Assembly: GCA_002691205.1 (NCBI GenBank) | Contig: NZHD01000059.1 | Coordinates: forward strand, 1 to 54,770 | Origin: Deltaproteobacteria bacterium | Lineage (GTDB): Bacteria; Myxococcota_A; UBA9160; UBA4427 | Direction: 5' to 3' | DNA length: 54,770 nt | Part shown: in pieces, positions 1 to 54,770 of the stretch | How the letters are laid out: each line of letters opens with the position of its first letter | Position numbering within the stretch: the stretch's first letter is position 1 | The notes under the pieces: generated by a model | What the model saw: only the letters and a program-made list of their open reading frames with translations | Databases searched by the model: none | What the model was told of the DNA's origin: nothing | Program-made: the position numbers and the translations under genes

Positions 1-1500
1 CAAGTGATAAAGATTGTGACAATGGAAAAACCAGTGACCCGGGTTATCGGCGGTGAATTCAAAGTCGATACGCTGCCCTGGGCCAATTGCAACAGTATCT
101 TTTAGCGGAGCATCTGGATCGTCCCACTCTCCGAGCCGACGCAAAAGCCGAAAGAAATGCCCGTGTAGATGCATCGGGTGATACATCATTGTCTTGTTAT
201 GCAACCTCATCCGCACTCGCTCGCCATACTTGACCCAAAGAGGTTCAGCCTTGCCTTGAGGCGAGAACATCTCGGGGTAGTACTCTCCGTTAATCGACCA
301 GAGGTATTGCTTCATCACCCCGCCCAACTCAATATCGAGGGTCTTCACAGGGCCTTCGGGCAGTGTCGTCGGATACGGAGAGCGAAGGGTCCCATAGTCA
401 GCGGCGCCAAGACTTCGAGGGCCGGGTTGGGGCCTAATTAAACTGGCCCTAGGCGCTGAATCGGGCGTATGGATCACACCCACGACTTGATTCTCTGTCC
501 CCAGCGCTGCCGCATGAAGCGTAAATGAACCTGAGTCTTTAAGCGTCACCAAGAAGTCGTAGCGTTCGGCGGTCCCGATCACCAGATTGTCACCACGAAT
601 AGGCGACACCGGTTGGCCGTCCGCCGCAATCAGTTCCAATTCATGGCCTTCAAGCGAAACCCTAAAAAAACTAGCGGTCGACCCGTTGATCAAACGAAAA
701 CGTATGCGATCGCCTTTACGCGCCGACAACGTCCAAGGCCTTTTGTTCGATTGACCGTTCAGTAAATAACCTGGATAGTTCACATCGACATTGAAGGGCT
801 TTTCGCCCGGAAACGGGTAGCCACCCTTTGGCGCCGGTCTGGCCGCCTCAGTCATAGGCGCCTCTCCCCTAAATTGCGGAATCATCTCAGCCGGCGATTG
901 ATTCAGCCAATCCGAGAGAAAGACCACAGCTTCCTGATCGTACTGATAAGGTTCATTTCGGGCTTCGATGATGAGGGGCCCGTGAAGGCCCGTCTGCTCC
1001 TGAAATTCATAGTGAGAGTGATACCAATAAGTCCCTGACTGCAGGAGGGGGTACTCGTAATACACCGACTGCCCCGGGTCGATAGGGTACTGAGTCAGCC
1101 CCGGCACGCCGTCCATATAATTCGGAACGATCATTCCGTGCCAGTGAACCGTAGTCGGTACGGACATTCGATTCTCGACTAAAACCTGGAACCGCTCACC
1201 TTCGCGAAAGCGGAGTTCTGGGCCCGGCAAATGTCCGTTGACCACCGTCGCATGGGTGTCCTCACCGAGTGGTTTTCTAGTCTCGTCAGTGATTGAGAGC
1301 ACGGCAGCGGGTCGCGTCTGAGCAGGAGGAATACCCGACACGGCCCCAACACCCTGGCGCGAAGATTCCCCTAAGGTCTCTCCTGCCAGCGACAGGACCA
1401 AAGGCAGCGACACCCCTGCCGAAATCACTTCACGACGAGAAAAACGGGCCTCTTCAGATACCGGAGCTTCTCTCTTGGCAGGCTTTTTGATATTTCCCAT
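1..1500 (-). CDS. Multicopper oxidase, Tat-exported, C-terminus cut by window edge
   Basis: This is a laccase/CopA-like multicopper oxidase, expected to oxidise Cu(I), metals or phenols outside the cytoplasm with reduction of O2 to water. The start is the ATG at 1498-1500, with an AAGGGG-type ribosome site about 9 bases upstream. A twin-arginine signal (FSRRE, Arg22-Arg23, then a hydrophobic stretch) lies at the N-terminus. The copper ligand motifs read in order: HWHG near residues 119-122, an HSH in the first cupredoxin domain, HPMHLHG in the last domain, and HCHNLYH just before the edge. Only the final few residues, including the usual axial Met region, are missing. It is divergent from the hydroxylase-like gene at 1824. 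Family assignment is secure; substrate is unknown. A Csp1-like copper storage protein at 36954 suggests periplasmic copper handling. Confidence 0.93.
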   Translation of the reverse strand, partial: MGNIKKPAKREAPVSEEARFSRREVISAGVSLPLVLSLAGETLGESSRQGVGAVSGIPPAQTRPAAVLSITDETRKPLGEDTHATVVNGHLPGPELRFREGERFQVLVENRMSVPTTVHWHGMIVPNYMDGVPGLTQYPIDPGQSVYYEYPLLQSGTYWYHSHYEFQEQTGLHGPLIIEARNEPYQYDQEAVVFLSDWLNQSPAEMIPQFRGEAPMTEAARPAPKGGYPFPGEKPFNVDVNYPGYLLNGQSNKRPWTLSARKGDRIRFRLINGSTASFFRVSLEGHELELIAADGQPVSPIRGDNLVIGTAERYDFLVTLKDSGSFTLHAAALGTENQVVGVIHTPDSAPRASLIRPQPGPRSLGAADYGTLRSPYPTTLPEGPVKTLDIELGGVMKQYLWSINGEYYPEMFSPQGKAEPLWVKYGERVRMRLHNKTMMYHPMHLHGHFFRLLRRLGEWDDPDAPLKDTVAIGPGQRIDFEFTADNPGHWFFHCHNLYHL

Positions 1501-1823
1501 CGTGCCCGAACCCCTTTTAAACGAACACAGACTTGTTTATGAAAACTTTTCCTTGGACACTATACACCACGTCTCGCAGCCTGGGAGTGCACCGCCAGGC
1601 TGTCTCGCTCGGCCGTACAGGGTCATCCCTCTTCAGTGGGGAAAAATGAACATCAAATTCTTCACTCCACTTAGGAAACTAAATTAACTTCCCCAAAGAA
1701 GACATTTACTTCAATAAAACACCCGTAGGACGGGACCTATCGTTTGACTCCTCAAGAAGACCGAGGCACTCTTTTCGGCCACACGCATTTATAGCCAAGC
1801 CCGTTTCGAAGGAGCCCAACACG
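1501..1823. other. Divergent intergenic region, no gene seen
   Basis: This 323-base gap separates two divergently transcribed genes and must hold both their promoters. I see no convincing -35/-10 pair, no strong inverted repeat and no coding pattern. Confidence 0.5.
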
Positions 1824-2495
1824 GTGGTCCAGCCAGAGCCTGCATTCTGGGAAGACAAAATTGAACACCTTCCTTTCTTCCAAAATCTGCTGAGCCAGCG
1901 CGCCGCGATTCAGTCAGAGATCATGGCCTTTGTAAACTCGTCGGGTGCGCTCCACGCGTATCCAAAATATCAAGTCGACGACGAACACCAGCTCTATGAA
2001 AACGAATGGACCGCCGCCCCCCTGTCAGAGTTTAAGGGCGAATTCGTCAGCCAAGCGCCCGATTCGCCTCTCGCCAAATTCTTTGCCCAGATCACCAAAG
2101 AGGGGCGGCTCAAGTGCCCTCTCGTCACCTCAATGATTGCCAGCCTTGAAGAAGACGGATATCTAGCCAATGTATTCGTGAGCCGTCTCGTTCCTGGGTC
2201 AAAAATAAACCCCCATAAAGGTTGGACACCTAAATGGCTCCGAGTCCATCTCGGCATCAGCTGTGACCCCGGATGTCGAATCACGGTGGGCCAAGAAACA
2301 CGTACCTGGAAGGAAGGCCGCCTGCTGGCCTTCAAAGACGGGGGGCCCTACCTCCACTCAGTCGTCCATACAGGAACTCGAGAGCGGATCGTTCTCTCTA
2401 TGGATTTTAGGATTAGCTATCTGCAAGCTCTCCTTCAAACCCTTCCGCCACCGGGAGTCACCCCTCCAAGGGGTGGACCATCGGCTCCGGAATAG
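1824..2495 (+). CDS. Aspartyl/asparaginyl beta-hydroxylase-like Fe(II)/2-oxoglutarate oxygenase
   Basis: The 223-residue protein matches the Asp_Arg_Hydrox fold (PF05118), whose members hydroxylate Asp/Asn/Pro side chains or small molecules using Fe(II), O2 and 2-oxoglutarate. The first metal histidine is probably H131 (NPHKGW). The second is H178, followed ten residues later by R188, the 2-oxoglutarate carboxylate ligand in this family. The intervening segment (GCRITVG, then a turn GRLLAFKDGGPYLH) fits the double-stranded beta-helix. The start is GTG at 1824, supported by AAGGAG at 1809-1814. It is a single gene, convergent with the P450. Substrate cannot be deduced; a small-molecule hydroxylase is as likely as a protein hydroxylase. 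Confidence 0.85.
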   Translation: MVQPEPAFWEDKIEHLPFFQNLLSQRAAIQSEIMAFVNSSGALHAYPKYQVDDEHQLYENEWTAAPLSEFKGEFVSQAPDSPLAKFFAQITKEGRLKCPLVTSMIASLEEDGYLANVFVSRLVPGSKINPHKGWTPKWLRVHLGISCDPGCRITVGQETRTWKEGRLLAFKDGGPYLHSVVHTGTRERIVLSMDFRISYLQALLQTLPPPGVTPPRGGPSAPE

Positions 2496-2571
2496 ATTGC
2501 GGATCCAGCGATCAAAAAAAGACCGGTCACGCAAAGCCTTTTCAAAGTAGAGATCAAAGCACCTTCAAGCC

Positions 2572-3858
2572 TCACTCACCCAAATGAATAGGCAACCTCT
2601 TTATCCCGCTAATAAAGTTTGAGTGGAGTCGCTCCGGCGGCGCAGCCAGACTCAGCCCCGGGAATTTTTTCAAAAATCGCTCAAGGGTCACGCGCATTTC
2701 GAGCCGGGCCATATGACTCCCCATACAAAAATGAGTCCCTGTGCCGAAGGCCACGTGCGGATTAGGCGCTCGTGTAATATCGAAAGTCTCGGGATTCTCA
2801 AACACTCTTGGATCTCGATTAGCGGCGCCGTAGTACATGACCAGTTTGTCACCCGCTTGAATCTCTTGATCACCCACTCGAGTATCTTCCGTCGCAGTCC
2901 GCCGAAACTGCATCACTGGGGTGACCCAACGCAGCATTTCTTCGATTGCTTGTGGCAGTAAATCCGGTTCTGCCTGTAACTTGGCAAGCTGATCCGGGTG
3001 TTCGCAAAGCGCCTGAACCCCTCCTGATAAAGCATTCCTTGTGGTCTCATTCCCAGCGATGAGGAGTAGAAAAAAATTCATATTACGCGTAAGGCCATTG
3101 ATCGGAGCCCCTGACAATCGGCCATTCGCGATACTCGAAAAAATATCCGCCGTGGGCCTACTCCTTCGCCCCCGCGCCAACCACCACGCGTAGAAGAAGA
3201 TCTTCAAAACGGCAAAGCGGGCTCGATTCACACTGCTCACCTCTGGGTCGCTTGATCCTATCAATTGGTTGGTCCAATCGTAGAACCGTCCTGTGTGCTT
3301 ATCCGGAACACCCAGAAAGTGAGTCAAAGCTCGCAGCGAAACGGGAGCGGAGACAGCCTCGACGAAATCACAAGTCGTGTTCCCTTCCAAACTGGCCATC
3401 GTCTCATCCACGATACGAATCAGATGCGCTTCAGTGTCCCGAACTGAACGGGGCTTGAAATGCGGATTCATCAGCTTACGCAATTCTGTGTGATTCGGTG
3501 GATCCATATTGATGAGTTGCTGCTGCATATTCTCTAGGTCTTTAGGGCGCAGGTCGCCGAGGATGCAAGTACCGAGCTCAGACGAAAAAATCTCTGATTT
3601 CTTCGAAACGAGATTTACATCGGCATACCTTGTTAACGCCCAATACCCTCGGCCTTGAGGGACACCGGGCACCTTGCACTCAGCCTGCCAGTACACTGGA
3701 GCTTCTTCACGCAGCATCTTAAAATAGGCATGCGGAACCTCAACTGAAAAAGTTTGGGGGTCTGACAGATCAACGTCACCCGGCCTCAAGGAATTTTCTG
3801 GACCGCGAGTTTCCTGCTCCACCTTGGCCTCCGGGCCTGCTGTCTCTCGTCCTTGCAC
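2572..3858 (-). CDS. Cytochrome P450 monooxygenase
   Basis: This is a soluble bacterial class I P450. From the chosen start, the I-helix oxygen-activation motif AGNETT lies at residues 269-274, the K-helix ExxR at 307-310, and the haem loop [10 protein letters not shown] carries the thiolate Cys378. There is no membrane anchor and no fused reductase, so it needs ferredoxin partners, none of which is encoded nearby. An upstream in-frame GTG at 3876 is possible. The purine-rich AAAGGGGGA lies inside that extension, 6 bases before the GTG at 3858, so 3858 is preferred. Bacterial P450s of this general kind act on fatty acids, terpenes or sterols. Substrate is not inferable here. The gene follows the J-domain gene on the same strand. 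Confidence 0.95.
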
Positions 3859-3951
3859 GCAAGATCCCCCTTTCACTCAGAATAAACATCTTAACAAAGC
3901 TGTCATTATTGATTCAGCCGGTGGACGCACAGATCGATCCTCATCATCCAC

Positions 3952-4401
3952 TCAGCTCGACAACTCTTTATAGGCTCGCTGAATCTCTTGAGTTTTCGCA
4001 TGAGCGAGCTCCTGCAAGCCTTCTCCAAGGTGGGACACCTTATCGGGATGATACTCTTGCATACGTGCTCGATACGCGGACTGAATCTCACGCCGAGAAG
4101 CAGTTCGATCAATGCCAAGAACCTCATGGGGATCAAAACGAGGGGTCGAGTGCTTCGATGCTCCCTCAGAATAACTCGACTCACGCGATTCTGACGATTC
4201 CCTTTCCCTACCCGCCGTCTGCGAGAACTTTGAGGCGTGATTCTTGTACAACCACGTCAAGAAACCTATCACGGCCACGTCATCCACCCGCCCCGGAATC
4301 CCCAGAAAGTCCGGGATCAGATCGAAAGGGAGCAGCAGATAAACAAGGCTGGCAATCAGAACGCCCACCATCATTACTTTAGGAGAAATACCATCGAACA
4401 T
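3952..4401 (-). CDS. Membrane-anchored J-domain protein with YkvA-like (DUF1232) N-terminus
   Basis: This 149-residue two-part protein carries a hydrophobic segment at residues 8-27. It is followed by the LLPFDLIPDF motif and a second hydrophobic stretch typical of the YkvA/DUF1232 family. A charged Ser/Glu-rich linker leads to a C-terminal J-domain from about residue 88 (DPHEVLGIDRTAS) with an intact HPDK loop. The J-domain should stimulate an Hsp70 (DnaK) ATPase at the inner membrane face; DUF1232 function is unknown. There is no Gly/Phe or zinc region, so it is a type III J-protein. It lies 75-95 bases upstream of the P450 start and may be cotranscribed with it. Confidence 0.88.
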   Translation of the reverse strand: MFDGISPKVMMVGVLIASLVYLLLPFDLIPDFLGIPGRVDDVAVIGFLTWLYKNHASKFSQTAGRERESSESRESSYSEGASKHSTPRFDPHEVLGIDRTASRREIQSAYRARMQEYHPDKVSHLGEGLQELAHAKTQEIQRAYKELSS

Positions 4402-5116
4402 CTGGAAAGTCTAGCGCTCCTGACAGGTAAGACCCCTCCACCCCAAGCCGCCCAACACTACGCCGTTGCGCGATCTAGAACCGCAGGGCCTTCGGGGCTC
4501 GCACCCTGATCGAGAAAAGGACTCGCCAAATCACGGAGAAAAGAGTCCACAGAAGATTTATGTCGATCTGCCCTCTCATAAATTTAATCTCAGAACGATT
4601 CGACTGAGGTCAGCCCCTTGAATTCGCAACCGACTCGAATCTCACAGTGTTCTTGGTCTGTTTTATTTTCTCTTCAATCCTTTGGACACCCAAACAACAT
4701 TTTTAAATCGGGCGCCACACGACTCACTCAAACATGAACGTAATTTAATCTCTACAGGCCAATAAACGAAACCATTCCGAAGCACTTTCACAGAGGTCCG
4801 CTGTAGAGTCTGGTTTCACCATGCCGAAACACAAAGGTCGACAAAGCGAATCCCTGACGGGGCAACATCAATAAATCAGCCCCAACCGAACTGTTCGCGA
4901 ACCCACTACCGAAAACATTTGGATCATCTTGAACCGGTCACTCCCTGAGAGACCCATTTAAGTGAGCAGAAGCGCACGTACTGTGGAAACCCGTCAGCGA
5001 AGAACCATCGCTTCGTAAACCGACTCCACATGACACAACGCTCGCCAAAACCATTCAGTGTGACTTGTGTACGTCCTGTGACCTCACCGCCAACCCGATT
5101 ATCTATGGAGTTAAAC
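4402..5116. other. Long divergent intergenic region, no gene seen
   Basis: About 715 bases separate the J-domain gene from the esterase. In-frame extension of the esterase back to 5030 adds a segment without signal-peptide character, so it is treated as leader. The part around 4650-4760 is locally AT-richer. I found no convincing structured RNA, promoter pair or conserved-looking reading frame. Confidence 0.45.
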
Positions 5117-5989
5117 ATGAACTGCAGACATTGGAAAAAATGGAGCCCCTTTTTCTTGATCATGACCCTTGCGCTTCAGGGGGCCGCTTGGGCCGGGTCA
5201 ACCACTACCGTCAATATTACGAGCAGTGGGCAAACGCGAGAATTCATCTCTTATGTTCCCTCCTCTTACGATCCGGCCACGCCCACACCTCTGCTCTTTA
5301 TGATGCACGGACTCCTAAGCTCAGCGGCCTCAGCCGCTGCGCCGAATGGCCCCTACCGCTGGCAGACCCTCGCCGACCAAGAAGGATTCATTGTACTTTT
5401 CCCCAATTCTTATCAAGATGACAGTTGGGATATGAATCAAGCCGACGCCAACTTCGTCCGCGACATGATTGACTGGTCGATTAAGAACTACAATATTCGA
5501 ACCTCACACATCTTTACCACCGGACACTCCATGGGCGGGTTCTTCAGCTATTACATCGCGGTGCAACTCAGAAACGATCTGCATCCAGTTGCCGCCTTCG
5601 CCGAGCACTCTGGAGGCTTATTCTTCAACCTCTGGCCGACGCCGGTTCCTTTCGATTCAAGCGATCTAGCCGGCTTACTCATCCATTCTTCCGGAGACTC
5701 CGTGGTCCCCTACTCGGCGAGCGAGGCCCTACACAACCGACTTCTTGCAGCGGATCACACCTCTCAATTAATTACACTCCCCGCCAACCGTGATCACAAT
5801 TGGGACCGCAGTCTAAACGAGACACAGTGGGATTTCTTTCTTGCGAATGCGCAACCTGATCGAACGCCAGAGGTCCCCCTCTTCAGCGGTGGTTTCCAAC
5901 TCATGCTGGCCTGCACAATCCTCTGTTCCTCTTTTTGGTTTTTCTCAAGGAACCGATCCCATCAGCTTAAGCAGAGTTCTACGATATAA
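5117..5989 (+). CDS. Secreted alpha/beta-hydrolase of the PHB depolymerase/LpqC esterase family
   Basis: This 290-residue exported hydrolase is likely to cleave esters of polyhydroxyalkanoates, feruloyl groups or related substrates. A signal peptide covers residues 1 to about 26 (cleavage near AAWAG). The nucleophile elbow is GHSMGG. The acid is in HSSGDSVVPY and the likely catalytic His in RDHNWD. The C-terminus carries a tripartite tail: VPLFSGG, a hydrophobic helix, then an Arg/Asn-rich end. This resembles sortase- or exosortase-type surface-anchoring signals, although no exact known class is matched. The ATG at 5117 has GGAG at 5107-5110. An earlier in-frame ATG at 5030 would bury the signal peptide and is less likely. 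Confidence 0.85.
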   Translation: MNCRHWKKWSPFFLIMTLALQGAAWAGSTTTVNITSSGQTREFISYVPSSYDPATPTPLLFMMHGLLSSAASAAAPNGPYRWQTLADQEGFIVLFPNSYQDDSWDMNQADANFVRDMIDWSIKNYNIRTSHIFTTGHSMGGFFSYYIAVQLRNDLHPVAAFAEHSGGLFFNLWPTPVPFDSSDLAGLLIHSSGDSVVPYSASEALHNRLLAADHTSQLITLPANRDHNWDRSLNETQWDFFLANAQPDRTPEVPLFSGGFQLMLACTILCSSFWFFSRNRSHQLKQSSTI

Positions 5990-6020
5990 ATCAACTCCAC
6001 CACTTATCGACAAAAGTCGT

Positions 6021-7574
6021 TCAAGCGGCCTCTGAACAACCCGGACCACCCAGTCGCACACCGGCTCTTTCCAAAAGAGTCTTAAATGCCTGCTTGTCAT
6101 TGCACTTCCTGTAGGCCTCGTCCGGATCGACGTGGCCATCAGACACCAACTGCATCAAGGAGTCTTCCATTTTCGACATTCCTAGCGTCTTGCCAGTCTG
6201 CATCAGAGAAAAGAGCTGAAACGTTTTGGCTTCTCGGATCAAATTAGACACGGCGCTGGTTCCGATGAGCACTTCGTGAGCCGCTATTCGACCGCCGCCT
6301 CTTTTTTTGCACAGTACCTGTGAGATGACTCCCTTCAGTGAAGAGGAAAGCATCTGCCTGATTTGCTCTTGGCGGTCGGTTGGGAACTGGTCGATGATCC
6401 GATCCACCGTTGACGGCGCCGTACTGGTATGCAGAGTCCCGAAAACCAAATGACCTGTCTCTGCTGTCTCCACTGCGATTTCAATGGTCTCCAAGTCACG
6501 CATTTCTCCGACCAAGACGATGTCCGGGTCCTCGCGAAGAGCGGCACGAAGCGCATCCTTGAAACCATCGGTATGTCGACCAATCTCTCTCTGATTCACG
6601 AGGCATTTCTTATTAGCATGAACGAACTCGATGGGATCCTCGATCGTAATCAAGTGATCCTTCCGTGTTTGGTTAATGTGATCAATCAATGCAGCGAGTG
6701 TTGTGGACTTCCCAGATCCAGTGGGCCCGGTCACCAAGACAAGGCCTTTACTTAGGTTTCCGAGTTCGAGAATTGCCGGCGGTAAACCCAGATCATCAGC
6801 AGAAGGAATACTAAAAGGAATCGTACGCATCACCGCCCCCACGCCTTTTCGATCCCTGAATACATTAACCCGAAATCGAGAGAGTCCTGGAATCTCATAC
6901 GCAAAGTCAGTGTCATTTCGACGATCAAATTCCTCCGCATTCTGGTTTGGCGAAATCGAGCGAATCTGCTGCTCGAGGAACTCTGAATCTAAACGACCTT
7001 CACTTTCTAAAGCACACATCTCGCCGTCGAGCCGCCAGTAAGGCACCGCCCCGGATGAAAGATGAAGATCAGAACACCCCACCTCCATCATCTTGCGCAT
7101 CATCCCATCCATCCATCCGACAGTCGATGAGGCCTGAGCAGAAACCGAGGCCGTCGCAGTCTTGATATCCTCAGAGACGGAGACTGACTCACTGGCTTCT
7201 GGAGCAACCCCGGCCTCCATAGATTCATTGACTGCACTCAACGATTCCGCTTCGACCCCACTTGAGTCATCCACCTCGCTGGCACGCGTCGCCTCCAAAC
7301 TCCATCCCTCTTGATCCCGGCAGACCTGGATGTGATAGGCTTCATTTTTACTCCTGAAGGGAAACGACAAGGGTCCGCCGTCACTGATGACCGCACGACA
7401 TGTTTCCGGAACGACCCCGGCCACCATCTTTTCAAGAAGAGCATGCGTGGTCACCTGGGAAGCGAAACGGTCTCCCGACGGAAACTTCAGGAGCACACGT
7501 CGATCGCTCGCTAACACAAAGCCCTGCGCTTCTAATCGCTCCGCATTTTGACAATAAATCCCAAAGTCTTGCAT
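6021..7574 (-). CDS. PilT-like type IV pilus retraction ATPase with extra N-terminal domain
   Basis: This is a secretion ATPase of the PilT/PilU family, which powers pilus retraction (twitching motility, DNA uptake). From the ATG at 7574 it has 517 residues, well over the usual 345-370. Residues 1-105 form an unrecognised small domain. Residues 105-152 are an acidic, Ser/Ala-rich linker, and the PilT core starts near 153. Core motifs are Walker A GPTGSGKS (283-290), the Asp box ITIEDPIEF, Walker B DIVLVGEMRD (351-360) and the His box GHLVFGTLHT. The in-frame GTG at 7589 precedes a G-run that serves as the ribosome site of the ATG at 7574. No other pilus gene lies in the window. It is convergent with the esterase and divergent from the PhyH-like gene. 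Confidence 0.92.
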   Translation of the reverse strand: MQDFGIYCQNAERLEAQGFVLASDRRVLLKFPSGDRFASQVTTHALLEKMVAGVVPETCRAVISDGGPLSFPFRSKNEAYHIQVCRDQEGWSLEATRASEVDDSSGVEAESLSAVNESMEAGVAPEASESVSVSEDIKTATASVSAQASSTVGWMDGMMRKMMEVGCSDLHLSSGAVPYWRLDGEMCALESEGRLDSEFLEQQIRSISPNQNAEEFDRRNDTDFAYEIPGLSRFRVNVFRDRKGVGAVMRTIPFSIPSADDLGLPPAILELGNLSKGLVLVTGPTGSGKSTTLAALIDHINQTRKDHLITIEDPIEFVHANKKCLVNQREIGRHTDGFKDALRAALREDPDIVLVGEMRDLETIEIAVETAETGHLVFGTLHTSTAPSTVDRIIDQFPTDRQEQIRQMLSSSLKGVISQVLCKKRGGGRIAAHEVLIGTSAVSNLIREAKTFQLFSLMQTGKTLGMSKMEDSLMQLVSDGHVDPDEAYRKCNDKQAFKTLLERAGVRLGGPGCSEAA

Positions 7575-7669
7575 GAACCGCCCCCCCACCTCTCATGTTG
7601 TCATGATGTCTTGCTACTGCAAAAAATCGTATACACTCCGAATCCCTTATTACAAAATCAGGATCCCAC

Positions 7670-8446
7670 GTGACCCTCAAAGCCGAATACACAAAGCATG
7701 GATTTATCCTGTCATCTGGTGTCTTCTCTGAAGAAGAAGTCGAGCGAGCACTTACCCTCTGCGCAGATTTGCCTCGCTCTCAACGCGCCAAACAAAACAA
7801 CCGCAATCTTCAACGGATACAACCCCTCCAACGAGTGACAGAATTCAAGGATCCTCAATGGATCAACAACTTCTATCAAGCCCCCAGGCTAAAACAACTT
7901 CTTTCGAGCCTGTTCACAGACGTGATCACCCCTACCCCCGACATGTCTCGCGACTATCAAATCACAGGCCTTCTTATCGAACCTCTTGACCGAGACTGGT
8001 CCACAGGACTCCACCGCGACTACCGTGACCTTGTCCCCAATTTAGACGTAGACCTCTGGTGGCAGACCAATCAAGATTACAGGTGCTTTAATCAACTAAA
8101 TATTCCGCTCTTTCCAGACCATTGCCTCTGGGTCATACCAGGATCACACTCGCGACCCGACTCCAGACTTGAGTCCCAACTCGTAGACAGACGCTCCGAG
8201 TTCCTTAATCCCCGCGATGTCCCCAACGCCTCTTCAGATGTCGAGCCCACGCAAGATGAACTCGAAAAAAAACTGATCGAACTTGGTGCCGTACAGATCA
8301 AAGCCAATCCGGGTGACGTCATCCTTTACCGCAGCAGCCTCCTTCACTGCGGCATCTATTCGAAGGAAACTCGAAGAATGACCCTCCATGATGGCGTCTA
8401 CTCAAAGCAGTGGCACGAATACGTCTTAAAGACGTTTGCTCAGTAG
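7670..8446 (+). CDS. Phytanoyl-CoA dioxygenase (PhyH) family protein
   Basis: This 258-residue Fe(II)/2-oxoglutarate dioxygenase belongs to the PhyH superfamily. Those enzymes hydroxylate fatty acyl-CoAs, ectoine or natural-product intermediates. The metal-binding H-x-D is LHRDYRD near residue 107. The distal His is in the segment SSLLHCGIYS, and the 2-oxoglutarate-binding Arg follows in KETRRMT. The segment WVIPGSHSRP is typical of the family. The start is GTG at 7670, with AGGA about eight bases upstream. The gene stands alone and is divergent from pilT. Substrate is not inferable. Confidence 0.88.
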   Translation: MTLKAEYTKHGFILSSGVFSEEEVERALTLCADLPRSQRAKQNNRNLQRIQPLQRVTEFKDPQWINNFYQAPRLKQLLSSLFTDVITPTPDMSRDYQITGLLIEPLDRDWSTGLHRDYRDLVPNLDVDLWWQTNQDYRCFNQLNIPLFPDHCLWVIPGSHSRPDSRLESQLVDRRSEFLNPRDVPNASSDVEPTQDELEKKLIELGAVQIKANPGDVILYRSSLLHCGIYSKETRRMTLHDGVYSKQWHEYVLKTFAQ

Positions 8447-8730
8447 ATCTAAAAAAACTTTCACTCTCGAGTCGAAAAATTCGCTAACGACCTTATCCTC
8501 ATCGGCGAAAACTCGGAGCTACTTGACCCACAGCCGAATTCAAAATAAATCCGGAATCCTTATAAGAACCGATTCCTCAGAATGGGTCTTACTTCAACGC
8601 GTCCATGCACAACATGCACAAGAAGACGAGACACACAGTCCGCGAAGCTCTACGCTGGACTCTCTCTGAAGGGCCCAAAAGCAGAAGCGGGGCCTCAGCG
8701 AAAACAACGACCGAATGAGGCGATGGGAGT

Positions 8731-9180
8731 TTACGAGGATTTAGCGCGGCGCCAAACCTGAGTCCGTCCAAACATCGAGATACCCAAAAATCCCCGTACT
8801 TTTAGGTTCGTCCCCTCTAATGAAATGGAACACTTGTAGATCTTGCCAGAGTCTGGATCGAGTACAAATCCGCTCCCCCAGCCGTCTCCTGTTTTCTTCA
8901 TATCCCAAAGAATACGGAGTCCCACGATGGGCTTATCCTTCAACTCTCCCGAACAGGCTACGCACAGCGCATCCGGTTTAATCCCTTTCTTGGTAATCTT
9001 AATAATCTTACCAGACAGGGATTCGCCGTCTTGAAAGATCTGAACGATCGAAGTCGACGTTTGCCCATCATCGCCAGTGGTCTCCCAATACCCAATGGGT
9101 GTTTCCTCCTCCGCTTGAAGCGATGGAGCCCAGAGTGTAAAAACGAACAACATTACGATCAATCCCTTACTGATTTGCAT
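8731..9180 (-). CDS. DUF2147 family exported protein
   Basis: This is a 149-residue secreted or periplasmic protein with a cleavable signal peptide (MQISKG, a hydrophobic core, cleavage near LQAEE). The mature part fits DUF2147, a lipocalin-like beta-barrel domain. It opens with GYWETT, carries the central GxxLSGKIIKI and ends with FGRTQVWRR. The motif CVACSG gives two cysteines that could form a disulfide. The ATG at 9180 has GGAGAG 6 bases upstream. An in-frame extension to 9213 would displace the signal peptide. The molecular role of the family is not established. Divergent from xsc. Confidence 0.87.
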   Translation of the reverse strand: MQISKGLIVMLFVFTLWAPSLQAEEETPIGYWETTGDDGQTSTSIVQIFQDGESLSGKIIKITKKGIKPDALCVACSGELKDKPIVGLRILWDMKKTGDGWGSGFVLDPDSGKIYKCSISLEGTNLKVRGFLGISMFGRTQVWRRAKSS

Positions 9181-9563
9181 AGATCGCTCTCCATAGACTC
9201 CCTGCCCGCTCAAATGCCTTATGAGCCGAATAAACGTAGGGAGACATCAACTAGTCGAGACTACCTCACCCGAGGCGGCACCGCGTCCCGTTGGTGTAAG
9301 CCGATGATTTGAGGCGCCCTTTACTGCACGCCCACTATTCATGGCCTTTTGCCCTGCCCGCCGCCCTTAGATCTCTCTTGATTAAAGATCCGGCTCACAG
9401 TCCTCTTTAGGAGAGATTTTTACAAAACGGGGAGCTATTATTTCGAGACATTGATCAACGAGTCACGGGCGATCCATATGCTCATCCTCGTTCCCGCACT
9501 CCCACCTATTCCCTATCCCCAGATCACAATGATGGACCAGATGCCTCGCTAGGAGAAAATGAT
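9181..9563. other. Divergent intergenic region upstream of xsc
   Basis: These 383 bases lie between the divergent DUF2147 and xsc starts. They carry the AGGAGA ribosome site of xsc near 9550. I see no regulator gene, riboswitch-like fold or clear operator. Confidence 0.45.
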
Positions 9564-11333
9564 ATGAAGATGACAACCGAAGAAGCTTTCGTAAAAGTTC
9601 TACAGAGCCACGGAATAGAACAAGCTTTCGGGATCATCGGTTCTGCCTTCATGCCGATCTCAGACTTATTCCCTCAAGCGGGAATCACTTTCTGGGACGT
9701 AGCACACGAAACGAACGGCGGACTCATTTGTGATGGCTTCACAAGAGCAAGCGGAAAGATGGGAATGGCGATCGCCCAAAACGGTCCGGGCGTCACCGGA
9801 TTCATTACCGCTATGAAAACGGCCTACTGGAACCACACCCCGATGCTCCTGGTCACACCTCAGGCCGCAAACAAGACGATTGGACAGGGAGGCTTTCAAG
9901 AAGTTGAACAGCTAGCCATGTTTCGCGACATCGTTTGCTACCAGGAGGAGGTCCGAGACCCTTCACGCGTGGCCGAAGTCCTCAACCGTGTGATTCTCAA
10001 AGCCTGGCGCGGATCCGCCCCCGCCCAAATCAACATTCCACGAGACTTTTGGACACAGGTCATCGACATCGAATTGCCACAGAAGGTTCACTTCGAGCGT
10101 TCGGCGGGGGGCCGGGAGGCCATCAAAGAGGCCGCTGCGCTTCTATCTTCAGCCAAATTCCCCGTCATCCTGAACGGGGCCGGAGTTATCTTGGCTGACG
10201 GGATTGATCAATCAAGAGCCCTCGCTGAAGCCTTGAGCGCCCCCGTTTGCTGCAACTATCAACACAATGACGCTTTTCCCGGAAGCCACCCGCTGGCCTG
10301 CGGCCCACTTGGATACAACGGCTCAAAGGCTGCAATGGAATTGATTGCGCGCGCTGATGTCGTATTGGCTCTAGGCACCCGACTCAATCCATTCTCGACT
10401 CTTCCGGGATACGGAATCGACTACTGGCCCAGGGAAGCCAAGGTCATCCAGGTCGACATTAACGCGGACAGAATTGGATTGACCAAGCCCGTCACTGTGG
10501 GCATCGAAGGATGCGCCAAACAAGTGGCACAACAAATCCTCGTACAACTCAGTTCCTCTGCCGGCGATCAGGGAAGGGTTGAAAGAGAAAAACTCATCGG
10601 AGAGACAAAATCGGCCTGGAAGGCCGAACTGGCCCTCATGGAGCACGAGGAAGATGACCCAGGCACCACATGGAACGAGAGAGCACGCGTGCGTGACGCC
10701 GAGAGGATGTCACCCCGCCACGCATGGCGAGCCATACAAGAAGCACTCCCGGAGGACGCCATTATTTCAAGTGACATCGGCAACAATTGTGCGATTGGGA
10801 ACGCCTATCCGAGCTTTGAAGAAGGACGGAAATATTTGGCGCCAGGCCTCTTTGGTCCTTGCGGTTACGGGTTCCCTTCCATTATCGGAGCCAAGATTGG
10901 TTGTCCGGATGTTCCGGTTGTGGGCTTCGCAGGCGATGGTGCCTTCGGTATCTCTATGAGTGAAATGAGTTCAATCGGACGCGACAACTGGCCCGCGATC
11001 ACGATGATTATCTTCCGTAATTATCAATGGGGCGCCGAAAAACGAAATACAACTCTATGGTACGACGATAACTTCATTGGCACAGAACTTGACCCGCAAG
11101 TCAGTTACGCAGGAATCGCCGACGCATGTGGCCTCAAGGGAGTCGCGGTGGAAACCTCCGCTCAACTCACCGAAGCCCTCAAGATTGCCTGTAAAGACCA
11201 AGACAACGGGGTCACAACATTCATTGAGGTCATCCTAAATCAAGAGTTGGGTGAGCCCTTCCGTCGCGACGCGATGAAGAGACCCACGCTCGTTGCCGGT
11301 ATCGACCCCGCAGACATGTGCCCTCAGGACTGA
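9564..11333 (+). CDS. xsc: Sulfoacetaldehyde acetyltransferase
   Basis: Xsc is a cytoplasmic thiamine-diphosphate enzyme. It converts sulfoacetaldehyde plus phosphate to acetyl phosphate and sulfite, the common step in degrading taurine, isethionate and other C2 sulfonates. The 589 residues match the family in length. The N-terminal region (TTEEAFVKVLQSHGIE, then FGIIGSAFMPISDLFP) and the segment NKTIGQGGFQEVEQ are closely Xsc-like. The ThDP/Mg motif starts with GDG at residues 457-459 and ends with an Asn about 29 residues on. The catalytic Glu is in WDVAHETNGG. The start ATG at 9564 has AGGAGA about nine bases upstream. No pta, taurine transporter, taurine dehydrogenase or regulator is adjacent. 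It is convergent with trmJ. Confidence 0.95.
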   Translation: MKMTTEEAFVKVLQSHGIEQAFGIIGSAFMPISDLFPQAGITFWDVAHETNGGLICDGFTRASGKMGMAIAQNGPGVTGFITAMKTAYWNHTPMLLVTPQAANKTIGQGGFQEVEQLAMFRDIVCYQEEVRDPSRVAEVLNRVILKAWRGSAPAQINIPRDFWTQVIDIELPQKVHFERSAGGREAIKEAAALLSSAKFPVILNGAGVILADGIDQSRALAEALSAPVCCNYQHNDAFPGSHPLACGPLGYNGSKAAMELIARADVVLALGTRLNPFSTLPGYGIDYWPREAKVIQVDINADRIGLTKPVTVGIEGCAKQVAQQILVQLSSSAGDQGRVEREKLIGETKSAWKAELALMEHEEDDPGTTWNERARVRDAERMSPRHAWRAIQEALPEDAIISSDIGNNCAIGNAYPSFEEGRKYLAPGLFGPCGYGFPSIIGAKIGCPDVPVVGFAGDGAFGISMSEMSSIGRDNWPAITMIIFRNYQWGAEKRNTTLWYDDNFIGTELDPQVSYAGIADACGLKGVAVETSAQLTEALKIACKDQDNGVTTFIEVILNQELGEPFRRDAMKRPTLVAGIDPADMCPQD

Positions 11334-11362
11334 TCATGCGTCCCCCCAAGCCGGGGAAACAC
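11334..11362. terminator. Hairpin between convergent xsc and trmJ
   Basis: An inverted repeat lies between the two convergent stop codons. The outer arms TGCGT/ACGCA and inner arms CCCC/GGGG share a seven-base loop, and the 3' side has an AAAC bulge. There is no U-tract on either strand, so function as an intrinsic terminator is uncertain. Confidence 0.35.
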
Positions 11363-11388
11363 GCAGGAACCAGTAAAATAGACCCTAA

Positions 11389-12138
11389 TTAAGTTGAGCG
11401 ATTCAATGTCTTTCGCACTTTCCCGAAGGCGACAAGCCATGCCCGAACTTCTTTATCGGTTAGCCCGGCTCGATAAAAAGGTTGAATCAGTTCCGCGATT
11501 GCATTTTTGTTTCGAGTGGCTTTGATCCAATCCGTATCCGTCAGCAGATCTAGTAAGACGTCCTCCAAACGCTGCAGCATCTCCCTGGTGGCATACGCAT
11601 CCTCGACACCCGACCGCTGGACTCCTTTTTCCACTGATCGAGTTCGCAGATCGATGGCTGAGAAAAGTTCGTGACCGTAAACACAGACGGCCTGAGCTAA
11701 ATTGAGTGAGGACTGCGAACCCGAAGTCGGCACAGTGGATACCGCATGACACCGAAGCATCTCTGCGGGGTCTAAACCGCTAATCTCACCCCCAAAGAGC
11801 AGAGTGGGAGCCCCCCGCAAGATCGACTCCTCGGCGACTTCCCGTGGGCTTATGCTCCTTGTCCCTGGAGACGGGTGATTACTCGTTCCAACCACCCAAC
11901 GAGAGGGGGCCAACGCCGCTTCCAAAGTCTTCACTTCAGCACCGTCAAGAATATCACTCGCCTGAACAGCCATTTGATAAGCGTCATTCCAGGAGCCAAT
12001 GCGAGAATCGACAAGCGTCAGTTTTTGAAGTCCAAAATTTTTCATCGCCCGGGCCACTGAACCCAGATTACGAGCCCACTGCGGACGCAGGAGAACAACT
12101 TCAACTTCCTCTAAAAGCGAATCTTGACTTTGCTCCAT
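11389..12138 (-). CDS. trmJ: tRNA (cytidine/uridine-2'-O-)-methyltransferase TrmJ
   Basis: This is a SPOUT-class methyltransferase that 2'-O-methylates position 32 of the tRNA anticodon loop using S-adenosylmethionine. Motif 1 is LRPQWARNLGSVARAMKNFG (RPQxxxNxGxxARAMKNFG). Motif 2 is FGGEISGL and motif 3 is SSLNLAQAV, which forms the trefoil knot. The C-terminal helical extension (about residues 165-249) is the TrmJ-type dimer and tRNA-binding tail. At 249 residues it matches the family length. ATG at 12138 is preceded by purine-rich GGAGTGGAAGG. Weak points are substitutions in motif 2 (FGGEISGL where FGRExxGL is common). Confidence 0.9.
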   Translation of the reverse strand: MEQSQDSLLEEVEVVLLRPQWARNLGSVARAMKNFGLQKLTLVDSRIGSWNDAYQMAVQASDILDGAEVKTLEAALAPSRWVVGTSNHPSPGTRSISPREVAEESILRGAPTLLFGGEISGLDPAEMLRCHAVSTVPTSGSQSSLNLAQAVCVYGHELFSAIDLRTRSVEKGVQRSGVEDAYATREMLQRLEDVLLDLLTDTDWIKATRNKNAIAELIQPFYRAGLTDKEVRAWLVAFGKVRKTLNRST

Positions 12139-12234
12139 GTCCTTCCACTCCGATTTGTCCGAAATGACGGACAGGCCTCCTCGTGAGCCTCCAGACAGAC
12201 AGAGTCTCCCATCAACCGCTCAGGACAACCTCGG

Positions 12235-13731
12235 CTACGTCCCACAAAAAGTCTGCCGCACGACTTCGCTCGGCTCAGGCGGGTCTGCATAAGCCATATT
12301 CCGGGCCGATTCCACAAAGGGAGAGGACAAGACGGAGAGCATGGACTCCAAAGGTCCAAGGTCATCCTGCTCAACAAACCGATCAATGACTTGCTGCACC
12401 CGATGATTTCGGGGGATAAAAAGAGGGTTCACATTGAGCATCCTGTCTGACCGAACTTCGTCGGAGACTCCTTCCGCCCGCAAGACCTCCTGCCATCGAC
12501 CCAGCCAGGACTCAATTCCGCTTGGATCCTTAAATAACCCTCGAAAACGATGGGACGAAACCGACCCTTCTCGGAGCACTGAAGACAAATACCTGAACGT
12601 CAAGGTGTAGTCACTGCTCGCCTCCCCCATGAGCTCAAGCAGATCAGACGATAAAGATCGGCTCTGATCGTTCGAAGATGAAAGCCCTAGTTTTTTAGAC
12701 ATCCCGGCGTCATAAAAGCTTCGAAAGTGACCCTCAAATTCGCCAAGAATAGACTGAGCCACCTCCACGGCCTCATCTTCGTTCTCACCGAGCAAAGGCA
12801 GCAAACTCTCCGCGAAACGAGTCAAATTCCACAAACCGATGTTCGGTTGCTGCTGAAACGCATAACGCCCAAACCGGTCAATCGAGCTAAACACCTTCGA
12901 AGGGTTGTATTCATCCAAAAATGCACAGGGTCCATAATCAATCGTCTCGCCCATCACTGACATATTGTCAGTATTCATGACGCCATGAATAAAACCAAGA
13001 TGCATCCACCTTGCGATCAAATCCGCTTGGCTCTCCACAACAACCCCAAGCAACGACCGAAACGGATGAGGCGAGTCCATGAGACCGGGGTAACGAGACA
13101 CGATGACATACTCCGCCAAGGCTTTCACAGAGTCCACCTGACCACGCGCCGAAAAATACTCAAAAGTTCCCACCCTCACAAAACCGGCGGCCACACGAGT
13201 AAGAATTGCTCCACGTTCGGGTCGATCTCGGTAAACGGCCTCCCCCGTAGTCACCGCGGCAAGAGCACGCGTCGTCGGCACCCCTAAGGAGAACATGGCC
13301 TCGCTCAAAATGTACTCACGTAACACAGGGCCAATGGCCGCTCGCCCGTCGCCTTGCCGTGAGTACGGCGTTGGACCTGCCCCCTTCAGCTGTATACTGG
13401 TCTCGTTCCCCTCGGAGTCCAGCACCGCACCGATCTGAATGGCTCGGCCGTCGCCTAATGCCGGAACCCAATTCCCAAATTGATGACCGGCATAAGCCAT
13501 CGCAAAGGGTTCAAAGCCGTCGAACCTCTTATTGCCAGCCAGGACCGAAAGCCCGTCAGGCGACTTAAGCTCGTCCAGTGAAAGTCCGAGCTTCGCGGCA
13601 AGCGCTTCGTTCAATCGAATCATCTTGGGCTCGCTCACCGGAGTCGGAGCCACGCGAGAAAAAAAACTCTCGGGCAGGCTGAGATAGCTCATTGAGAAAC
13701 GAGAAGGACTTTCCGAACTAGATAGGATCAT
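12235..13731 (-). CDS. selO: SelO/YdiU pseudokinase-type protein AMPylase
   Basis: SelO has an atypical kinase fold that transfers AMP from ATP to Ser/Thr/Tyr residues of proteins, with roles reported in redox stress. Visible family signatures include the opening YLSLPESFFSRVAPTPV, then AYAGHQFGNW, LGDGRAIQIG, LKGAGPTPYSRQGDGRAA, HGVMNTDNM and DYGPCAFLD. The protein ends FCGT, placing Cys496 third from the end, where the family has a conserved Cys or selenocysteine. The frame opens with ATG at 13731. ATG at 13692 (MSYLSL) is equally possible because neither start has a clear ribosome site. It lies downstream of the ion-channel gene on the same strand. Confidence 0.93.
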   Translation of the reverse strand: MILSSSESPSRFSMSYLSLPESFFSRVAPTPVSEPKMIRLNEALAAKLGLSLDELKSPDGLSVLAGNKRFDGFEPFAMAYAGHQFGNWVPALGDGRAIQIGAVLDSEGNETSIQLKGAGPTPYSRQGDGRAAIGPVLREYILSEAMFSLGVPTTRALAAVTTGEAVYRDRPERGAILTRVAAGFVRVGTFEYFSARGQVDSVKALAEYVIVSRYPGLMDSPHPFRSLLGVVVESQADLIARWMHLGFIHGVMNTDNMSVMGETIDYGPCAFLDEYNPSKVFSSIDRFGRYAFQQQPNIGLWNLTRFAESLLPLLGENEDEAVEVAQSILGEFEGHFRSFYDAGMSKKLGLSSSNDQSRSLSSDLLELMGEASSDYTLTFRYLSSVLREGSVSSHRFRGLFKDPSGIESWLGRWQEVLRAEGVSDEVRSDRMLNVNPLFIPRNHRVQQVIDRFVEQDDLGPLESMLSVLSSPFVESARNMAYADPPEPSEVVRQTFCGT

Positions 13732-13774
13732 AGGGATAAGATAGCCAATCCTCTAACCCTCGGAGCAGCCAATC

Positions 13775-14746
13775 TCAGAGGAAAGCCACAAGCAAAATTA
13801 AGGCGAAACACAATGGATAAATGACGCGCGCCAAAACATCGATTCTTCTGGCCAGCATTAAACGGTCTTCATCTTGCGCCAGCACGCCCGTCAGGACGGC
13901 TTCACCCAGCGCCCCAAAGACCAAGAACATGCAGCCCACAAGGAAGAAATCGGCACGAGTTAGATAAGAAATACGAGGTAATATATCGCTGAGGGCAAAG
14001 TTATATGCGATCAAGGTAAACACAGTACTGGTCGCAACTCCAATCTGCGTTCCAATCAAGGTCGGATCCAGCCAAAATACCGCGTAAGCCATAAACACAA
14101 TCAAGCCTAGTGGAATAAACAACTTCCACGTAAAAAACAGGCTATTCCTTTTCGCCCTGTACTGAGCAGTCACGAGAGATAAAGAGGTCACACCGTCTGG
14201 TGCAATCCCCCGACTCTCTCGCACCCCCTCATCCACGACTTCCCAACCCGCCACGGTAAAGGGCTTCATCGGACCCGATCGGACCTCATCTTTCACAAGC
14301 ACACGACCAGCATGCTCCATACTGCCGACCTCAAAGACCACTTCCTGCTGATCCACAGGGAAGTCCTCAAGATTCATGGGCACCGTTAATGTGCCTTGGT
14401 AGCGCTGTCGATAAGCGACGGCTCCGGCCGGGTCCACCTCAACGACATCATCCAACTTCTTAAGCAACTTTCGGCTATTCATGACAAATAGTCGAGGAGA
14501 ATCCACAGCTGCTAGCGGAAAGGTTCGAAGCCCTACTGCCTCCGCATCCGCGAGATCGGGTTGTTGCCATCGAGCAATCACAACAAAGTCTACAACAACC
14601 GCCTGCTCAAGTTCTTTAACCTGCGAAATATCAATTACAAAAATTCCAACTTCGACGGGAGATGTCGAAGGCCTGTCTCCATCCGCTTGGGACAAGCCTG
14701 AAAACAGCACAAATGCGAAAACCCATAAAGTAAGCTCTCTTGGCAT
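13775..14746 (-). CDS. Prokaryotic pentameric ligand-gated ion channel (Cys-loop receptor superfamily)
   Basis: This 323-residue channel has the architecture of GLIC and ELIC. It starts with a signal peptide (to about residue 22). A beta-sandwich extracellular domain follows with the superfamily loop LEDFPVDQQ, lacking the eukaryotic disulfide cysteines as other bacterial members do. Next come four transmembrane helices: M1 (FIPLGLIVFMAYAVFWL), M2 (IGVATSTVFTLIAYNFALSDILP), M3 beginning at YLTRADFFLVG, and M4 at the C-terminus. The short Asp/Glu-rich M3-M4 loop is prokaryote-like. The pore helix is Ser/Thr-lined, with Asp near its extracellular end and a conserved LP turn. The frame could start at TTG 14749, but the adjacent ATG at 14746 is preferred. 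The ligand is unknown. Confidence 0.9.
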   Translation of the reverse strand: MPRELTLWVFAFVLFSGLSQADGDRPSTSPVEVGIFVIDISQVKELEQAVVVDFVVIARWQQPDLADAEAVGLRTFPLAAVDSPRLFVMNSRKLLKKLDDVVEVDPAGAVAYRQRYQGTLTVPMNLEDFPVDQQEVVFEVGSMEHAGRVLVKDEVRSGPMKPFTVAGWEVVDEGVRESRGIAPDGVTSLSLVTAQYRAKRNSLFFTWKLFIPLGLIVFMAYAVFWLDPTLIGTQIGVATSTVFTLIAYNFALSDILPRISYLTRADFFLVGCMFLVFGALGEAVLTGVLAQDEDRLMLARRIDVLARVIYPLCFALILLVAFL

Positions 14747-14903
14747 CAATTCAGACTAACCAAGAACGGCCCACCTCGCATGGTTCAAGATAGACCCTCA
14801 GACATCCATCCCAGCCCCCCACACCCTCGATCTACGAGACCTCGACCCGGCGCGCTCCTATTTTAAGTCCGTGGTATCCTGACCGCGAATCAAGGAGACC
14901 CAC

Positions 14904-15731
14904 ATGAGACCCCACCCTACCCCAGCTCCTATGCAGAAGAACCTCTTAGCGATCTGCTTGCTCTTTCTTCTCCCAGGTTGCGTGGCTTCTCCGCAAAAAA
15001 TCTACGTCGAGAATCCAATCTCCGTCAATCAAATATCAATTGAAGGATACAACCGCTTACTACAGGACAACGTCAACGCGGGATTCGTTGACTATTCAGG
15101 CTTCTGCGATTCTTCAATCTTTACTCGGTATCTCAAGAGTCTGCGCAGCGCAAATCTCTCGAATGCAAGCCACGAAGAGCGGCTCAGCTTCTTAATCAAC
15201 GCTTACAACGCCTCCGTCATTCATTCCATCCTTGAAGGAGAGAGTCCAACAACACTTCTTCGGCGGAATACTTTCTTCCGTCGAGATCAACACCCTATCG
15301 CTGGAGAAAACCTTACGCTCTGGTCACTTGAGCATGATAAAATTCGCGTGCTTGGTGATCCCCGCATTCATTTCGCGCTCGTATGCGCATCCGCATCCTG
15401 CCCTCGCCTCGCCTCCGAAGCCTTTAGACCCGCAACGGTTTCCCTTCAACTCGAGGATGCCGCACGCTCCTTCATTAACGATCCGCAACGAAATCAGTTT
15501 TACAAGGAGCAAAAAGTGGCGAAGGTTTCCGCCATCTTCGAATGGTACGAGGAAGACTTCACGTCGTACGCGAGCCCTCTCTCCTACTATCTAGCCGACT
15601 ACGTGAACGATCCTCAAATCGAGGACGATCTAAGGAAAGGACTGTACGAAATTCAGTATCTGCCCTACGACTGGGGCCTGAACGGACGAACACCCAGTCC
15701 TGAGGGTGGCTGCGTCGAGCCGGATCTCTAG
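14904..15731 (+). CDS. DUF547 lipoprotein
   Basis: This is a 275-residue predicted lipoprotein. A hydrophobic signal (LLAICLLFLLPGC) places the lipobox Cys at about residue 26. DUF547 signatures follow: RLSFLINAYNASVI, the charged Lys/Arg cluster, and a core HFALVCASASCPRL whose Ser/Cys/Pro residues are family-conserved. The C-terminal part holds a WYEEDF segment and ends near LPYDWGLNG. The family is found in surface or periplasmic proteins; no activity is established. ATG at 14904 is supported by AAGGAG about seven bases upstream. Divergent from the ion channel, convergent with the amino acid:carrier protein ligase. Confidence 0.88.
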   Translation: MRPHPTPAPMQKNLLAICLLFLLPGCVASPQKIYVENPISVNQISIEGYNRLLQDNVNAGFVDYSGFCDSSIFTRYLKSLRSANLSNASHEERLSFLINAYNASVIHSILEGESPTTLLRRNTFFRRDQHPIAGENLTLWSLEHDKIRVLGDPRIHFALVCASASCPRLASEAFRPATVSLQLEDAARSFINDPQRNQFYKEQKVAKVSAIFEWYEEDFTSYASPLSYYLADYVNDPQIEDDLRKGLYEIQYLPYDWGLNGRTPSPEGGCVEPDL

Positions 15732-15783
15732 AAAGGCCAACACCACAACGAAGTCACAAAATAGTACGCACAGCCCTAGAGGC

Positions 15784-16701
15784 CTACGGCCACAAAAGGG
15801 TGCGAACGCTAGACGGCCAACGAGTAGGCTGCATTCCGTGACGACGAAAAAGGGCTAGAGCGATCCGCTCTACACCAAAGCCAAGACAAGCCGTGTGGGC
15901 ATACTCCCCATCATTGGACAAAATCCCAAAGGTCTCCCCAAAATGACTCGTGTGGTAGTTAAACGAGGTCACGGCCGTCGGGTGTTCACGAGAGACAATG
16001 GGGACTTGCATCTCGAACTTAAGCTCCTGCTGTTTCTGGCTTGCAGACAACATGCGGCCGCCACGACCAAAAAAGGGATCAGAAGCCACCTCTACAACCA
16101 CATCCAACCCCAGAGAACGAAGAACCGACTCGCCTCGTTCCATCCAGACGCCTCGCCACTCCTGGACAAGCTCAGGGGGCCCCATACGCACCATTTCTCT
16201 CTGACGAAACATCTGAAGTCGGGCTGGATCCTCAGAAGGCTCTCGACGAAAAACATACCCCGCATCGAGATCGACCAAGCGCCCTCCCTCTTTAAGCGTT
16301 CCCGAGGCGGTTGGGTAAAGCGGATAGCAGGCGGCCGGCGTGAGCGCGAGGTCTGTCGCCTCAAGGAAGCCACTCCAGTCTTCACCCTCTTTGATCGCAC
16401 TCAGCAACTTTTTATGTTCGCCCTCGTCACCCGAGAAGCTGTGAACGACACCGCAGAGATGGGGCATAGTTTCCATGTAGCCCGCTCTCTCAAGAGTTGT
16501 TTTTTGAACGAGAGGAGGGAAAAATATCCGCTCTGCACCGTCAGACTCTGAGTACTGCCCCACCAGCAGACCGAACTGTCGCACTACATCCTCAAAGGCT
16601 CCGCCGCGTCCATAGAACCCAGCTACACCGGTCGGGATAAAAAGCCCATTCTCCACAAGTTCGTCGAAGAACGCGTTCCGCTCTTTTTTCAGATCGGACA
16701 C
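15784..16701 (-). CDS. Amino acid:carrier protein ligase (seryl-tRNA-synthetase-like catalytic core)
   Basis: This 305-residue class II aminoacyl-tRNA-synthetase fold has no tRNA-binding arm. It resembles the amino acid:[carrier protein] ligases first described in Bradyrhizobium (Bll0957 type). Those enzymes adenylate a small amino acid (Gly or Ala) and transfer it to the phosphopantetheine of a carrier protein. Motif 2 is FRREP...RLQMFRQREMV and motif 3 is GFGVERIALALF. Likely zinc ligands are Cys125, Glu169 and Cys272, with spacing almost identical to the known enzymes (44 and 103 residues). The hallmark DPFFGRGGR (208-216) is present. The GTG start at 16701 has AGGAG six bases upstream, overlapping the stop of the preceding ACAD gene, so translation is probably coupled. 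It is the third gene of the CP-ACAD-ligase operon. Confidence 0.92.
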   Translation of the reverse strand: MSDLKKERNAFFDELVENGLFIPTGVAGFYGRGGAFEDVVRQFGLLVGQYSESDGAERIFFPPLVQKTTLERAGYMETMPHLCGVVHSFSGDEGEHKKLLSAIKEGEDWSGFLEATDLALTPAACYPLYPTASGTLKEGGRLVDLDAGYVFRREPSEDPARLQMFRQREMVRMGPPELVQEWRGVWMERGESVLRSLGLDVVVEVASDPFFGRGGRMLSASQKQQELKFEMQVPIVSREHPTAVTSFNYHTSHFGETFGILSNDGEYAHTACLGFGVERIALALFRRHGMQPTRWPSSVRTLLWP

Positions 16702-16710
16702 AGACGGCTC

Positions 16711-17868
16711 CTAAACTGATTTATGGACCAGTAGCATCGATGCATTTGTCTCGTGAATCCGCTGATTGCTAATCATCAAGCTGCCGGAACATACATCTCT
16801 GAGTTGCCGGCCTAGACTAGCCTCACCGTCGTTCTTGTAGGCTCCTATCCCAACGATCCTCATAGCCTCCGTGACGATTTCGACCGCAATTTCAGAGGTG
16901 TTGATCTTTAAGTTATTCTCTCTCAATGCGAATCCAAGACTCTTAAGGTTGCTGTGATCCGAACTGGACGCGATGGACGTGTATTCATCTGTGAAGGTCT
17001 TGACCAAGGATCGCATGACCTGCAACTTGCCGGAGAGCTTTGAGAGTTCGTAGGCGACGGGTGGCACCTGTCCGGGCTGAGAGCGGGCCTTACGCCGCAC
17101 CACTTTGCTTGCCTTGTCCACCGCCTCAGTGGCTGCTCCGAGCCAGCAGTGGGACCAGAGGCTGTGGGCCCAGGGGACCTGGGTAATCGCCGCGACCGTC
17201 GAAAAGGGAGCGTCTAAAATTTGCCAGGGGGCACCCGCTACCTTCAAGACGCCCCCGGGACTGCTCGTCCCCCGCATACCCAAAGTATCCCACGTACCCA
17301 CTTGCTTCAGGTCGTAGGTCCCCTCAACCGCGAGAATGGTGGCTTGATCTCCTGAATTTGAATCCTCGCCTTTTCGAGCCTGAAAAAGAATATCCTGCGC
17401 CATTTGCCCGTAAGAGACCGCGGTGCACTGTTTCTCAATCGTAAAGCCCTTCTCATTGGGACTCACAAAGCAGACGCTCTGACGCATATCGCCGCTTGGA
17501 CCCATCTCTGAGGTTCCCGAGGAAATCAATCGACACTCAGACGCCACGCTTCGGACGTAAGCGACCATCTCATCGCTCTCGAGCCCATGATTCACCAGAC
17601 TCGCGACTTGTATGTGATGCATCGCCACAATCATTGAAGTCGAAGTGCACTTCCTTCCAAGAATCATGCACATCTGCCCCAGTTCACTCAAACTACAGCC
17701 GATTCCACCCAATTCAACTGGGATCGCTGCCCCCATCATCCCCGCCCGTTTAAGAGCATCGATGCTCTCAACCGGAAAGCGCCCTTGGATATCCACATCG
17801 GCCGCTGCCGGCCCAGTGATGGTCTTGGCGATTTCCTCTACGGCAGAAAGGAGTTCAGACGGTGTCAT
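16711..17868 (-). CDS. Acyl-CoA-dehydrogenase-like flavoprotein acting on a carrier-protein-bound residue
   Basis: This 385-residue FAD protein of the acyl-CoA dehydrogenase superfamily has an N-terminal helical domain, a middle beta domain (ILAVEG, then LKQVGTWDTLGMRGT) and a C-terminal four-helix domain. The loop that normally carries the catalytic Glu (I/L-Y-E-G-T) instead reads MISNQRI near the C-terminus. The base must therefore lie elsewhere, or the reaction differs from acyl-CoA oxidation. It sits 15 bases after the carrier protein gene and 9 bases before the ligase gene on the same strand, so an aminoacyl-S-carrier-protein is the natural substrate guess. Oxidation of such thioesters by ACAD homologues is known from prolyl-carrier-protein to pyrrole chemistry. 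The product here is unknown. Confidence 0.87.
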   Translation of the reverse strand: MTPSELLSAVEEIAKTITGPAAADVDIQGRFPVESIDALKRAGMMGAAIPVELGGIGCSLSELGQMCMILGRKCTSTSMIVAMHHIQVASLVNHGLESDEMVAYVRSVASECRLISSGTSEMGPSGDMRQSVCFVSPNEKGFTIEKQCTAVSYGQMAQDILFQARKGEDSNSGDQATILAVEGTYDLKQVGTWDTLGMRGTSSPGGVLKVAGAPWQILDAPFSTVAAITQVPWAHSLWSHCWLGAATEAVDKASKVVRRKARSQPGQVPPVAYELSKLSGKLQVMRSLVKTFTDEYTSIASSSDHSNLKSLGFALRENNLKINTSEIAVEIVTEAMRIVGIGAYKNDGEASLGRQLRDVCSGSLMISNQRIHETNASMLLVHKSV

Positions 17869-17883
17869 AGAGACATTGACCTC

Positions 17884-18159
17884 TTATTCGCCCTTGAACA
17901 ATTCCTGGATGGCGTTACTGATCGAAGACACGGTCTGGAAGACTTCTCGGCGAAGCATCTCCTCAGGAAACTCAAGGTCGAAGCGTCCCTCAAGGGCCAA
18001 CATGACATCCACACTCGCGTGAGAAGTCATCCCAACGTCGTACAGGTCATCATCATCACTAACCTCAAGTGGGCCGTCTCCAAGACGGCCATAGGCCTCT
18101 AGAATACCGCGAACGGTGACTACAATGTCTTCAACTTTCTCTTCTTTCACAGGAGCCAT
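17884..18159 (-). CDS. Free-standing carrier protein of the amino acid:carrier protein ligase type
   Basis: This 91-residue acidic four-helix carrier protein has the modification site DVGMTSHAS. The probable phosphopantetheinylated Ser46 is in a T-S-x-A-S context rather than the common D-S-L. That context, followed by VMLALEGRF and FPEEML, is characteristic of partners of the aaRS-like ligases. The ATG at 18159 follows GGAGGAG, which fixes the start; an in-frame ATG at 18174 lies upstream of that site. It is the first gene of the operon with the ACAD and ligase, divergent from the NRPS at 18520. It probably hands its amino-acyl or oxidised amino-acyl group to the NRPS condensation domain. No phosphopantetheinyl transferase is encoded in the window. 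Confidence 0.92.
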   Translation of the reverse strand: MAPVKEEKVEDIVVTVRGILEAYGRLGDGPLEVSDDDDLYDVGMTSHASVDVMLALEGRFDLEFPEEMLRREVFQTVSSISNAIQELFKGE

Positions 18160-18519
18160 GTCTCTCCTCCACAAGGCAAATTTACAGTAGCCGACGGACT
18201 CTAAGGGGTCGAGCCGAGATTCGCGAAGCCAACCAGATCACGGCTTCCACGACCTCGCTCTCAAGTTAAAATATCTCTTTCAATGGCTCGCTCATCATTT
18301 GCTTATTTATTTCATAGACAGCACCACTTAGATGCCTATCAATCTCTAAAAGGACTCCTCTAATCGGAAGCCTGAGCAGTAAAATTGACCCTTAAATAAG
18401 GAACCCAAGCGATTCACCACAGTGCCTCAGCTCAGCTTGAGCTTCATCACTTCAGACTCTAACCGTCCTCAGCGCGTCCTTAGGCTTGCAAATCCCTAAG
18501 ATCATCTCTACATTGGAGA
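18160..18519. promoter_or_regulatory. Divergent control region between carrier-protein operon and NRPS
   Basis: These 360 bases must contain the promoters of both halves of the biosynthetic locus, implying joint control. An AT-rich stretch around 18265-18320 could hold promoter elements, but I see no consensus -35/-10 pair. A 40-base segment at 18377-18416 resembles one at 11371-11405. No regulator gene lies in or beside the region. Confidence 0.5.
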
Positions 18520-21500
18520 ATGCTTGGTCTCTCCCCCTTCGTGGAGCAACTGGAACCCTTGGCAACTGTGACCTCAAAGAAGTCCATCCGACGGGCGTCC
18601 AGCCCAGTCTCGATGGGGCAAAGGTCTCTGCTCGTCGCCCATGAGCGGTTCACTGAGTTTGACGCCCTCAACACGGGGCTTTCGATTGAGTTTGTGGGGC
18701 CACTCGATGTCGAGGCTCTAGAAAAGAGTATCGAGATCATTGCGGGCCGTCACGACGCCCTCTCCATGAATTTTGACTCCACGGACCCAGAGTTTAAGGC
18801 CTTCATCCGGCGCGAACGCCCCGACGTCTTTTCCTTCATAGACCACAGCCACCTCAGCAAATCTCAGAGAACAGAGGAACTTCGCCAATTCGAAGAGCGG
18901 GAAATGACCCAGCGACTCGACTTAGCGGAGGACCTACTCTTTAGGGTCACGCTCGTGCGCCAGGAAATTGAGCGACACAGCCTAGTCGCGATCAGCCACC
19001 ATACCATCAACGACGGAACTTCTTTCTTTAAAATCTTCCCCTCTGAGCTCTCACGCCTTTACCAGGCCATCACAAGGAATGAGCCCGACCCACTTCCCGT
19101 TGTCGCCGGTACATTTCAGGACTTCGCAAAACAAGAGAATCTGAATAACGAAGGATCATCTCTCGCGCGAGGATTGAGATACTGGAAGAAGCACTTGCAC
19201 GATGCGCCATCGCACATCGAGTTTCCAACCGACCGACAACGCCCCCCTCTAGCCACCGGGGCCGGTGCCCGTTGCACTCCCGATCCCGCGTTAGGGTTGA
19301 TGAAGCGAATCAAAGACTACGCCCGAGACAACTCCACCACTCCAATGAACGTGACACTCGCCGCTTTTTACGGGCTTCTTCACCGCTACTCAGGCCAACA
19401 AGACATGGTCATTGGAGTGCCCGTCAACAACAGGCTTGGGCGAGAGTACGCAGACACATTTGGCCCCTTCATGAATACACTTCCTCTCCGGTCTACCATC
19501 GAGACGGGAGATACATTCTCTTCTGCCCTAGAAAGAGTAACCAAGACGACTTTTCGGGCATTCATGCGGATGCAAACTTCTTTTGAGAGGATCGCGAGTG
19601 CACTCCCCCGGAACGGAGATGCGAGTCGAAGCGCTCTTCATCAAATCGTGTTCAACTATATGCCTTTCTACCCCCAAATTTTCAAAGTCGAAGGGCTCAC
19701 CACCGAAGTGAGAAGGCTGGCCGCCAAGGGCATCACGGTCGATTTTATTGTTGAACTTGAGGACCGTGGGGACGATGCGAACATCGCCATAAACTACAGT
19801 ACAGATCTTTTCGATGAAGCCACAATGCAGCGCTTCGCTTCTCATTATCTCAAGTTTCTAGAGCTGTGCATCGAGCAACCCAACAGAGAGCTGAGCACGC
19901 TCGACATTCTCTCTGAAGAGGAGAAGCGGTTTCGAAACGATTTCAACCACACGCCATTAGCTTCTCCCGGACATTCTACAATCCATGCCATGTTTGAAGC
20001 GAGCGTCGCTCAGTATCCGAGTGCCATGGCTGTCTCAGATGCTAAATCGAAGTTAACTTATTCCCAGCTCGACCAAAAAGCGAATACATTTGCCCGGAGA
20101 CTTAGCCGCTTAGGCACCAAAGAGGGGTCTTTAGTTGGCCTCTACACTGACCGCAGCTTGGATATGATCGTAGGCGTGTTGGGCATTTTAAAAGCCAATG
20201 CGGCCTACATCCCACTCGACCCGAATTTCCCGAGCGACCGCATTCAATTTATGATTGAGGATTCAGGACTTCAGGTCATCGCGACCCAAGAGGCCCTCTC
20301 CGCCCAATTAACCGACTCCGGGGCTCACCTCATTTCGATCGACGTCGCCGAAAGTGCGATCCCTGATGAAAGAGCCGCCCCAAAGCCCACCGAAGCCTCT
20401 GACCAAATGGCCTACATCATCTACACCTCAGGATCTACAGGAAAACCCAAGGGCGTTGAGGTGACTCATGCCTCCGTCGTCAACTTCCTTTCATCAATGG
20501 CTCAAACTCCAGGATTATCGCAAACCGACACGATGCTGGCGCTCACTACCTTGAGCTTTGACATCTCGGTTCTTGAACTCTTTCTCCCTCTCACAGTCGG
20601 GGCCCAAACCGTCTACGTAGAGCGAGACGTGGCCGTGGATGGCGATGCCCTCCGCGCAGTATTAACGAAGAAATCAATCAGCTGCATACAAGCTACACCG
20701 GCCACCTACCGAATATTAATCGAGTCGGGATGGACCGGGAATAAAGACATGACGGTGCTCTGTGGCGGAGAACCGTTCCCCGGTGACTTGGCCAAAGCCT
20801 TAGTCGAAGGGTGCGGAAGCGTCTGGAACATGTATGGCCCAACCGAAACGACCGTCTGGTCCACAGTGCACCGTATCCAAGACCCCTCTCAGCCCATGTC
20901 AATCGGTCGCCCCATCGGAAATACTCAAGTCTATGTTCTCAACGAAGGCATGACTCAAACCCCAGCAGGGGTGACAGGCGATCTTTACATTGGCGGAGCT
21001 GGCGTCACTCGGGGCTACCATCAGCGCGAAGAACTTACCTCCAAGAATTTCATCAAGGACCCATTTTCTGAGACGGGGCGCCTTTATAGAACGGGCGATC
21101 TTGCTCGATTCGATCACACCGGGGCGTTAATTTGTCTCGGCCGCTCAGACACCCAGGTCAAAGTTCGCGGGTACCGTATCGAGCTTGGAGAGATCGAGGA
21201 GTCCACAAAGCAAATTCAAGGAATCACCGACGCCACTGCCGCAGTGATCGAGATGGGTACAGCAGGCCCAGAGATCGCCGTCTACTACCTCGCGGAGGAG
21301 GAGACACAGGACGCCACCTTCCGGGAGCACCTCAACAAGCTTCTCCCAAGTTACATGATTCCTCGGATCTACATCAGACTCGAAGAGTTTCCCCTGACCC
21401 CAAATGGAAAGATCAACAAAAAAGCCCTTCCCATTCCTGACAGGCTTCGAAGGCAGACCGAAACGCAAGGCACCCTTCCTCGAAATGACACGGAAGTCCG

Positions 21501-22551
21501 GCTGGCAGAACTGTGGGCCGAAGCGCTCGGACTCACGACCCTTGGAATCGATGATGACTTTTTTGACCTAGGCGGACACTCTCTCACAGCCGTATTCCTC
21601 GTCAGAGAAATACGGAAGATCTACGGCGAAAACTTAAACATCGGAACATTTTTTAGAAACCCGACCATTCGACAACTCTCCGAGGCCCTTTACGACAAAA
21701 CCTCCGACGAAGAAGGCTCCGCCGTCCGCCTCCATCAGGGAACCGAGGGCCCTCCACTCTTCCTTTTAGCCGGAATTCACCTCTACCTCGAATTTGCCAA
21801 GGCACTCAACGGCCCGACCATTCATGGGGTATTTATGCAGCAAGAGTTTACCGACGACTCGGGACGCTCTTGGGACCTTCGATATGAAAAAATTGAAGTC
21901 CTCGCGGAAAAATACGTCAAGACAATCCAAGAAATACAACCGCACGGCCCCTATGCCTTAGGGGGTGTCTGTTTTGGAGGGGCTTTGGCATTCGAAGTCA
22001 CTCGCCTCCTTCAGAAAAAAGGAGAAGAAGTCGCGTACCTTCTTCTCCTTGAAACCGTGTTGACGACGGCACGCATTCCAACGGTAAAGCACTGGATACG
22101 TCTCCAACTTAAGGGAGCCCTTTTCTTCGGGCTTCGAACGGCACGTCAAAGCCTTAAAGCTCTGCAGTCTCTCTACAAAGGCCTTACCGCCCGCAAAGAG
22201 GCCCACGCTCAGTCGACCAGCCAGATGGAGGAACAGAAAGCCCTTGGCGAGACACGCACCGAGCGGCTCGACCGCGCGATGAACAGGTTTCACCCAGAAA
22301 CCGTCATCACCCCAAATTTTACAGTCGTTATCCGGGCCGCAGACGAGAGAATTTCAGATGGATTCCGCGTGGACACGCTCGGAGGCATGTCAAAATTCAT
22401 CAACGGTCCAATCGAGTATCACTTAATTAAGGGGAATCACCTAGGAATCTTAAGCGCTCCGCATGTGGAAGCACTGGCTACTGCTGTCCGGCCCAGCCTC
22501 CTCCGTAGCCAGCCGCCCTCGGCCGACCCGGACCCCGAACCCGAGGCCTGA
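18520..22551 (+). CDS. Single-module nonribosomal peptide synthetase, C-A-PCP-TE
   Basis: This 1343-residue synthetase begins with a condensation domain (about 28-470), whose active-site HHTINDG lies at 160-166. The adenylation domain (about 485-975) has YTSGSTGKPKG at 635-645, FDISVLE at 680-686, NMYGPTETT near 770, YRTGDLARF near 856, and the A10 lysine K964. A carrier domain has LGGHS with Ser1021. The C-terminal thioesterase (about 1070-1330) has a nucleophile elbow reading GGVCFGG with Cys1151. Glu1178, at the surfactin-TE Asp spacing of 27 residues, and His1307 complete the triad. The read-out of specificity positions is D-I-L-A-V-C-M-V-W-K. The N-terminal C domain has no donor module in cis, so the acyl donor is expected to be the carrier protein encoded divergently at 17884. 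GGAG lies only one base before the ATG, so the start is uncertain. Confidence 0.96.
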   Translation: MLGLSPFVEQLEPLATVTSKKSIRRASSPVSMGQRSLLVAHERFTEFDALNTGLSIEFVGPLDVEALEKSIEIIAGRHDALSMNFDSTDPEFKAFIRRERPDVFSFIDHSHLSKSQRTEELRQFEEREMTQRLDLAEDLLFRVTLVRQEIERHSLVAISHHTINDGTSFFKIFPSELSRLYQAITRNEPDPLPVVAGTFQDFAKQENLNNEGSSLARGLRYWKKHLHDAPSHIEFPTDRQRPPLATGAGARCTPDPALGLMKRIKDYARDNSTTPMNVTLAAFYGLLHRYSGQQDMVIGVPVNNRLGREYADTFGPFMNTLPLRSTIETGDTFSSALERVTKTTFRAFMRMQTSFERIASALPRNGDASRSALHQIVFNYMPFYPQIFKVEGLTTEVRRLAAKGITVDFIVELEDRGDDANIAINYSTDLFDEATMQRFASHYLKFLELCIEQPNRELSTLDILSEEEKRFRNDFNHTPLASPGHSTIHAMFEASVAQYPSAMAVSDAKSKLTYSQLDQKANTFARRLSRLGTKEGSLVGLYTDRSLDMIVGVLGILKANAAYIPLDPNFPSDRIQFMIEDSGLQVIATQEALSAQLTDSGAHLISIDVAESAIPDERAAPKPTEASDQMAYIIYTSGSTGKPKGVEVTHASVVNFLSSMAQTPGLSQTDTMLALTTLSFDISVLELFLPLTVGAQTVYVERDVAVDGDALRAVLTKKSISCIQATPATYRILIESGWTGNKDMTVLCGGEPFPGDLAKALVEGCGSVWNMYGPTETTVWSTVHRIQDPSQPMSIGRPIGNTQVYVLNEGMTQTPAGVTGDLYIGGAGVTRGYHQREELTSKNFIKDPFSETGRLYRTGDLARFDHTGALICLGRSDTQVKVRGYRIELGEIEESTKQIQGITDATAAVIEMGTAGPEIAVYYLAEEETQDATFREHLNKLLPSYMIPRIYIRLEEFPLTPNGKINKKALPIPDRLRRQTETQGTLPRNDTEVRLAELWAEALGLTTLGIDDDFFDLGGHSLTAVFLVREIRKIYGENLNIGTFFRNPTIRQLSEALYDKTSDEEGSAVRLHQGTEGPPLFLLAGIHLYLEFAKALNGPTIHGVFMQQEFTDDSGRSWDLRYEKIEVLAEKYVKTIQEIQPHGPYALGGVCFGGALAFEVTRLLQKKGEEVAYLLLLETVLTTARIPTVKHWIRLQLKGALFFGLRTARQSLKALQSLYKGLTARKEAHAQSTSQMEEQKALGETRTERLDRAMNRFHPETVITPNFTVVIRAADERISDGFRVDTLGGMSKFINGPIEYHLIKGNHLGILSAPHVEALATAVRPSLLRSQPPSADPDPEPEA

Positions 22552-22560
22552 CGATTAAAG

Positions 22561-22583
22561 AGAGCGGGTGGTCACGCCCCTCT
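22561..22583. terminator. Hairpin between convergent NRPS and LLM genes
   Basis: The arms AGAG-GGGTG and CGCCC-CTCT form a nine-pair stem (one bulged C, one T-G pair) with a GTCA loop, ten bases after the NRPS stop. Flanks are AT-rich on both sides but lack a true U-run, so it is a candidate bidirectional terminator. Confidence 0.4.
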
Positions 22584-22642
22584 AAAAGTCCGAGCGGCTA
22601 CGGTGATAAGTCTCTCCAAGCTGAAGGCTCCACCGTCCTACC

Positions 22643-23659
22643 TTAATCCGAAGCTTCTCCACGAAGTCGGCCCAGTAGTTCCGGCCACTCTTCTCCGGAA
22701 ACCCCCTGCGAATAAAAACCGGTCCGACTAATCACACCGGCAAATCGCCGCCTCATCTCATCGATGACCTTTTCGGGTCGCCCGATCAAGGCAAACGTCT
22801 CCAGAACCTCGTCCGTAATCAGATTGGCCATTGCCGCTTCGTCATGCGCGCGATTAAGCTCGATCAGTTCGTCCTGTAAGGCTCCCCAGCCGTGTAACTC
22901 CAGAACAGGACGATACGCCCGAGTACACCCATAAAACGCAATCCGGTTACGGACAGCTAAGACAGCACGCTCCAGCTCCTCGTCGTCCGTGCCCACCGCC
23001 AACATCGGCGCATAATCAAGGTCAAAATCCTTGAGACCGAGGCCTCGCTCATCCAGTCCTTCCTGAATGGCCGGCAAAGTGACCTCGTGCATATATCGTT
23101 CCGTAGAGAAGGGATGCATGATCATTCCATCCGCTACACGGGAGGCCACTTGCGTCATCAATGGGCCTGTCGCCGAGAGAAAAATTCGCGGACGTGGCGC
23201 CCCAACCTCTTCCGGCTTAAACGTAGACGGCATTAGAGTGTGTTGGTAGTACTCTCCCTCAAATTCGAGACGCTCCCCTTCATACCAGCACGAAAAGATC
23301 GCCCTCATCGCCTCGATGAACTCTTGCATCTGCTTCGCAGGCTTATGCCAGGGCATACTAAAGCGCCGCTGTACATGAGGCTTAACCTGAGAGCCGAGAC
23401 CTAAAACAAAACGCCCCCCTGAGAAGGCATTCAAATCATGAGCCAAGACTGCCATCGACATGGGATTGCGCGAAAAGGCTACAGCCACCGAGGTCACCAG
23501 TTCTAGCTTTTGAGTAGCTGCGGCCGCTAGTGCCAAAGGCATAAAAGGATCGTGATTCAGCTCAGATAGCCGCACACCGTCATATCCACTGGCCTCAAGA
23601 CGACTTGCCTTCTGCCCTATATTTTTCATATCTGCGGTCACCACCGCATCCACTTTCAT
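22643..23659 (-). CDS. LLM-class flavin/F420-dependent oxidoreductase
   Basis: This is a TIM-barrel enzyme of the bacterial luciferase-like superfamily using reduced FMN or F420. The 339 residues from the ATG at 23659 open with MKVDAVV, and the core carries GGRFVLGLGSQVKPHVQRRF, typical of the subfamily in which a long post-motif (W, then a sizable EGEYY strand) precedes the specificity loop. It ends with a region on preventing misreading of the substrate gate (IDEMRRRFAG). An in-frame TTG at 23704 is possible but less likely. It is convergent with the NRPS. LLM monooxygenases occur in peptide clusters, but this one resembles stand-alone catabolic or redox members, so I do not assign it to the cluster. 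Confidence 0.88.
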   Translation of the reverse strand: MKVDAVVTADMKNIGQKASRLEASGYDGVRLSELNHDPFMPLALAAAATQKLELVTSVAVAFSRNPMSMAVLAHDLNAFSGGRFVLGLGSQVKPHVQRRFSMPWHKPAKQMQEFIEAMRAIFSCWYEGERLEFEGEYYQHTLMPSTFKPEEVGAPRPRIFLSATGPLMTQVASRVADGMIMHPFSTERYMHEVTLPAIQEGLDERGLGLKDFDLDYAPMLAVGTDDEELERAVLAVRNRIAFYGCTRAYRPVLELHGWGALQDELIELNRAHDEAAMANLITDEVLETFALIGRPEKVIDEMRRRFAGVISRTGFYSQGVSGEEWPELLGRLRGEASD

Positions 23660-23717
23660 CGCCCCAAGTGCCTCATCTCCCCACCACCGACCATCATATC
23701 GCAAAGTTTACGCTGCA

Positions 23718-25193
23718 TTATTTAGCAGCCTCGCCCAAAAGTTCTGGTCGTTTCTCTTTAACCGCTGGCTCGCACACCCGAGTCGCCACAGAAGGTTTTC
23801 TCTCGCAGTCCAGCACACAGCCATCATCCGAAAAGGGGATCGGAGGCTCAAGCAACCACTCCGCACTCGATGGGAGGCAAGGAGGTTTTCGACAAAGAGA
23901 AAATGTAGGAGGCTCTCCGACCACTCGACACATCACAGAATCAGAAACCGACGACTCGATGTAAATTTCATTCTTAGAGTCAGGGTCCTTTGTATAAGGA
24001 GGAATCAGGTCCGAATAGCGGATAGTCTGAAACTCGCCTTTCACGGACGGCCGCAACCAAATAAGGTTGTCCTCCACAGTCACGTTCGTCATATCCTTTC
24101 CATTTGGTTCTGGCCCCTGCATGCCATACCTCCTTAAATAAAAGGCACCCGGACGGTACGAGGTCTCCATGGTTTTGATGACCTTATTCCCTCTAATCGT
24201 GAGCGTATCCAAAGAGGCCACCTCAATGGCCCATCGACCGACGTTGTAGAACCGATTATCCGTAATGGTCACATTAGACATTCTCTCGTTCCGATTGCGA
24301 TACGCCGGCGACAGCTGAATCCCATAACATCCGGCGCCCGCCACTTGAGTCTCATAGAAGGTGTTATTCCGAATGACTAAACCATTTAAATAACCGTGCG
24401 CGACGAGTTCCACACCCCTACAAGCCCCATCTTCATCAGCGGCCGCCCCGGTCATCGTATTGTATTCAACGAGTTGAGGACACGGAGCGTCTCCGCCCCG
24501 ACCACCTGGTTCCGATGGATCAGGGCACCCCAAATACACTGAGTGATTATATTTCCCGCCCCCTGCTCCCCAGTTACTGAAAGAGTTGTACCCAAGATAC
24601 AACCCTCTAGACCCGCCTAAAACCGCACCCGCTCCTGAGCCATCTCTAAACTCGTTATGCTGAATTCGAATATTCGAAGTGCTGTCAACTTCGCCTTTAT
24701 GAGGGCCCTTACCGGCAATGCGAGACTTAATATAAACCCCAATGCCCCATCGGGTAAACACACAGTTCTGAATCGTCACATCATGAGCGCCGTTTTGAAG
24801 CAGGATTGCAAAGCGTGCCTTCGGGTCGCTGTCCCCTCTGAAATCAAGTCCGTCAATCACAAGATTGGATACGCTCGGTGGGCTTCCAGGCTTCCAACGT
24901 CCCCCGTACCCAAACATCAAGCCGCTGCTCGACGGAAGAATGATCGGCTTAGGCCCCTCCCCGTAGCTCGTGATCTTAGCCCCCTTCATATCTCCAAGGG
25001 CAATCATGCCGGGATGACTAAAGCTCCCTCCCCGACAAAGAGACAAAGTTCCACCCGGCGCCAGCGCCTTTAGCCCACTCTTCAGGGTGGTGAAGTCAGC
25101 ACCAGACGAACAGACCGTAATTGCATTCGCGTAGGATGCATATAAGAAAAGCAAAGAAAAAACAAAGGCAAGACCTTTCACATTTACCGTCAT
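23718..25193 (-). CDS. Secreted right-handed beta-helix protein
   Basis: This 491-residue exported protein has a signal peptide ending near YANA and a solenoid of repeated short strands with Asn/Asp/Val turns. Examples are VSNLVIDGLDF, VTIQNCVF, IRIQHNEF, LVIRNNTFY, VTITDNRFY, LTIRGNKV and VTVEDNLIW, a pattern seen in pectate-lyase-like and polysaccharide-modifying proteins. No catalytic triad of a named lyase family can be read off. The last 80 residues are Cys- and Pro-rich (at least six Cys), probably a disulfide-stabilised tail. It is 16 bases downstream of the glycosyltransferase gene on the same strand, so a role in surface glycan handling is plausible but unproven. Confidence 0.85.
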   Translation of the reverse strand: MTVNVKGLAFVFSLLFLYASYANAITVCSSGADFTTLKSGLKALAPGGTLSLCRGGSFSHPGMIALGDMKGAKITSYGEGPKPIILPSSSGLMFGYGGRWKPGSPPSVSNLVIDGLDFRGDSDPKARFAILLQNGAHDVTIQNCVFTRWGIGVYIKSRIAGKGPHKGEVDSTSNIRIQHNEFRDGSGAGAVLGGSRGLYLGYNSFSNWGAGGGKYNHSVYLGCPDPSEPGGRGGDAPCPQLVEYNTMTGAAADEDGACRGVELVAHGYLNGLVIRNNTFYETQVAGAGCYGIQLSPAYRNRNERMSNVTITDNRFYNVGRWAIEVASLDTLTIRGNKVIKTMETSYRPGAFYLRRYGMQGPEPNGKDMTNVTVEDNLIWLRPSVKGEFQTIRYSDLIPPYTKDPDSKNEIYIESSVSDSVMCRVVGEPPTFSLCRKPPCLPSSAEWLLEPPIPFSDDGCVLDCERKPSVATRVCEPAVKEKRPELLGEAAK

Positions 25194-25209
25194 GCTTTAA
25201 AACAGCTTC

Positions 25210-26388
25210 CTATCCCGAGGCGCCATCCAACCAACGCTCATGCACAAGATCAGATACGCGATTTCCAAATTCCCTCCAATTGAACTCCTCCTCGAACATC
25301 TGCCGAGATTTTAGAGCTAAGCGCTGGTAGACAACTCTATCCTGCAGTACCGCCTGAAGAGCTGCTGCAAGCTGGAGTCGGGAAGAGCCCAACTCCAGCG
25401 TGTACCCATTCCGGCCCTCGACAACGTAGTCCGCAATTCCACCCACACGCGTTGAAACGATCGGAAGACCAAAAGCCATCGCCTCGCAGAGGACGATCGG
25501 AGTACAATCTGCCGAAGTCGGCAGAAAGAAAACGTCTGCCTGGCGATAGATCTCCGCCAACTGGAGCTGCCCTAGCTTGGACTGCTTAGACACAAAGGGC
25601 ATGAGATCGACATAATCAGGGATGGTTTTTCGGTCAACGTCACTGAATCCGACGATGAGAAGTCGCGCGGAGGGCATACTTCTCCGCAACTCCTCTACGG
25701 CCTCAATCGCCGGCCCCACCTTCTCCTCAAATCGATCACTTCCCCCCTTGCCGATAAGTAAGATCGTGGGTGCATCTTTCGGTTTAAAGCGGGCCACGTT
25801 TGACACTTCTAGTGCATTCGGAATCACATTCAAGTTGGCGCCATAGCGAACAACCTTTACATCCTCTGCCGATCGCCCGTAATCCGTTACAGCCGAACGT
25901 GCAGCCCATTCAGACGAGAACAAACAAAGGTCGGCACTCAAAATCATACGACGCTCGGAGAATTCCTTGGCTCTACGCATCTCCTCAGTCCGAGGTCTGG
26001 GCTCCGAGAACAAGCCTCTTGTGACCGCATACGTTCCATCGCTGAGATACACAATCGGAACCGAGGCTTCAGCACATATCCCGTCATCCTCGGAAAAAAC
26101 AAAATTGTAGAGGATGTCGATACCATCGCGATCGAGCGTTTTTAAGATTGATTTTTTATCCAGATGGCGAAAATATCGAATCTCAATTCGAGGCTGTCGG
26201 AGCGACCTCTGAGTCCAAAATAATCTAAGCTGGCGCAGAAAAAACTTGAGAGAGTTACCTCGGTCTCCAACCAGGTAACATACAAAGTGATCGCTTCGCT
26301 GAGCCAGTTCACGTAGCGCGAAAAAAACCGTTCCGGAAAACGCATACATGTTATTAGGGTCGGATTCCGTAAGGACAGCTGCTCTCAT
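25210..26388 (-). CDS. GT4-family glycosyltransferase
   Basis: This 392-residue GT-B retaining glycosyltransferase transfers a sugar from a nucleotide donor to a glycan or lipid acceptor at the cytoplasmic membrane face. The C-terminal domain has the GT4 layout: ILLIGKGGSDRFEEK, then ADVFFLPTSADCTPIVLCEAMAFGLP, followed by VSTRVGGIADYVVEGRNG. The distal Glu of the EX7E pair is present; the proximal position reads Asp/Cys rather than Glu. The N-terminal acceptor domain starts with MRAAVLTESDPNN. It is probably cotranscribed with the beta-helix gene. No polymerase, flippase or other glycan gene is nearby, so the product is unknown. Confidence 0.9.
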   Translation of the reverse strand: MRAAVLTESDPNNMYAFSGTVFFALRELAQRSDHFVCYLVGDRGNSLKFFLRQLRLFWTQRSLRQPRIEIRYFRHLDKKSILKTLDRDGIDILYNFVFSEDDGICAEASVPIVYLSDGTYAVTRGLFSEPRPRTEEMRRAKEFSERRMILSADLCLFSSEWAARSAVTDYGRSAEDVKVVRYGANLNVIPNALEVSNVARFKPKDAPTILLIGKGGSDRFEEKVGPAIEAVEELRRSMPSARLLIVGFSDVDRKTIPDYVDLMPFVSKQSKLGQLQLAEIYRQADVFFLPTSADCTPIVLCEAMAFGLPIVSTRVGGIADYVVEGRNGYTLELGSSRLQLAAALQAVLQDRVVYQRLALKSRQMFEEEFNWREFGNRVSDLVHERWLDGASG

Positions 26389-26744
26389 CGTTTTGAAAGT
26401 CTACACAAACCGGGCGCAACAAAAAAGCGAGAACATTCTGCCTCGATTCAACAATCCCAGGATCCACTCATCTAGGGTCCCTCCACTGAACATCATGAGA
26501 TCGACTTAGAGGCTCCTACATCGAGGGTGTTTTTAAAATTCTTTAAGTGATGGGCCGGCTTCCCTGACTCAAGGTCACCCGGCTCCTTTAAATAAAAAAA
26601 CCTCAGGAAGCTATCTCCCATCCAACGAAAGCCCTAAGCGCCGGCCCAGCCTTCGGGATATCGCCGTAAATAAAAGAAAGGACGCCCTGAAGCGACTAAA
26701 AACTCTTTTATTTCGGTCACCCAGAACCTCGGCAAGCGCTTCAC
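26389..26744. other. Intergenic region upstream of the glycosyltransferase
   Basis: These 356 bases follow the SDR stop and precede the glycosyltransferase start, both genes on the minus strand. A weak imperfect hairpin near 26553-26583 (arms GCCGG/CCGGC, inner TGAC/GTCA) sits beside an A-run. I see no gene. Confidence 0.4.
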
Positions 26745-27509
26745 CTATCGATTCCACCACGCAACATCTGAAAAGGCTCGCAGGTCTGCCTCATGAGTCC
26801 AGACCGATCGATGCTGCTGTGCAAGATGAAGGTAGGTCTCGGCGATTTTATCAGGCAACATCAAACCATCATGCTCGTTTCCCCGGGTTTCGCGTAGGCG
26901 CGAAAAAGCTTCAGGGCCGAGCATTTTACCCAGCGTATCGGGTGCATCCACTGCGCCATCGATTAAAACATGCGCCACATGAATGCCCTTCGGAGAAAAC
27001 TCAGCGTTCAAAGTCTGACAAAGCATTCGCCTTCCCCCCATTGCTGCGGCGTGGGAGTGCTGACCTGCATTCCCACGAACGGCCGCTGTTGCCGAGGTCA
27101 CAAGAAGAGTCCCGCTGCCCCGAGCCTCCATGTAAGGAAAGAGCACCGAGGCCAGCCTAAATAATCCAAATGTCCCCAACCGCCAGCCCATCTCGAACGA
27201 TTTGTAATCAGTTGCACCGAGTGCGCGATCCCCTATCTGGGCTCCCAGATTATAGAGCGCAGTGCCAATCGGACCGACCGTCGCTTCAACCTCCGCCACC
27301 AGATCTTCAATCACATCGGGCTCGATGGCGTTCAAAATATGACCCGAAGCAGACCCACCCTCCCCTTGAATCTCGGCCACTAAACGGTCGAGACCCGCTT
27401 CATCGCTTCGCCGACAAAGGACCGAATGATAGCCAGCCTTTGCGAAGCACTTCGCTGTCTCGCCACCAATCCCAGCCCCAGCTCCAATTACTAAAAAAAC
27501 AGGCTTCAT
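26745..27509 (-). CDS. SDR-fold protein lacking the catalytic Tyr and Lys
   Basis: This 254-residue Rossmann protein of the short-chain dehydrogenase superfamily has an intact cofactor loop GAGAGIGG near residues 10-16. The usual Ser is present (S139). The positions of the catalytic Tyr and Lys hold His153 and Met157 (HAAAMGG), and NNAG is replaced by NLGA. It should still bind NAD(P), but the normal proton relay is missing, so it may be non-catalytic, regulatory, or a reductase with another mechanism. ATG at 27509 has AGAGGAG about 6-8 bases upstream; longer frames to 27575 are less likely. It is divergent from the spermidine-synthase-like gene. Confidence 0.85.
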   Translation of the reverse strand: MKPVFLVIGAGAGIGGETAKCFAKAGYHSVLCRRSDEAGLDRLVAEIQGEGGSASGHILNAIEPDVIEDLVAEVEATVGPIGTALYNLGAQIGDRALGATDYKSFEMGWRLGTFGLFRLASVLFPYMEARGSGTLLVTSATAAVRGNAGQHSHAAAMGGRRMLCQTLNAEFSPKGIHVAHVLIDGAVDAPDTLGKMLGPEAFSRLRETRGNEHDGLMLPDKIAETYLHLAQQHRSVWTHEADLRAFSDVAWWNR

Positions 27510-27972
27510 TAAGAACTCCTCTAAATCAGACGACCAAGCTAGCCCTTCTTTCTCTGACGGTCGAGAAATACTCACGGCCTCACTCTGAGGCTCATTTATC
27601 TCACGTAGAGCTCACTGCGGCACAATAGCCAGACTCATTAGTCCGACTCGACAGGGAGCAGACTCATTCTACTCATCATCCCTCATGCTCAAAAAAAAAC
27701 TCTCGGTTAGGCGGGCATAGGTCGTCGCTGGAGGGCTTTCAAACTCCCTTGAGATCACGGCACACCCGCCTTTCGACCAAGAAGCGCTAATTCGATATAC
27801 AGATATTGACGCCTAAACAAATTCCTGATTTGGAATCCAGAACCAACCGTTTTATAGAGACCCCTCTCATGGGGGTACTGCGTGTAATGGATGACAACAA
27901 ACTTTTCCCTCAACCCAATCCTCTAAAATCGCATATAGTGAAACCTATGCATCAGCGGAACATGACTTCCCC
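27510..27972. other. Divergent intergenic region, no gene seen
   Basis: These 463 bases separate the degenerate SDR and the spermidine-synthase-like gene. TTGACG at 27805-27810 and TATAGT at 27934-27939 are isolated promoter-like hexamers, not properly spaced with each other. I see no reading frame or RNA motif. Confidence 0.4.
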
Positions 27973-28812
27973 ATGACTCAAACACGTTCCCAAAAACTAC
28001 TTGCCAGGGAGCCCGGTTTGTTTGGCGATATCCTCGTAGGAGGAGGACCTAGGCGAAGGTGGATGAAATTCGGCGACGAAGACTCAGTCAACCAAAGCCT
28101 CGTCGACCTGCAAGAGCCCACCCGTCTCGTGCCCGCCTACCTCCGCTGCGCGGCATGGGGCCTCAGCCTGGCCGCGAGAAAACAAAAGATGCTCGTCATC
28201 GGCCTCGGCGGCGGCGGGTTTGTCCGATTCTTACGAAAACGTTTTCCTCGCGTGGAAATCGACATCATTGAGATCGACCCCACCGCAGTCAGCCTTGCCA
28301 AGGCCCACTTTAAAATTCGAGAGACCAAACATACTCGCATCCATGTCACTGATGCGGTTCTTTACCTCTTAGCGCAGGACGATCTTTACGATTTCATCTT
28401 ACTGGATGCGTACGAGGGGGCCCGTCTCGGCCCGCGCCTAGCGGACTTCGAATTCTTCTCTCTTGCCCAAGGCCATCTAGAATCCGGCGGGATCTGCGTC
28501 GCTAATATCTGTGAACCGAGTGCGCAGAGAGAAAAGCGCACGACCGCAGCCTTTTCGCGTGCTTTTCATCACAATAGTCTCGATGTCACCATGCCTAGGG
28601 ATCGAAACCGGATCGTCGTGGGAGCCACTTCTCCTCTTCCCTCGCGCGCAATTCTCACCCACAGCGCGCAGGTAGCTGACCTCCTCGGCTACTACCCGTT
28701 CCGACTCACACCGTTCGTAAGGAATATCCGAAGCCACAGGCCTGAAAACGCTGTCCGGCATAACAAAACTGGGTCAAATTCAGAGTCTGAGAAAAAGATG
28801 CAGCCACGATAA
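27973..28812 (+). CDS. Spermidine-synthase-like Rossmann protein
   Basis: The 279-residue protein has the methyltransferase-like fold of polyamine synthases. Motif I is VIGLGGGGFVRFL, the acidic loop IIEIDPTAVSLA binds the ribose of the cofactor, and LLDAYEG holds the acidic residue that binds the amine in SpeE. It lacks the extended N-terminal beta-barrel and the full Y-x-D gatekeeper pattern of true spermidine synthases, so it is better called a spermidine synthase-like protein. Such proteins use S-adenosylmethionine or its decarboxylated form. No speD or other polyamine gene is present. The start ATG at 27973 has no strong ribosome site. Convergent with the PPOX gene. Confidence 0.82.
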   Translation: MTQTRSQKLLAREPGLFGDILVGGGPRRRWMKFGDEDSVNQSLVDLQEPTRLVPAYLRCAAWGLSLAARKQKMLVIGLGGGGFVRFLRKRFPRVEIDIIEIDPTAVSLAKAHFKIRETKHTRIHVTDAVLYLLAQDDLYDFILLDAYEGARLGPRLADFEFFSLAQGHLESGGICVANICEPSAQREKRTTAAFSRAFHHNSLDVTMPRDRNRIVVGATSPLPSRAILTHSAQVADLLGYYPFRLTPFVRNIRSHRPENAVRHNKTGSNSESEKKMQPR

Positions 28813-28903
28813 TCAAGGGGGTGCTCTGCTGTGTCACGACCACCACATGACACCATTCCCACAGTAAAAACTGCGATGCCCTCGACTCAGCCTACCCGAC
28901 TCC

Positions 28904-29350
28904 TTAACCTTTCATCTTATGATTGTCATTCGTTAGCCAGTACCGAGGCTCCATGACATAGACGTGACCGAAGCCGCCATCGGGATACGAATCAGCATAG
29001 GCATCCCCCGCCTCAGGCGTATCTGAATAGCGGTGCGCCATAGGCCGAAGGTCTCGCTCTCGATCAGCCGGGCGCTCTTCTATAATAGGCCCCGAAACAC
29101 TGACGTACCGGTAGGGAGGGGTCTCATCTTGAACCACCATGGTATACGCTTGCGCGGTGTGAAGTGCCTTTCCTTTCACCGATCTTGGGCCTGTTAAGAT
29201 CCAGACGCCGACCGCTGGATCGTAGTCGTACCAAATCGGACTCGACACGGGCGGCCGATCTGGATTGGTATGTTCAATCGAAATAACCCCCACGAAGGGC
29301 TTTGCCAAGAAACGATCCCGCTCACTGACGGTCATTCGGGTATCGGCCAC
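28904..29350 (-). CDS. PPOX-class (PNPOx-like/F420) split-barrel protein
   Basis: This 148-residue split-barrel flavin/F420-binding protein carries a family-typical stretch FVGVISIEHTNPDRPPVSSP, followed by IWYDYDPAVGVWILTGPRS and the later YVSVSGPIIEE, then a C-terminal strand with W. Members use FMN, F420H2 or haem and reduce or bind small substrates. The start is GTG at 29350 with GGGAG nine bases upstream. Together with six LLM genes it points to F420-type redox chemistry, although no F420 biosynthesis gene is present to prove it. It is separated from the surface-repeat gene by a terminator-like hairpin. Confidence 0.85.
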   Translation of the reverse strand: MADTRMTVSERDRFLAKPFVGVISIEHTNPDRPPVSSPIWYDYDPAVGVWILTGPRSVKGKALHTAQAYTMVVQDETPPYRYVSVSGPIIEERPADRERDLRPMAHRYSDTPEAGDAYADSYPDGGFGHVYVMEPRYWLTNDNHKMKG

Positions 29351-29477
29351 GTTTAATAACTCCCATGAAAGCTGATTGCTAATTCAAGCCGTCAACCTGA
29401 CCCAAAATCCGGCACGACGCAATACCCATCGAGTACAGTTCACAAAACGAATCTGTATGCGGAACGAACCAATCTAT

Positions 29478-29512
29478 AAAGCCCGGACACCACTGTCCTA
29501 ACCCCGGGCTTT
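29478..29512 (-). terminator. Nested hairpin terminator after the surface-repeat gene
   Basis: A perfect nine-pair stem (AAAGCCCGG/CCGGGCTTT) encloses a second potential stem (GGACA/TGTCC with CCAC loop). On the minus strand it follows the stop of the gene at 29573 and ends with TTTATA, giving a short U-tract. Confidence 0.65.
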
Positions 29513-29572
29513 CGAGTGCTCAGTGACCTCATGACGCAGATCCGCGCTCGCGGACCTGCGCCCGGTTTGATT

Positions 29573-30139
29573 CTAATTCGATTTTGGATAATTAAAGAAC
29601 GGAAACACTGGAAAAAAACCGTTCTTCGCAAAATTCAAGAGACCGACTTGCACACCCTTAATTTCATCGGTGACATTGATGAGGCCCACCTGAACATCCG
29701 ACTGCTTGGAGATCCCCAGCCCGCTGATATCTACGCTTGATGTCTCACGAGTGACGTTCAAAAGGCCAATATTCGCGCCATCCTTATGATTCGTCGTCAC
29801 ATTAATGAATCCGGCATTGACTCCACTCGAATTCCCGTCGACAAAATTCGCAAAGGAGCAAAGACAGCCCTCAGAGTTGCCTGACACGTAGGCGATCGCA
29901 AAGAGCGGACCAAATCCTTTAAATTCCTGCTCTTCCACAACGGCCGCAAAGCCGAGATCAAAACCACTCATCCGATTCGCTTTCGCATACAGCAACGAAA
30001 ACCTGAACTTATCCACGTTGTCTGCATCTGGCGTGCGAATGCCCGCAAACACAAACTGTGAACCCACATCCGCGAATGAAACAATTGGCGTCGCAAAAAC
30101 CAAAACCGTAAGAACCACAGAACTCAGAAAACTCTTCAT
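29573..30139 (-). CDS. LA_2272-like surface repeat protein
   Basis: This is a 188-residue exported protein. A signal peptide (MKSFLSSVVLTVLVF, cleavage near SFADV) precedes a body of repeated units with the pattern G-x-N/Q-V/I-G-L/F-I/L-N-V/F. Examples are GVNAGFINV, GANIGLLNV, VDISGLGIS, VQVGLINV and VQVGLLNFA. The C-terminal run GFFPVFPFFN is characteristic of the LA_2272 family of surface repeat proteins. Such repeats may form a beta-solenoid or beta-barrel at the outer membrane; the role is unknown. The ATG at 30139 follows a GGGGGGTA ribosome site. Longer frames to 30241 would place the signal peptide internally. Confidence 0.8.
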   Translation of the reverse strand: MKSFLSSVVLTVLVFATPIVSFADVGSQFVFAGIRTPDADNVDKFRFSLLYAKANRMSGFDLGFAAVVEEQEFKGFGPLFAIAYVSGNSEGCLCSFANFVDGNSSGVNAGFINVTTNHKDGANIGLLNVTRETSSVDISGLGISKQSDVQVGLINVTDEIKGVQVGLLNFAKNGFFPVFPFFNYPKSN

Positions 30140-30262
30140 ACTACCCCCCGTTAAATGATTATCTTCATCACCATCATGCCCCAAAGCACCGCTCACCGAA
30201 AGCCGCGCCATCCACAGATCCGACTGAATCGGAGCAAACAAAGGGATTCAGCCCCTGGACGA

Positions 30263-32842
30263 TCACTCCTCGAGCGCATTAGCGCCCTCCCTTATGTGAA
30301 TATCTCGCTGCGGGAAAGGTATTTCTACTCCCGCCTCTGTCAAACTCCGATTAATAGACACACAGATATTGCTTCGAAGCCTGCTGAAATGGTCCTGATT
30401 GGCCCAACCTCGCACCTCGAAATCGAGTGAATTATCTCCGAACGCCTTAAACAGTGCGGAAGGTGCTGGACTCTCAAGCACCCCCTCGATTTTGATCACC
30501 GCCTGCTCAAGAATCTCAATCACGGCTTCCGGGTCAGTCCCATACGCAACACCTACTGCCACTTCAAAGCGTCGCTTTCGATCCGACTTCGTCCAGTTTG
30601 TGACGTCTTCTGAAATAAATCGAGCGTTCGGAACGATCACCTCTGCGCCTTCCCATGTACGGACCGTACTTGAACGAATCCCGATTCGATCAATCGCACC
30701 CACCACCTCACCCATAACGACGCTGTCTCCAACTTGAACAGGCCTCTCGGTCAGCAAGATCACTCCAGATATAAAATTATTCACAATTGTCTGAAGTCCG
30801 AAGCCGATGCCAATCCCAAACGCACCTGTCAGGAGAGTCATTCGATTGGCATCGAAGCCCAGGGTTACACCCGCCAAGAAAAATCCCACAATCAAAAGGC
30901 CGTAATGCAGCAAGGTAACCAGAGCGTAAGGCCTTCCGCGATCGATTTCGGTCGTATCAAAAATTTCCTCAGACAACACGAAGTGAATCAAGCGCGAAAG
31001 CATATAGGATGAGACCACCACTAAGACGGCGAGACACACCGTTCCCAAAGACAACTCAACCCCCGGAATAGGCAACTTTGCATCGAGCACACTCCGCACA
31101 ATCAACTTTAACTCGTCCCACAAGTGAAGCTGACTCACCAATGCCTGCGCCATCACTAACCAAGCAGCTAGCGTCATCAACAAATATACGCGGTCACGAA
31201 GAAACCCTCGATTACGACGGACCATCCCTAGAGCATTTAATGGACGAACTCTCAATGCAAGAACAACTAAACCATCGGCGACAAGAACCGTTCCGTACAA
31301 CACAATCGAACCATAGATCCCCATCATCAACGTGCCGCCCACCAATGACGCCAAAGCTGCATACCCCACAGCCTCGGCCAACCAAGAAATCAGGGCAGCC
31401 ACAAAAACGAGTCGTAATACGTAGCCAATCATCCGAAAGGTCAGCCGAGAAGCCATCTCTGCGGGAATGGCTTTGATTCGAGAGGGACTTAGACTTAACC
31501 CAATAAACCCGACCAGAGCCGTCATGTTTCCGAGAAAAATCAGTCGACCCGCTACATCGGTGGTCACTAATGCGGGCACCTTCCCGACGCTATAAAGAGC
31601 CGCTTGACCTAGAAGCACCTGAACCTGATGCGCGAAGTAGACACAAACGCCGAGCACCACCAGAGGAAGAATAGGTCGATCGACAATATGCCAAAGGACA
31701 AGCATGGCCGGAATAAGGGTGGCAGCGCCAAACAAAGGGCCGAGCGGCCCCACTGCTAGATCACGAAAGAACCAGAGACTCGAAAAAAAAGCAATCAGCA
31801 AGCTGAGTGCGATTGGGCGCTTAAAAACAGCATGGACAGCATCCATATCCGCATCATTCCCGAGCTTCGTATCGATCTTTTTTCGCGCGAAAGACATCAC
31901 TAAAATAAGAAAAAGTACAAAGGCACCGAACGATATAACCTGATTTCGATTCGCTCCCCAATATCGAGACATGATGGCCAGATCCCGATTTCCTTGGTCG
32001 TGCACATTGGTCGTGAGGTGAACTTGACTGCTCGATTTCCAAAAGGATGCGTCCCAAATGGGCGGCGCGTTTCGGACTAAAACCTCTTTCACCGTCTGAT
32101 TCAGCCGGTCGACAATCAGTTGCTTATCCCCATCCACTAACACAGCCAGGCTTGCGACCTCGCTCTGACGACTCAGAACGTTCGCTTGGCGTTTAGCAAC
32201 CTCAACCAAGGCCTGATTCGCTGCAGTTAAGACCTCGTTAATCTGCGCGACGACAACAGAACTAACTTCTAGCTTCAAAGCACTCTCACGAGTATTCATC
32301 CACGTGGATTTAATCGTTCGAATTCGATCCGCCTGGCTCTCGATGATATTACTTCGCCCTTGCAGGCCTCCCTGCACTTGCGAGATCCGATAAGCAATTT
32401 GGTCCCAAGCGGCATGAACTTGATCAAGCGCCATGATTGAAGTTCGAGAGGCCTTTACAACGGCCGATCTCCTGAGTTGCTGATTCACCCGAACTCGCAG
32501 CGCCGCAATCTTCTCAAGAACGGCACCCTCTCCCACCTTAGGTTGAATAATTCTTAGGCTCTCACGGATACGCTGCTCCGCTTGCTGTGATCGAACACCG
32601 ATATCCGCCATAGGCACTGCCACGAACTTTGTCTTTGCTTCCGGCGGTTCAGTGCTCGCCACCTTCGCCCCCGCTGCCGCCAACTTAGCCACAGAAACGG
32701 CTTGGCCTAATGCTGGGGCACAGAGAAGAGTCCCCAGACTGCAAAGCAGCATCAAGTAAGAAAGAACCCGAACCCAGGCAAGCCCTGCTTTTTGCTGGAC
32801 TTGATTCTCTCGGAGCCTATTCAGAACAACTTGTTTATCCAT
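30263..32842 (-). CDS. Large mechanosensitive channel of the MscK/MscM type
   Basis: This 859-residue inner-membrane channel acts in osmotic downshock protection. It has an N-terminal signal or transmembrane segment (about 25-45), then a long periplasmic coiled-coil-rich domain (about 60-300, many Gln/Arg/Ser heptads). About ten or so membrane segments follow, then the MscS core near residues 620-850. The core shows the pore-lining region GAFGIGIGFGLQTIVNNFISG and the beta-domain ERPVQVGDSV, GEVVGAIDRIGIRSSTVRT, IVPNARFISEDVTNW. Domain layout fits the KefA/MscK family (DUF3772-like periplasmic part). ATG at 32842 has GGGG a few bases upstream. It is the only gene on the strand between 30263 and the next gene at 33359. 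Confidence 0.93.
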   Translation of the reverse strand: MDKQVVLNRLRENQVQQKAGLAWVRVLSYLMLLCSLGTLLCAPALGQAVSVAKLAAAGAKVASTEPPEAKTKFVAVPMADIGVRSQQAEQRIRESLRIIQPKVGEGAVLEKIAALRVRVNQQLRRSAVVKASRTSIMALDQVHAAWDQIAYRISQVQGGLQGRSNIIESQADRIRTIKSTWMNTRESALKLEVSSVVVAQINEVLTAANQALVEVAKRQANVLSRQSEVASLAVLVDGDKQLIVDRLNQTVKEVLVRNAPPIWDASFWKSSSQVHLTTNVHDQGNRDLAIMSRYWGANRNQVISFGAFVLFLILVMSFARKKIDTKLGNDADMDAVHAVFKRPIALSLLIAFFSSLWFFRDLAVGPLGPLFGAATLIPAMLVLWHIVDRPILPLVVLGVCVYFAHQVQVLLGQAALYSVGKVPALVTTDVAGRLIFLGNMTALVGFIGLSLSPSRIKAIPAEMASRLTFRMIGYVLRLVFVAALISWLAEAVGYAALASLVGGTLMMGIYGSIVLYGTVLVADGLVVLALRVRPLNALGMVRRNRGFLRDRVYLLMTLAAWLVMAQALVSQLHLWDELKLIVRSVLDAKLPIPGVELSLGTVCLAVLVVVSSYMLSRLIHFVLSEEIFDTTEIDRGRPYALVTLLHYGLLIVGFFLAGVTLGFDANRMTLLTGAFGIGIGFGLQTIVNNFISGVILLTERPVQVGDSVVMGEVVGAIDRIGIRSSTVRTWEGAEVIVPNARFISEDVTNWTKSDRKRRFEVAVGVAYGTDPEAVIEILEQAVIKIEGVLESPAPSALFKAFGDNSLDFEVRGWANQDHFSRLRSNICVSINRSLTEAGVEIPFPQRDIHIREGANALEE

Positions 32843-33358
32843 GACCCCATGTTAGCTCGCTGACGGCCCCGAGGCGGGCTCAGGATCTTCAAAGTGAGTC
32901 AAAAAGAGCTTCTCAAGCGAGTTCCTCGCCTGAGCCCGCGCAGCGTCCAAACGTGATCCATGCAATCAGCGCAGAGGAAACCCGAATGGACCTCGTTGGG
33001 TCAACGAGGACCTCAACCAACTGGCCGGTGAAGAAGAACTCTTAAACGCACACGCGCCGCAGCGATTGGCCTCTGGCCGGACCAAACCGCTGCTACAGAC
33101 GTGCAAAGGGATCTTTCGGGCGCCTGATAAGCGAGATACATGGCCGAATCACCTATTCGGGGTAGTTCAACACACTCATTTTCTCTGGCAAAAACACTTG
33201 AGACACGACACCCTTTACTGCCTATAAATGCGATGAGTTCACTCATCGAGAAAGCTTTTTCGAGCCTCTGATTGAGAGGCATAATGCTCGGAACGACAAT
33301 AAAAGTCGGACGACGGGATCGCTCAGCTCGCAGATTGAAGAACCATGAGGAGTCCAGC
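32843..33358. other. Divergent intergenic region, no gene seen
   Basis: These 516 bases separate the MscK-like channel and the amidohydrolase. A minus-strand frame over 33013-33438 overlaps the start of the amidohydrolase and has no recognisable domain, so it was not called. GAGGAG at 33347-33352 is the ribosome site of the gene to the right. No other signal is evident. Confidence 0.45.
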
Positions 33359-35101
33359 ATGTACGATCTGATAATTCGAAATGGCACAATCGTCGACGGA
33401 ACCGGCAAGAAGCCCTTTGAAGCCGATCTTGCGGTCAAGGGGGAGCGCGTTGTCGCTATTGGAGACCACCTCGGTGAGAGTCATTCCGAGATCGATGCGC
33501 AGGGGCTCCTCGTCACACCGGGCTGGGTCGATGTCCATACGCATTACGATGGGCAAGTCACGTGGGATCCTGAAGTCAGCCCCTCGGGCACCAATGGCGT
33601 GACCACGGTCATCATGGGAAACTGCGGTGTGGGCTTTGCCCCGGTTCGCCCAGGACAAGAGGATTTCCTCATCAACCTCATGGAAGGGGTAGAAGACATC
33701 CCCGGTAGCGCCCTCTCCCTCGGTATTAAATGGGACTGGGAATCCTTCCCGGAATACTTGACCGCCCTTGAGAACACTGCGCGGGTCGCTGACGTGGCCG
33801 TCCATGTGCCCCATGGACCCGTGCGAGCGTATGTGATGGGCGATCGAGGCGCGCAAAACGAGGAAGCCACGCCGGAAGACATAGAGGCTATGTACCAGAT
33901 TGTTAAGGAAGGAATCGAAGCGGGAGCCGTCGGCTTTACATCCTCTCGGGTCCTCGGACATAAATCGAGCACCGGAGAATGCGTACCTGGGACCTTTGCC
34001 GGTGATCAAGAGCTCTTCGGAATCCTCAGGGCTCTTAGTGATACGGGTCAAGGGGTCTTCGGAGTGGCCTCAGGCTCGGTGATCAGCGGCGATTTCACCC
34101 AAGACCTACCCATTCCTAATGAAGACGAAGAAATCTTCAGGCTCCGACGCCTCGCTGAAGAGACCGGCCGACCTGTCATGTTTGCTTGCGTTCAAAGTAC
34201 AGCCGACCCCGAGCAATGGAAGCGTATGCTCCAGGCCTGCGATGAGGCTGCCAAAGAGGGCATTGAGCTCATTCCACAAGTGAGCGCAAGACCGGCAGGA
34301 CTCCTCGCCGGGTTTGACGGCAGCATTCATCCCTTTTCGATGTGCCCGAGCTTTCAGCCGCTCCTCTCCCTCTCGCCAAAGGAGAGAAGTGAAGCCCTTC
34401 ATGACCCCAAGCTCCGAGCGAAACTTCTCTCGGAGGAACCTGACACTTCAACCATCCCAGCAGCAGTGTCTTTTATCTACACCGCTTGGCACATGATGTT
34501 TGAGTTCGGCGACCCGCCCAACTACGAGCCCGAACCTTCGACCTCGCTGGCCGCCATCGCAGCCGAGACCGGCACTGACCCTAAAGAACTCGCCTACGAC
34601 ATCATGCTCAAGGGAGACTATCTCTACCTCCCCATTATGGACTATGTAGACGGGAACATGGACGTCGTTCTTGAGAAAATGAAACACGAAAAGGCCATTT
34701 TTGGACTCGGAGATGGAGGCGCTCACTGTGGTTTCATCACAGACGCCAGCATCTGCACATTCCTTCTGACCCACTGGGTACGAGATCGAACGCGAGGCCC
34801 CAGAGTGCCCCTTGAGTGGGTCGTCGAGCAACAAACGCGTGCAACGGCCCAACTTTACGGAATGCATGATCGAGGCGTACTCGCCGAAGGCATGTTGGCG
34901 GACATTAACATTATCGACCTTGACGGACTGACTCTCCGCAAACCCAAGATGGCGTTCGATCTTCCAGGCGACGAGAGACGCTTAATTCAAGAGGTCGAGG
35001 GGTATCGCTACACAATCAAGAGAGGCACAATTACCTTCGAAGACAATGTGGCTACAGGAGCCACACCGGGAGCTCTCGTCCGAGGCCCTCAGCCCGCCTG
35101 A
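33359..35101 (+). CDS. N-acyl-D-amino-acid deacylase-like amidohydrolase
   Basis: This 580-residue metal-dependent hydrolase of the amidohydrolase superfamily (D-aminoacylase/dihydroorotase branch) opens with MYDLIIRNGTIVDG. The metal-binding H-T-H at residues 60-62 (VDVHTHYDGQ) precedes NGVTTVIMGNCGVGFAP. A central Cys-rich turn and a later HIS/ASP set complete a TIM barrel with one or two zinc ions. The late motif GLGDGGAHCGFITD supplies the catalytic Asp region. Enzymes of this branch hydrolyse N-acyl-D-amino acids, D-aminoacyl or related amides. ATG at 33359 has GAGGAG upstream. The longer frame to 33272 lacks a ribosome site and conserved residues. It is followed by an LLM oxidoreductase on the same strand. 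Confidence 0.87.
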   Translation: MYDLIIRNGTIVDGTGKKPFEADLAVKGERVVAIGDHLGESHSEIDAQGLLVTPGWVDVHTHYDGQVTWDPEVSPSGTNGVTTVIMGNCGVGFAPVRPGQEDFLINLMEGVEDIPGSALSLGIKWDWESFPEYLTALENTARVADVAVHVPHGPVRAYVMGDRGAQNEEATPEDIEAMYQIVKEGIEAGAVGFTSSRVLGHKSSTGECVPGTFAGDQELFGILRALSDTGQGVFGVASGSVISGDFTQDLPIPNEDEEIFRLRRLAEETGRPVMFACVQSTADPEQWKRMLQACDEAAKEGIELIPQVSARPAGLLAGFDGSIHPFSMCPSFQPLLSLSPKERSEALHDPKLRAKLLSEEPDTSTIPAAVSFIYTAWHMMFEFGDPPNYEPEPSTSLAAIAAETGTDPKELAYDIMLKGDYLYLPIMDYVDGNMDVVLEKMKHEKAIFGLGDGGAHCGFITDASICTFLLTHWVRDRTRGPRVPLEWVVEQQTRATAQLYGMHDRGVLAEGMLADINIIDLDGLTLRKPKMAFDLPGDERRLIQEVEGYRYTIKRGTITFEDNVATGATPGALVRGPQPA

Positions 35102-35219
35102 GAAAACGTGGGCGGTTATTCTTAATCAAATTCTAGCCTATACAACCTTTCGAACTATATTCTCTCTCGCCTTTGCTCGGGGGCTGATGTCTGGGCGATC
35201 TAAATAAAGGAGACACTCG

Positions 35220-36101
35220 ATGGACTTTGGACTGATCTCGGTCAACACCGGCTTTCGCACCAGCGAGGGCCTTATCAAATTTGCCCAACATGCCGAATCA
35301 GTCGGGGTTGAATCCCTCTGGACCTTTGAGCACACCATCATCCCCCTTGAGTATGAATCCAAGTATCCCTACAGCGAAGACGGAAAAATGGGCGGCACGC
35401 CTGATATCAATATCGTCGATCCGCTCATCGCACTCGCGGCCGTCGCTTCAGCCACGAAGACTATTCGCCTGGGCACGGGCATCAACGTTCTTCCTCAAGC
35501 CAATCCTATTTACTTAGCCAAGCAGGCCGCCTCCATTGACTTCATGTCCAATGGTCGGCTCATGCTCGGGCTGGGACTCGGATGGCTCAAAGAAGAATTT
35601 GAAGCTCTCGGCGTGCCCTGGGGCCGCCGAGGGGCTCGATTCGATGACTACGTCGTCGCCATAAGGAAGATGTGGGCCGGCGATGTAGTTGAACACCAAA
35701 GTGATTTTATATCTTGGAGTGGGTTCCAGAGCTATCCAGTCCCGCTTCAAAAAGCCGGCGTCCCCCCTCAAGATTCAAGCATCCCCATCATTGTAGGCGG
35801 GGACAAGGGCAAAGTCTTTCGTCGAGTCGCCAAACTCGCCGACGGATGGTACCCCGCTACGGTCGTCCCCGAGTACCTCGAGCCGTTAATTCCGCAACTG
35901 GAAGCCGCCTGCAGCGAAGAGGGACGAGACCCAAAGACCATCGAGATCACCTCAATGTGGATCCCTGCCATGACAGGCGCCGACGCGATCAAGAAATACG
36001 AAGATCTCGGCGTGACCCGTCTAGTGGTCCCTACCCAAGCGCTTGAAGGCGCGACGTCGGCCGAAAAGGTGGACCGATTCGTAGATAATTTCATGTCCTA
36101 A
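35220..36101 (+). CDS. LLM-class oxidoreductase, Rv2161c/TIGR03619-like
   Basis: This 293-residue TIM-barrel flavin or F420 enzyme fits the TIGR03619 group of LLM proteins, starting MDFGLISVNTGF. It shows the cofactor-contact region LGTGINVLPQANPIYLAKQAAS, GRLMLGLGLGWLKEEFEALG and the later IPIIVGGDKGKVFRRVAKLADGW (typically PIWVGG in the family). Reduced FMN or F420 would drive hydroxylation, reduction or ring opening of an unknown substrate. AAAGGAGACA precedes the ATG at 35220. It lies 118 bases after the amidohydrolase on the same strand and may share its transcript. It is one of six LLM genes in this window. Confidence 0.9.
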   Translation: MDFGLISVNTGFRTSEGLIKFAQHAESVGVESLWTFEHTIIPLEYESKYPYSEDGKMGGTPDINIVDPLIALAAVASATKTIRLGTGINVLPQANPIYLAKQAASIDFMSNGRLMLGLGLGWLKEEFEALGVPWGRRGARFDDYVVAIRKMWAGDVVEHQSDFISWSGFQSYPVPLQKAGVPPQDSSIPIIVGGDKGKVFRRVAKLADGWYPATVVPEYLEPLIPQLEAACSEEGRDPKTIEITSMWIPAMTGADAIKKYEDLGVTRLVVPTQALEGATSAEKVDRFVDNFMS

Positions 36102-36116
36102 GCCTAGACTCTGGCT

Positions 36117-36782
36117 TCACACGCACTCAAGACGCATGACCTGCCGACGTCCCAAAGCCAGAAGTTGTTGCGTCAAGGCAGAGGCCCGATCACCCGCCTC
36201 CGCCAGCATCTCAAAATAGCCACGCAAGTCAGCATCGGATTCGCGAAGCTCTGAAATCCCTAGGTCGGTGCCGCCGATGATCACGCTCAGCAGATGGTTA
36301 AAATCGTGGGCCGCTCCGCCTGCTAAGCGCCCAATCGCTTCCATCTTCTGAGCCTCCCGAAGTTGAAGTTCCAGCCCGACCAAATCGTTAATATCTTGCA
36401 TTCGCGCTCATCGCTGTCCCTTCGCTGAACAAGGTAGTCACACACCGAACCATCGCTTACGACCCTCAGATGTTTAAAAGCGAATCTAAATTGTGCGGTC
36501 GGGCATTCCCGCGTCCAGGAAGCCGGTCCAACGTTCCATATCGGCCGAAACCAAAAAATGGGTCAGAGGTTGCCCTAGCGACTCACTCACTGGATAACCC
36601 AAGAGCTTTTGCCAAGCGGGGTTCAAATAAGTCGGGCGGTTCTCAGCATCACATTGAACAATCACCTCGGGGAACGCATCGAGCAGGTCCCGGTTGATCC
36701 CCTGCACCGCTTCAAGATCTCTCTCAAGCCTGCCCTGCTTCGGATGGCCTGTGAATTCAGACTGCGAACGAGTTCCCGACAT
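36117..36782 (-). pseudogene. Decayed PAS-histidine kinase
   Basis: This is the remnant of a PAS sensor kinase. The 5' part (36782 to about 36490) encodes a PAS domain: AENRPTYLNPAWQKLLGYPV, ending in a stop at 36486-36488. The middle, in another frame (about 36484-36405), encodes a plausible PAC segment: FKHLRVVSDGSVCDYLVQRR, then DSDERE. The first frame returns from about 36401 with DLVGLELQLREAQKMEAIGRL, and the phosphoacceptor His in AAHDFNHLL. Reading therefore leaves and rejoins the same frame, as expected of two compensating indels. The ATPase domain is absent: the frame stops at 36117, against the end of the neighbouring LLM gene. No in-frame start yields the complete kinase. Confidence 0.78.
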
Positions 36783-36953
36783 TCTTTTGTGACTTCAAGC
36801 CAAAGTATATGCACCCCCCTCTTAACGAAGAAGGGACATGACGCTCAATCTCAAAAACGCCACGCTCTAGGGAAAGGTAAACCTCGCAAGCGCGGGCTAT
36901 TATCCCAACCTCTCAGGAAAATCTCTTAAAAACAATTTATAGCGAGGAACTCA

Positions 36954-37460
36954 ATGACAAAGCCCACACCGACCACGAAACCCGCCCCTCGCGAATCAGA
37001 GGATTCGAAGCCAAAAGCACAGAACCAAATCAGCCGACGCGCGCTGATTGCCGGGACGGCCGCTCTCGCAGTAGCGAGTTCCAGCGGACGAGCCTTCGCA
37101 AGTTCCTCTCCCCATCATGGATCTCACGCGGTACGACGAGACGACCTGGTGCGTTCGGCTGGGAATTGCGGCACCACAGGCGAGATCTGCCAAGCCCATT
37201 GTCAGCAAATGCTCGCCACCGGCGACACGCGACTCGCCGATTGCTCAGCCTCCGTGGCTGAAATGACCGCAAGCTGTTCCACCCTCGCTCATTTTGCGGC
37301 CTCAAACTCTGAGTACCTACCGGCCATGGCCAAGCTCTGCATCCAGATTTTGAAAGACTGCAAAGCAACCTGCGAAAAGCACCCAAAACACGAAGAGTGT
37401 ATGGCGTGCGCTGAAGCATGCGAGCACTGCATCGAAGAATGCGAAAAAGTCGCGGCCTAG
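36954..37460 (+). CDS. Tat-exported Csp1-like four-helix copper storage protein
   Basis: This 168-residue protein has a long N-terminal leader with a twin-arginine motif (SRRALIAGT), a hydrophobic stretch and AxA cleavage near RAFA. The mature part is a four-helix bundle with 13 cysteines arranged mostly in CxxxC-type helical spacings (GEICQAHC, LKDCKATC, EECMACAEACEHCIEEC). This is the hallmark of the Csp family, which stores many Cu(I) ions inside the bundle. Csp1 of methanotrophs is also Tat-exported with 13 cysteines, so the resemblance is close. GAGG lies upstream of the ATG at 36954. A multicopper oxidase at the left end of the window suggests extracytoplasmic copper metabolism. Confidence 0.92.
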   Translation: MTKPTPTTKPAPRESEDSKPKAQNQISRRALIAGTAALAVASSSGRAFASSSPHHGSHAVRRDDLVRSAGNCGTTGEICQAHCQQMLATGDTRLADCSASVAEMTASCSTLAHFAASNSEYLPAMAKLCIQILKDCKATCEKHPKHEECMACAEACEHCIEECEKVAA

Positions 37461-37570
37461 GCCGCCCCTCGAAATAAAAATTCCGAACTGTCAAAGAAGG
37501 ACTCTGCTCTTCCCTTCCTGCCATCAAGAGCCGATGGGAGCCCATGAAGGCAGCAAACTAAGACAACGAT

Positions 37571-37972
37571 CTAACCCGATGCACCCATAAAAACGGCAAC
37601 GACAAGAGCGACCCCTGACAGATAGGTCGCGACCGCTCCGATCATCCGTAAAATGTGAGGCGTCTCCATGCTCGGCCCCACAACTAAACCCATCGCAATG
37701 AAGTATCGGCCGGCTGTCGCGATCCACATCATCCAAAGAACCCAGGTTGCGGGCCCCTGCATAGCGGCCACATAGATCAACAGTGCGAGCATCGGCGCAT
37801 ACTCGGCCGTATTTCGATGAGCGCGGATCAGCTTATGGAGCCGATCCGTGGGGTCCGTTGGTGTCCCAATCATAGTATGCGGCCCGTCTTTCCCACGAAG
37901 CATTGAAATCGAAAACCCCAAAAGAAAAACCGGCAGGGCCAGAAGGCCAATGCAGATATACGCCGTCGTCAT
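37571..37972 (-). CDS. MAPEG family membrane protein
   Basis: This 133-residue integral membrane protein has four hydrophobic segments. The N-terminal helix MTTAYICIGLLALPVFLLGF is followed by the RAHRNTAEYAPMLALL stretch, whose Arg/Asn/Glu pattern is the glutathione-binding signature of MAPEG enzymes (glutathione transferase/peroxidase or eicosanoid metabolism). Two more helices end near the C-terminus. ATG at 37972 has AGAGGAG eight bases upstream; the in-frame start at 38056 adds 28 residues without similarity and is disfavoured. It is convergent with the Csp1 gene. Function is likely detoxification, but unproven. Confidence 0.9.
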   Translation of the reverse strand: MTTAYICIGLLALPVFLLGFSISMLRGKDGPHTMIGTPTDPTDRLHKLIRAHRNTAEYAPMLALLIYVAAMQGPATWVLWMMWIATAGRYFIAMGLVVGPSMETPHILRMIGAVATYLSGVALVVAVFMGASG

Positions 37973-38094
37973 GAAAGCACTCCTCTCTTTGTTACGAACC
38001 AGAAACCACCGCTGTCCGCATAGACGAGCGAGCGTGCCAGTGGCCTGCTCTCTCATTTCACCCTAGATGGGTATTCCTTGTGAAATTTTTCACT

Positions 38095-38925
38095 TTAAGA
38101 TCTTGACCGAAACGCCTCTACACGGGACGTCAAGGCTTCAAGAGATCGAAGCAAAGAGTCGAGGTCGCTATAGCGACTGCCATGAATGTATTCCGTGACG
38201 CCCAATGAAGAGAGCGCTTCCAGACGATCAAGGTCTTCCTGTAGTCCCGCTCGTCCCAACTCACCGCCCGCCGCAATCTCGGGTTCGCCACGTCCGGCAT
38301 CCGAAAAACGTGAAAAAAGCTCTTTCGATCCGGGCCCAATCTCTTCAGGATCGTCCCCCAAAGGCATCCAACCGTCTCCAAAGCGAGCCGCCCTAGCGAG
38401 AGCGTGCGGGGCAGAGCCTCCGATCCACATACGCGGCATTTTAGGTCGCGGACGAAACAGAAAGGACTGGCTATTCGAAACGACAACGTCGTCCTCGGCA
38501 CTAAATGCCTCGCGGATAAAAGACAAAGTCTCATCGGTGATCCGACCTCTTTTTTTGCGGTCCAGACCCAGAGCCCGAAATTCAGCCCCCATCCAGCCGA
38601 CTCCCACTCCCAACTCAAGTCGTCCTCCGGAGAGTTCCTGTATGGTCGCAATCGCCTTGGCGGTGGGCAGCGCAGCGCGATAGGGCGCGATCAAAGCCGC
38701 GGTCCCGACTCGAATACGCTCGGTCCCCGCCGCGAGCCACGCGAGGGAGGTCAAAGGGTCGAGATAACGCCCTCCCGAGCCCTCCGCGTCGTCCGGTGGG
38801 ATTGCGATATGGTCGGGCACCCAGACAGCATCCAGCCCCGCCTCCTCGCAACGACGGACGCCATTTCCAAGAACCGTCGCATTGGCCTCGGGCCCCATGA
38901 GCCGAAGATAAAACCCGAATCGCAT
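38095..38925 (-). CDS. LLM-class oxidoreductase, TIGR03619-like
   Basis: This 276-residue protein has MRFGFYLRLMGPEA at its start, VWVPDHIAIP, RIRVGTAALIAPYRAALPTAKA, GRLELGVGVGWMGAEFRALG and PRMWIGGSAPHALARAARFGDGW, all LLM superfamily contacts for a reduced flavin or F420. ATG at 38925 has GGGGGAGAG upstream. It lies 96 bases downstream of the related gene at 39022-39915 on the same strand. The two proteins share layout but differ clearly in sequence, so this is an old duplication or independent paralogy rather than a recent copy. Substrate is unknown. Confidence 0.9.
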   Translation of the reverse strand: MRFGFYLRLMGPEANATVLGNGVRRCEEAGLDAVWVPDHIAIPPDDAEGSGGRYLDPLTSLAWLAAGTERIRVGTAALIAPYRAALPTAKAIATIQELSGGRLELGVGVGWMGAEFRALGLDRKKRGRITDETLSFIREAFSAEDDVVVSNSQSFLFRPRPKMPRMWIGGSAPHALARAARFGDGWMPLGDDPEEIGPGSKELFSRFSDAGRGEPEIAAGGELGRAGLQEDLDRLEALSSLGVTEYIHGSRYSDLDSLLRSLEALTSRVEAFRSRS

Positions 38926-39021
38926 GCTCTCTCTCCCCCGGTCCCCAAAATTCTACCCTTAAAAAACGGCTCCGGAATCCATCTCAATGTTGGCTTCCGG
39001 GAAACTAGCCCTAGGGCACTC

Positions 39022-39915
39022 CTAGCCGATCATCAACTCCTTCGCCTCCTTCTCGAGAAAACTGATCACGGCATCCTCGATCTCTTGGCTTGGTAGAGAA
39101 CCCTGGTCTAGCCAATCTCGAATCAGCACGAGCCGGTCCACACCCAGATCTTCAAAGCGCTTTGCATCGTCCGCATTTACAAATCCATCCGAGTAATCGC
39201 CCCCGCTGCCCGTCGGCGTAATGGTAATCTCGAGGCGACCGAGGGATTCGGGACGCTCCACCTCATTGGCCAACTCCTCAAGTTCCTTAAGCTTTTCTGC
39301 GGTCTCTTCAAGGCCATAACAGCCATACCAGCCGTCCCCTTGCGCGATAGTTCGACGAAGCGCTGGCCGAGATCCACCCCCTACCAACATAGGCGGGTGA
39401 GGCTTTTGAACCGGCATGGGATGTGACTTTATTCCCGAGAACTGAGTGAACCGACCATCAAAGACGGGCTTCTCCTGGGTCCAGAGAGTCCTCAGGACTT
39501 CCATGTGTTCGCTGGTCCTCGCACCCCGCTCCTCCCAAGGAATTCCAAGCGCGTCGAACTCGCCTTTGACATAGCCCACACCCAGACCAAAAATCAGACG
39601 CCCCTTGGACAGGACGTCCACGCCTGCGAGTTCCTTCGCTAAAACCACGGGGTCACGTTGGGGCAAGAGCAATATGCCGGACCCGAGTTTGATGGTCTTC
39701 GTCTTCGCCGCGGCAAAAGCGAGGCTCGCAATGGTGTCCATCATGGGCGCCTCTGGGGGTACCGGCGAAGGCGGGGCCTGAGGATCAATCATGATCACAT
39801 GCTCACCGGTCCACACCGACTCGAAGCCTAACTGCTCGGCCGTCACCACGACTCTCTCCATAGAGTCCGGAGTGCAGAGACCCCCGTCATTAAAGCCAAA
39901 TAATCCGTAGTCCAT
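39022..39915 (-). CDS. LLM-class oxidoreductase, TIGR03619-like
   Basis: This 297-residue paralogue of the protein at 35220 begins MDYGLFGFNDGGLCTP, then VWTGEHVIMIDP, IKLGSGILLLPQRDPVVLAKE, GRLIFGLGVGYVKGEFDALGIPW and HPPMLVGGGSRPALRRTIAQGDGWYG. These cover the cofactor pocket and specificity loops. GGGAGG lies upstream of the ATG at 39915. It is the first gene of a two-gene minus-strand unit with 38095-38925. An inverted repeat about 100 bases upstream (40018-40032) could be its operator. Confidence 0.9.
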   Translation of the reverse strand: MDYGLFGFNDGGLCTPDSMERVVVTAEQLGFESVWTGEHVIMIDPQAPPSPVPPEAPMMDTIASLAFAAAKTKTIKLGSGILLLPQRDPVVLAKELAGVDVLSKGRLIFGLGVGYVKGEFDALGIPWEERGARTSEHMEVLRTLWTQEKPVFDGRFTQFSGIKSHPMPVQKPHPPMLVGGGSRPALRRTIAQGDGWYGCYGLEETAEKLKELEELANEVERPESLGRLEITITPTGSGGDYSDGFVNADDAKRFEDLGVDRLVLIRDWLDQGSLPSQEIEDAVISFLEKEAKELMIG

Positions 39916-40253
39916 TGTCCCTCCCTAGCCGGCCGTAATACACTCGTGAGCAAAAAAAGAGACTGGGCCCTTCTCACGGAAAACTGAGCCCCAGAGTAGA
40001 GTAGCTCTTACGGTCCTCCTTAATCATTAAGGGCTATAGGACTTAATCCCTGAGGCGTGGGCGGACATTCACTCTGCCTACGTCCCAATATCATCGTCTC
40101 CATGAGTCAAGGGTTCACTTTCTCAACCCGGTTCAGCCACCGTTCATAAGTGCGCCGAAATCGCTCTTAATCGACCTGAAGAGCATCCTTTCTTATACCT
40201 TCTGGTAGCACACGGCGTTCTCCAATCACCCATCCAACCAGAGGCTCACGATC
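39916..40253. other. Divergent intergenic region
   Basis: These 338 bases separate an LLM gene and a small + gene. Apart from the inverted repeat at 40018-40032 and the GAGG ribosome site of the small gene, I see no promoter consensus or RNA motif. Confidence 0.4.
40018..40032. promoter_or_regulatory. Perfect inverted repeat, candidate operator
   Basis: The arms CCTTAAT and ATTAAGG flank a single central C. It lies in a divergent intergenic region, about 102 bases before the LLM start at 39915 and 222 before the + gene. A dimeric regulator site is plausible; no regulator gene is adjacent. Confidence 0.4.
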
Positions 40254-40478
40254 ATGCTTGTCACGGAGCACACCACCCTCACTGAACTCGTAAAAGAGTA
40301 TGGAGAGATCGAAGAAATCATGGAGGCTTTTGGCGTCAAGAGCACAGAGACCAACCCTCTGCGGCGCGAAATCGCAATGAACATCGCCGTCGAAAGAGCA
40401 AGCCGAATAAAAGGGATGAAGCTGAATCAATTCATAGAACAAATAAACCAAGCCATCGAAAAACACTCATTATCCTGA
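40254..40478 (+). CDS. Small DUF1858/ScdA-N-like helical protein
   Basis: This 74-residue helical protein resembles the N-terminal DUF1858/ScdA_N fold, with a pattern TTLTELVKEYGEIEEIMEAFG followed by amphipathic helices. The second half has NIAVERASRIKGMKLNQFIEQ, recalling the usual ending in which an LDLEELLEELN-type helix packs over the first. The cysteines that often sit at the turn in related proteins are absent here. ATG at 40254 has GAGG nine bases upstream. Its role is unknown; related domains occur in proteins dealing with nitrosative stress or Fe-S clusters. It stands alone, convergent with the GPH transporter. Confidence 0.68.
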   Translation: MLVTEHTTLTELVKEYGEIEEIMEAFGVKSTETNPLRREIAMNIAVERASRIKGMKLNQFIEQINQAIEKHSLS

Positions 40479-40552
40479 ATGCTTCCACCGACCGAGGCCC
40501 ATCCGGCTCAGCCCGCCGAAACAGAGACACCCACTTAATGACTCGGTGCGTC

Positions 40553-42043
40553 TTACTCTTTCGCCTGCGCGCTCTCGGCTCGCCTAGCCAAGTTTGCGAT
40601 GTTCGCATCGTGATCCGCTCGGGTGATTCGGTACCCCATAAGGACCCAAATCGCCGCCAAGCCGAGAACTGACATGACTGGACCGTAGATCACCCCTAAT
40701 TGCAAAATAGTCTCAGGAGAAACATCCGCAACATCCGTCTGAGTCGGGAACGCAATCAAAACTAAAACCCAACCTCCAATCAAGGTTCCTAACCCGCTCG
40801 TGGCCTTCTTCATAAACGTCTGAGAAGAACTAATTAATCCGGCCATCTGATCCCCTGTCTGAGCGGCATGGTCGTCCACCACCTCCACCAGCATGGAACC
40901 AATCGCCACCGCGATCAAGATTCCCGCAATGTTCTGAGCGATCCCTAGAGCATAAAAAGTGTAGGTCAGCGCGTCGGTTCCATTTGCCGGCATCAAATCG
41001 AAAAGCCTTAACATGATCGGTCCAACATCGACAAAGAGTCCATAAATGAGAACGGCAATGCCCACCCTCCTCTTCTCCCGACCGTAAAAGATCCGAGGCA
41101 CCAACCAGAATGCTATCGGCACTCCGATTACGGCCACCAGGCTGTAAACAAAAAGAACATCTTCCGGGAGGCCCCAGAAATAACGAAACATATACATAAA
41201 CAGAGCAGCTTGGGTTCCAAAGACCGCCGCAGAGATCAGTCGAGAACCGAGCAAAGACGCCAAAGACTTGTTCTTAAAGGGTTTTAGAAAATCTCGAAAG
41301 CGATGCGTCACCAGAGGAAGGGCTTTCTGCTCTTTTACTAACCGCGGGATATGCTTCTGGAGCCCAATGGCGCAGCCCAGCATGGCCAACGCCGTAATGA
41401 CCGCTCCGTAAAGTCCGGCGTCTTGATAGCCCACGACGTTTAGCATGCCGGTCGTAAAGTCATCGGTTGGAACCAAGAAAATCCCGTACATCCCTGCCGT
41501 AACCACCGCCGTCCAGCCATAGATGGCATTTGAATGAAAATTCAGCAGGTCCGAGCGACCGTCATAATCGTCCGTCAACTCCGGCACAAGAGCCATCACC
41601 GGTACGTCAAAAAAAGTAACCGTAAGACGAACCGCTGTCGTCACTAAAAATAGGAATGAAAAAGTTACGGCATCCGAAGCAAAAACCCAGTCAGGCGGAT
41701 TCCAAAACAGCCAGAAAAAAAGAGCCGAAGGCAATACGGCTGCGTACATGAAGGGATGCCTCCTTCCCCAACGTGTCTCCGTCCGATCCGACCATGCCCC
41801 TACTAAAGGATCACTAATGGCATCCACGGTCAGAGCTGCAGCCAAAGCTCCCCCCACCACCGCCGCCGAGACCCCAAGAGCCGCGTTGTAGTAGACCATA
41901 GAAAACCAAGTCATCCCCATACTCAGGGTGCCGGCTGCCACCGCCGCTAAGGAGAACGAGAGCTTTGTTCCTAGATCTAGCTGACGTCCGTGAGGTTCAG
42001 ATGGCTTCTCGTTCAACAAAGGACTCCCTTTTGGCTTCCTCAC
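40553..42043 (-). CDS. GPH-family (MFS) cation symporter
   Basis: This 496-residue inner-membrane transporter has about 12 transmembrane helices. The segment RWGRRHPFMYAA after helix 2-3 and DAISDPLVGAWSDR match the glycoside-pentoside-hexuronide:cation (melibiose-type) symporters. Na+ or H+ gradients would drive uptake of a polar solute, and no substrate is evident. The frame opens with GTG at 42043; a TTG at residue 9 or 10 preceded by AAGGGAG is a second possible start. It is followed upstream by SRPBCC and LLM genes on the same strand. A related GPH protein with the same loop motif lies at 50028. Confidence 0.92.
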   Translation of the reverse strand: MRKPKGSPLLNEKPSEPHGRQLDLGTKLSFSLAAVAAGTLSMGMTWFSMVYYNAALGVSAAVVGGALAAALTVDAISDPLVGAWSDRTETRWGRRHPFMYAAVLPSALFFWLFWNPPDWVFASDAVTFSFLFLVTTAVRLTVTFFDVPVMALVPELTDDYDGRSDLLNFHSNAIYGWTAVVTAGMYGIFLVPTDDFTTGMLNVVGYQDAGLYGAVITALAMLGCAIGLQKHIPRLVKEQKALPLVTHRFRDFLKPFKNKSLASLLGSRLISAAVFGTQAALFMYMFRYFWGLPEDVLFVYSLVAVIGVPIAFWLVPRIFYGREKRRVGIAVLIYGLFVDVGPIMLRLFDLMPANGTDALTYTFYALGIAQNIAGILIAVAIGSMLVEVVDDHAAQTGDQMAGLISSSQTFMKKATSGLGTLIGGWVLVLIAFPTQTDVADVSPETILQLGVIYGPVMSVLGLAAIWVLMGYRITRADHDANIANLARRAESAQAKE

Positions 42044-42156
42044 TTCACTTCACCTCACGGGAAGATCAAAACGATCGATTTCCCGAAATTATCTGAAATC
42101 AATCGACCCGATGCCATAAAGGCTAGCGGAAGACTCCTAAAACACGGCATCCACTT

Positions 42157-42582
42157 TCATGCACCCTTCTCAAGGGATTTCCTCAGATGCATAATAAAGT
42201 AGTCGCGATAGACCTCCTCGATCGCCTTCGCGACCAGCGCCTTCTTCACGCCGGGAAGCTCAAAGTCACACTTCCACTCGATGGAGCACTTCTGCTCATC
42301 GATCGCGGTCAACGTGACCGTACCGAGATAAGCCGTATACGGGTGAGGCGACTCCACCAAGCTGTAATCAAATGAAAAATTTTCAGCCGAGTAGGCTTCG
42401 CACTTTTCAACATAGCGACCGTCAGCCGAGTCCACTGTTCGCACGCATCCCGCTTCCGACCCTTCGACCTTAAGGACGTTTGAATCAGGAGACCAGAGAC
42501 TCATATCCCCAAAATCGGCCAGGCAAGCCCAAGCGACCTCAACTGGGGCTGGGAGATCCTCGACAACACATACATCGGGCAT
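42157..42582 (-). CDS. SRPBCC/polyketide-cyclase-like protein
   Basis: This 141-residue START/Bet v1-like helix-grip protein begins MPDVCVVEDLPAPVEVAWAC. The fold is supported by alternating strands, WSPDSNVLKVEG, CVRTVDSADGRYV, YTAYLGTVTLTAI, and a long C-terminal helix (ALVAKAIEEVYRDYF). Proteins of this family bind hydrophobic ligands or catalyse aldol cyclisation or dehydration; no catalytic set can be assigned. ATG at 42582 has AAAGGAG upstream. It lies between the transporter and an LLM gene on one strand, so it may act on a metabolite handled by these neighbours. Confidence 0.88.
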   Translation of the reverse strand: MPDVCVVEDLPAPVEVAWACLADFGDMSLWSPDSNVLKVEGSEAGCVRTVDSADGRYVEKCEAYSAENFSFDYSLVESPHPYTAYLGTVTLTAIDEQKCSIEWKCDFELPGVKKALVAKAIEEVYRDYFIMHLRKSLEKGA

Positions 42583-42755
42583 ACTGTAGCTCCTTTATCG
42601 TTCGACTGACTCAAGCAGTCCTATCGTTGGTCCCTTTGCCTCAACTGCCAAAGAGCAAGAACTTAAACTCGTTCACTCCACCCCCTGCTCACACTGAATC
42701 CGGCCGGCTAATCCTCGGCCCACACCCCCCGACCCATCCGAAGACGATTTCAGGA

Positions 42756-43676
42756 TCAAGAAGTACTTTCAGAAGCCAGGAAATCAAGGGTCCTCTGCTC
42801 GGAACCTTCCTCAACCGGAGTCACAGCAACCTTCAAGTCCGTGACACCTGCGTCACGAAGTCGCCCGAGCTCCGCCGTGAGCTCGGCCTCGTTGCCCACA
42901 AGCGCAATATCCTCGGGCCCAGCAGCTCCTTCGCGATCCAGCATGGCCCTATAGGACGGCAAAGCGCCGTACATCCGATATACCTTGGACATGAGACTTC
43001 GCGCACCTTCCTGGTCATCGGTCACCACAAGAGGAAAACCGCCCACGACGCGCGGAGAAGCCTTCCCCGCATCGCTAGCCGACTTCTGAATCTTGGGAAC
43101 AATGTGCCCTGCCAACGTTTTAATCCCCGTCATCCACGTAATCGTGCCCGCTGAAAGTCGGCCCGCATGGCCAAGCATGATTTCCCCGAGAGCCGCCACA
43201 AGCAACGGCACCTCACCGCTTCCTGGGACATCTAGGCCCGCGTGCACGCGATAGAGGTCGCCTTTGTGTCCCACAGGTTCTCGCTTGAGCAGTGGGCTGA
43301 GCACCTCAAGATACTCCTTCATGTGTTTGGCTGGCTTCTCATAAGACATGCCCATCATGTCTTCGATCATAATCTTATGCGAGAGCCCGATCCCTAGAGT
43401 AAAACGATCCCCGGTAATCGTTCCAGTCGACAGGGCCTGCTGCGCCATCGCCACGGGATGTCGCGGATAGGTGGGCATAACGGCTGTTCCTAACTCGATC
43501 CGCTCTGTAACGCCCCCTGCAGCGGCCAAAGCCGACATCGCGTCCCAAGACATAATATTGGGAAGCCACAGAGATCTAAATCCCATCTCCTCGGTCATCT
43601 TCGCGTAAGCCAACCACGCCTCCAAGGAATCCTGGCCGGGCTGAAGGGTCATTCCGTACATAAGTCCGATATTCAT
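42756..43676 (-). CDS. LLM-class F420-dependent oxidoreductase, TIGR03564-like
   Basis: This 306-residue LLM enzyme resembles the TIGR03564 F420-dependent group. It opens with MNIGLMYGMTLQ and has ERIELGTAVMPTYPRHPVAMAQQALS, GDRFTLGIGLSHKIMIEDMMGM, and PAKHMKEYLEVLSPLL. ATG at 43676 is preferred over the in-frame GTG at 43688; GGAG lies about 11 bases upstream. It forms a minus-strand run with the SRPBCC and GPH genes. It is closely similar in layout to the protein at 46039 (the same HMKEYL-like region), suggesting a paralogue pair. Reaction unknown. Confidence 0.88.
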   Translation of the reverse strand: MNIGLMYGMTLQPGQDSLEAWLAYAKMTEEMGFRSLWLPNIMSWDAMSALAAAGGVTERIELGTAVMPTYPRHPVAMAQQALSTGTITGDRFTLGIGLSHKIMIEDMMGMSYEKPAKHMKEYLEVLSPLLKREPVGHKGDLYRVHAGLDVPGSGEVPLLVAALGEIMLGHAGRLSAGTITWMTGIKTLAGHIVPKIQKSASDAGKASPRVVGGFPLVVTDDQEGARSLMSKVYRMYGALPSYRAMLDREGAAGPEDIALVGNEAELTAELGRLRDAGVTDLKVAVTPVEEGSEQRTLDFLASESTS

Positions 43677-44093
43677 TTTTTGAAGCACTCCAACGTTGAC
43701 TCACCCTAGATAGTTGAGGACATGAATCTCTCGCCCTTAAGAGACCCAGAGTCTCGCTTTCCTGCTCCCAGCAGGCACTACTCTCTATGGGTAGGCGTAC
43801 AAAAAATAAAAACCTCAAATCAACACCGCTCCTCCTAAATTCACAGATTCAGCCGTATTCAGGAGCGCTGAGATTTGAGCTCACCGCCCAAGCTTCACCA
43901 CACGTGCGACATTTCGCGACAAAGGAAAGCGACAACGTAGAAGTTCCTCCCGAATGTCTTCGGTCAAGGGAATCATAGGAGGATGAGCGGCACGCCTACG
44001 TAATCAAGTCACACCACGCGCTGAGCCAGATGTGTTATGTATTTTCGAATCGATCGAGGAGTCTCGATCGGTCACCGCCTAAAAGGAACAACC
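43677..44093. other. Divergent intergenic region
   Basis: These 417 bases separate the LLM and MDR genes. They contain a small inverted repeat (GAGAC/GTCTC, 43741-43755) and the stronger one listed at 44051-44070. No reading frame with family similarity is present. Confidence 0.4.
44051..44070. promoter_or_regulatory. Perfect 8-bp inverted repeat upstream of the MDR gene
   Basis: The arms CGATCGAG and CTCGATCG flank a GAGT loop, 23 bases upstream of the MDR ATG at 44094. It could be an operator or a hairpin in the 5' leader that affects translation. Confidence 0.5.
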
Positions 44094-45077
44094 ATGTCCA
44101 ACCGACGGCTCGTCTGCCTTGAGTTCGGCCCGCCAGAGAACTTAACCTTCGAAGACTCTCCTGTTCCCTCGCCCGGTCCAGGCGAAGTGCTTGTTAAAAT
44201 TACCGCCGCGGGTGTCGGGTTCTTTGATGGCCTCATGGTCCAAGGCCTCTATCAAATTAAGCCGCCCCTGCCCTACTACCCTGGCTCTGAATTCGCCGGC
44301 ACGGTCGCCGAACAGGGAGACGGCGCCCACCACTTCAAAGTGGGCACCCGTGTGATGGGGTTGAGCGGAGGTTCTTTCGCCGACTACATCTGCGTATCTG
44401 AAAAAGATTGCACAGAAATTCCACCAAATCTCTCAGATGAAGTGGCGAGCGGATTTTGCGCCAACTACTCAACCGGTCTCTACGGACTGCAGACCTGCGG
44501 CCAACTCCAACCGGGAGAGACAGCACTCATCTTGGGGGCCTCCGGCGGAATCGGCTCCTCCGGGATCACAATTGCCAAAGCCCTCGGGGCTCGGGTCATT
44601 GCAGCGGCCTCGACTCAAGCCAAACTCGATTTAGCCTTGGCGTCCGGGGCCGATGCGGGAGTCCTCTACTCCAAAGACGACTGGCGATCTGACTTTCGCC
44701 AAGCCCTCGGAGAAGACACGCTGAATGTGGTCTATGACCCGGTTGGAGGCTCCATCTCTGAGACTGCTTTTCGCTGCCTCTCTCCGGGTGGCCGGTTTCT
44801 GGTCATTGGATTCGCCAGCGGAACCATCCCTTCGATTCCCCTAAATTTGCCGCTCCTCAAGCAAAGCTCGATTGTAGGGGTCGACTGGGGCGGAGCCGCG
44901 GTCGCTCAATCCAATCTCACCCGGGGACTCCTCAAAAACCTCGCGCAATGGATTCAGGACAAAAAGCTCAAGCCCGCCCCCGTCACAGTGCGTCCACTCT
45001 CGAGCGCCCCTTCTGCCTTGGCTGAGCAAATAGGAGGCGAGGTCATCGGGAAACTCGTCCTCAAAAACGAAGCTTAA
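44094..45077 (+). CDS. NADPH:quinone oxidoreductase-like MDR protein
   Basis: This 327-residue medium-chain reductase is a zinc-free quinone-oxidoreductase/enoyl-reductase type. It opens with RRLVCLEFGPPENLTFED and the segment PSPGPGEVLVKITAAGVGFFD, followed by YYPGSEFAGTVAEQG. The cofactor loop is LGASGGIGSSG and NADPH preference is suggested by a Ser-Thr-Gln after beta2. It reduces quinones, enones or similar using NAD(P)H. ATG at 44094 has AAAGGA upstream; the in-frame ATG at 44037 would include the inverted repeat as coding sequence and is unlikely. Convergent with the SDR at 45138. Confidence 0.9.
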   Translation: MSNRRLVCLEFGPPENLTFEDSPVPSPGPGEVLVKITAAGVGFFDGLMVQGLYQIKPPLPYYPGSEFAGTVAEQGDGAHHFKVGTRVMGLSGGSFADYICVSEKDCTEIPPNLSDEVASGFCANYSTGLYGLQTCGQLQPGETALILGASGGIGSSGITIAKALGARVIAAASTQAKLDLALASGADAGVLYSKDDWRSDFRQALGEDTLNVVYDPVGGSISETAFRCLSPGGRFLVIGFASGTIPSIPLNLPLLKQSSIVGVDWGGAAVAQSNLTRGLLKNLAQWIQDKKLKPAPVTVRPLSSAPSALAEQIGGEVIGKLVLKNEA

Positions 45078-45087
45078 GCGATGGAAT

Positions 45088-45102
45088 ACGACGTTAAGTC
45101 GT
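45088..45102. terminator. Short hairpin between convergent MDR and SDR genes
   Basis: The arms ACGAC and GTCGT with a GTTAA loop sit 11 bases after the MDR stop, in the convergent gap. There is no U-run, so termination is only possible, not shown. Confidence 0.3.
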
Positions 45103-45137
45103 CGTCCGTCACACAACACGGCAAAGCTTAAACGAGA

Positions 45138-45926
45138 CTAAAAGGTTGAGTTCGTCACGCCTCCTTCGATGGCCAGACTCTGGCCAACGAGATAGCTCGC
45201 ATACTGGCTGCAAAACATAGCCACAAAAGCCCCTAAATCATCAGGGTCTCCGAACTTGCCCGCCGCGACATTATGCTCTCGGATTACGTTCTCAACCTCC
45301 TCGTCGTACGAGGTCCCGTTCGCCTCGGCAATCTCAGCAAAGGCGACTTCGAGCCCAGGCGTATGAAACATCCCCGGCATAATGTTGTTGATCGTGACAT
45401 TATCTTTCGCCACCACCTTCGAAACCGCCACCGTATAGTTGACAAGAGCGGCCCTGGGGGCCCCTGACAGGACTCGCCGTTCATGAGGAAACTTGGCGCC
45501 CGCCGTCCCGATATTGACCACCCGACCCCACCCACGCGCGGCCATGCCTGGAAGGAGTTTCTGCATAAACTGAATCGGACCCAGCAACGTAATTCCCAAC
45601 GAAGCGTGCCAATCTGCCTCTGTGATGGCTTTGAAATCCCCAGTGAATTGCGGCGGCGAGCAGGTATGTACCAGAATATCGGGCTCCGGACAGGCTGCAA
45701 GAATTCGGTTGCGCCCCTCTTCCGAGCTGTGATCGGCCGCAATCGGAGTCACTTTGGCCCCAGTCTCCGAAGCGATCTCAACGCAGGCTCGAGACAGCCG
45801 CTCTTCCCCCCGCGCCGAGACAAAGACCTCCACTCCTTCCCGGGCCAGAGCCAATACGCTACTGCGTCCCATACCAGCGCTGCCGCCGTTCACGATGGCC
45901 TTCTTGCCCTTAATACCCAGGTCCAT
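45138..45926 (-). CDS. SDR-fold protein with non-canonical active site
   Basis: This 262-residue Rossmann protein of the SDR superfamily has an intact cofactor loop NGGSAGMGRSS. NNAG is replaced by HTCS near residues 87-90. The usual Ser region reads NIGTAG, and the Tyr and Lys positions appear to hold Ser154 and Arg158 (SGAPRAAL). A divergent branch of SDRs with this pattern is annotated as 3-oxoacyl-ACP-reductase-like. Catalysis by the normal mechanism is doubtful. ATG at 45926 has AAGGAG upstream. It lies before (minus strand) the LLM gene at 46039, both minus. Confidence 0.85.
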   Translation of the reverse strand: MDLGIKGKKAIVNGGSAGMGRSSVLALAREGVEVFVSARGEERLSRACVEIASETGAKVTPIAADHSSEEGRNRILAACPEPDILVHTCSPPQFTGDFKAITEADWHASLGITLLGPIQFMQKLLPGMAARGWGRVVNIGTAGAKFPHERRVLSGAPRAALVNYTVAVSKVVAKDNVTINNIMPGMFHTPGLEVAFAEIAEANGTSYDEEVENVIREHNVAAGKFGDPDDLGAFVAMFCSQYASYLVGQSLAIEGGVTNSTF

Positions 45927-46038
45927 GACAGCTCCTTACCTTAAATAGAAATCTAAACCGTTGAAGTCCCCACCCATTGCCGACACAAGGCTTGCAAAAT
46001 AGTCCGATCTCGTAACGGTCAAAACCGGCGAGCCCGAA

Positions 46039-46965
46039 TCACCGAGCCGCCAAGGCTGCGGCTTCAAAAGCCTCTGTCCAGCAGGAGGCCCGATCCTCTC
46101 CCGCGAGCGGATGTGCGATCACTTCCGTCATGCCCGCATCCACCCAACGCTGCAATCCAGCCGCGACTTCCTCTCGCGTCCCTGAAACAACGAGATCATC
46201 GAGCAAATCATCGGAGTAACCGTCCGTGACATCATACCCCGCAGCCGCAAACATCCCCTGATAGTTGGGCACCGGAGCGTAGTAACCGAGTTGCTCGCGC
46301 GCGCGATTTCGAGCCTCTTCACGATCGGTGGTCATCGCCACGGGAACGTGCGCCACCAGAGGAGGCGCCTCTCGCTCAGCGAAGGCGGCCCCTTTCTGAA
46401 GCGCCGGCAAGGCGATCTCAGTCAAATACTTAAGCGGGCTCATCCATGAAATCGCCCCGTCCGCCATTTCGCCGCACAACTCATAGGACTTCGTCCTAAG
46501 CGCAGAGGCCATGACGGGCACGGGCGAATGCTCACCCAACCTCCAGCGAAGGGAGGTATGCACCCCCTCGAATTTAACTTTCCCTTCGCGCAACAAAGTC
46601 CGAACGGTATGCAGGTACTCTCGTAAATGTGTCACCGGCTTCGAATATTCACGACCGTACATACGCTCAACGAAATAAGCCGTCCCCGGCCCAATGCCCA
46701 AGCGGTAACGGCCTGGACCAAACTGCTCCACTGCCATCACTTCCTCGGCAAAAGTAATCGGAGTGCGTGACCAGGTATGGACAATGGCATTGCCGAGAAC
46801 AATCCTCTCGGTCTGTGCCGCAGCCGCCGCCATCACCGGCATCATGTCCGCAGCCCCTGCGGCCCCCATATTGGCCCATATCGCCTGGACTCCCAGAGCT
46901 TCGGCCTGCTGAACCTGAGCCACAAAATCCGGGCCACTCGACGCCTCAATCGATACACCAAACAT
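46039..46965 (-). CDS. LLM-class F420/FMN-dependent oxidoreductase
   Basis: This 308-residue LLM enzyme begins MFGVSIEASSGPDFV. It has ERIVLGNAIVHTWSRTPITFAEE, GRYRLGIGPGTAYFVERMYGREY, PVTHLREYLHTV and the late VVSGTREEVAAGLQRWVDAG. It resembles the protein at 42756 and belongs to the TIGR03564-like or related F420 group. ATG at 46965 has AAGGAG about eight bases upstream. It precedes the SDR at 45138 in the same orientation, so the two may be one transcript. Reaction unknown. Confidence 0.9.
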   Translation of the reverse strand: MFGVSIEASSGPDFVAQVQQAEALGVQAIWANMGAAGAADMMPVMAAAAAQTERIVLGNAIVHTWSRTPITFAEEVMAVEQFGPGRYRLGIGPGTAYFVERMYGREYSKPVTHLREYLHTVRTLLREGKVKFEGVHTSLRWRLGEHSPVPVMASALRTKSYELCGEMADGAISWMSPLKYLTEIALPALQKGAAFAEREAPPLVAHVPVAMTTDREEARNRAREQLGYYAPVPNYQGMFAAAGYDVTDGYSDDLLDDLVVSGTREEVAAGLQRWVDAGMTEVIAHPLAGEDRASCWTEAFEAAALAAR

Positions 46966-47243
46966 TTAACTTCTCCTTAAAAAAATGTAACTCGCGCTGG
47001 GAGTAAACTCTAGAAGCCCACGCCCCTCATCCGAACCAAGCCCTGGACGTCCCCGGCAGGAACATAAGGCTAGACGAACCCGCCTCTTTTTTAACCTACC
47101 CGAAAAAATTAATGAACAGCGCCTAGCCGGTTTCAGACCGCCCCCGAAACTCAAAGTAATTTCAAGAGATCGGGATTCATTGCAGCCTGCGCTAGCGTTT
47201 AGCCAAGTTCTTGCCTCACCCTCACCTCTCCCGGAGCCAGATT

Positions 47244-48029
47244 ATGCCCTCAGAGCAGCCAAGAAATCAAGCTAAGCTTCCCATTGTTCACACCCGCCGG
47301 GAAGGTCACATCCTTTATATTTCAATGCAGCGTGAGGCCAAGCGGAATGCCATCGACCGTGAAATGGCCGATGGCATCGACGCTGCGCTGAATCAACTGG
47401 AGGACGATGATTCACTGTGGGTGGGCATACTCAGCGGAACCGATTCGATCTTCTGCGCAGGAAGCGATCTAACCTGCGACGGTGATTACAACACCGAGCG
47501 CGGCGGCGAATACGGCATCATTCGTCGCGTGCGCCGTAAGCCCCTAGTCGCAGCCGTTGAAGGGCCCGCTCTCGGAGGCGGACTCGAGATTGTCCTTTCG
47601 TGCGACTTGGTGGTGGCCTCTAGAAAGGCGCGCTTCGGACTTCCTGAAGTCTCCATCGGCGTCATCCCCACCTGCGCAGCTTTATTCAGAGCGCCCAACG
47701 CCCTGCCCCTTAATCTCGCTCGTGAGCTCATTCTGACCGGTGAACCCATTGGTGCTGAACGCGCACACTCGGCCGGCCTCGTCAATCATCTCACGGAGCC
47801 CGGAGAAACTCTAAGCCAGGCCACCAAGCTCGCCGAACGGATCCTGCAAAATGCTCCTCTCTCGGTTCAGAATTGCCTGAGCGCCGTCAACCAATACACC
47901 GCCCAGACCGAGGACATCGGCTGGCGCCTCACCGGTGAAGCCTTTGAAGGCATTCGCAACAGCGAGGACATCAAGGAGGGCGTCACGTCCTTTCTTGAAA
48001 AAAGACCACCACGGTGGAAAGCACGCTAA
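47244..48029 (+). CDS. Enoyl-CoA hydratase/isomerase family protein
   Basis: This 261-residue crotonase-fold enzyme adds water to enoyl-CoA or isomerises double bonds. The oxyanion-hole segment is IFCAGSDLT. Both catalytic glutamates are conserved: GGGLEIVLSCD and GLPEVSIGV. The start is placed at the ATG at 47244, with GGAG nine bases upstream; the in-frame ATG at 47211 adds residues with no similarity. It leads a + strand series with two SDRs and a GPH transporter, fitting a beta-oxidation-like or side-chain catabolic role. Confidence 0.9.
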   Translation: MPSEQPRNQAKLPIVHTRREGHILYISMQREAKRNAIDREMADGIDAALNQLEDDDSLWVGILSGTDSIFCAGSDLTCDGDYNTERGGEYGIIRRVRRKPLVAAVEGPALGGGLEIVLSCDLVVASRKARFGLPEVSIGVIPTCAALFRAPNALPLNLARELILTGEPIGAERAHSAGLVNHLTEPGETLSQATKLAERILQNAPLSVQNCLSAVNQYTAQTEDIGWRLTGEAFEGIRNSEDIKEGVTSFLEKRPPRWKAR

Positions 48030-48136
48030 GCTGATTTGACACTGGGTGGCCAATTCAGCACTGAATCAACCTTTCTTAATTTAGTATCTTTCCTCGATCA
48101 CCCCGTTCTTTTCTCTTTTATTTTCCAGGAGCCCTC

Positions 48137-48949
48137 ATGTCTCACCCGTTCGACTACTCAGGCAAAAACATCGTGATAACAGGCGCATTCTCAGGCGTTG
48201 GAGCTGCGCTTCTTGATGTACTTCAAGAACTCGGGGCCCCTCATGTCACGGCTCTGGATATCAAAAAACCGGAGGGACCGATCAACGCTTTCATTGAAAC
48301 CAACATGGGTAACTCCGCATCGGTGGCTGAGGCCGCAGCGCAAATCAATGGGCCCATCGATGTTCTCTTTAACAATGCGGGCATCGCAGCCACTCACCCG
48401 CCTCTGACAGTCATGGCGGTCAACTGGCTCGGACTGCGCGAGCTTTCCGAGCACCTTCTTCCGAAGATGAGCGAAGGCGGAGCCATCGCAAATACCGCTT
48501 CCATAGCCGGCGGGCAGTGGCCCCCTCATCTCCAAGATGTTCTCGACTGCATCGGGGTCGAAGACCACGACGAGAGCCTCAAGTGGTGCGAAGAACACGC
48601 TGAACTGGTGGGCGACGGCTACGCATTTTCAAAAGAATGCGTCCAGGTCTACACCATGAAGAGCGCAAAACAGACACTCTCTCGATCCATTCGAACAAAC
48701 AGTGTGTGTCCGTCTCCTATCGACACCCCTTTGCTCCCTGAGTTCAACGAAACCATGACCGAAAAAACCATGAACTGGACCATTGATCAGTGCGGCGGAG
48801 AAATTGCCACCGCAAGAGACGTGGCCCTCGCCCTGGCATTTTTGGGAAGCGACGCTTCGCGCTACATCAATGGGGTCAATATCAATGTAGATATGGGCTT
48901 CAACGCATTCATGACTACGGGCCAACTTGACTTTTCAGGCCTCTCCTGA
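48137..48949 (+). CDS. SDR oxidoreductase resembling 3-alpha-hydroxysteroid dehydrogenase
   Basis: This 270-residue SDR has the cofactor loop TGAFSGVGAAL, a conserved NNAG (FNNAGIAAT), a Ser in NTASIAGG and the catalytic YAFSK. The long middle insert after the Ser (ending in EDHDESLKWCEEH) and the general layout resemble 3-alpha-hydroxysteroid dehydrogenases such as Comamonas HsdA. Steroid specificity is not proven. ATG at 48137 has CAGGAG upstream. It sits between the enoyl-CoA hydratase and another SDR, all in the + orientation with gaps of 107 and 173 bases. Confidence 0.9.
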   Translation: MSHPFDYSGKNIVITGAFSGVGAALLDVLQELGAPHVTALDIKKPEGPINAFIETNMGNSASVAEAAAQINGPIDVLFNNAGIAATHPPLTVMAVNWLGLRELSEHLLPKMSEGGAIANTASIAGGQWPPHLQDVLDCIGVEDHDESLKWCEEHAELVGDGYAFSKECVQVYTMKSAKQTLSRSIRTNSVCPSPIDTPLLPEFNETMTEKTMNWTIDQCGGEIATARDVALALAFLGSDASRYINGVNINVDMGFNAFMTTGQLDFSGLS

Positions 48950-49122
48950 CCCGACGCCTCAAGTCCTTAACCGCACATGGACACCCAAAAAAGCTGCGAC
49001 CCTACCCTTTGTTATTAGAGGCCGGAACCTTTTGGATCTTTCCGTTTCCGTATTGACCCTTTGTCCTCAAAAAACGCCTGCCGGGCCACCCAAAGACCTA
49101 GAGACGTTCTAACTTAAGACCT

Positions 49123-49902
49123 ATGAAAAATATTTTCTCAGTCGAAGGCAAAGTCGCCATTGTGACCGGTGGATCACGTGGCATTGGTGAAATGATCGCA
49201 GAAGGTCTCGTTGAAAACGGCGTGCGTGTTTATATCTCAGCGAGAAAAGCCGATGCGTGTGAAGCCACAGCGGCCCGTCTATCCAAGCTTGGGGAATGCA
49301 TCAGCGTCCCCGCGGACCTCTCCACGCCCGACGGCATTGCGAAGCTGGTCGCCGAGGTCTCTTCGAAAGAAGAGCAACTTGACATTCTCGTCAATAACGC
49401 CGGTGCAACCTGGGGAGCGCCGCTTGATGACTTTCCTTCGGACGCGTTCGACAAGGTCATGAATATTAACGTCAAGGCAGTTTTCGAATTGACCACAAAA
49501 TGCCTGCCCCTGCTTCGGGCCTCAGCCTCACCGGCTGATCCAGCGCGCGTCATCATCACTTCGTCGGTGGAGGGCATTGGCATCTCGGCCCAATCCAACT
49601 ACCCGTACGGCGCGTCGAAGGCCGGGGTCATCCATCTCTCAAAGCAAATCGCGAAAACCCTCGCCCCTGAGCAGATTACCGTCAACTGCATCGCGCCGGG
49701 CCCCTTTGAATCAAAGATGATGGCCTTCGCGCTCGATAGCGAGGAAAAACGCTCTGCAGTCGCAAACAGCGTACCGATGAAGCGGATTGGCCAGCCCGAA
49801 GACGTGGCCGGTGCAGTCATCTATCTCTCCTCAAAAGCCGGGGCTTATGTAACCGGTCAAGCCCTCGCCATCGATGGAGGCGGGCTCCTGGGACCCGGAT
49901 AA
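49123..49902 (+). CDS. Classical SDR, FabG/RhlG-like
   Basis: This 259-residue classical SDR has the cofactor loop TGGSRGIG, NNAG (VNNAGATWG), a Ser in ITSSVEGIG and the YGASK catalytic pair. C-terminal GQALAIDGGGLLGPG fits the FabG/RhlG-like family, which reduces 3-oxoacyl or related keto groups with NAD(P)H. No clear ribosome site precedes ATG 49123, though it is the only sensible start. Unlike the SDRs at 26745 and 45138 it has an intact active site. It belongs to the + run from 47244 to 51506. Confidence 0.92.
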   Translation: MKNIFSVEGKVAIVTGGSRGIGEMIAEGLVENGVRVYISARKADACEATAARLSKLGECISVPADLSTPDGIAKLVAEVSSKEEQLDILVNNAGATWGAPLDDFPSDAFDKVMNINVKAVFELTTKCLPLLRASASPADPARVIITSSVEGIGISAQSNYPYGASKAGVIHLSKQIAKTLAPEQITVNCIAPGPFESKMMAFALDSEEKRSAVANSVPMKRIGQPEDVAGAVIYLSSKAGAYVTGQALAIDGGGLLGPG

Positions 49903-50027
49903 TCTCGCAGAAAACATCCTCTCTATCTCTTACCGAACTCTCTCAGCTCACGACGGAAGCTCGTCGGATTTAGGGATAAAGGTTATCCCGCACCGGCCGC
50001 TCTCAGAGAGTTCTTGATCGGCCCATC

Positions 50028-51506
50028 TTGTCCGAATCGAAGCCTACGACCCCACTCCCCCCCAAGGCCCCGCCTGTGGGAACGTTCACCAAACTTGCCT
50101 ATGGGGTGGGCCAACTCAGCGACGGAATTCGCGCAAGCGGCTTTGGCCTCTATCTCTTTTTTTACTACGTACAGGTCTTGGGTCTTCCCCCCGAAGTCGT
50201 CGGAACCGCTATTTTCGTCGCCGTAATGGTGGATGCCTTCACTGACCCCATCGCAGGTTCCATCTCAGATGCTTGGCAATCAAAATGGGGCCGTCGACAT
50301 CCTTTTATGTACGCGTCCGCCTTGCCGGTGGGAGTCTGCTTCTACCTTACTTTTGCGCCGCCGGCTGGACTCACAGACACTTGGCTTTTTGTATGGCTCC
50401 TGGGTTCCTCGATCCTCATGCGTCTCTCTATGACCATCTTTGTGGTTCCCCACTACGCCTTGGGGGCAGAACTCTCAAGCGATCACTCAGAACGTACCTC
50501 GATCGTTTCCATCCGATACGCCTTTTTTAGCGCCGGGAGTCTCCTCGTCTACGGAGCCGCAGCGATTTTCTTTGCTCAAACCACTGACGGCGCAGACGGG
50601 CGATTGATTGCGACCAACTATCCGCCCTTCGCCTGGACGGGCGCCCTCTTTATGGTCGCGACCATTCTGCTTTCAGCCATTGGGACCCACGATCGGATTC
50701 AGTACCTCAAACCAGCTCCTACGCAAACGCGAGAGCGCCCCGGGCTCCTCAGAATCTTTACCGATATCTGGTCTGCCCTTAAAAGCCGAAACTTTCGCTT
50801 TGTGGCGATTGGCTGCCTCATGGACGCTCTGATGTTGGGGGCACAGTTAAACCTGATGCTTTTCGTTTATACGTTTTTCTGGGAAATGTCCTCCGACCTA
50901 ATGACCCTCTCGTTCGCCGCGATGGGCGTGGGGCAGCTCGTAGGTTCAATCTTCCTGGCTGGACCGATCAGTGAGCGATTTGAACGTCGTTCCGTCGCTT
51001 GCTTCGGAGCGGCTTGGTACATCCTCTTTACGATTGTGCCCATCACGCTGCGACTCATCGGCTGGTTTCCAGAGAATGACTCAAGCCTACTGCCGGCTCT
51101 GGTCATCGGAATCAATTTCATTGCCTCCCTAGGAATCATAGTCGGCTATATCGCTCAGGGGACAATGATCGCCGAAGTCACGGACGAGCATGAGCTTGAG
51201 ACGGGACTGCGCCAAGAAGGAATGTTCTACGCAGCCCTATCGTTCATTGGAAAAGCGCCCGTGGGCGTCGGGAGCATGATCTCCGGCTTCGGAATGTGGC
51301 TCATCGGATGGCCTACCGGAGATTCGATTCGCACAGCTGCCGATGTTCCACCCGACGCCCTCTTTTCACTCGGGATTCTCTTTGGCCCCGCCCTAGCCAT
51401 TTTCGGCTTTTGCGCCATGGCCGCGTATTTAAAATACGACTTAACACGGACGAAGCATCAAGCCGTTCTCCAAGCGCTCCATCTAAAAGAAGAGAGCCCA
51501 GCCTAA
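50028..51506 (+). CDS. GPH-family (MFS) cation symporter
   Basis: This 492-residue transporter has about 12 membrane helices and the same WGRRHPFMYAS loop motif as the protein at 40553, with a DPIAGSISDAW segment typical of GPH symporters. It would import a polar solute with Na+ or H+. The frame opens with TTG at 50028, a weak start with no good ribosome site, so the true start may lie slightly downstream. It ends the + run after the SDR at 49123, and suggests that the neighbouring enzymes may use an imported substrate. Substrate unknown. Confidence 0.9.
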   Translation: MSESKPTTPLPPKAPPVGTFTKLAYGVGQLSDGIRASGFGLYLFFYYVQVLGLPPEVVGTAIFVAVMVDAFTDPIAGSISDAWQSKWGRRHPFMYASALPVGVCFYLTFAPPAGLTDTWLFVWLLGSSILMRLSMTIFVVPHYALGAELSSDHSERTSIVSIRYAFFSAGSLLVYGAAAIFFAQTTDGADGRLIATNYPPFAWTGALFMVATILLSAIGTHDRIQYLKPAPTQTRERPGLLRIFTDIWSALKSRNFRFVAIGCLMDALMLGAQLNLMLFVYTFFWEMSSDLMTLSFAAMGVGQLVGSIFLAGPISERFERRSVACFGAAWYILFTIVPITLRLIGWFPENDSSLLPALVIGINFIASLGIIVGYIAQGTMIAEVTDEHELETGLRQEGMFYAALSFIGKAPVGVGSMISGFGMWLIGWPTGDSIRTAADVPPDALFSLGILFGPALAIFGFCAMAAYLKYDLTRTKHQAVLQALHLKEESPA

Positions 51507-51554
51507 ACGCCTCTGCGCAGAGCGAAATCTGATTCGAGACCGTCTTGACGAGTG

Positions 51555-52073
51555 CTATCGCTCGCCCAAAACAAAGCCATCTCGGTTGGGCATGTTCACC
51601 CTCGGCAACGTCGTCGCAGAGACCACAACATCTTCTTTTATCATTCCGTTCAAGAATAATAAGTACGCGGTCACTGAATACACCTCAGAATCAGTCAAAA
51701 TCCCTGGGGACGGGTAAGGCATGGACCGCCGCACGTAGTCAAAAATTGTCGGAGCGTAGGGCCAAAAGCTCCCCACGGTCTTTAATGGCCGATCCGTATC
51801 TAGCGAACCCACCCCTCCCACAAGCGCCGCATTCGCTCCGCCCACCCCCGCTTCGCCGTGGCAAGAAGCACAATGCTGGTCGTACAAGGCCGACCCCAAC
51901 AAGGCCGTGCCTTGGCCGGCAGGAAGCCCATCGCCGTTTGGGAGCACTGTAAAGTCCATCTCTGAAAGAGCCCTATGGCTCACTGGCTCACCCAGGCCAG
52001 GCCCGAGTTCGTCGGCATGAGCCCATGACCCCAGTAACAATCCTGCCAGAACCAGCCCCTTAAATGTAGACAT
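51555..52073 (-). CDS. Monohaem cytochrome c, partner of the SoxC-like molybdoenzyme
   Basis: This 172-residue periplasmic cytochrome c has a signal peptide ending near AHADE. The haem motif CASCH is at residues 68-72, and the axial Met is Met118 (RSMPYPS). A conserved C-terminal segment (VTAYLLFLNGMI, then LPRVNMPNRDGF) resembles SoxD/SorB-type subunits. ATG at 52073 has AAGGA upstream and overlaps the 3' end of the SoxC-like gene by 14 bases, showing translational coupling. It should accept electrons from the molybdenum subunit and pass them to the respiratory chain. SoxD of Paracoccus is larger and dihaem; this one is a short form. Confidence 0.9.
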   Translation of the reverse strand: MSTFKGLVLAGLLLGSWAHADELGPGLGEPVSHRALSEMDFTVLPNGDGLPAGQGTALLGSALYDQHCASCHGEAGVGGANAALVGGVGSLDTDRPLKTVGSFWPYAPTIFDYVRRSMPYPSPGILTDSEVYSVTAYLLFLNGMIKEDVVVSATTLPRVNMPNRDGFVLGER

Positions 52074-53310
52074 GGGTGATCGTTCCTTCCGGGTCAACTC
52101 TCCACGCTTGCATACAGTTATTGTGGTAGAACCCGGCGGCCGAACGCGCCCCAAGCACGGTTTCTCGTGTGGGCTGAACTTCGCCCCGCTCGTCCGTCGC
52201 ACGACTGAGAATCACAGCCGGTCCTCCGTCCCAACGCCACGGGATTCGAAAGCGGGTCAAGCTCTTCGGCAAAACATGTTCATCCAGGGCTGCCTCCCCC
52301 CAACTCCGTCCCCCATCCGCCGACACATCCACACGCCTAATGCGGCCGCCCCCCGACCAGGCGATCCCCGAAATCGGATAAACACCCACTTCGTGGAGCT
52401 GAAGTCCGGGAGAAGGCTTGGTGATGATGGATTTTACGCCCATCTCGAAAGTGAAGATCTTCGACGATCCATCCCTTTGCAAATCAGTGTATTTCGACGT
52501 TTCATCTCGAGTCATGGCCGGTTCGTCCACCACTTTAAGAGTCCGCAACCATTTGACAGAGGTGTTCCCTTCCCAACCCGGCAGAAAAAGACGCATGGGA
52601 TACCCATTGGCGGGCCTCAATCTCTCGCCGTTTTGATAAAGCGCCACCAAGGCATCATCCATCGCCTTATCCAAAGGAATGCTTCGACTCATCACGGACG
52701 AGTCGGCTCCCTCGGCCAAGATCCATCGAGCTCCCGATTTTACGCCCGCCTCATTCAGTAAGGAAGACAGGGGAACGCCCCCCCACTCACTCCCAGAGAT
52801 TAATCCATGGAGAGAACTACACGGGCCTTGTATGGGCTTGGGCATCAACAGTGCGCCACTGTTTCCTGCGCATTCTAAAAAATGAATTCGAGAGACCGTC
52901 GGGTAACGGGCGAGCGAATCAAGGCTAAATGACAGGGGGCGCTCCACTTGACCGTGGATCACGAGCCGATGTTCGTCTGGGCGGATTTCCGGAATACCGC
53001 TGTGGTGCCTTTCGAAATGCAAGCGACTCGGCGTGATGATACCGTCCAGATGCTCATGAGGCGTGGATGAAATACCTGAGCCTGAAGTCCCTGGGGCCGT
53101 ACGAATCGAAGTTCTCTTGACATGAGATTCATGGGGCGATGGGATTCCTTCGTCGCTTAGAGACGATCCGGGCGTCTTCATCCAATCCCGGCGCTCTACC
53201 CCATGGGCCGATGCACTCAATAGAGTTAGCCCGCCCACGAGCCCCCCCTTTAAAAAAAGCCTTCGATCGAGCAGGCCGTTTCCGGCCACTGCATCATCTC
53301 CAATCGGCAA
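52060..53310 (-). CDS. soxC: SoxC-like sulfur/sulfite dehydrogenase, molybdenum subunit
   Basis: This 416-residue Tat-exported molybdopterin enzyme of the sulfite oxidase family has an N-terminal LLDRRLFLKGG leader, then ITPSRLHFERHHSG and the molybdenum-ligating Cys147 in LECAGN. Family segments follow: ANGYPMRLFLPGWEGN, VKWLRTLKVVD, and a C-terminal SADGGRSW, then FRIPWRWDGGP, an Ig-like dimerisation domain. It fits SoxC (with SoxD, oxidises sulfane sulfur in the Sox cycle) and is close to SorA sulfite dehydrogenases. The TTG at 53310 has AAAGGAGG six bases upstream, a strong site that decides the start. No soxYZ, soxAX or soxB is present, so a stand-alone sulfite dehydrogenase is equally possible. 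Confidence 0.9.
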   Translation of the reverse strand: MPIGDDAVAGNGLLDRRLFLKGGLVGGLTLLSASAHGVERRDWMKTPGSSLSDEGIPSPHESHVKRTSIRTAPGTSGSGISSTPHEHLDGIITPSRLHFERHHSGIPEIRPDEHRLVIHGQVERPLSFSLDSLARYPTVSRIHFLECAGNSGALLMPKPIQGPCSSLHGLISGSEWGGVPLSSLLNEAGVKSGARWILAEGADSSVMSRSIPLDKAMDDALVALYQNGERLRPANGYPMRLFLPGWEGNTSVKWLRTLKVVDEPAMTRDETSKYTDLQRDGSSKIFTFEMGVKSIITKPSPGLQLHEVGVYPISGIAWSGGGRIRRVDVSADGGRSWGEAALDEHVLPKSLTRFRIPWRWDGGPAVILSRATDERGEVQPTRETVLGARSAAGFYHNNCMQAWRVDPEGTITHVYI

Positions 53311-53604
53311 AATCAGCCTCCTTTGAAGAGAGAATTTTATGGAATCCGTACGGGAACAAACCCACCAAGCCCTTTGAGTTTACCTTTCTTTAGAAATACA
53401 CACCCCTTCCTTTCTGCACCCCATGAAGTTCAATCGCCCTCTCCCTCGGCTTTCTCACCTCAACCACACATACTCTTTAGGGGGTATTTAAATTACCCGA
53501 TTCTTCGTGATTCTTGAGTCATCCGCTTTTATCAAATCGACTTTTCGAAAGCGTTATCTCTTTGGTGACACAGAAACTGGCGCTTGTACAAAAGGGAGAA
53601 AAGC

Positions 53605-54285
53605 ATGGCATACGTCCTTGAAATCAAGCATCAACTGAGCCCCGCTACTCCCAAAACCTACGAAGACTTTGTGCTCCGATACGGAGAGCTCGTCATCCCC
53701 CTGATGGAAAAATGCGGATGGGATGTTCTCGGAGGATGGATGTGGGCCACAGGAACCCTGTTCAGTGACTTTGTTCTGGTGCAATTTGATTCGCTCACCG
53801 ACTACGCAGAAGCCTGGGAGCGCCTCGAGTCCCAGGCTCAAGGAACGGGACTGTCTCTTCTCGATGATCTCGGCCTATCTGTCCGGCAAGACGTGTCGCT
53901 TTCAAAAATGACGCCCTTCTCGCCGCCTGCTCGAATACAAGCAGGGCTCGACCGTTCAGCAGAACGAGCGGCTGCAAATATGCCCCATCGTACTTTTACC
54001 TATGCGCGTCTCACAACAAGCCTCGAACACCTCAAGCGCGTGGAGGAGTTAATTGAGCTCACCGCTGGCGGGGTTCCTCCCACGACCCAACTCATTGCTT
54101 CTTACAATTCAGTCACGGGTCGACAGGCGGAAATGGTCGATCTCTGGGCCCGAGACGAAGGCGTCCCCAATTTTGGATTCATCACTGGCCGACAGGAGGA
54201 CGACCCTTACGAAGAGCTCTATCGACTCGTCGAAACAGAGACGGTCAACTACCTGAATCCGCTCCCCTACTCAAGACTCCGTTAG
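53605..54285 (+). CDS. NIPSNAP-like dimeric alpha/beta-barrel protein
   Basis: This 226-residue protein has two tandem ferredoxin-like repeats typical of NIPSNAP and antibiotic-biosynthesis-monooxygenase-like folds. The first unit is YVLEIKHQLSP...YGELVIPLMEKCGWDVLGGWM, with DFVLVQFDSLTDYAEAW. The second starts FTYARLTTSLEHLKRV and ends near IASYNSVTG...MVDLWARDEG. Function is unknown; fold relatives bind or process small molecules. ATG at 53605 has GGGAG upstream; the in-frame ATG at 53584 is disfavoured. It is divergent from soxC-like and convergent with the PPOX gene at 54407. Confidence 0.82.
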   Translation: MAYVLEIKHQLSPATPKTYEDFVLRYGELVIPLMEKCGWDVLGGWMWATGTLFSDFVLVQFDSLTDYAEAWERLESQAQGTGLSLLDDLGLSVRQDVSLSKMTPFSPPARIQAGLDRSAERAAANMPHRTFTYARLTTSLEHLKRVEELIELTAGGVPPTTQLIASYNSVTGRQAEMVDLWARDEGVPNFGFITGRQEDDPYEELYRLVETETVNYLNPLPYSRLR

Positions 54286-54406
54286 ACTGGCCCCTTGGAA
54301 TCTACTGAGCCATCGCTGCGTGATTCCAGGAAATTGAGCCCCTAGCCCACCGAAGCCTCTCGCCGTGCGGGACCCGTTGGATTCGCCCACTCCTAGGACT
54401 CAAGTT

Positions 54407-54770
54407 CTACGTCTCTCCGAGTCCGGGAGTGTCCGAAAAATCCCAGGAACGCATCTCGCCGGGTTCGATGCGCAGAATCAAACCCTGCGCCCCAACGCGC
54501 GCCTCCGTATAAGCTTTCGCCTTTTCCTCTCCGAGGTGTTCATGCGCCATTCTCTGTGTCATCTCTAAAACCCGAACTTCGTCTTCAAGTAAATGACCCA
54601 CCGTCCGAATGTGAACTCCTCGATAAGGCGTCATTGACTCAGCCACACACATGCTCACCCGAGGATCTCTTTGCAGATGACGTACTTTAATGTCATCACG
54701 TGGGATCCCCACACTAAAGCCACCGTCGATCCAGACATATGAAACAGGGGACAGCAGCGTACTTCCATCC
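54407..54770 (-). CDS. PPOX-class F420/FMN split-barrel protein, start beyond window
   Basis: This is the 3' part of a split-barrel protein whose start lies right of 54770. The frame is open to the edge, reading TLLSPVSYVWIDGGFSVGIP before VRHLQRDPRVSMCV and PYRGVHIRTVGHL, then a long helix and a C-terminal FDFS-like segment WDFSDTP. These are typical of F420-dependent PPOX proteins (TIGR03618-like). It is the second such protein here, after 28904-29350, and supports F420 chemistry. Convergent with the NIPSNAP-like gene. Confidence 0.85.
   Translation of the reverse strand, partial: DGSTLLSPVSYVWIDGGFSVGIPRDDIKVRHLQRDPRVSMCVAESMTPYRGVHIRTVGHLLEDEVRVLEMTQRMAHEHLGEEKAKAYTEARVGAQGLILRIEPGEMRSWDFSDTPGLGET

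What the first reader, a model, noticed from the sequence alone, without database searches (positions are those of the whole stretch)
15784..22551. aaRS-like amino acid:carrier protein ligase cassette facing a single-module NRPS
Seen: a carrier protein with the TSxAS site, an ACAD-like flavoprotein and a seryl-tRNA-synthetase-like ligase (Cys125/Glu169/Cys272, DPFFGRGGR) form a tight operon with gaps of 15 and 9 bases. It is divergent from a C-A-PCP-TE NRPS. Known: Bll0957-type ligases charge carrier proteins with Gly or Ala. Inferred: the ligase loads the free carrier protein, the flavoprotein oxidises the tethered residue, and the NRPS condensation domain, which has no donor module in cis, uses it to make an oxidised dipeptide-like product. 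This may be an undescribed small natural-product system.
Basis: partly seen in the sequence, partly recalled or inferred. Interest (0 to 1): 0.93.

Follow-up and report, generated by a model that had tools for sequence, protein, structure and literature searches.

The report
tRNA-synthetase-like ligase feeding a peptide synthetase
In an uncultured bacterium, probably of the Myxococcota, a tRNA-synthetase-like ligase, its carrier protein and a flavoprotein, which in nearly all examined relatives sit beside a predicted amide-forming enzyme, instead lie back to back with a one-module peptide synthetase that likely uses their carrier-bound amino acid to build a short, probably oxidised peptide, a possible link between two amino-acid-activating machineries that can now be tested.

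The parts
15784..16701 (-). SerRS-like amino acid:carrier protein ligase, 305 aa, GTG start
   Evidence: NF005479 406.6 bits (cut-off 357); Bll0957 3mey 266 bits; Cys125/Glu169/Cys272 invariant in 16 of 16 rows, window included
16711..17868 (-). ACAD-fold flavoprotein, 385 aa
   Evidence: PF02771/PF00441; model pLDDT 91.0, pTM 0.91; fold ties with dehydrogenases and flavin monooxygenases
17884..18174 (-). free-standing carrier protein, 96 aa from TTG (91 aa from ATG at 18159); phosphopantetheine site TSHAS
   Evidence: NF005480 84.7 bits (cut-off 72); 4h2w_C and Atu2571
18175..18519 (.). 345-base divergent intergenic stretch between the trio and the NRPS; no sigma-70-like promoter or terminator match in 18100-18600
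18520..22551 (+). single-module NRPS C-A-PCP-TE, 1343 aa
18604..19929 (+). condensation domain (aa 29-470), HHTINDG at aa 160-166; best solved matches are C domains recalled as elongation types
19993..21429 (+). adenylation domain (aa 492-970); pocket letters D-I-L-Q-L-G-M-V-W, predicted glycine
21499..21690 (+). internal PCP domain (aa 994-1057), LGGHSL
21769..22491 (+). thioesterase domain (aa 1084-1324), GVCFGG with Cys1151 at the nucleophile position

Best explanation
The three minus-strand genes likely form an aminoacyl-donor cassette that feeds the divergent synthetase: the ligase would adenylate glycine or alanine and load it on the free carrier protein, the flavoprotein would oxidise the tethered residue, and the synthetase's condensation domain would join it to a glycine carried on its own PCP before the thioesterase releases the product. 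Shown here by sequence or model: the four genes and their families, the intact condensation and carrier motifs, the ACAD fold of the flavoprotein, no DUF1839 match in this genome as held, and DUF1839 beside this trio in 76 of 78 loci. Inferred: the loaded amino acid, the oxidation and its kind, the hand-over to the NRPS, glycine as acceptor, and the product. In other bacteria the same trio would hand its aminoacyl group to DUF1839, whose model matches the CP-dependent amide synthetase CcbD and its kin; here a condensation domain appears to have taken that role.
Against: The NRPS stands next to the trio in 1 of 84 loci. Truncated G403, a contig-end fragment not in that count, is canonical: DUF1839 and GH2 follow the ligase. 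The NRPS has no close homologue: the best other hit is 39% identical over 77% of it among 120 listed of 667, and in 90 genomes of the class the best other match of its first 480 residues is 30% identical (196.7 bits). Five close ligases share a contig length with a listed ACAD; none of those five lengths occurs among the 120 listed NRPS hits (weak evidence). Divergence by 345 bases is not co-transcription. Other frames of the genome hold both AMP-binding and PP-binding matches and could donate. About 6% of the genome may be missing, so DUF1839 could be there. The usual ACAD catalytic Glu position (373, placed by motif) is Glu in only 14 of 52 rows and Ala in 26, so the oxidation chemistry is open.
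Confidence: 0.5

Rival explanations
1. The trio does its usual job, aminoacylating a cell-surface sugar or other amine through an acceptor enzyme that is elsewhere, unrecognised or in the missing part of the genome, and the NRPS is an unrelated neighbour that finds its donor elsewhere.
For: 76 of 78 CP+ACAD loci carry DUF1839, and GH2 occurs in 76 of the 84 loci; the fragment G403 also has both; 2010 authors predicted transfer to a surface sugar (PMC2922099); NRPS next to the trio is seen once; the NRPS has no close homologue among the relatives examined.
Against: No DUF1839 match in the genome as held; no GH2 match within 10 kb; the NRPS lacks a donor module in cis, and the only other carrier-protein match on this contig is that of the trio.
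Confidence: 0.32
2. The NRPS makes an acyl-glycine or lipopeptide like the Acinetobacter A1S_0112-0119 operon, with a fatty acyl-CP donor, and the trio CP is loaded by another enzyme.
For: Similar set of flavoprotein, free CP and C-A-PCP-TE with a Cys thioesterase; the A-domain core and TE match AB3403 best among solved chains; 38 of the 39 PF00501 matches of the genome lie on other contigs and some could supply acyl groups.
Against: No acyl-AMP ligase beside the trio; an aaRS-like ligase is there; the C domain matches AB3403's only partly, 69.9 bits, against 137.6 for Txo2; the CP is of the aminoacyl family.
Confidence: 0.1
3. The trio makes its own small product (for example an oxidised or hydrolysed Gly or Ala derivative) without any acceptor enzyme, independent of the NRPS.
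For: Some ligase loci lack DUF1839 altogether (window, L048, L049, L074, L185, L186 of 84).
Against: Release from the CP would need a thioesterase; among the 18 window proteins scanned the only Thioesterase domain is in the NRPS.
Confidence: 0.06

Closest known systems
Bll0957-type aa:CP ligase operon (Bradyrhizobium, Agrobacterium; CP-ACAD-ligase-DUF1839-GH2)
   Same: Same ligase, CP and ACAD families in the same order, as in annotated Azospirillum, Rhizobium, Mycetohabitans, Caballeronia and Shinella plasmids
   Different: Here DUF1839 and GH2 are not found and an NRPS stands divergent instead
Acinetobacter A1S_0112-A1S_0119 operon (Ac-505)
   Same: ACAD, free CP and an NRPS with thioesterase; the solved AB3403 (recalled to be the A1S_0115 protein) has the same domain order, a near-identical pocket and a Cys thioesterase
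   Different: Its activating enzyme resembles fatty acid-ACP ligases, not an aaRS; one polycistron with an RND pump (PMC5376624, passages)
CaeB1/ColB1 trans-acting flavoprotein of caerulomycin/collismycin
   Different: Acts on NRPS-bound cysteine, likely with Glu372 as base; the motif-placed equivalent is not conserved in the trio's flavoproteins
Lincosamide synthetase (CcbD with CcbZ carrier domain)
   Same: CP-bound amino acid joined to an amine by a cysteine-protease-like enzyme; DUF1839, the trio's usual partner, has this fold in my model
   Different: No such enzyme was found here; an NRPS condensation domain is proposed to do the step
Prolyl-PCP dehydrogenases (RedW type, NF045652)
   Same: ACAD family acting on an aminoacyl-PCP
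   Different: Window protein scores 26.6 bits against a cut-off of 650

Membership tests
amino acid:carrier protein ligase (NF005479) | profile match above curated cut-off | tested here: met
   406.6 bits, cut-off 357
amino acid:carrier protein ligase (NF005479) | Cys/Glu/Cys zinc ligands (assignment recalled) | tested here: met
   Cys125, Glu169, Cys272 align with Cys/Glu/Cys of Bll0957 and are invariant in 16 of 16 rows
amino acid:carrier protein ligase (NF005479) | no tRNA-binding domain | tested here: met
   305 aa; matches only positions 312-502 of the 518-position archaeal SerRS profile
amino acid:carrier protein ligase (NF005479) | loads Gly or Ala on its CP | not testable with these tools
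   needs enzyme assay
aminoacyl carrier protein (NF005480) | profile match above cut-off and phosphopantetheine Ser | tested here: met
   84.7 bits, cut-off 72; TSHAS
canonical aa:CP ligase operon with DUF1839 and GH2 | DUF1839 beside the trio | tested here: not met
   no match within 10 kb or in G000; four control genomes positive
canonical aa:CP ligase operon with DUF1839 and GH2 | GH2 glycosidase beside the trio | tested here: not met
   no match within 10 kb
NRPS elongation-termination module | C, A, PCP, TE in order with HHxxxDG and carrier Ser | tested here: met
Acinetobacter A1S_0112-0119-type cluster | fatty acyl-AMP ligase beside ACAD, CP and NRPS | tested here: not met
   the only PF00501 match on the window contig is in the NRPS
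catalytic acyl-CoA/acyl-CP dehydrogenase | catalytic Glu near the C-terminus (position by motif, recalled) | tested here: inconclusive
   Glu in the window but in 14 of 52 family rows, Ala in 26; another base cannot be excluded
N-oxygenating ACAD-fold flavoproteins (KijD3, nitrososynthase) | sequence or structural match distinct from dehydrogenases | tested here: inconclusive
prolyl-PCP dehydrogenase (NF045652) | profile match above cut-off | tested here: not met
   26.6 bits, cut-off 650

The most novel reading that the evidence does not exclude
A natural swap of amide-bond formers: the same tRNA-synthetase-derived aminoacyl-donor cassette that elsewhere serves a CcbD-like cysteine-protease-fold synthetase has been plugged onto an NRPS condensation domain, giving a dipeptide-like product from a flavin-oxidised Gly or Ala and glycine, released (perhaps as a strained ring) by a Cys thioesterase. 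It would be the direct ligase-to-NRPS link that the 2010 title on these ligases proposed.
Probability: 0.38. Interest if true: 0.8.

Novelty: new variant of a known kind. Interest (0 to 1): 0.6.

Why it matters
Since 2010 it has been open what aa:CP ligases are for: their discoverers proposed a part in nonribosomal peptide synthesis, another group argued for amino acid transfer to surface sugars (PMC2922099, passages). This locus and two loci of the Nannocystis family are concrete cases where such a ligase lies beside an NRPS, and the DUF1839 model gives the common form a testable amide synthetase of the CcbD/AziU3/CtaG fold. If the swap is real, the trio is a portable aminoacyl-donor module of use for pathway engineering.

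Tried and rejected

Led nowhere: single-protein scan of genome contigs (39 stretches, none confirmed); order, class and Nannocystis-family and -class searches for carriers of the closest ligases: the best full-length match was 56%, so the context of the 57-69% relatives stays unseen. A 62% match in G403 covers only the last 81 residues at a contig end; that stretch is 64% in several ordinary loci too, and DUF1839 and GH2 follow it. A plasmid search with P0004. Literature searches for an aa:CP ligase with an NRPS: no listed row was about such a pairing; the 2010 PNAS paper is not held. Promoter and composition scans were uninformative. Ligase amino-acid specificity could not be read from sequence.

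Limits of the count: of 133 loci with a ligase match over 150 bits, 14 duplicates by ligase core sequence and 35 with under 3.5 kb on a side were left out. The profiles for CP, ACAD, ligase, DUF1839 and GH2 were built from these same loci, and condensation domains were sought with the window's own domain, so distant ones may be missed. The set leans towards best-scoring relatives: one search kept 80 of 528, and 7 of 94 plasmid records were opened. Ligase matches under the family cut-off, mostly about 30-38% identical, and the contig fragments L222 and L223 were not counted. The NRPS search scored only the 7991 candidates sharing most words and listed 120 of 667. One search compared 14 ligase, 11 ACAD and the listed NRPS contig lengths only.

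Full report
WHAT IS THERE. On the minus strand, carrier protein 17884-18174, ACAD-fold flavoprotein 16711-17868 and ligase 15784-16701 are separated by 15 and 9 bases. On the plus strand an NRPS starts at 18520, 345 bases from the CP start. The ligase passes the NCBIfam cut-off for amino acid--[acyl-carrier-protein] ligase (406.6 against 357 bits) and the CP that of its partner family (84.7 against 72). The closest solved structure to the ligase by sequence is Bll0957 (266 bits); those to the CP are the aminoacyl carrier protein of 4h2w and Atu2571. The NRPS reads Condensation, AMP-binding, PP-binding, Thioesterase, with HHTINDG at 160-166, LGGHSL in the PCP and GVCFGG in the thioesterase.

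WHOSE GENOME. The window is a whole contig of a 4.55 Mb, 120-contig assembly, 94.11% complete. It shares its phylum with G238, whose ligase contig has the same length (42,834) as that of a named Nannocystis exedens MAG, so Myxococcota is inferred. Its class is another one: G238 is not among the 90 genomes of the window's class.

THE TRIO IS COMMON. In seven annotated plasmid regions opened, CP, ACAD and ligase stand in a row in six; five of these (Azospirillum, Rhizobium, Mycetohabitans, Caballeronia, Shinella) go on with DUF1839 and a GH2 or beta-mannosidase gene, while Priestia goes on with a transporter and an ATP-grasp gene. Tsukamurella has ligase and CP without ACAD among glycosyltransferases. 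Over all loci gathered, 133 with a ligase match gave 119 distinct and 84 with at least 3.5 kb on both sides. Of the 84, 80 have CP, 80 ACAD, 78 DUF1839, 76 GH2 and 4 a condensation-domain match within 10 kb (window, L055, L185, L186). CP and ACAD occur together in 78, and 76 of these also have DUF1839; the two others are the window and Priestia. L055 has trio, DUF1839, GH2 and a condensation match 9.6 kb off. A note added in proof in 2010 (PMC2922099, passages read) already listed ACP, redox enzyme, a conserved uncharacterised ORF (Atu2574) and a glycosidase around this ligase, and predicted that the ORF ligates the amino acid to a surface sugar, against a role in nonribosomal peptides. That Atu2574 is DUF1839 is inferred from its place.

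WHAT IS DIFFERENT HERE. DUF1839 has no match near the trio or in the whole genome as held; the same search finds it in G023, G027, G238 and G263 and not in G018 or G443. GH2 has no match within 10 kb. In its place stands an enzyme with a condensation domain, which also forms amides from CP-bound groups. The C domain scores highest with Txo2 (137.6 bits) and tyrocidine synthetase 3 (133.2), recalled as elongation types, and 50.9 with that of CDA synthetase I, recalled as a fatty-acyl starter type. Pocket letters, read from printed alignments at the recalled Stachelhaus positions, are DILQLGMVW for the window, DILQLGVVW for AB3403 (4zxh) and DILQLGLIW for DhbF (5u89); both are recalled as glycine-activating. 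The thioesterase nucleophile is Cys, as in AB3403.

OTHER NRPS-LINKED LIGASES. In G443 and G431 a ligase 55-56% identical to the window's stands with an ABC transporter gene and a PLP-dependent (PALP) gene, in G431 also an ornithine cyclodeaminase-like gene, divergent from an open reading frame holding two AMP-binding, one Condensation and two PP-binding matches. No CP, ACAD or DUF1839 match lies within 10 kb. On the ligase tree these two sit away from the window, whose ligase groups with P0002-P0008, P0011 and P0012; the tree does not exclude a single origin of the NRPS association.

EVIDENCE AGAINST. The NRPS stands next to the trio once in 84. The NRPS has no near relative among the 120 listed proteins (best 39% over 77%) or in 90 class genomes, where 13 (own included) match its first 480 residues and the best other match is 30% identical. 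Only 3 of 90 class genomes, own included, carry the ligase, and the other two (G023, G027) have the DUF1839 form. The locus is thus patchy and may be recently assembled; its G+C does not stand out. A ligase fragment in G403 is followed by DUF1839 and GH2. Other A-PCP frames of the genome could be donors.

PAPERS. Passages only were seen of PMC2922099, PMC10318531, PMC5376624, PMC8149447, PMC12945683, PMC9437257 and PMC12930378; all others were seen as search listings.

VERDICT. Observation confirmed; interpretation partly supported. Ligase loading of the CP is very likely by family, oxidation on the carrier likely, hand-over to the NRPS about even. New variant of a known kind.

Noticed in passing
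L186 9539-14087 and 14431-19950; L185 5672-10397 and 3-5459: In two Nannocystis-family genomes (G431, G443) an aa:CP ligase stands with an ABC transporter, a PALP enzyme and (G431) an ornithine cyclodeaminase-like gene, divergent from an NRPS frame with two AMP-binding domains; this looks like a diaminopropionate-containing lipopeptide locus (inferred).
   Followed up: partly
L048 7133-15692: Priestia aryabhattai plasmid: acpS, CP, ACAD, ligase, DMT transporter, ATP-grasp, alpha/beta hydrolase, alanine permease and alanine racemase, a trio variant without DUF1839 beside alanine genes.
   Followed up: partly
L049 7086-14345: Tsukamurella plasmid: ligase and CP without ACAD among glycosyltransferases and a phosphopantetheinyl transferase.
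   Followed up: no
L071 7550-8467 and relatives: The DUF1839 (PF08893) model has the fold of CcbD, AziU3 and CtaG over nearly its whole length, which suggests a carrier-protein-dependent amide synthetase.
   Followed up: partly
window 13775-14749: A bacterial pentameric ligand-gated ion channel gene about 1 kb beyond the ligase end of the operon, with a DUF547 gene between.
   Followed up: no
window 22643-23704 and 35220-36101: Two luciferase-like oxidoreductase genes; the first (TIGR03617, F420-dependent type) lies 91 bases beyond the NRPS on the opposite strand and could be a tailoring enzyme.
   Followed up: no
G367, G433, G441, G442, G444-G446, G448 and others: A second, divergent group of ligase-like proteins (mostly about 30-38% identity, under the family cut-off where tested) in many Myxococcota; its gene context was not examined.
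   Followed up: no
L097, match 1342-2235 and about 0.9 kb upstream: Two ligase matches in tandem (353 and 360 bits) in a Gammaproteobacteria MAG.
   Followed up: no
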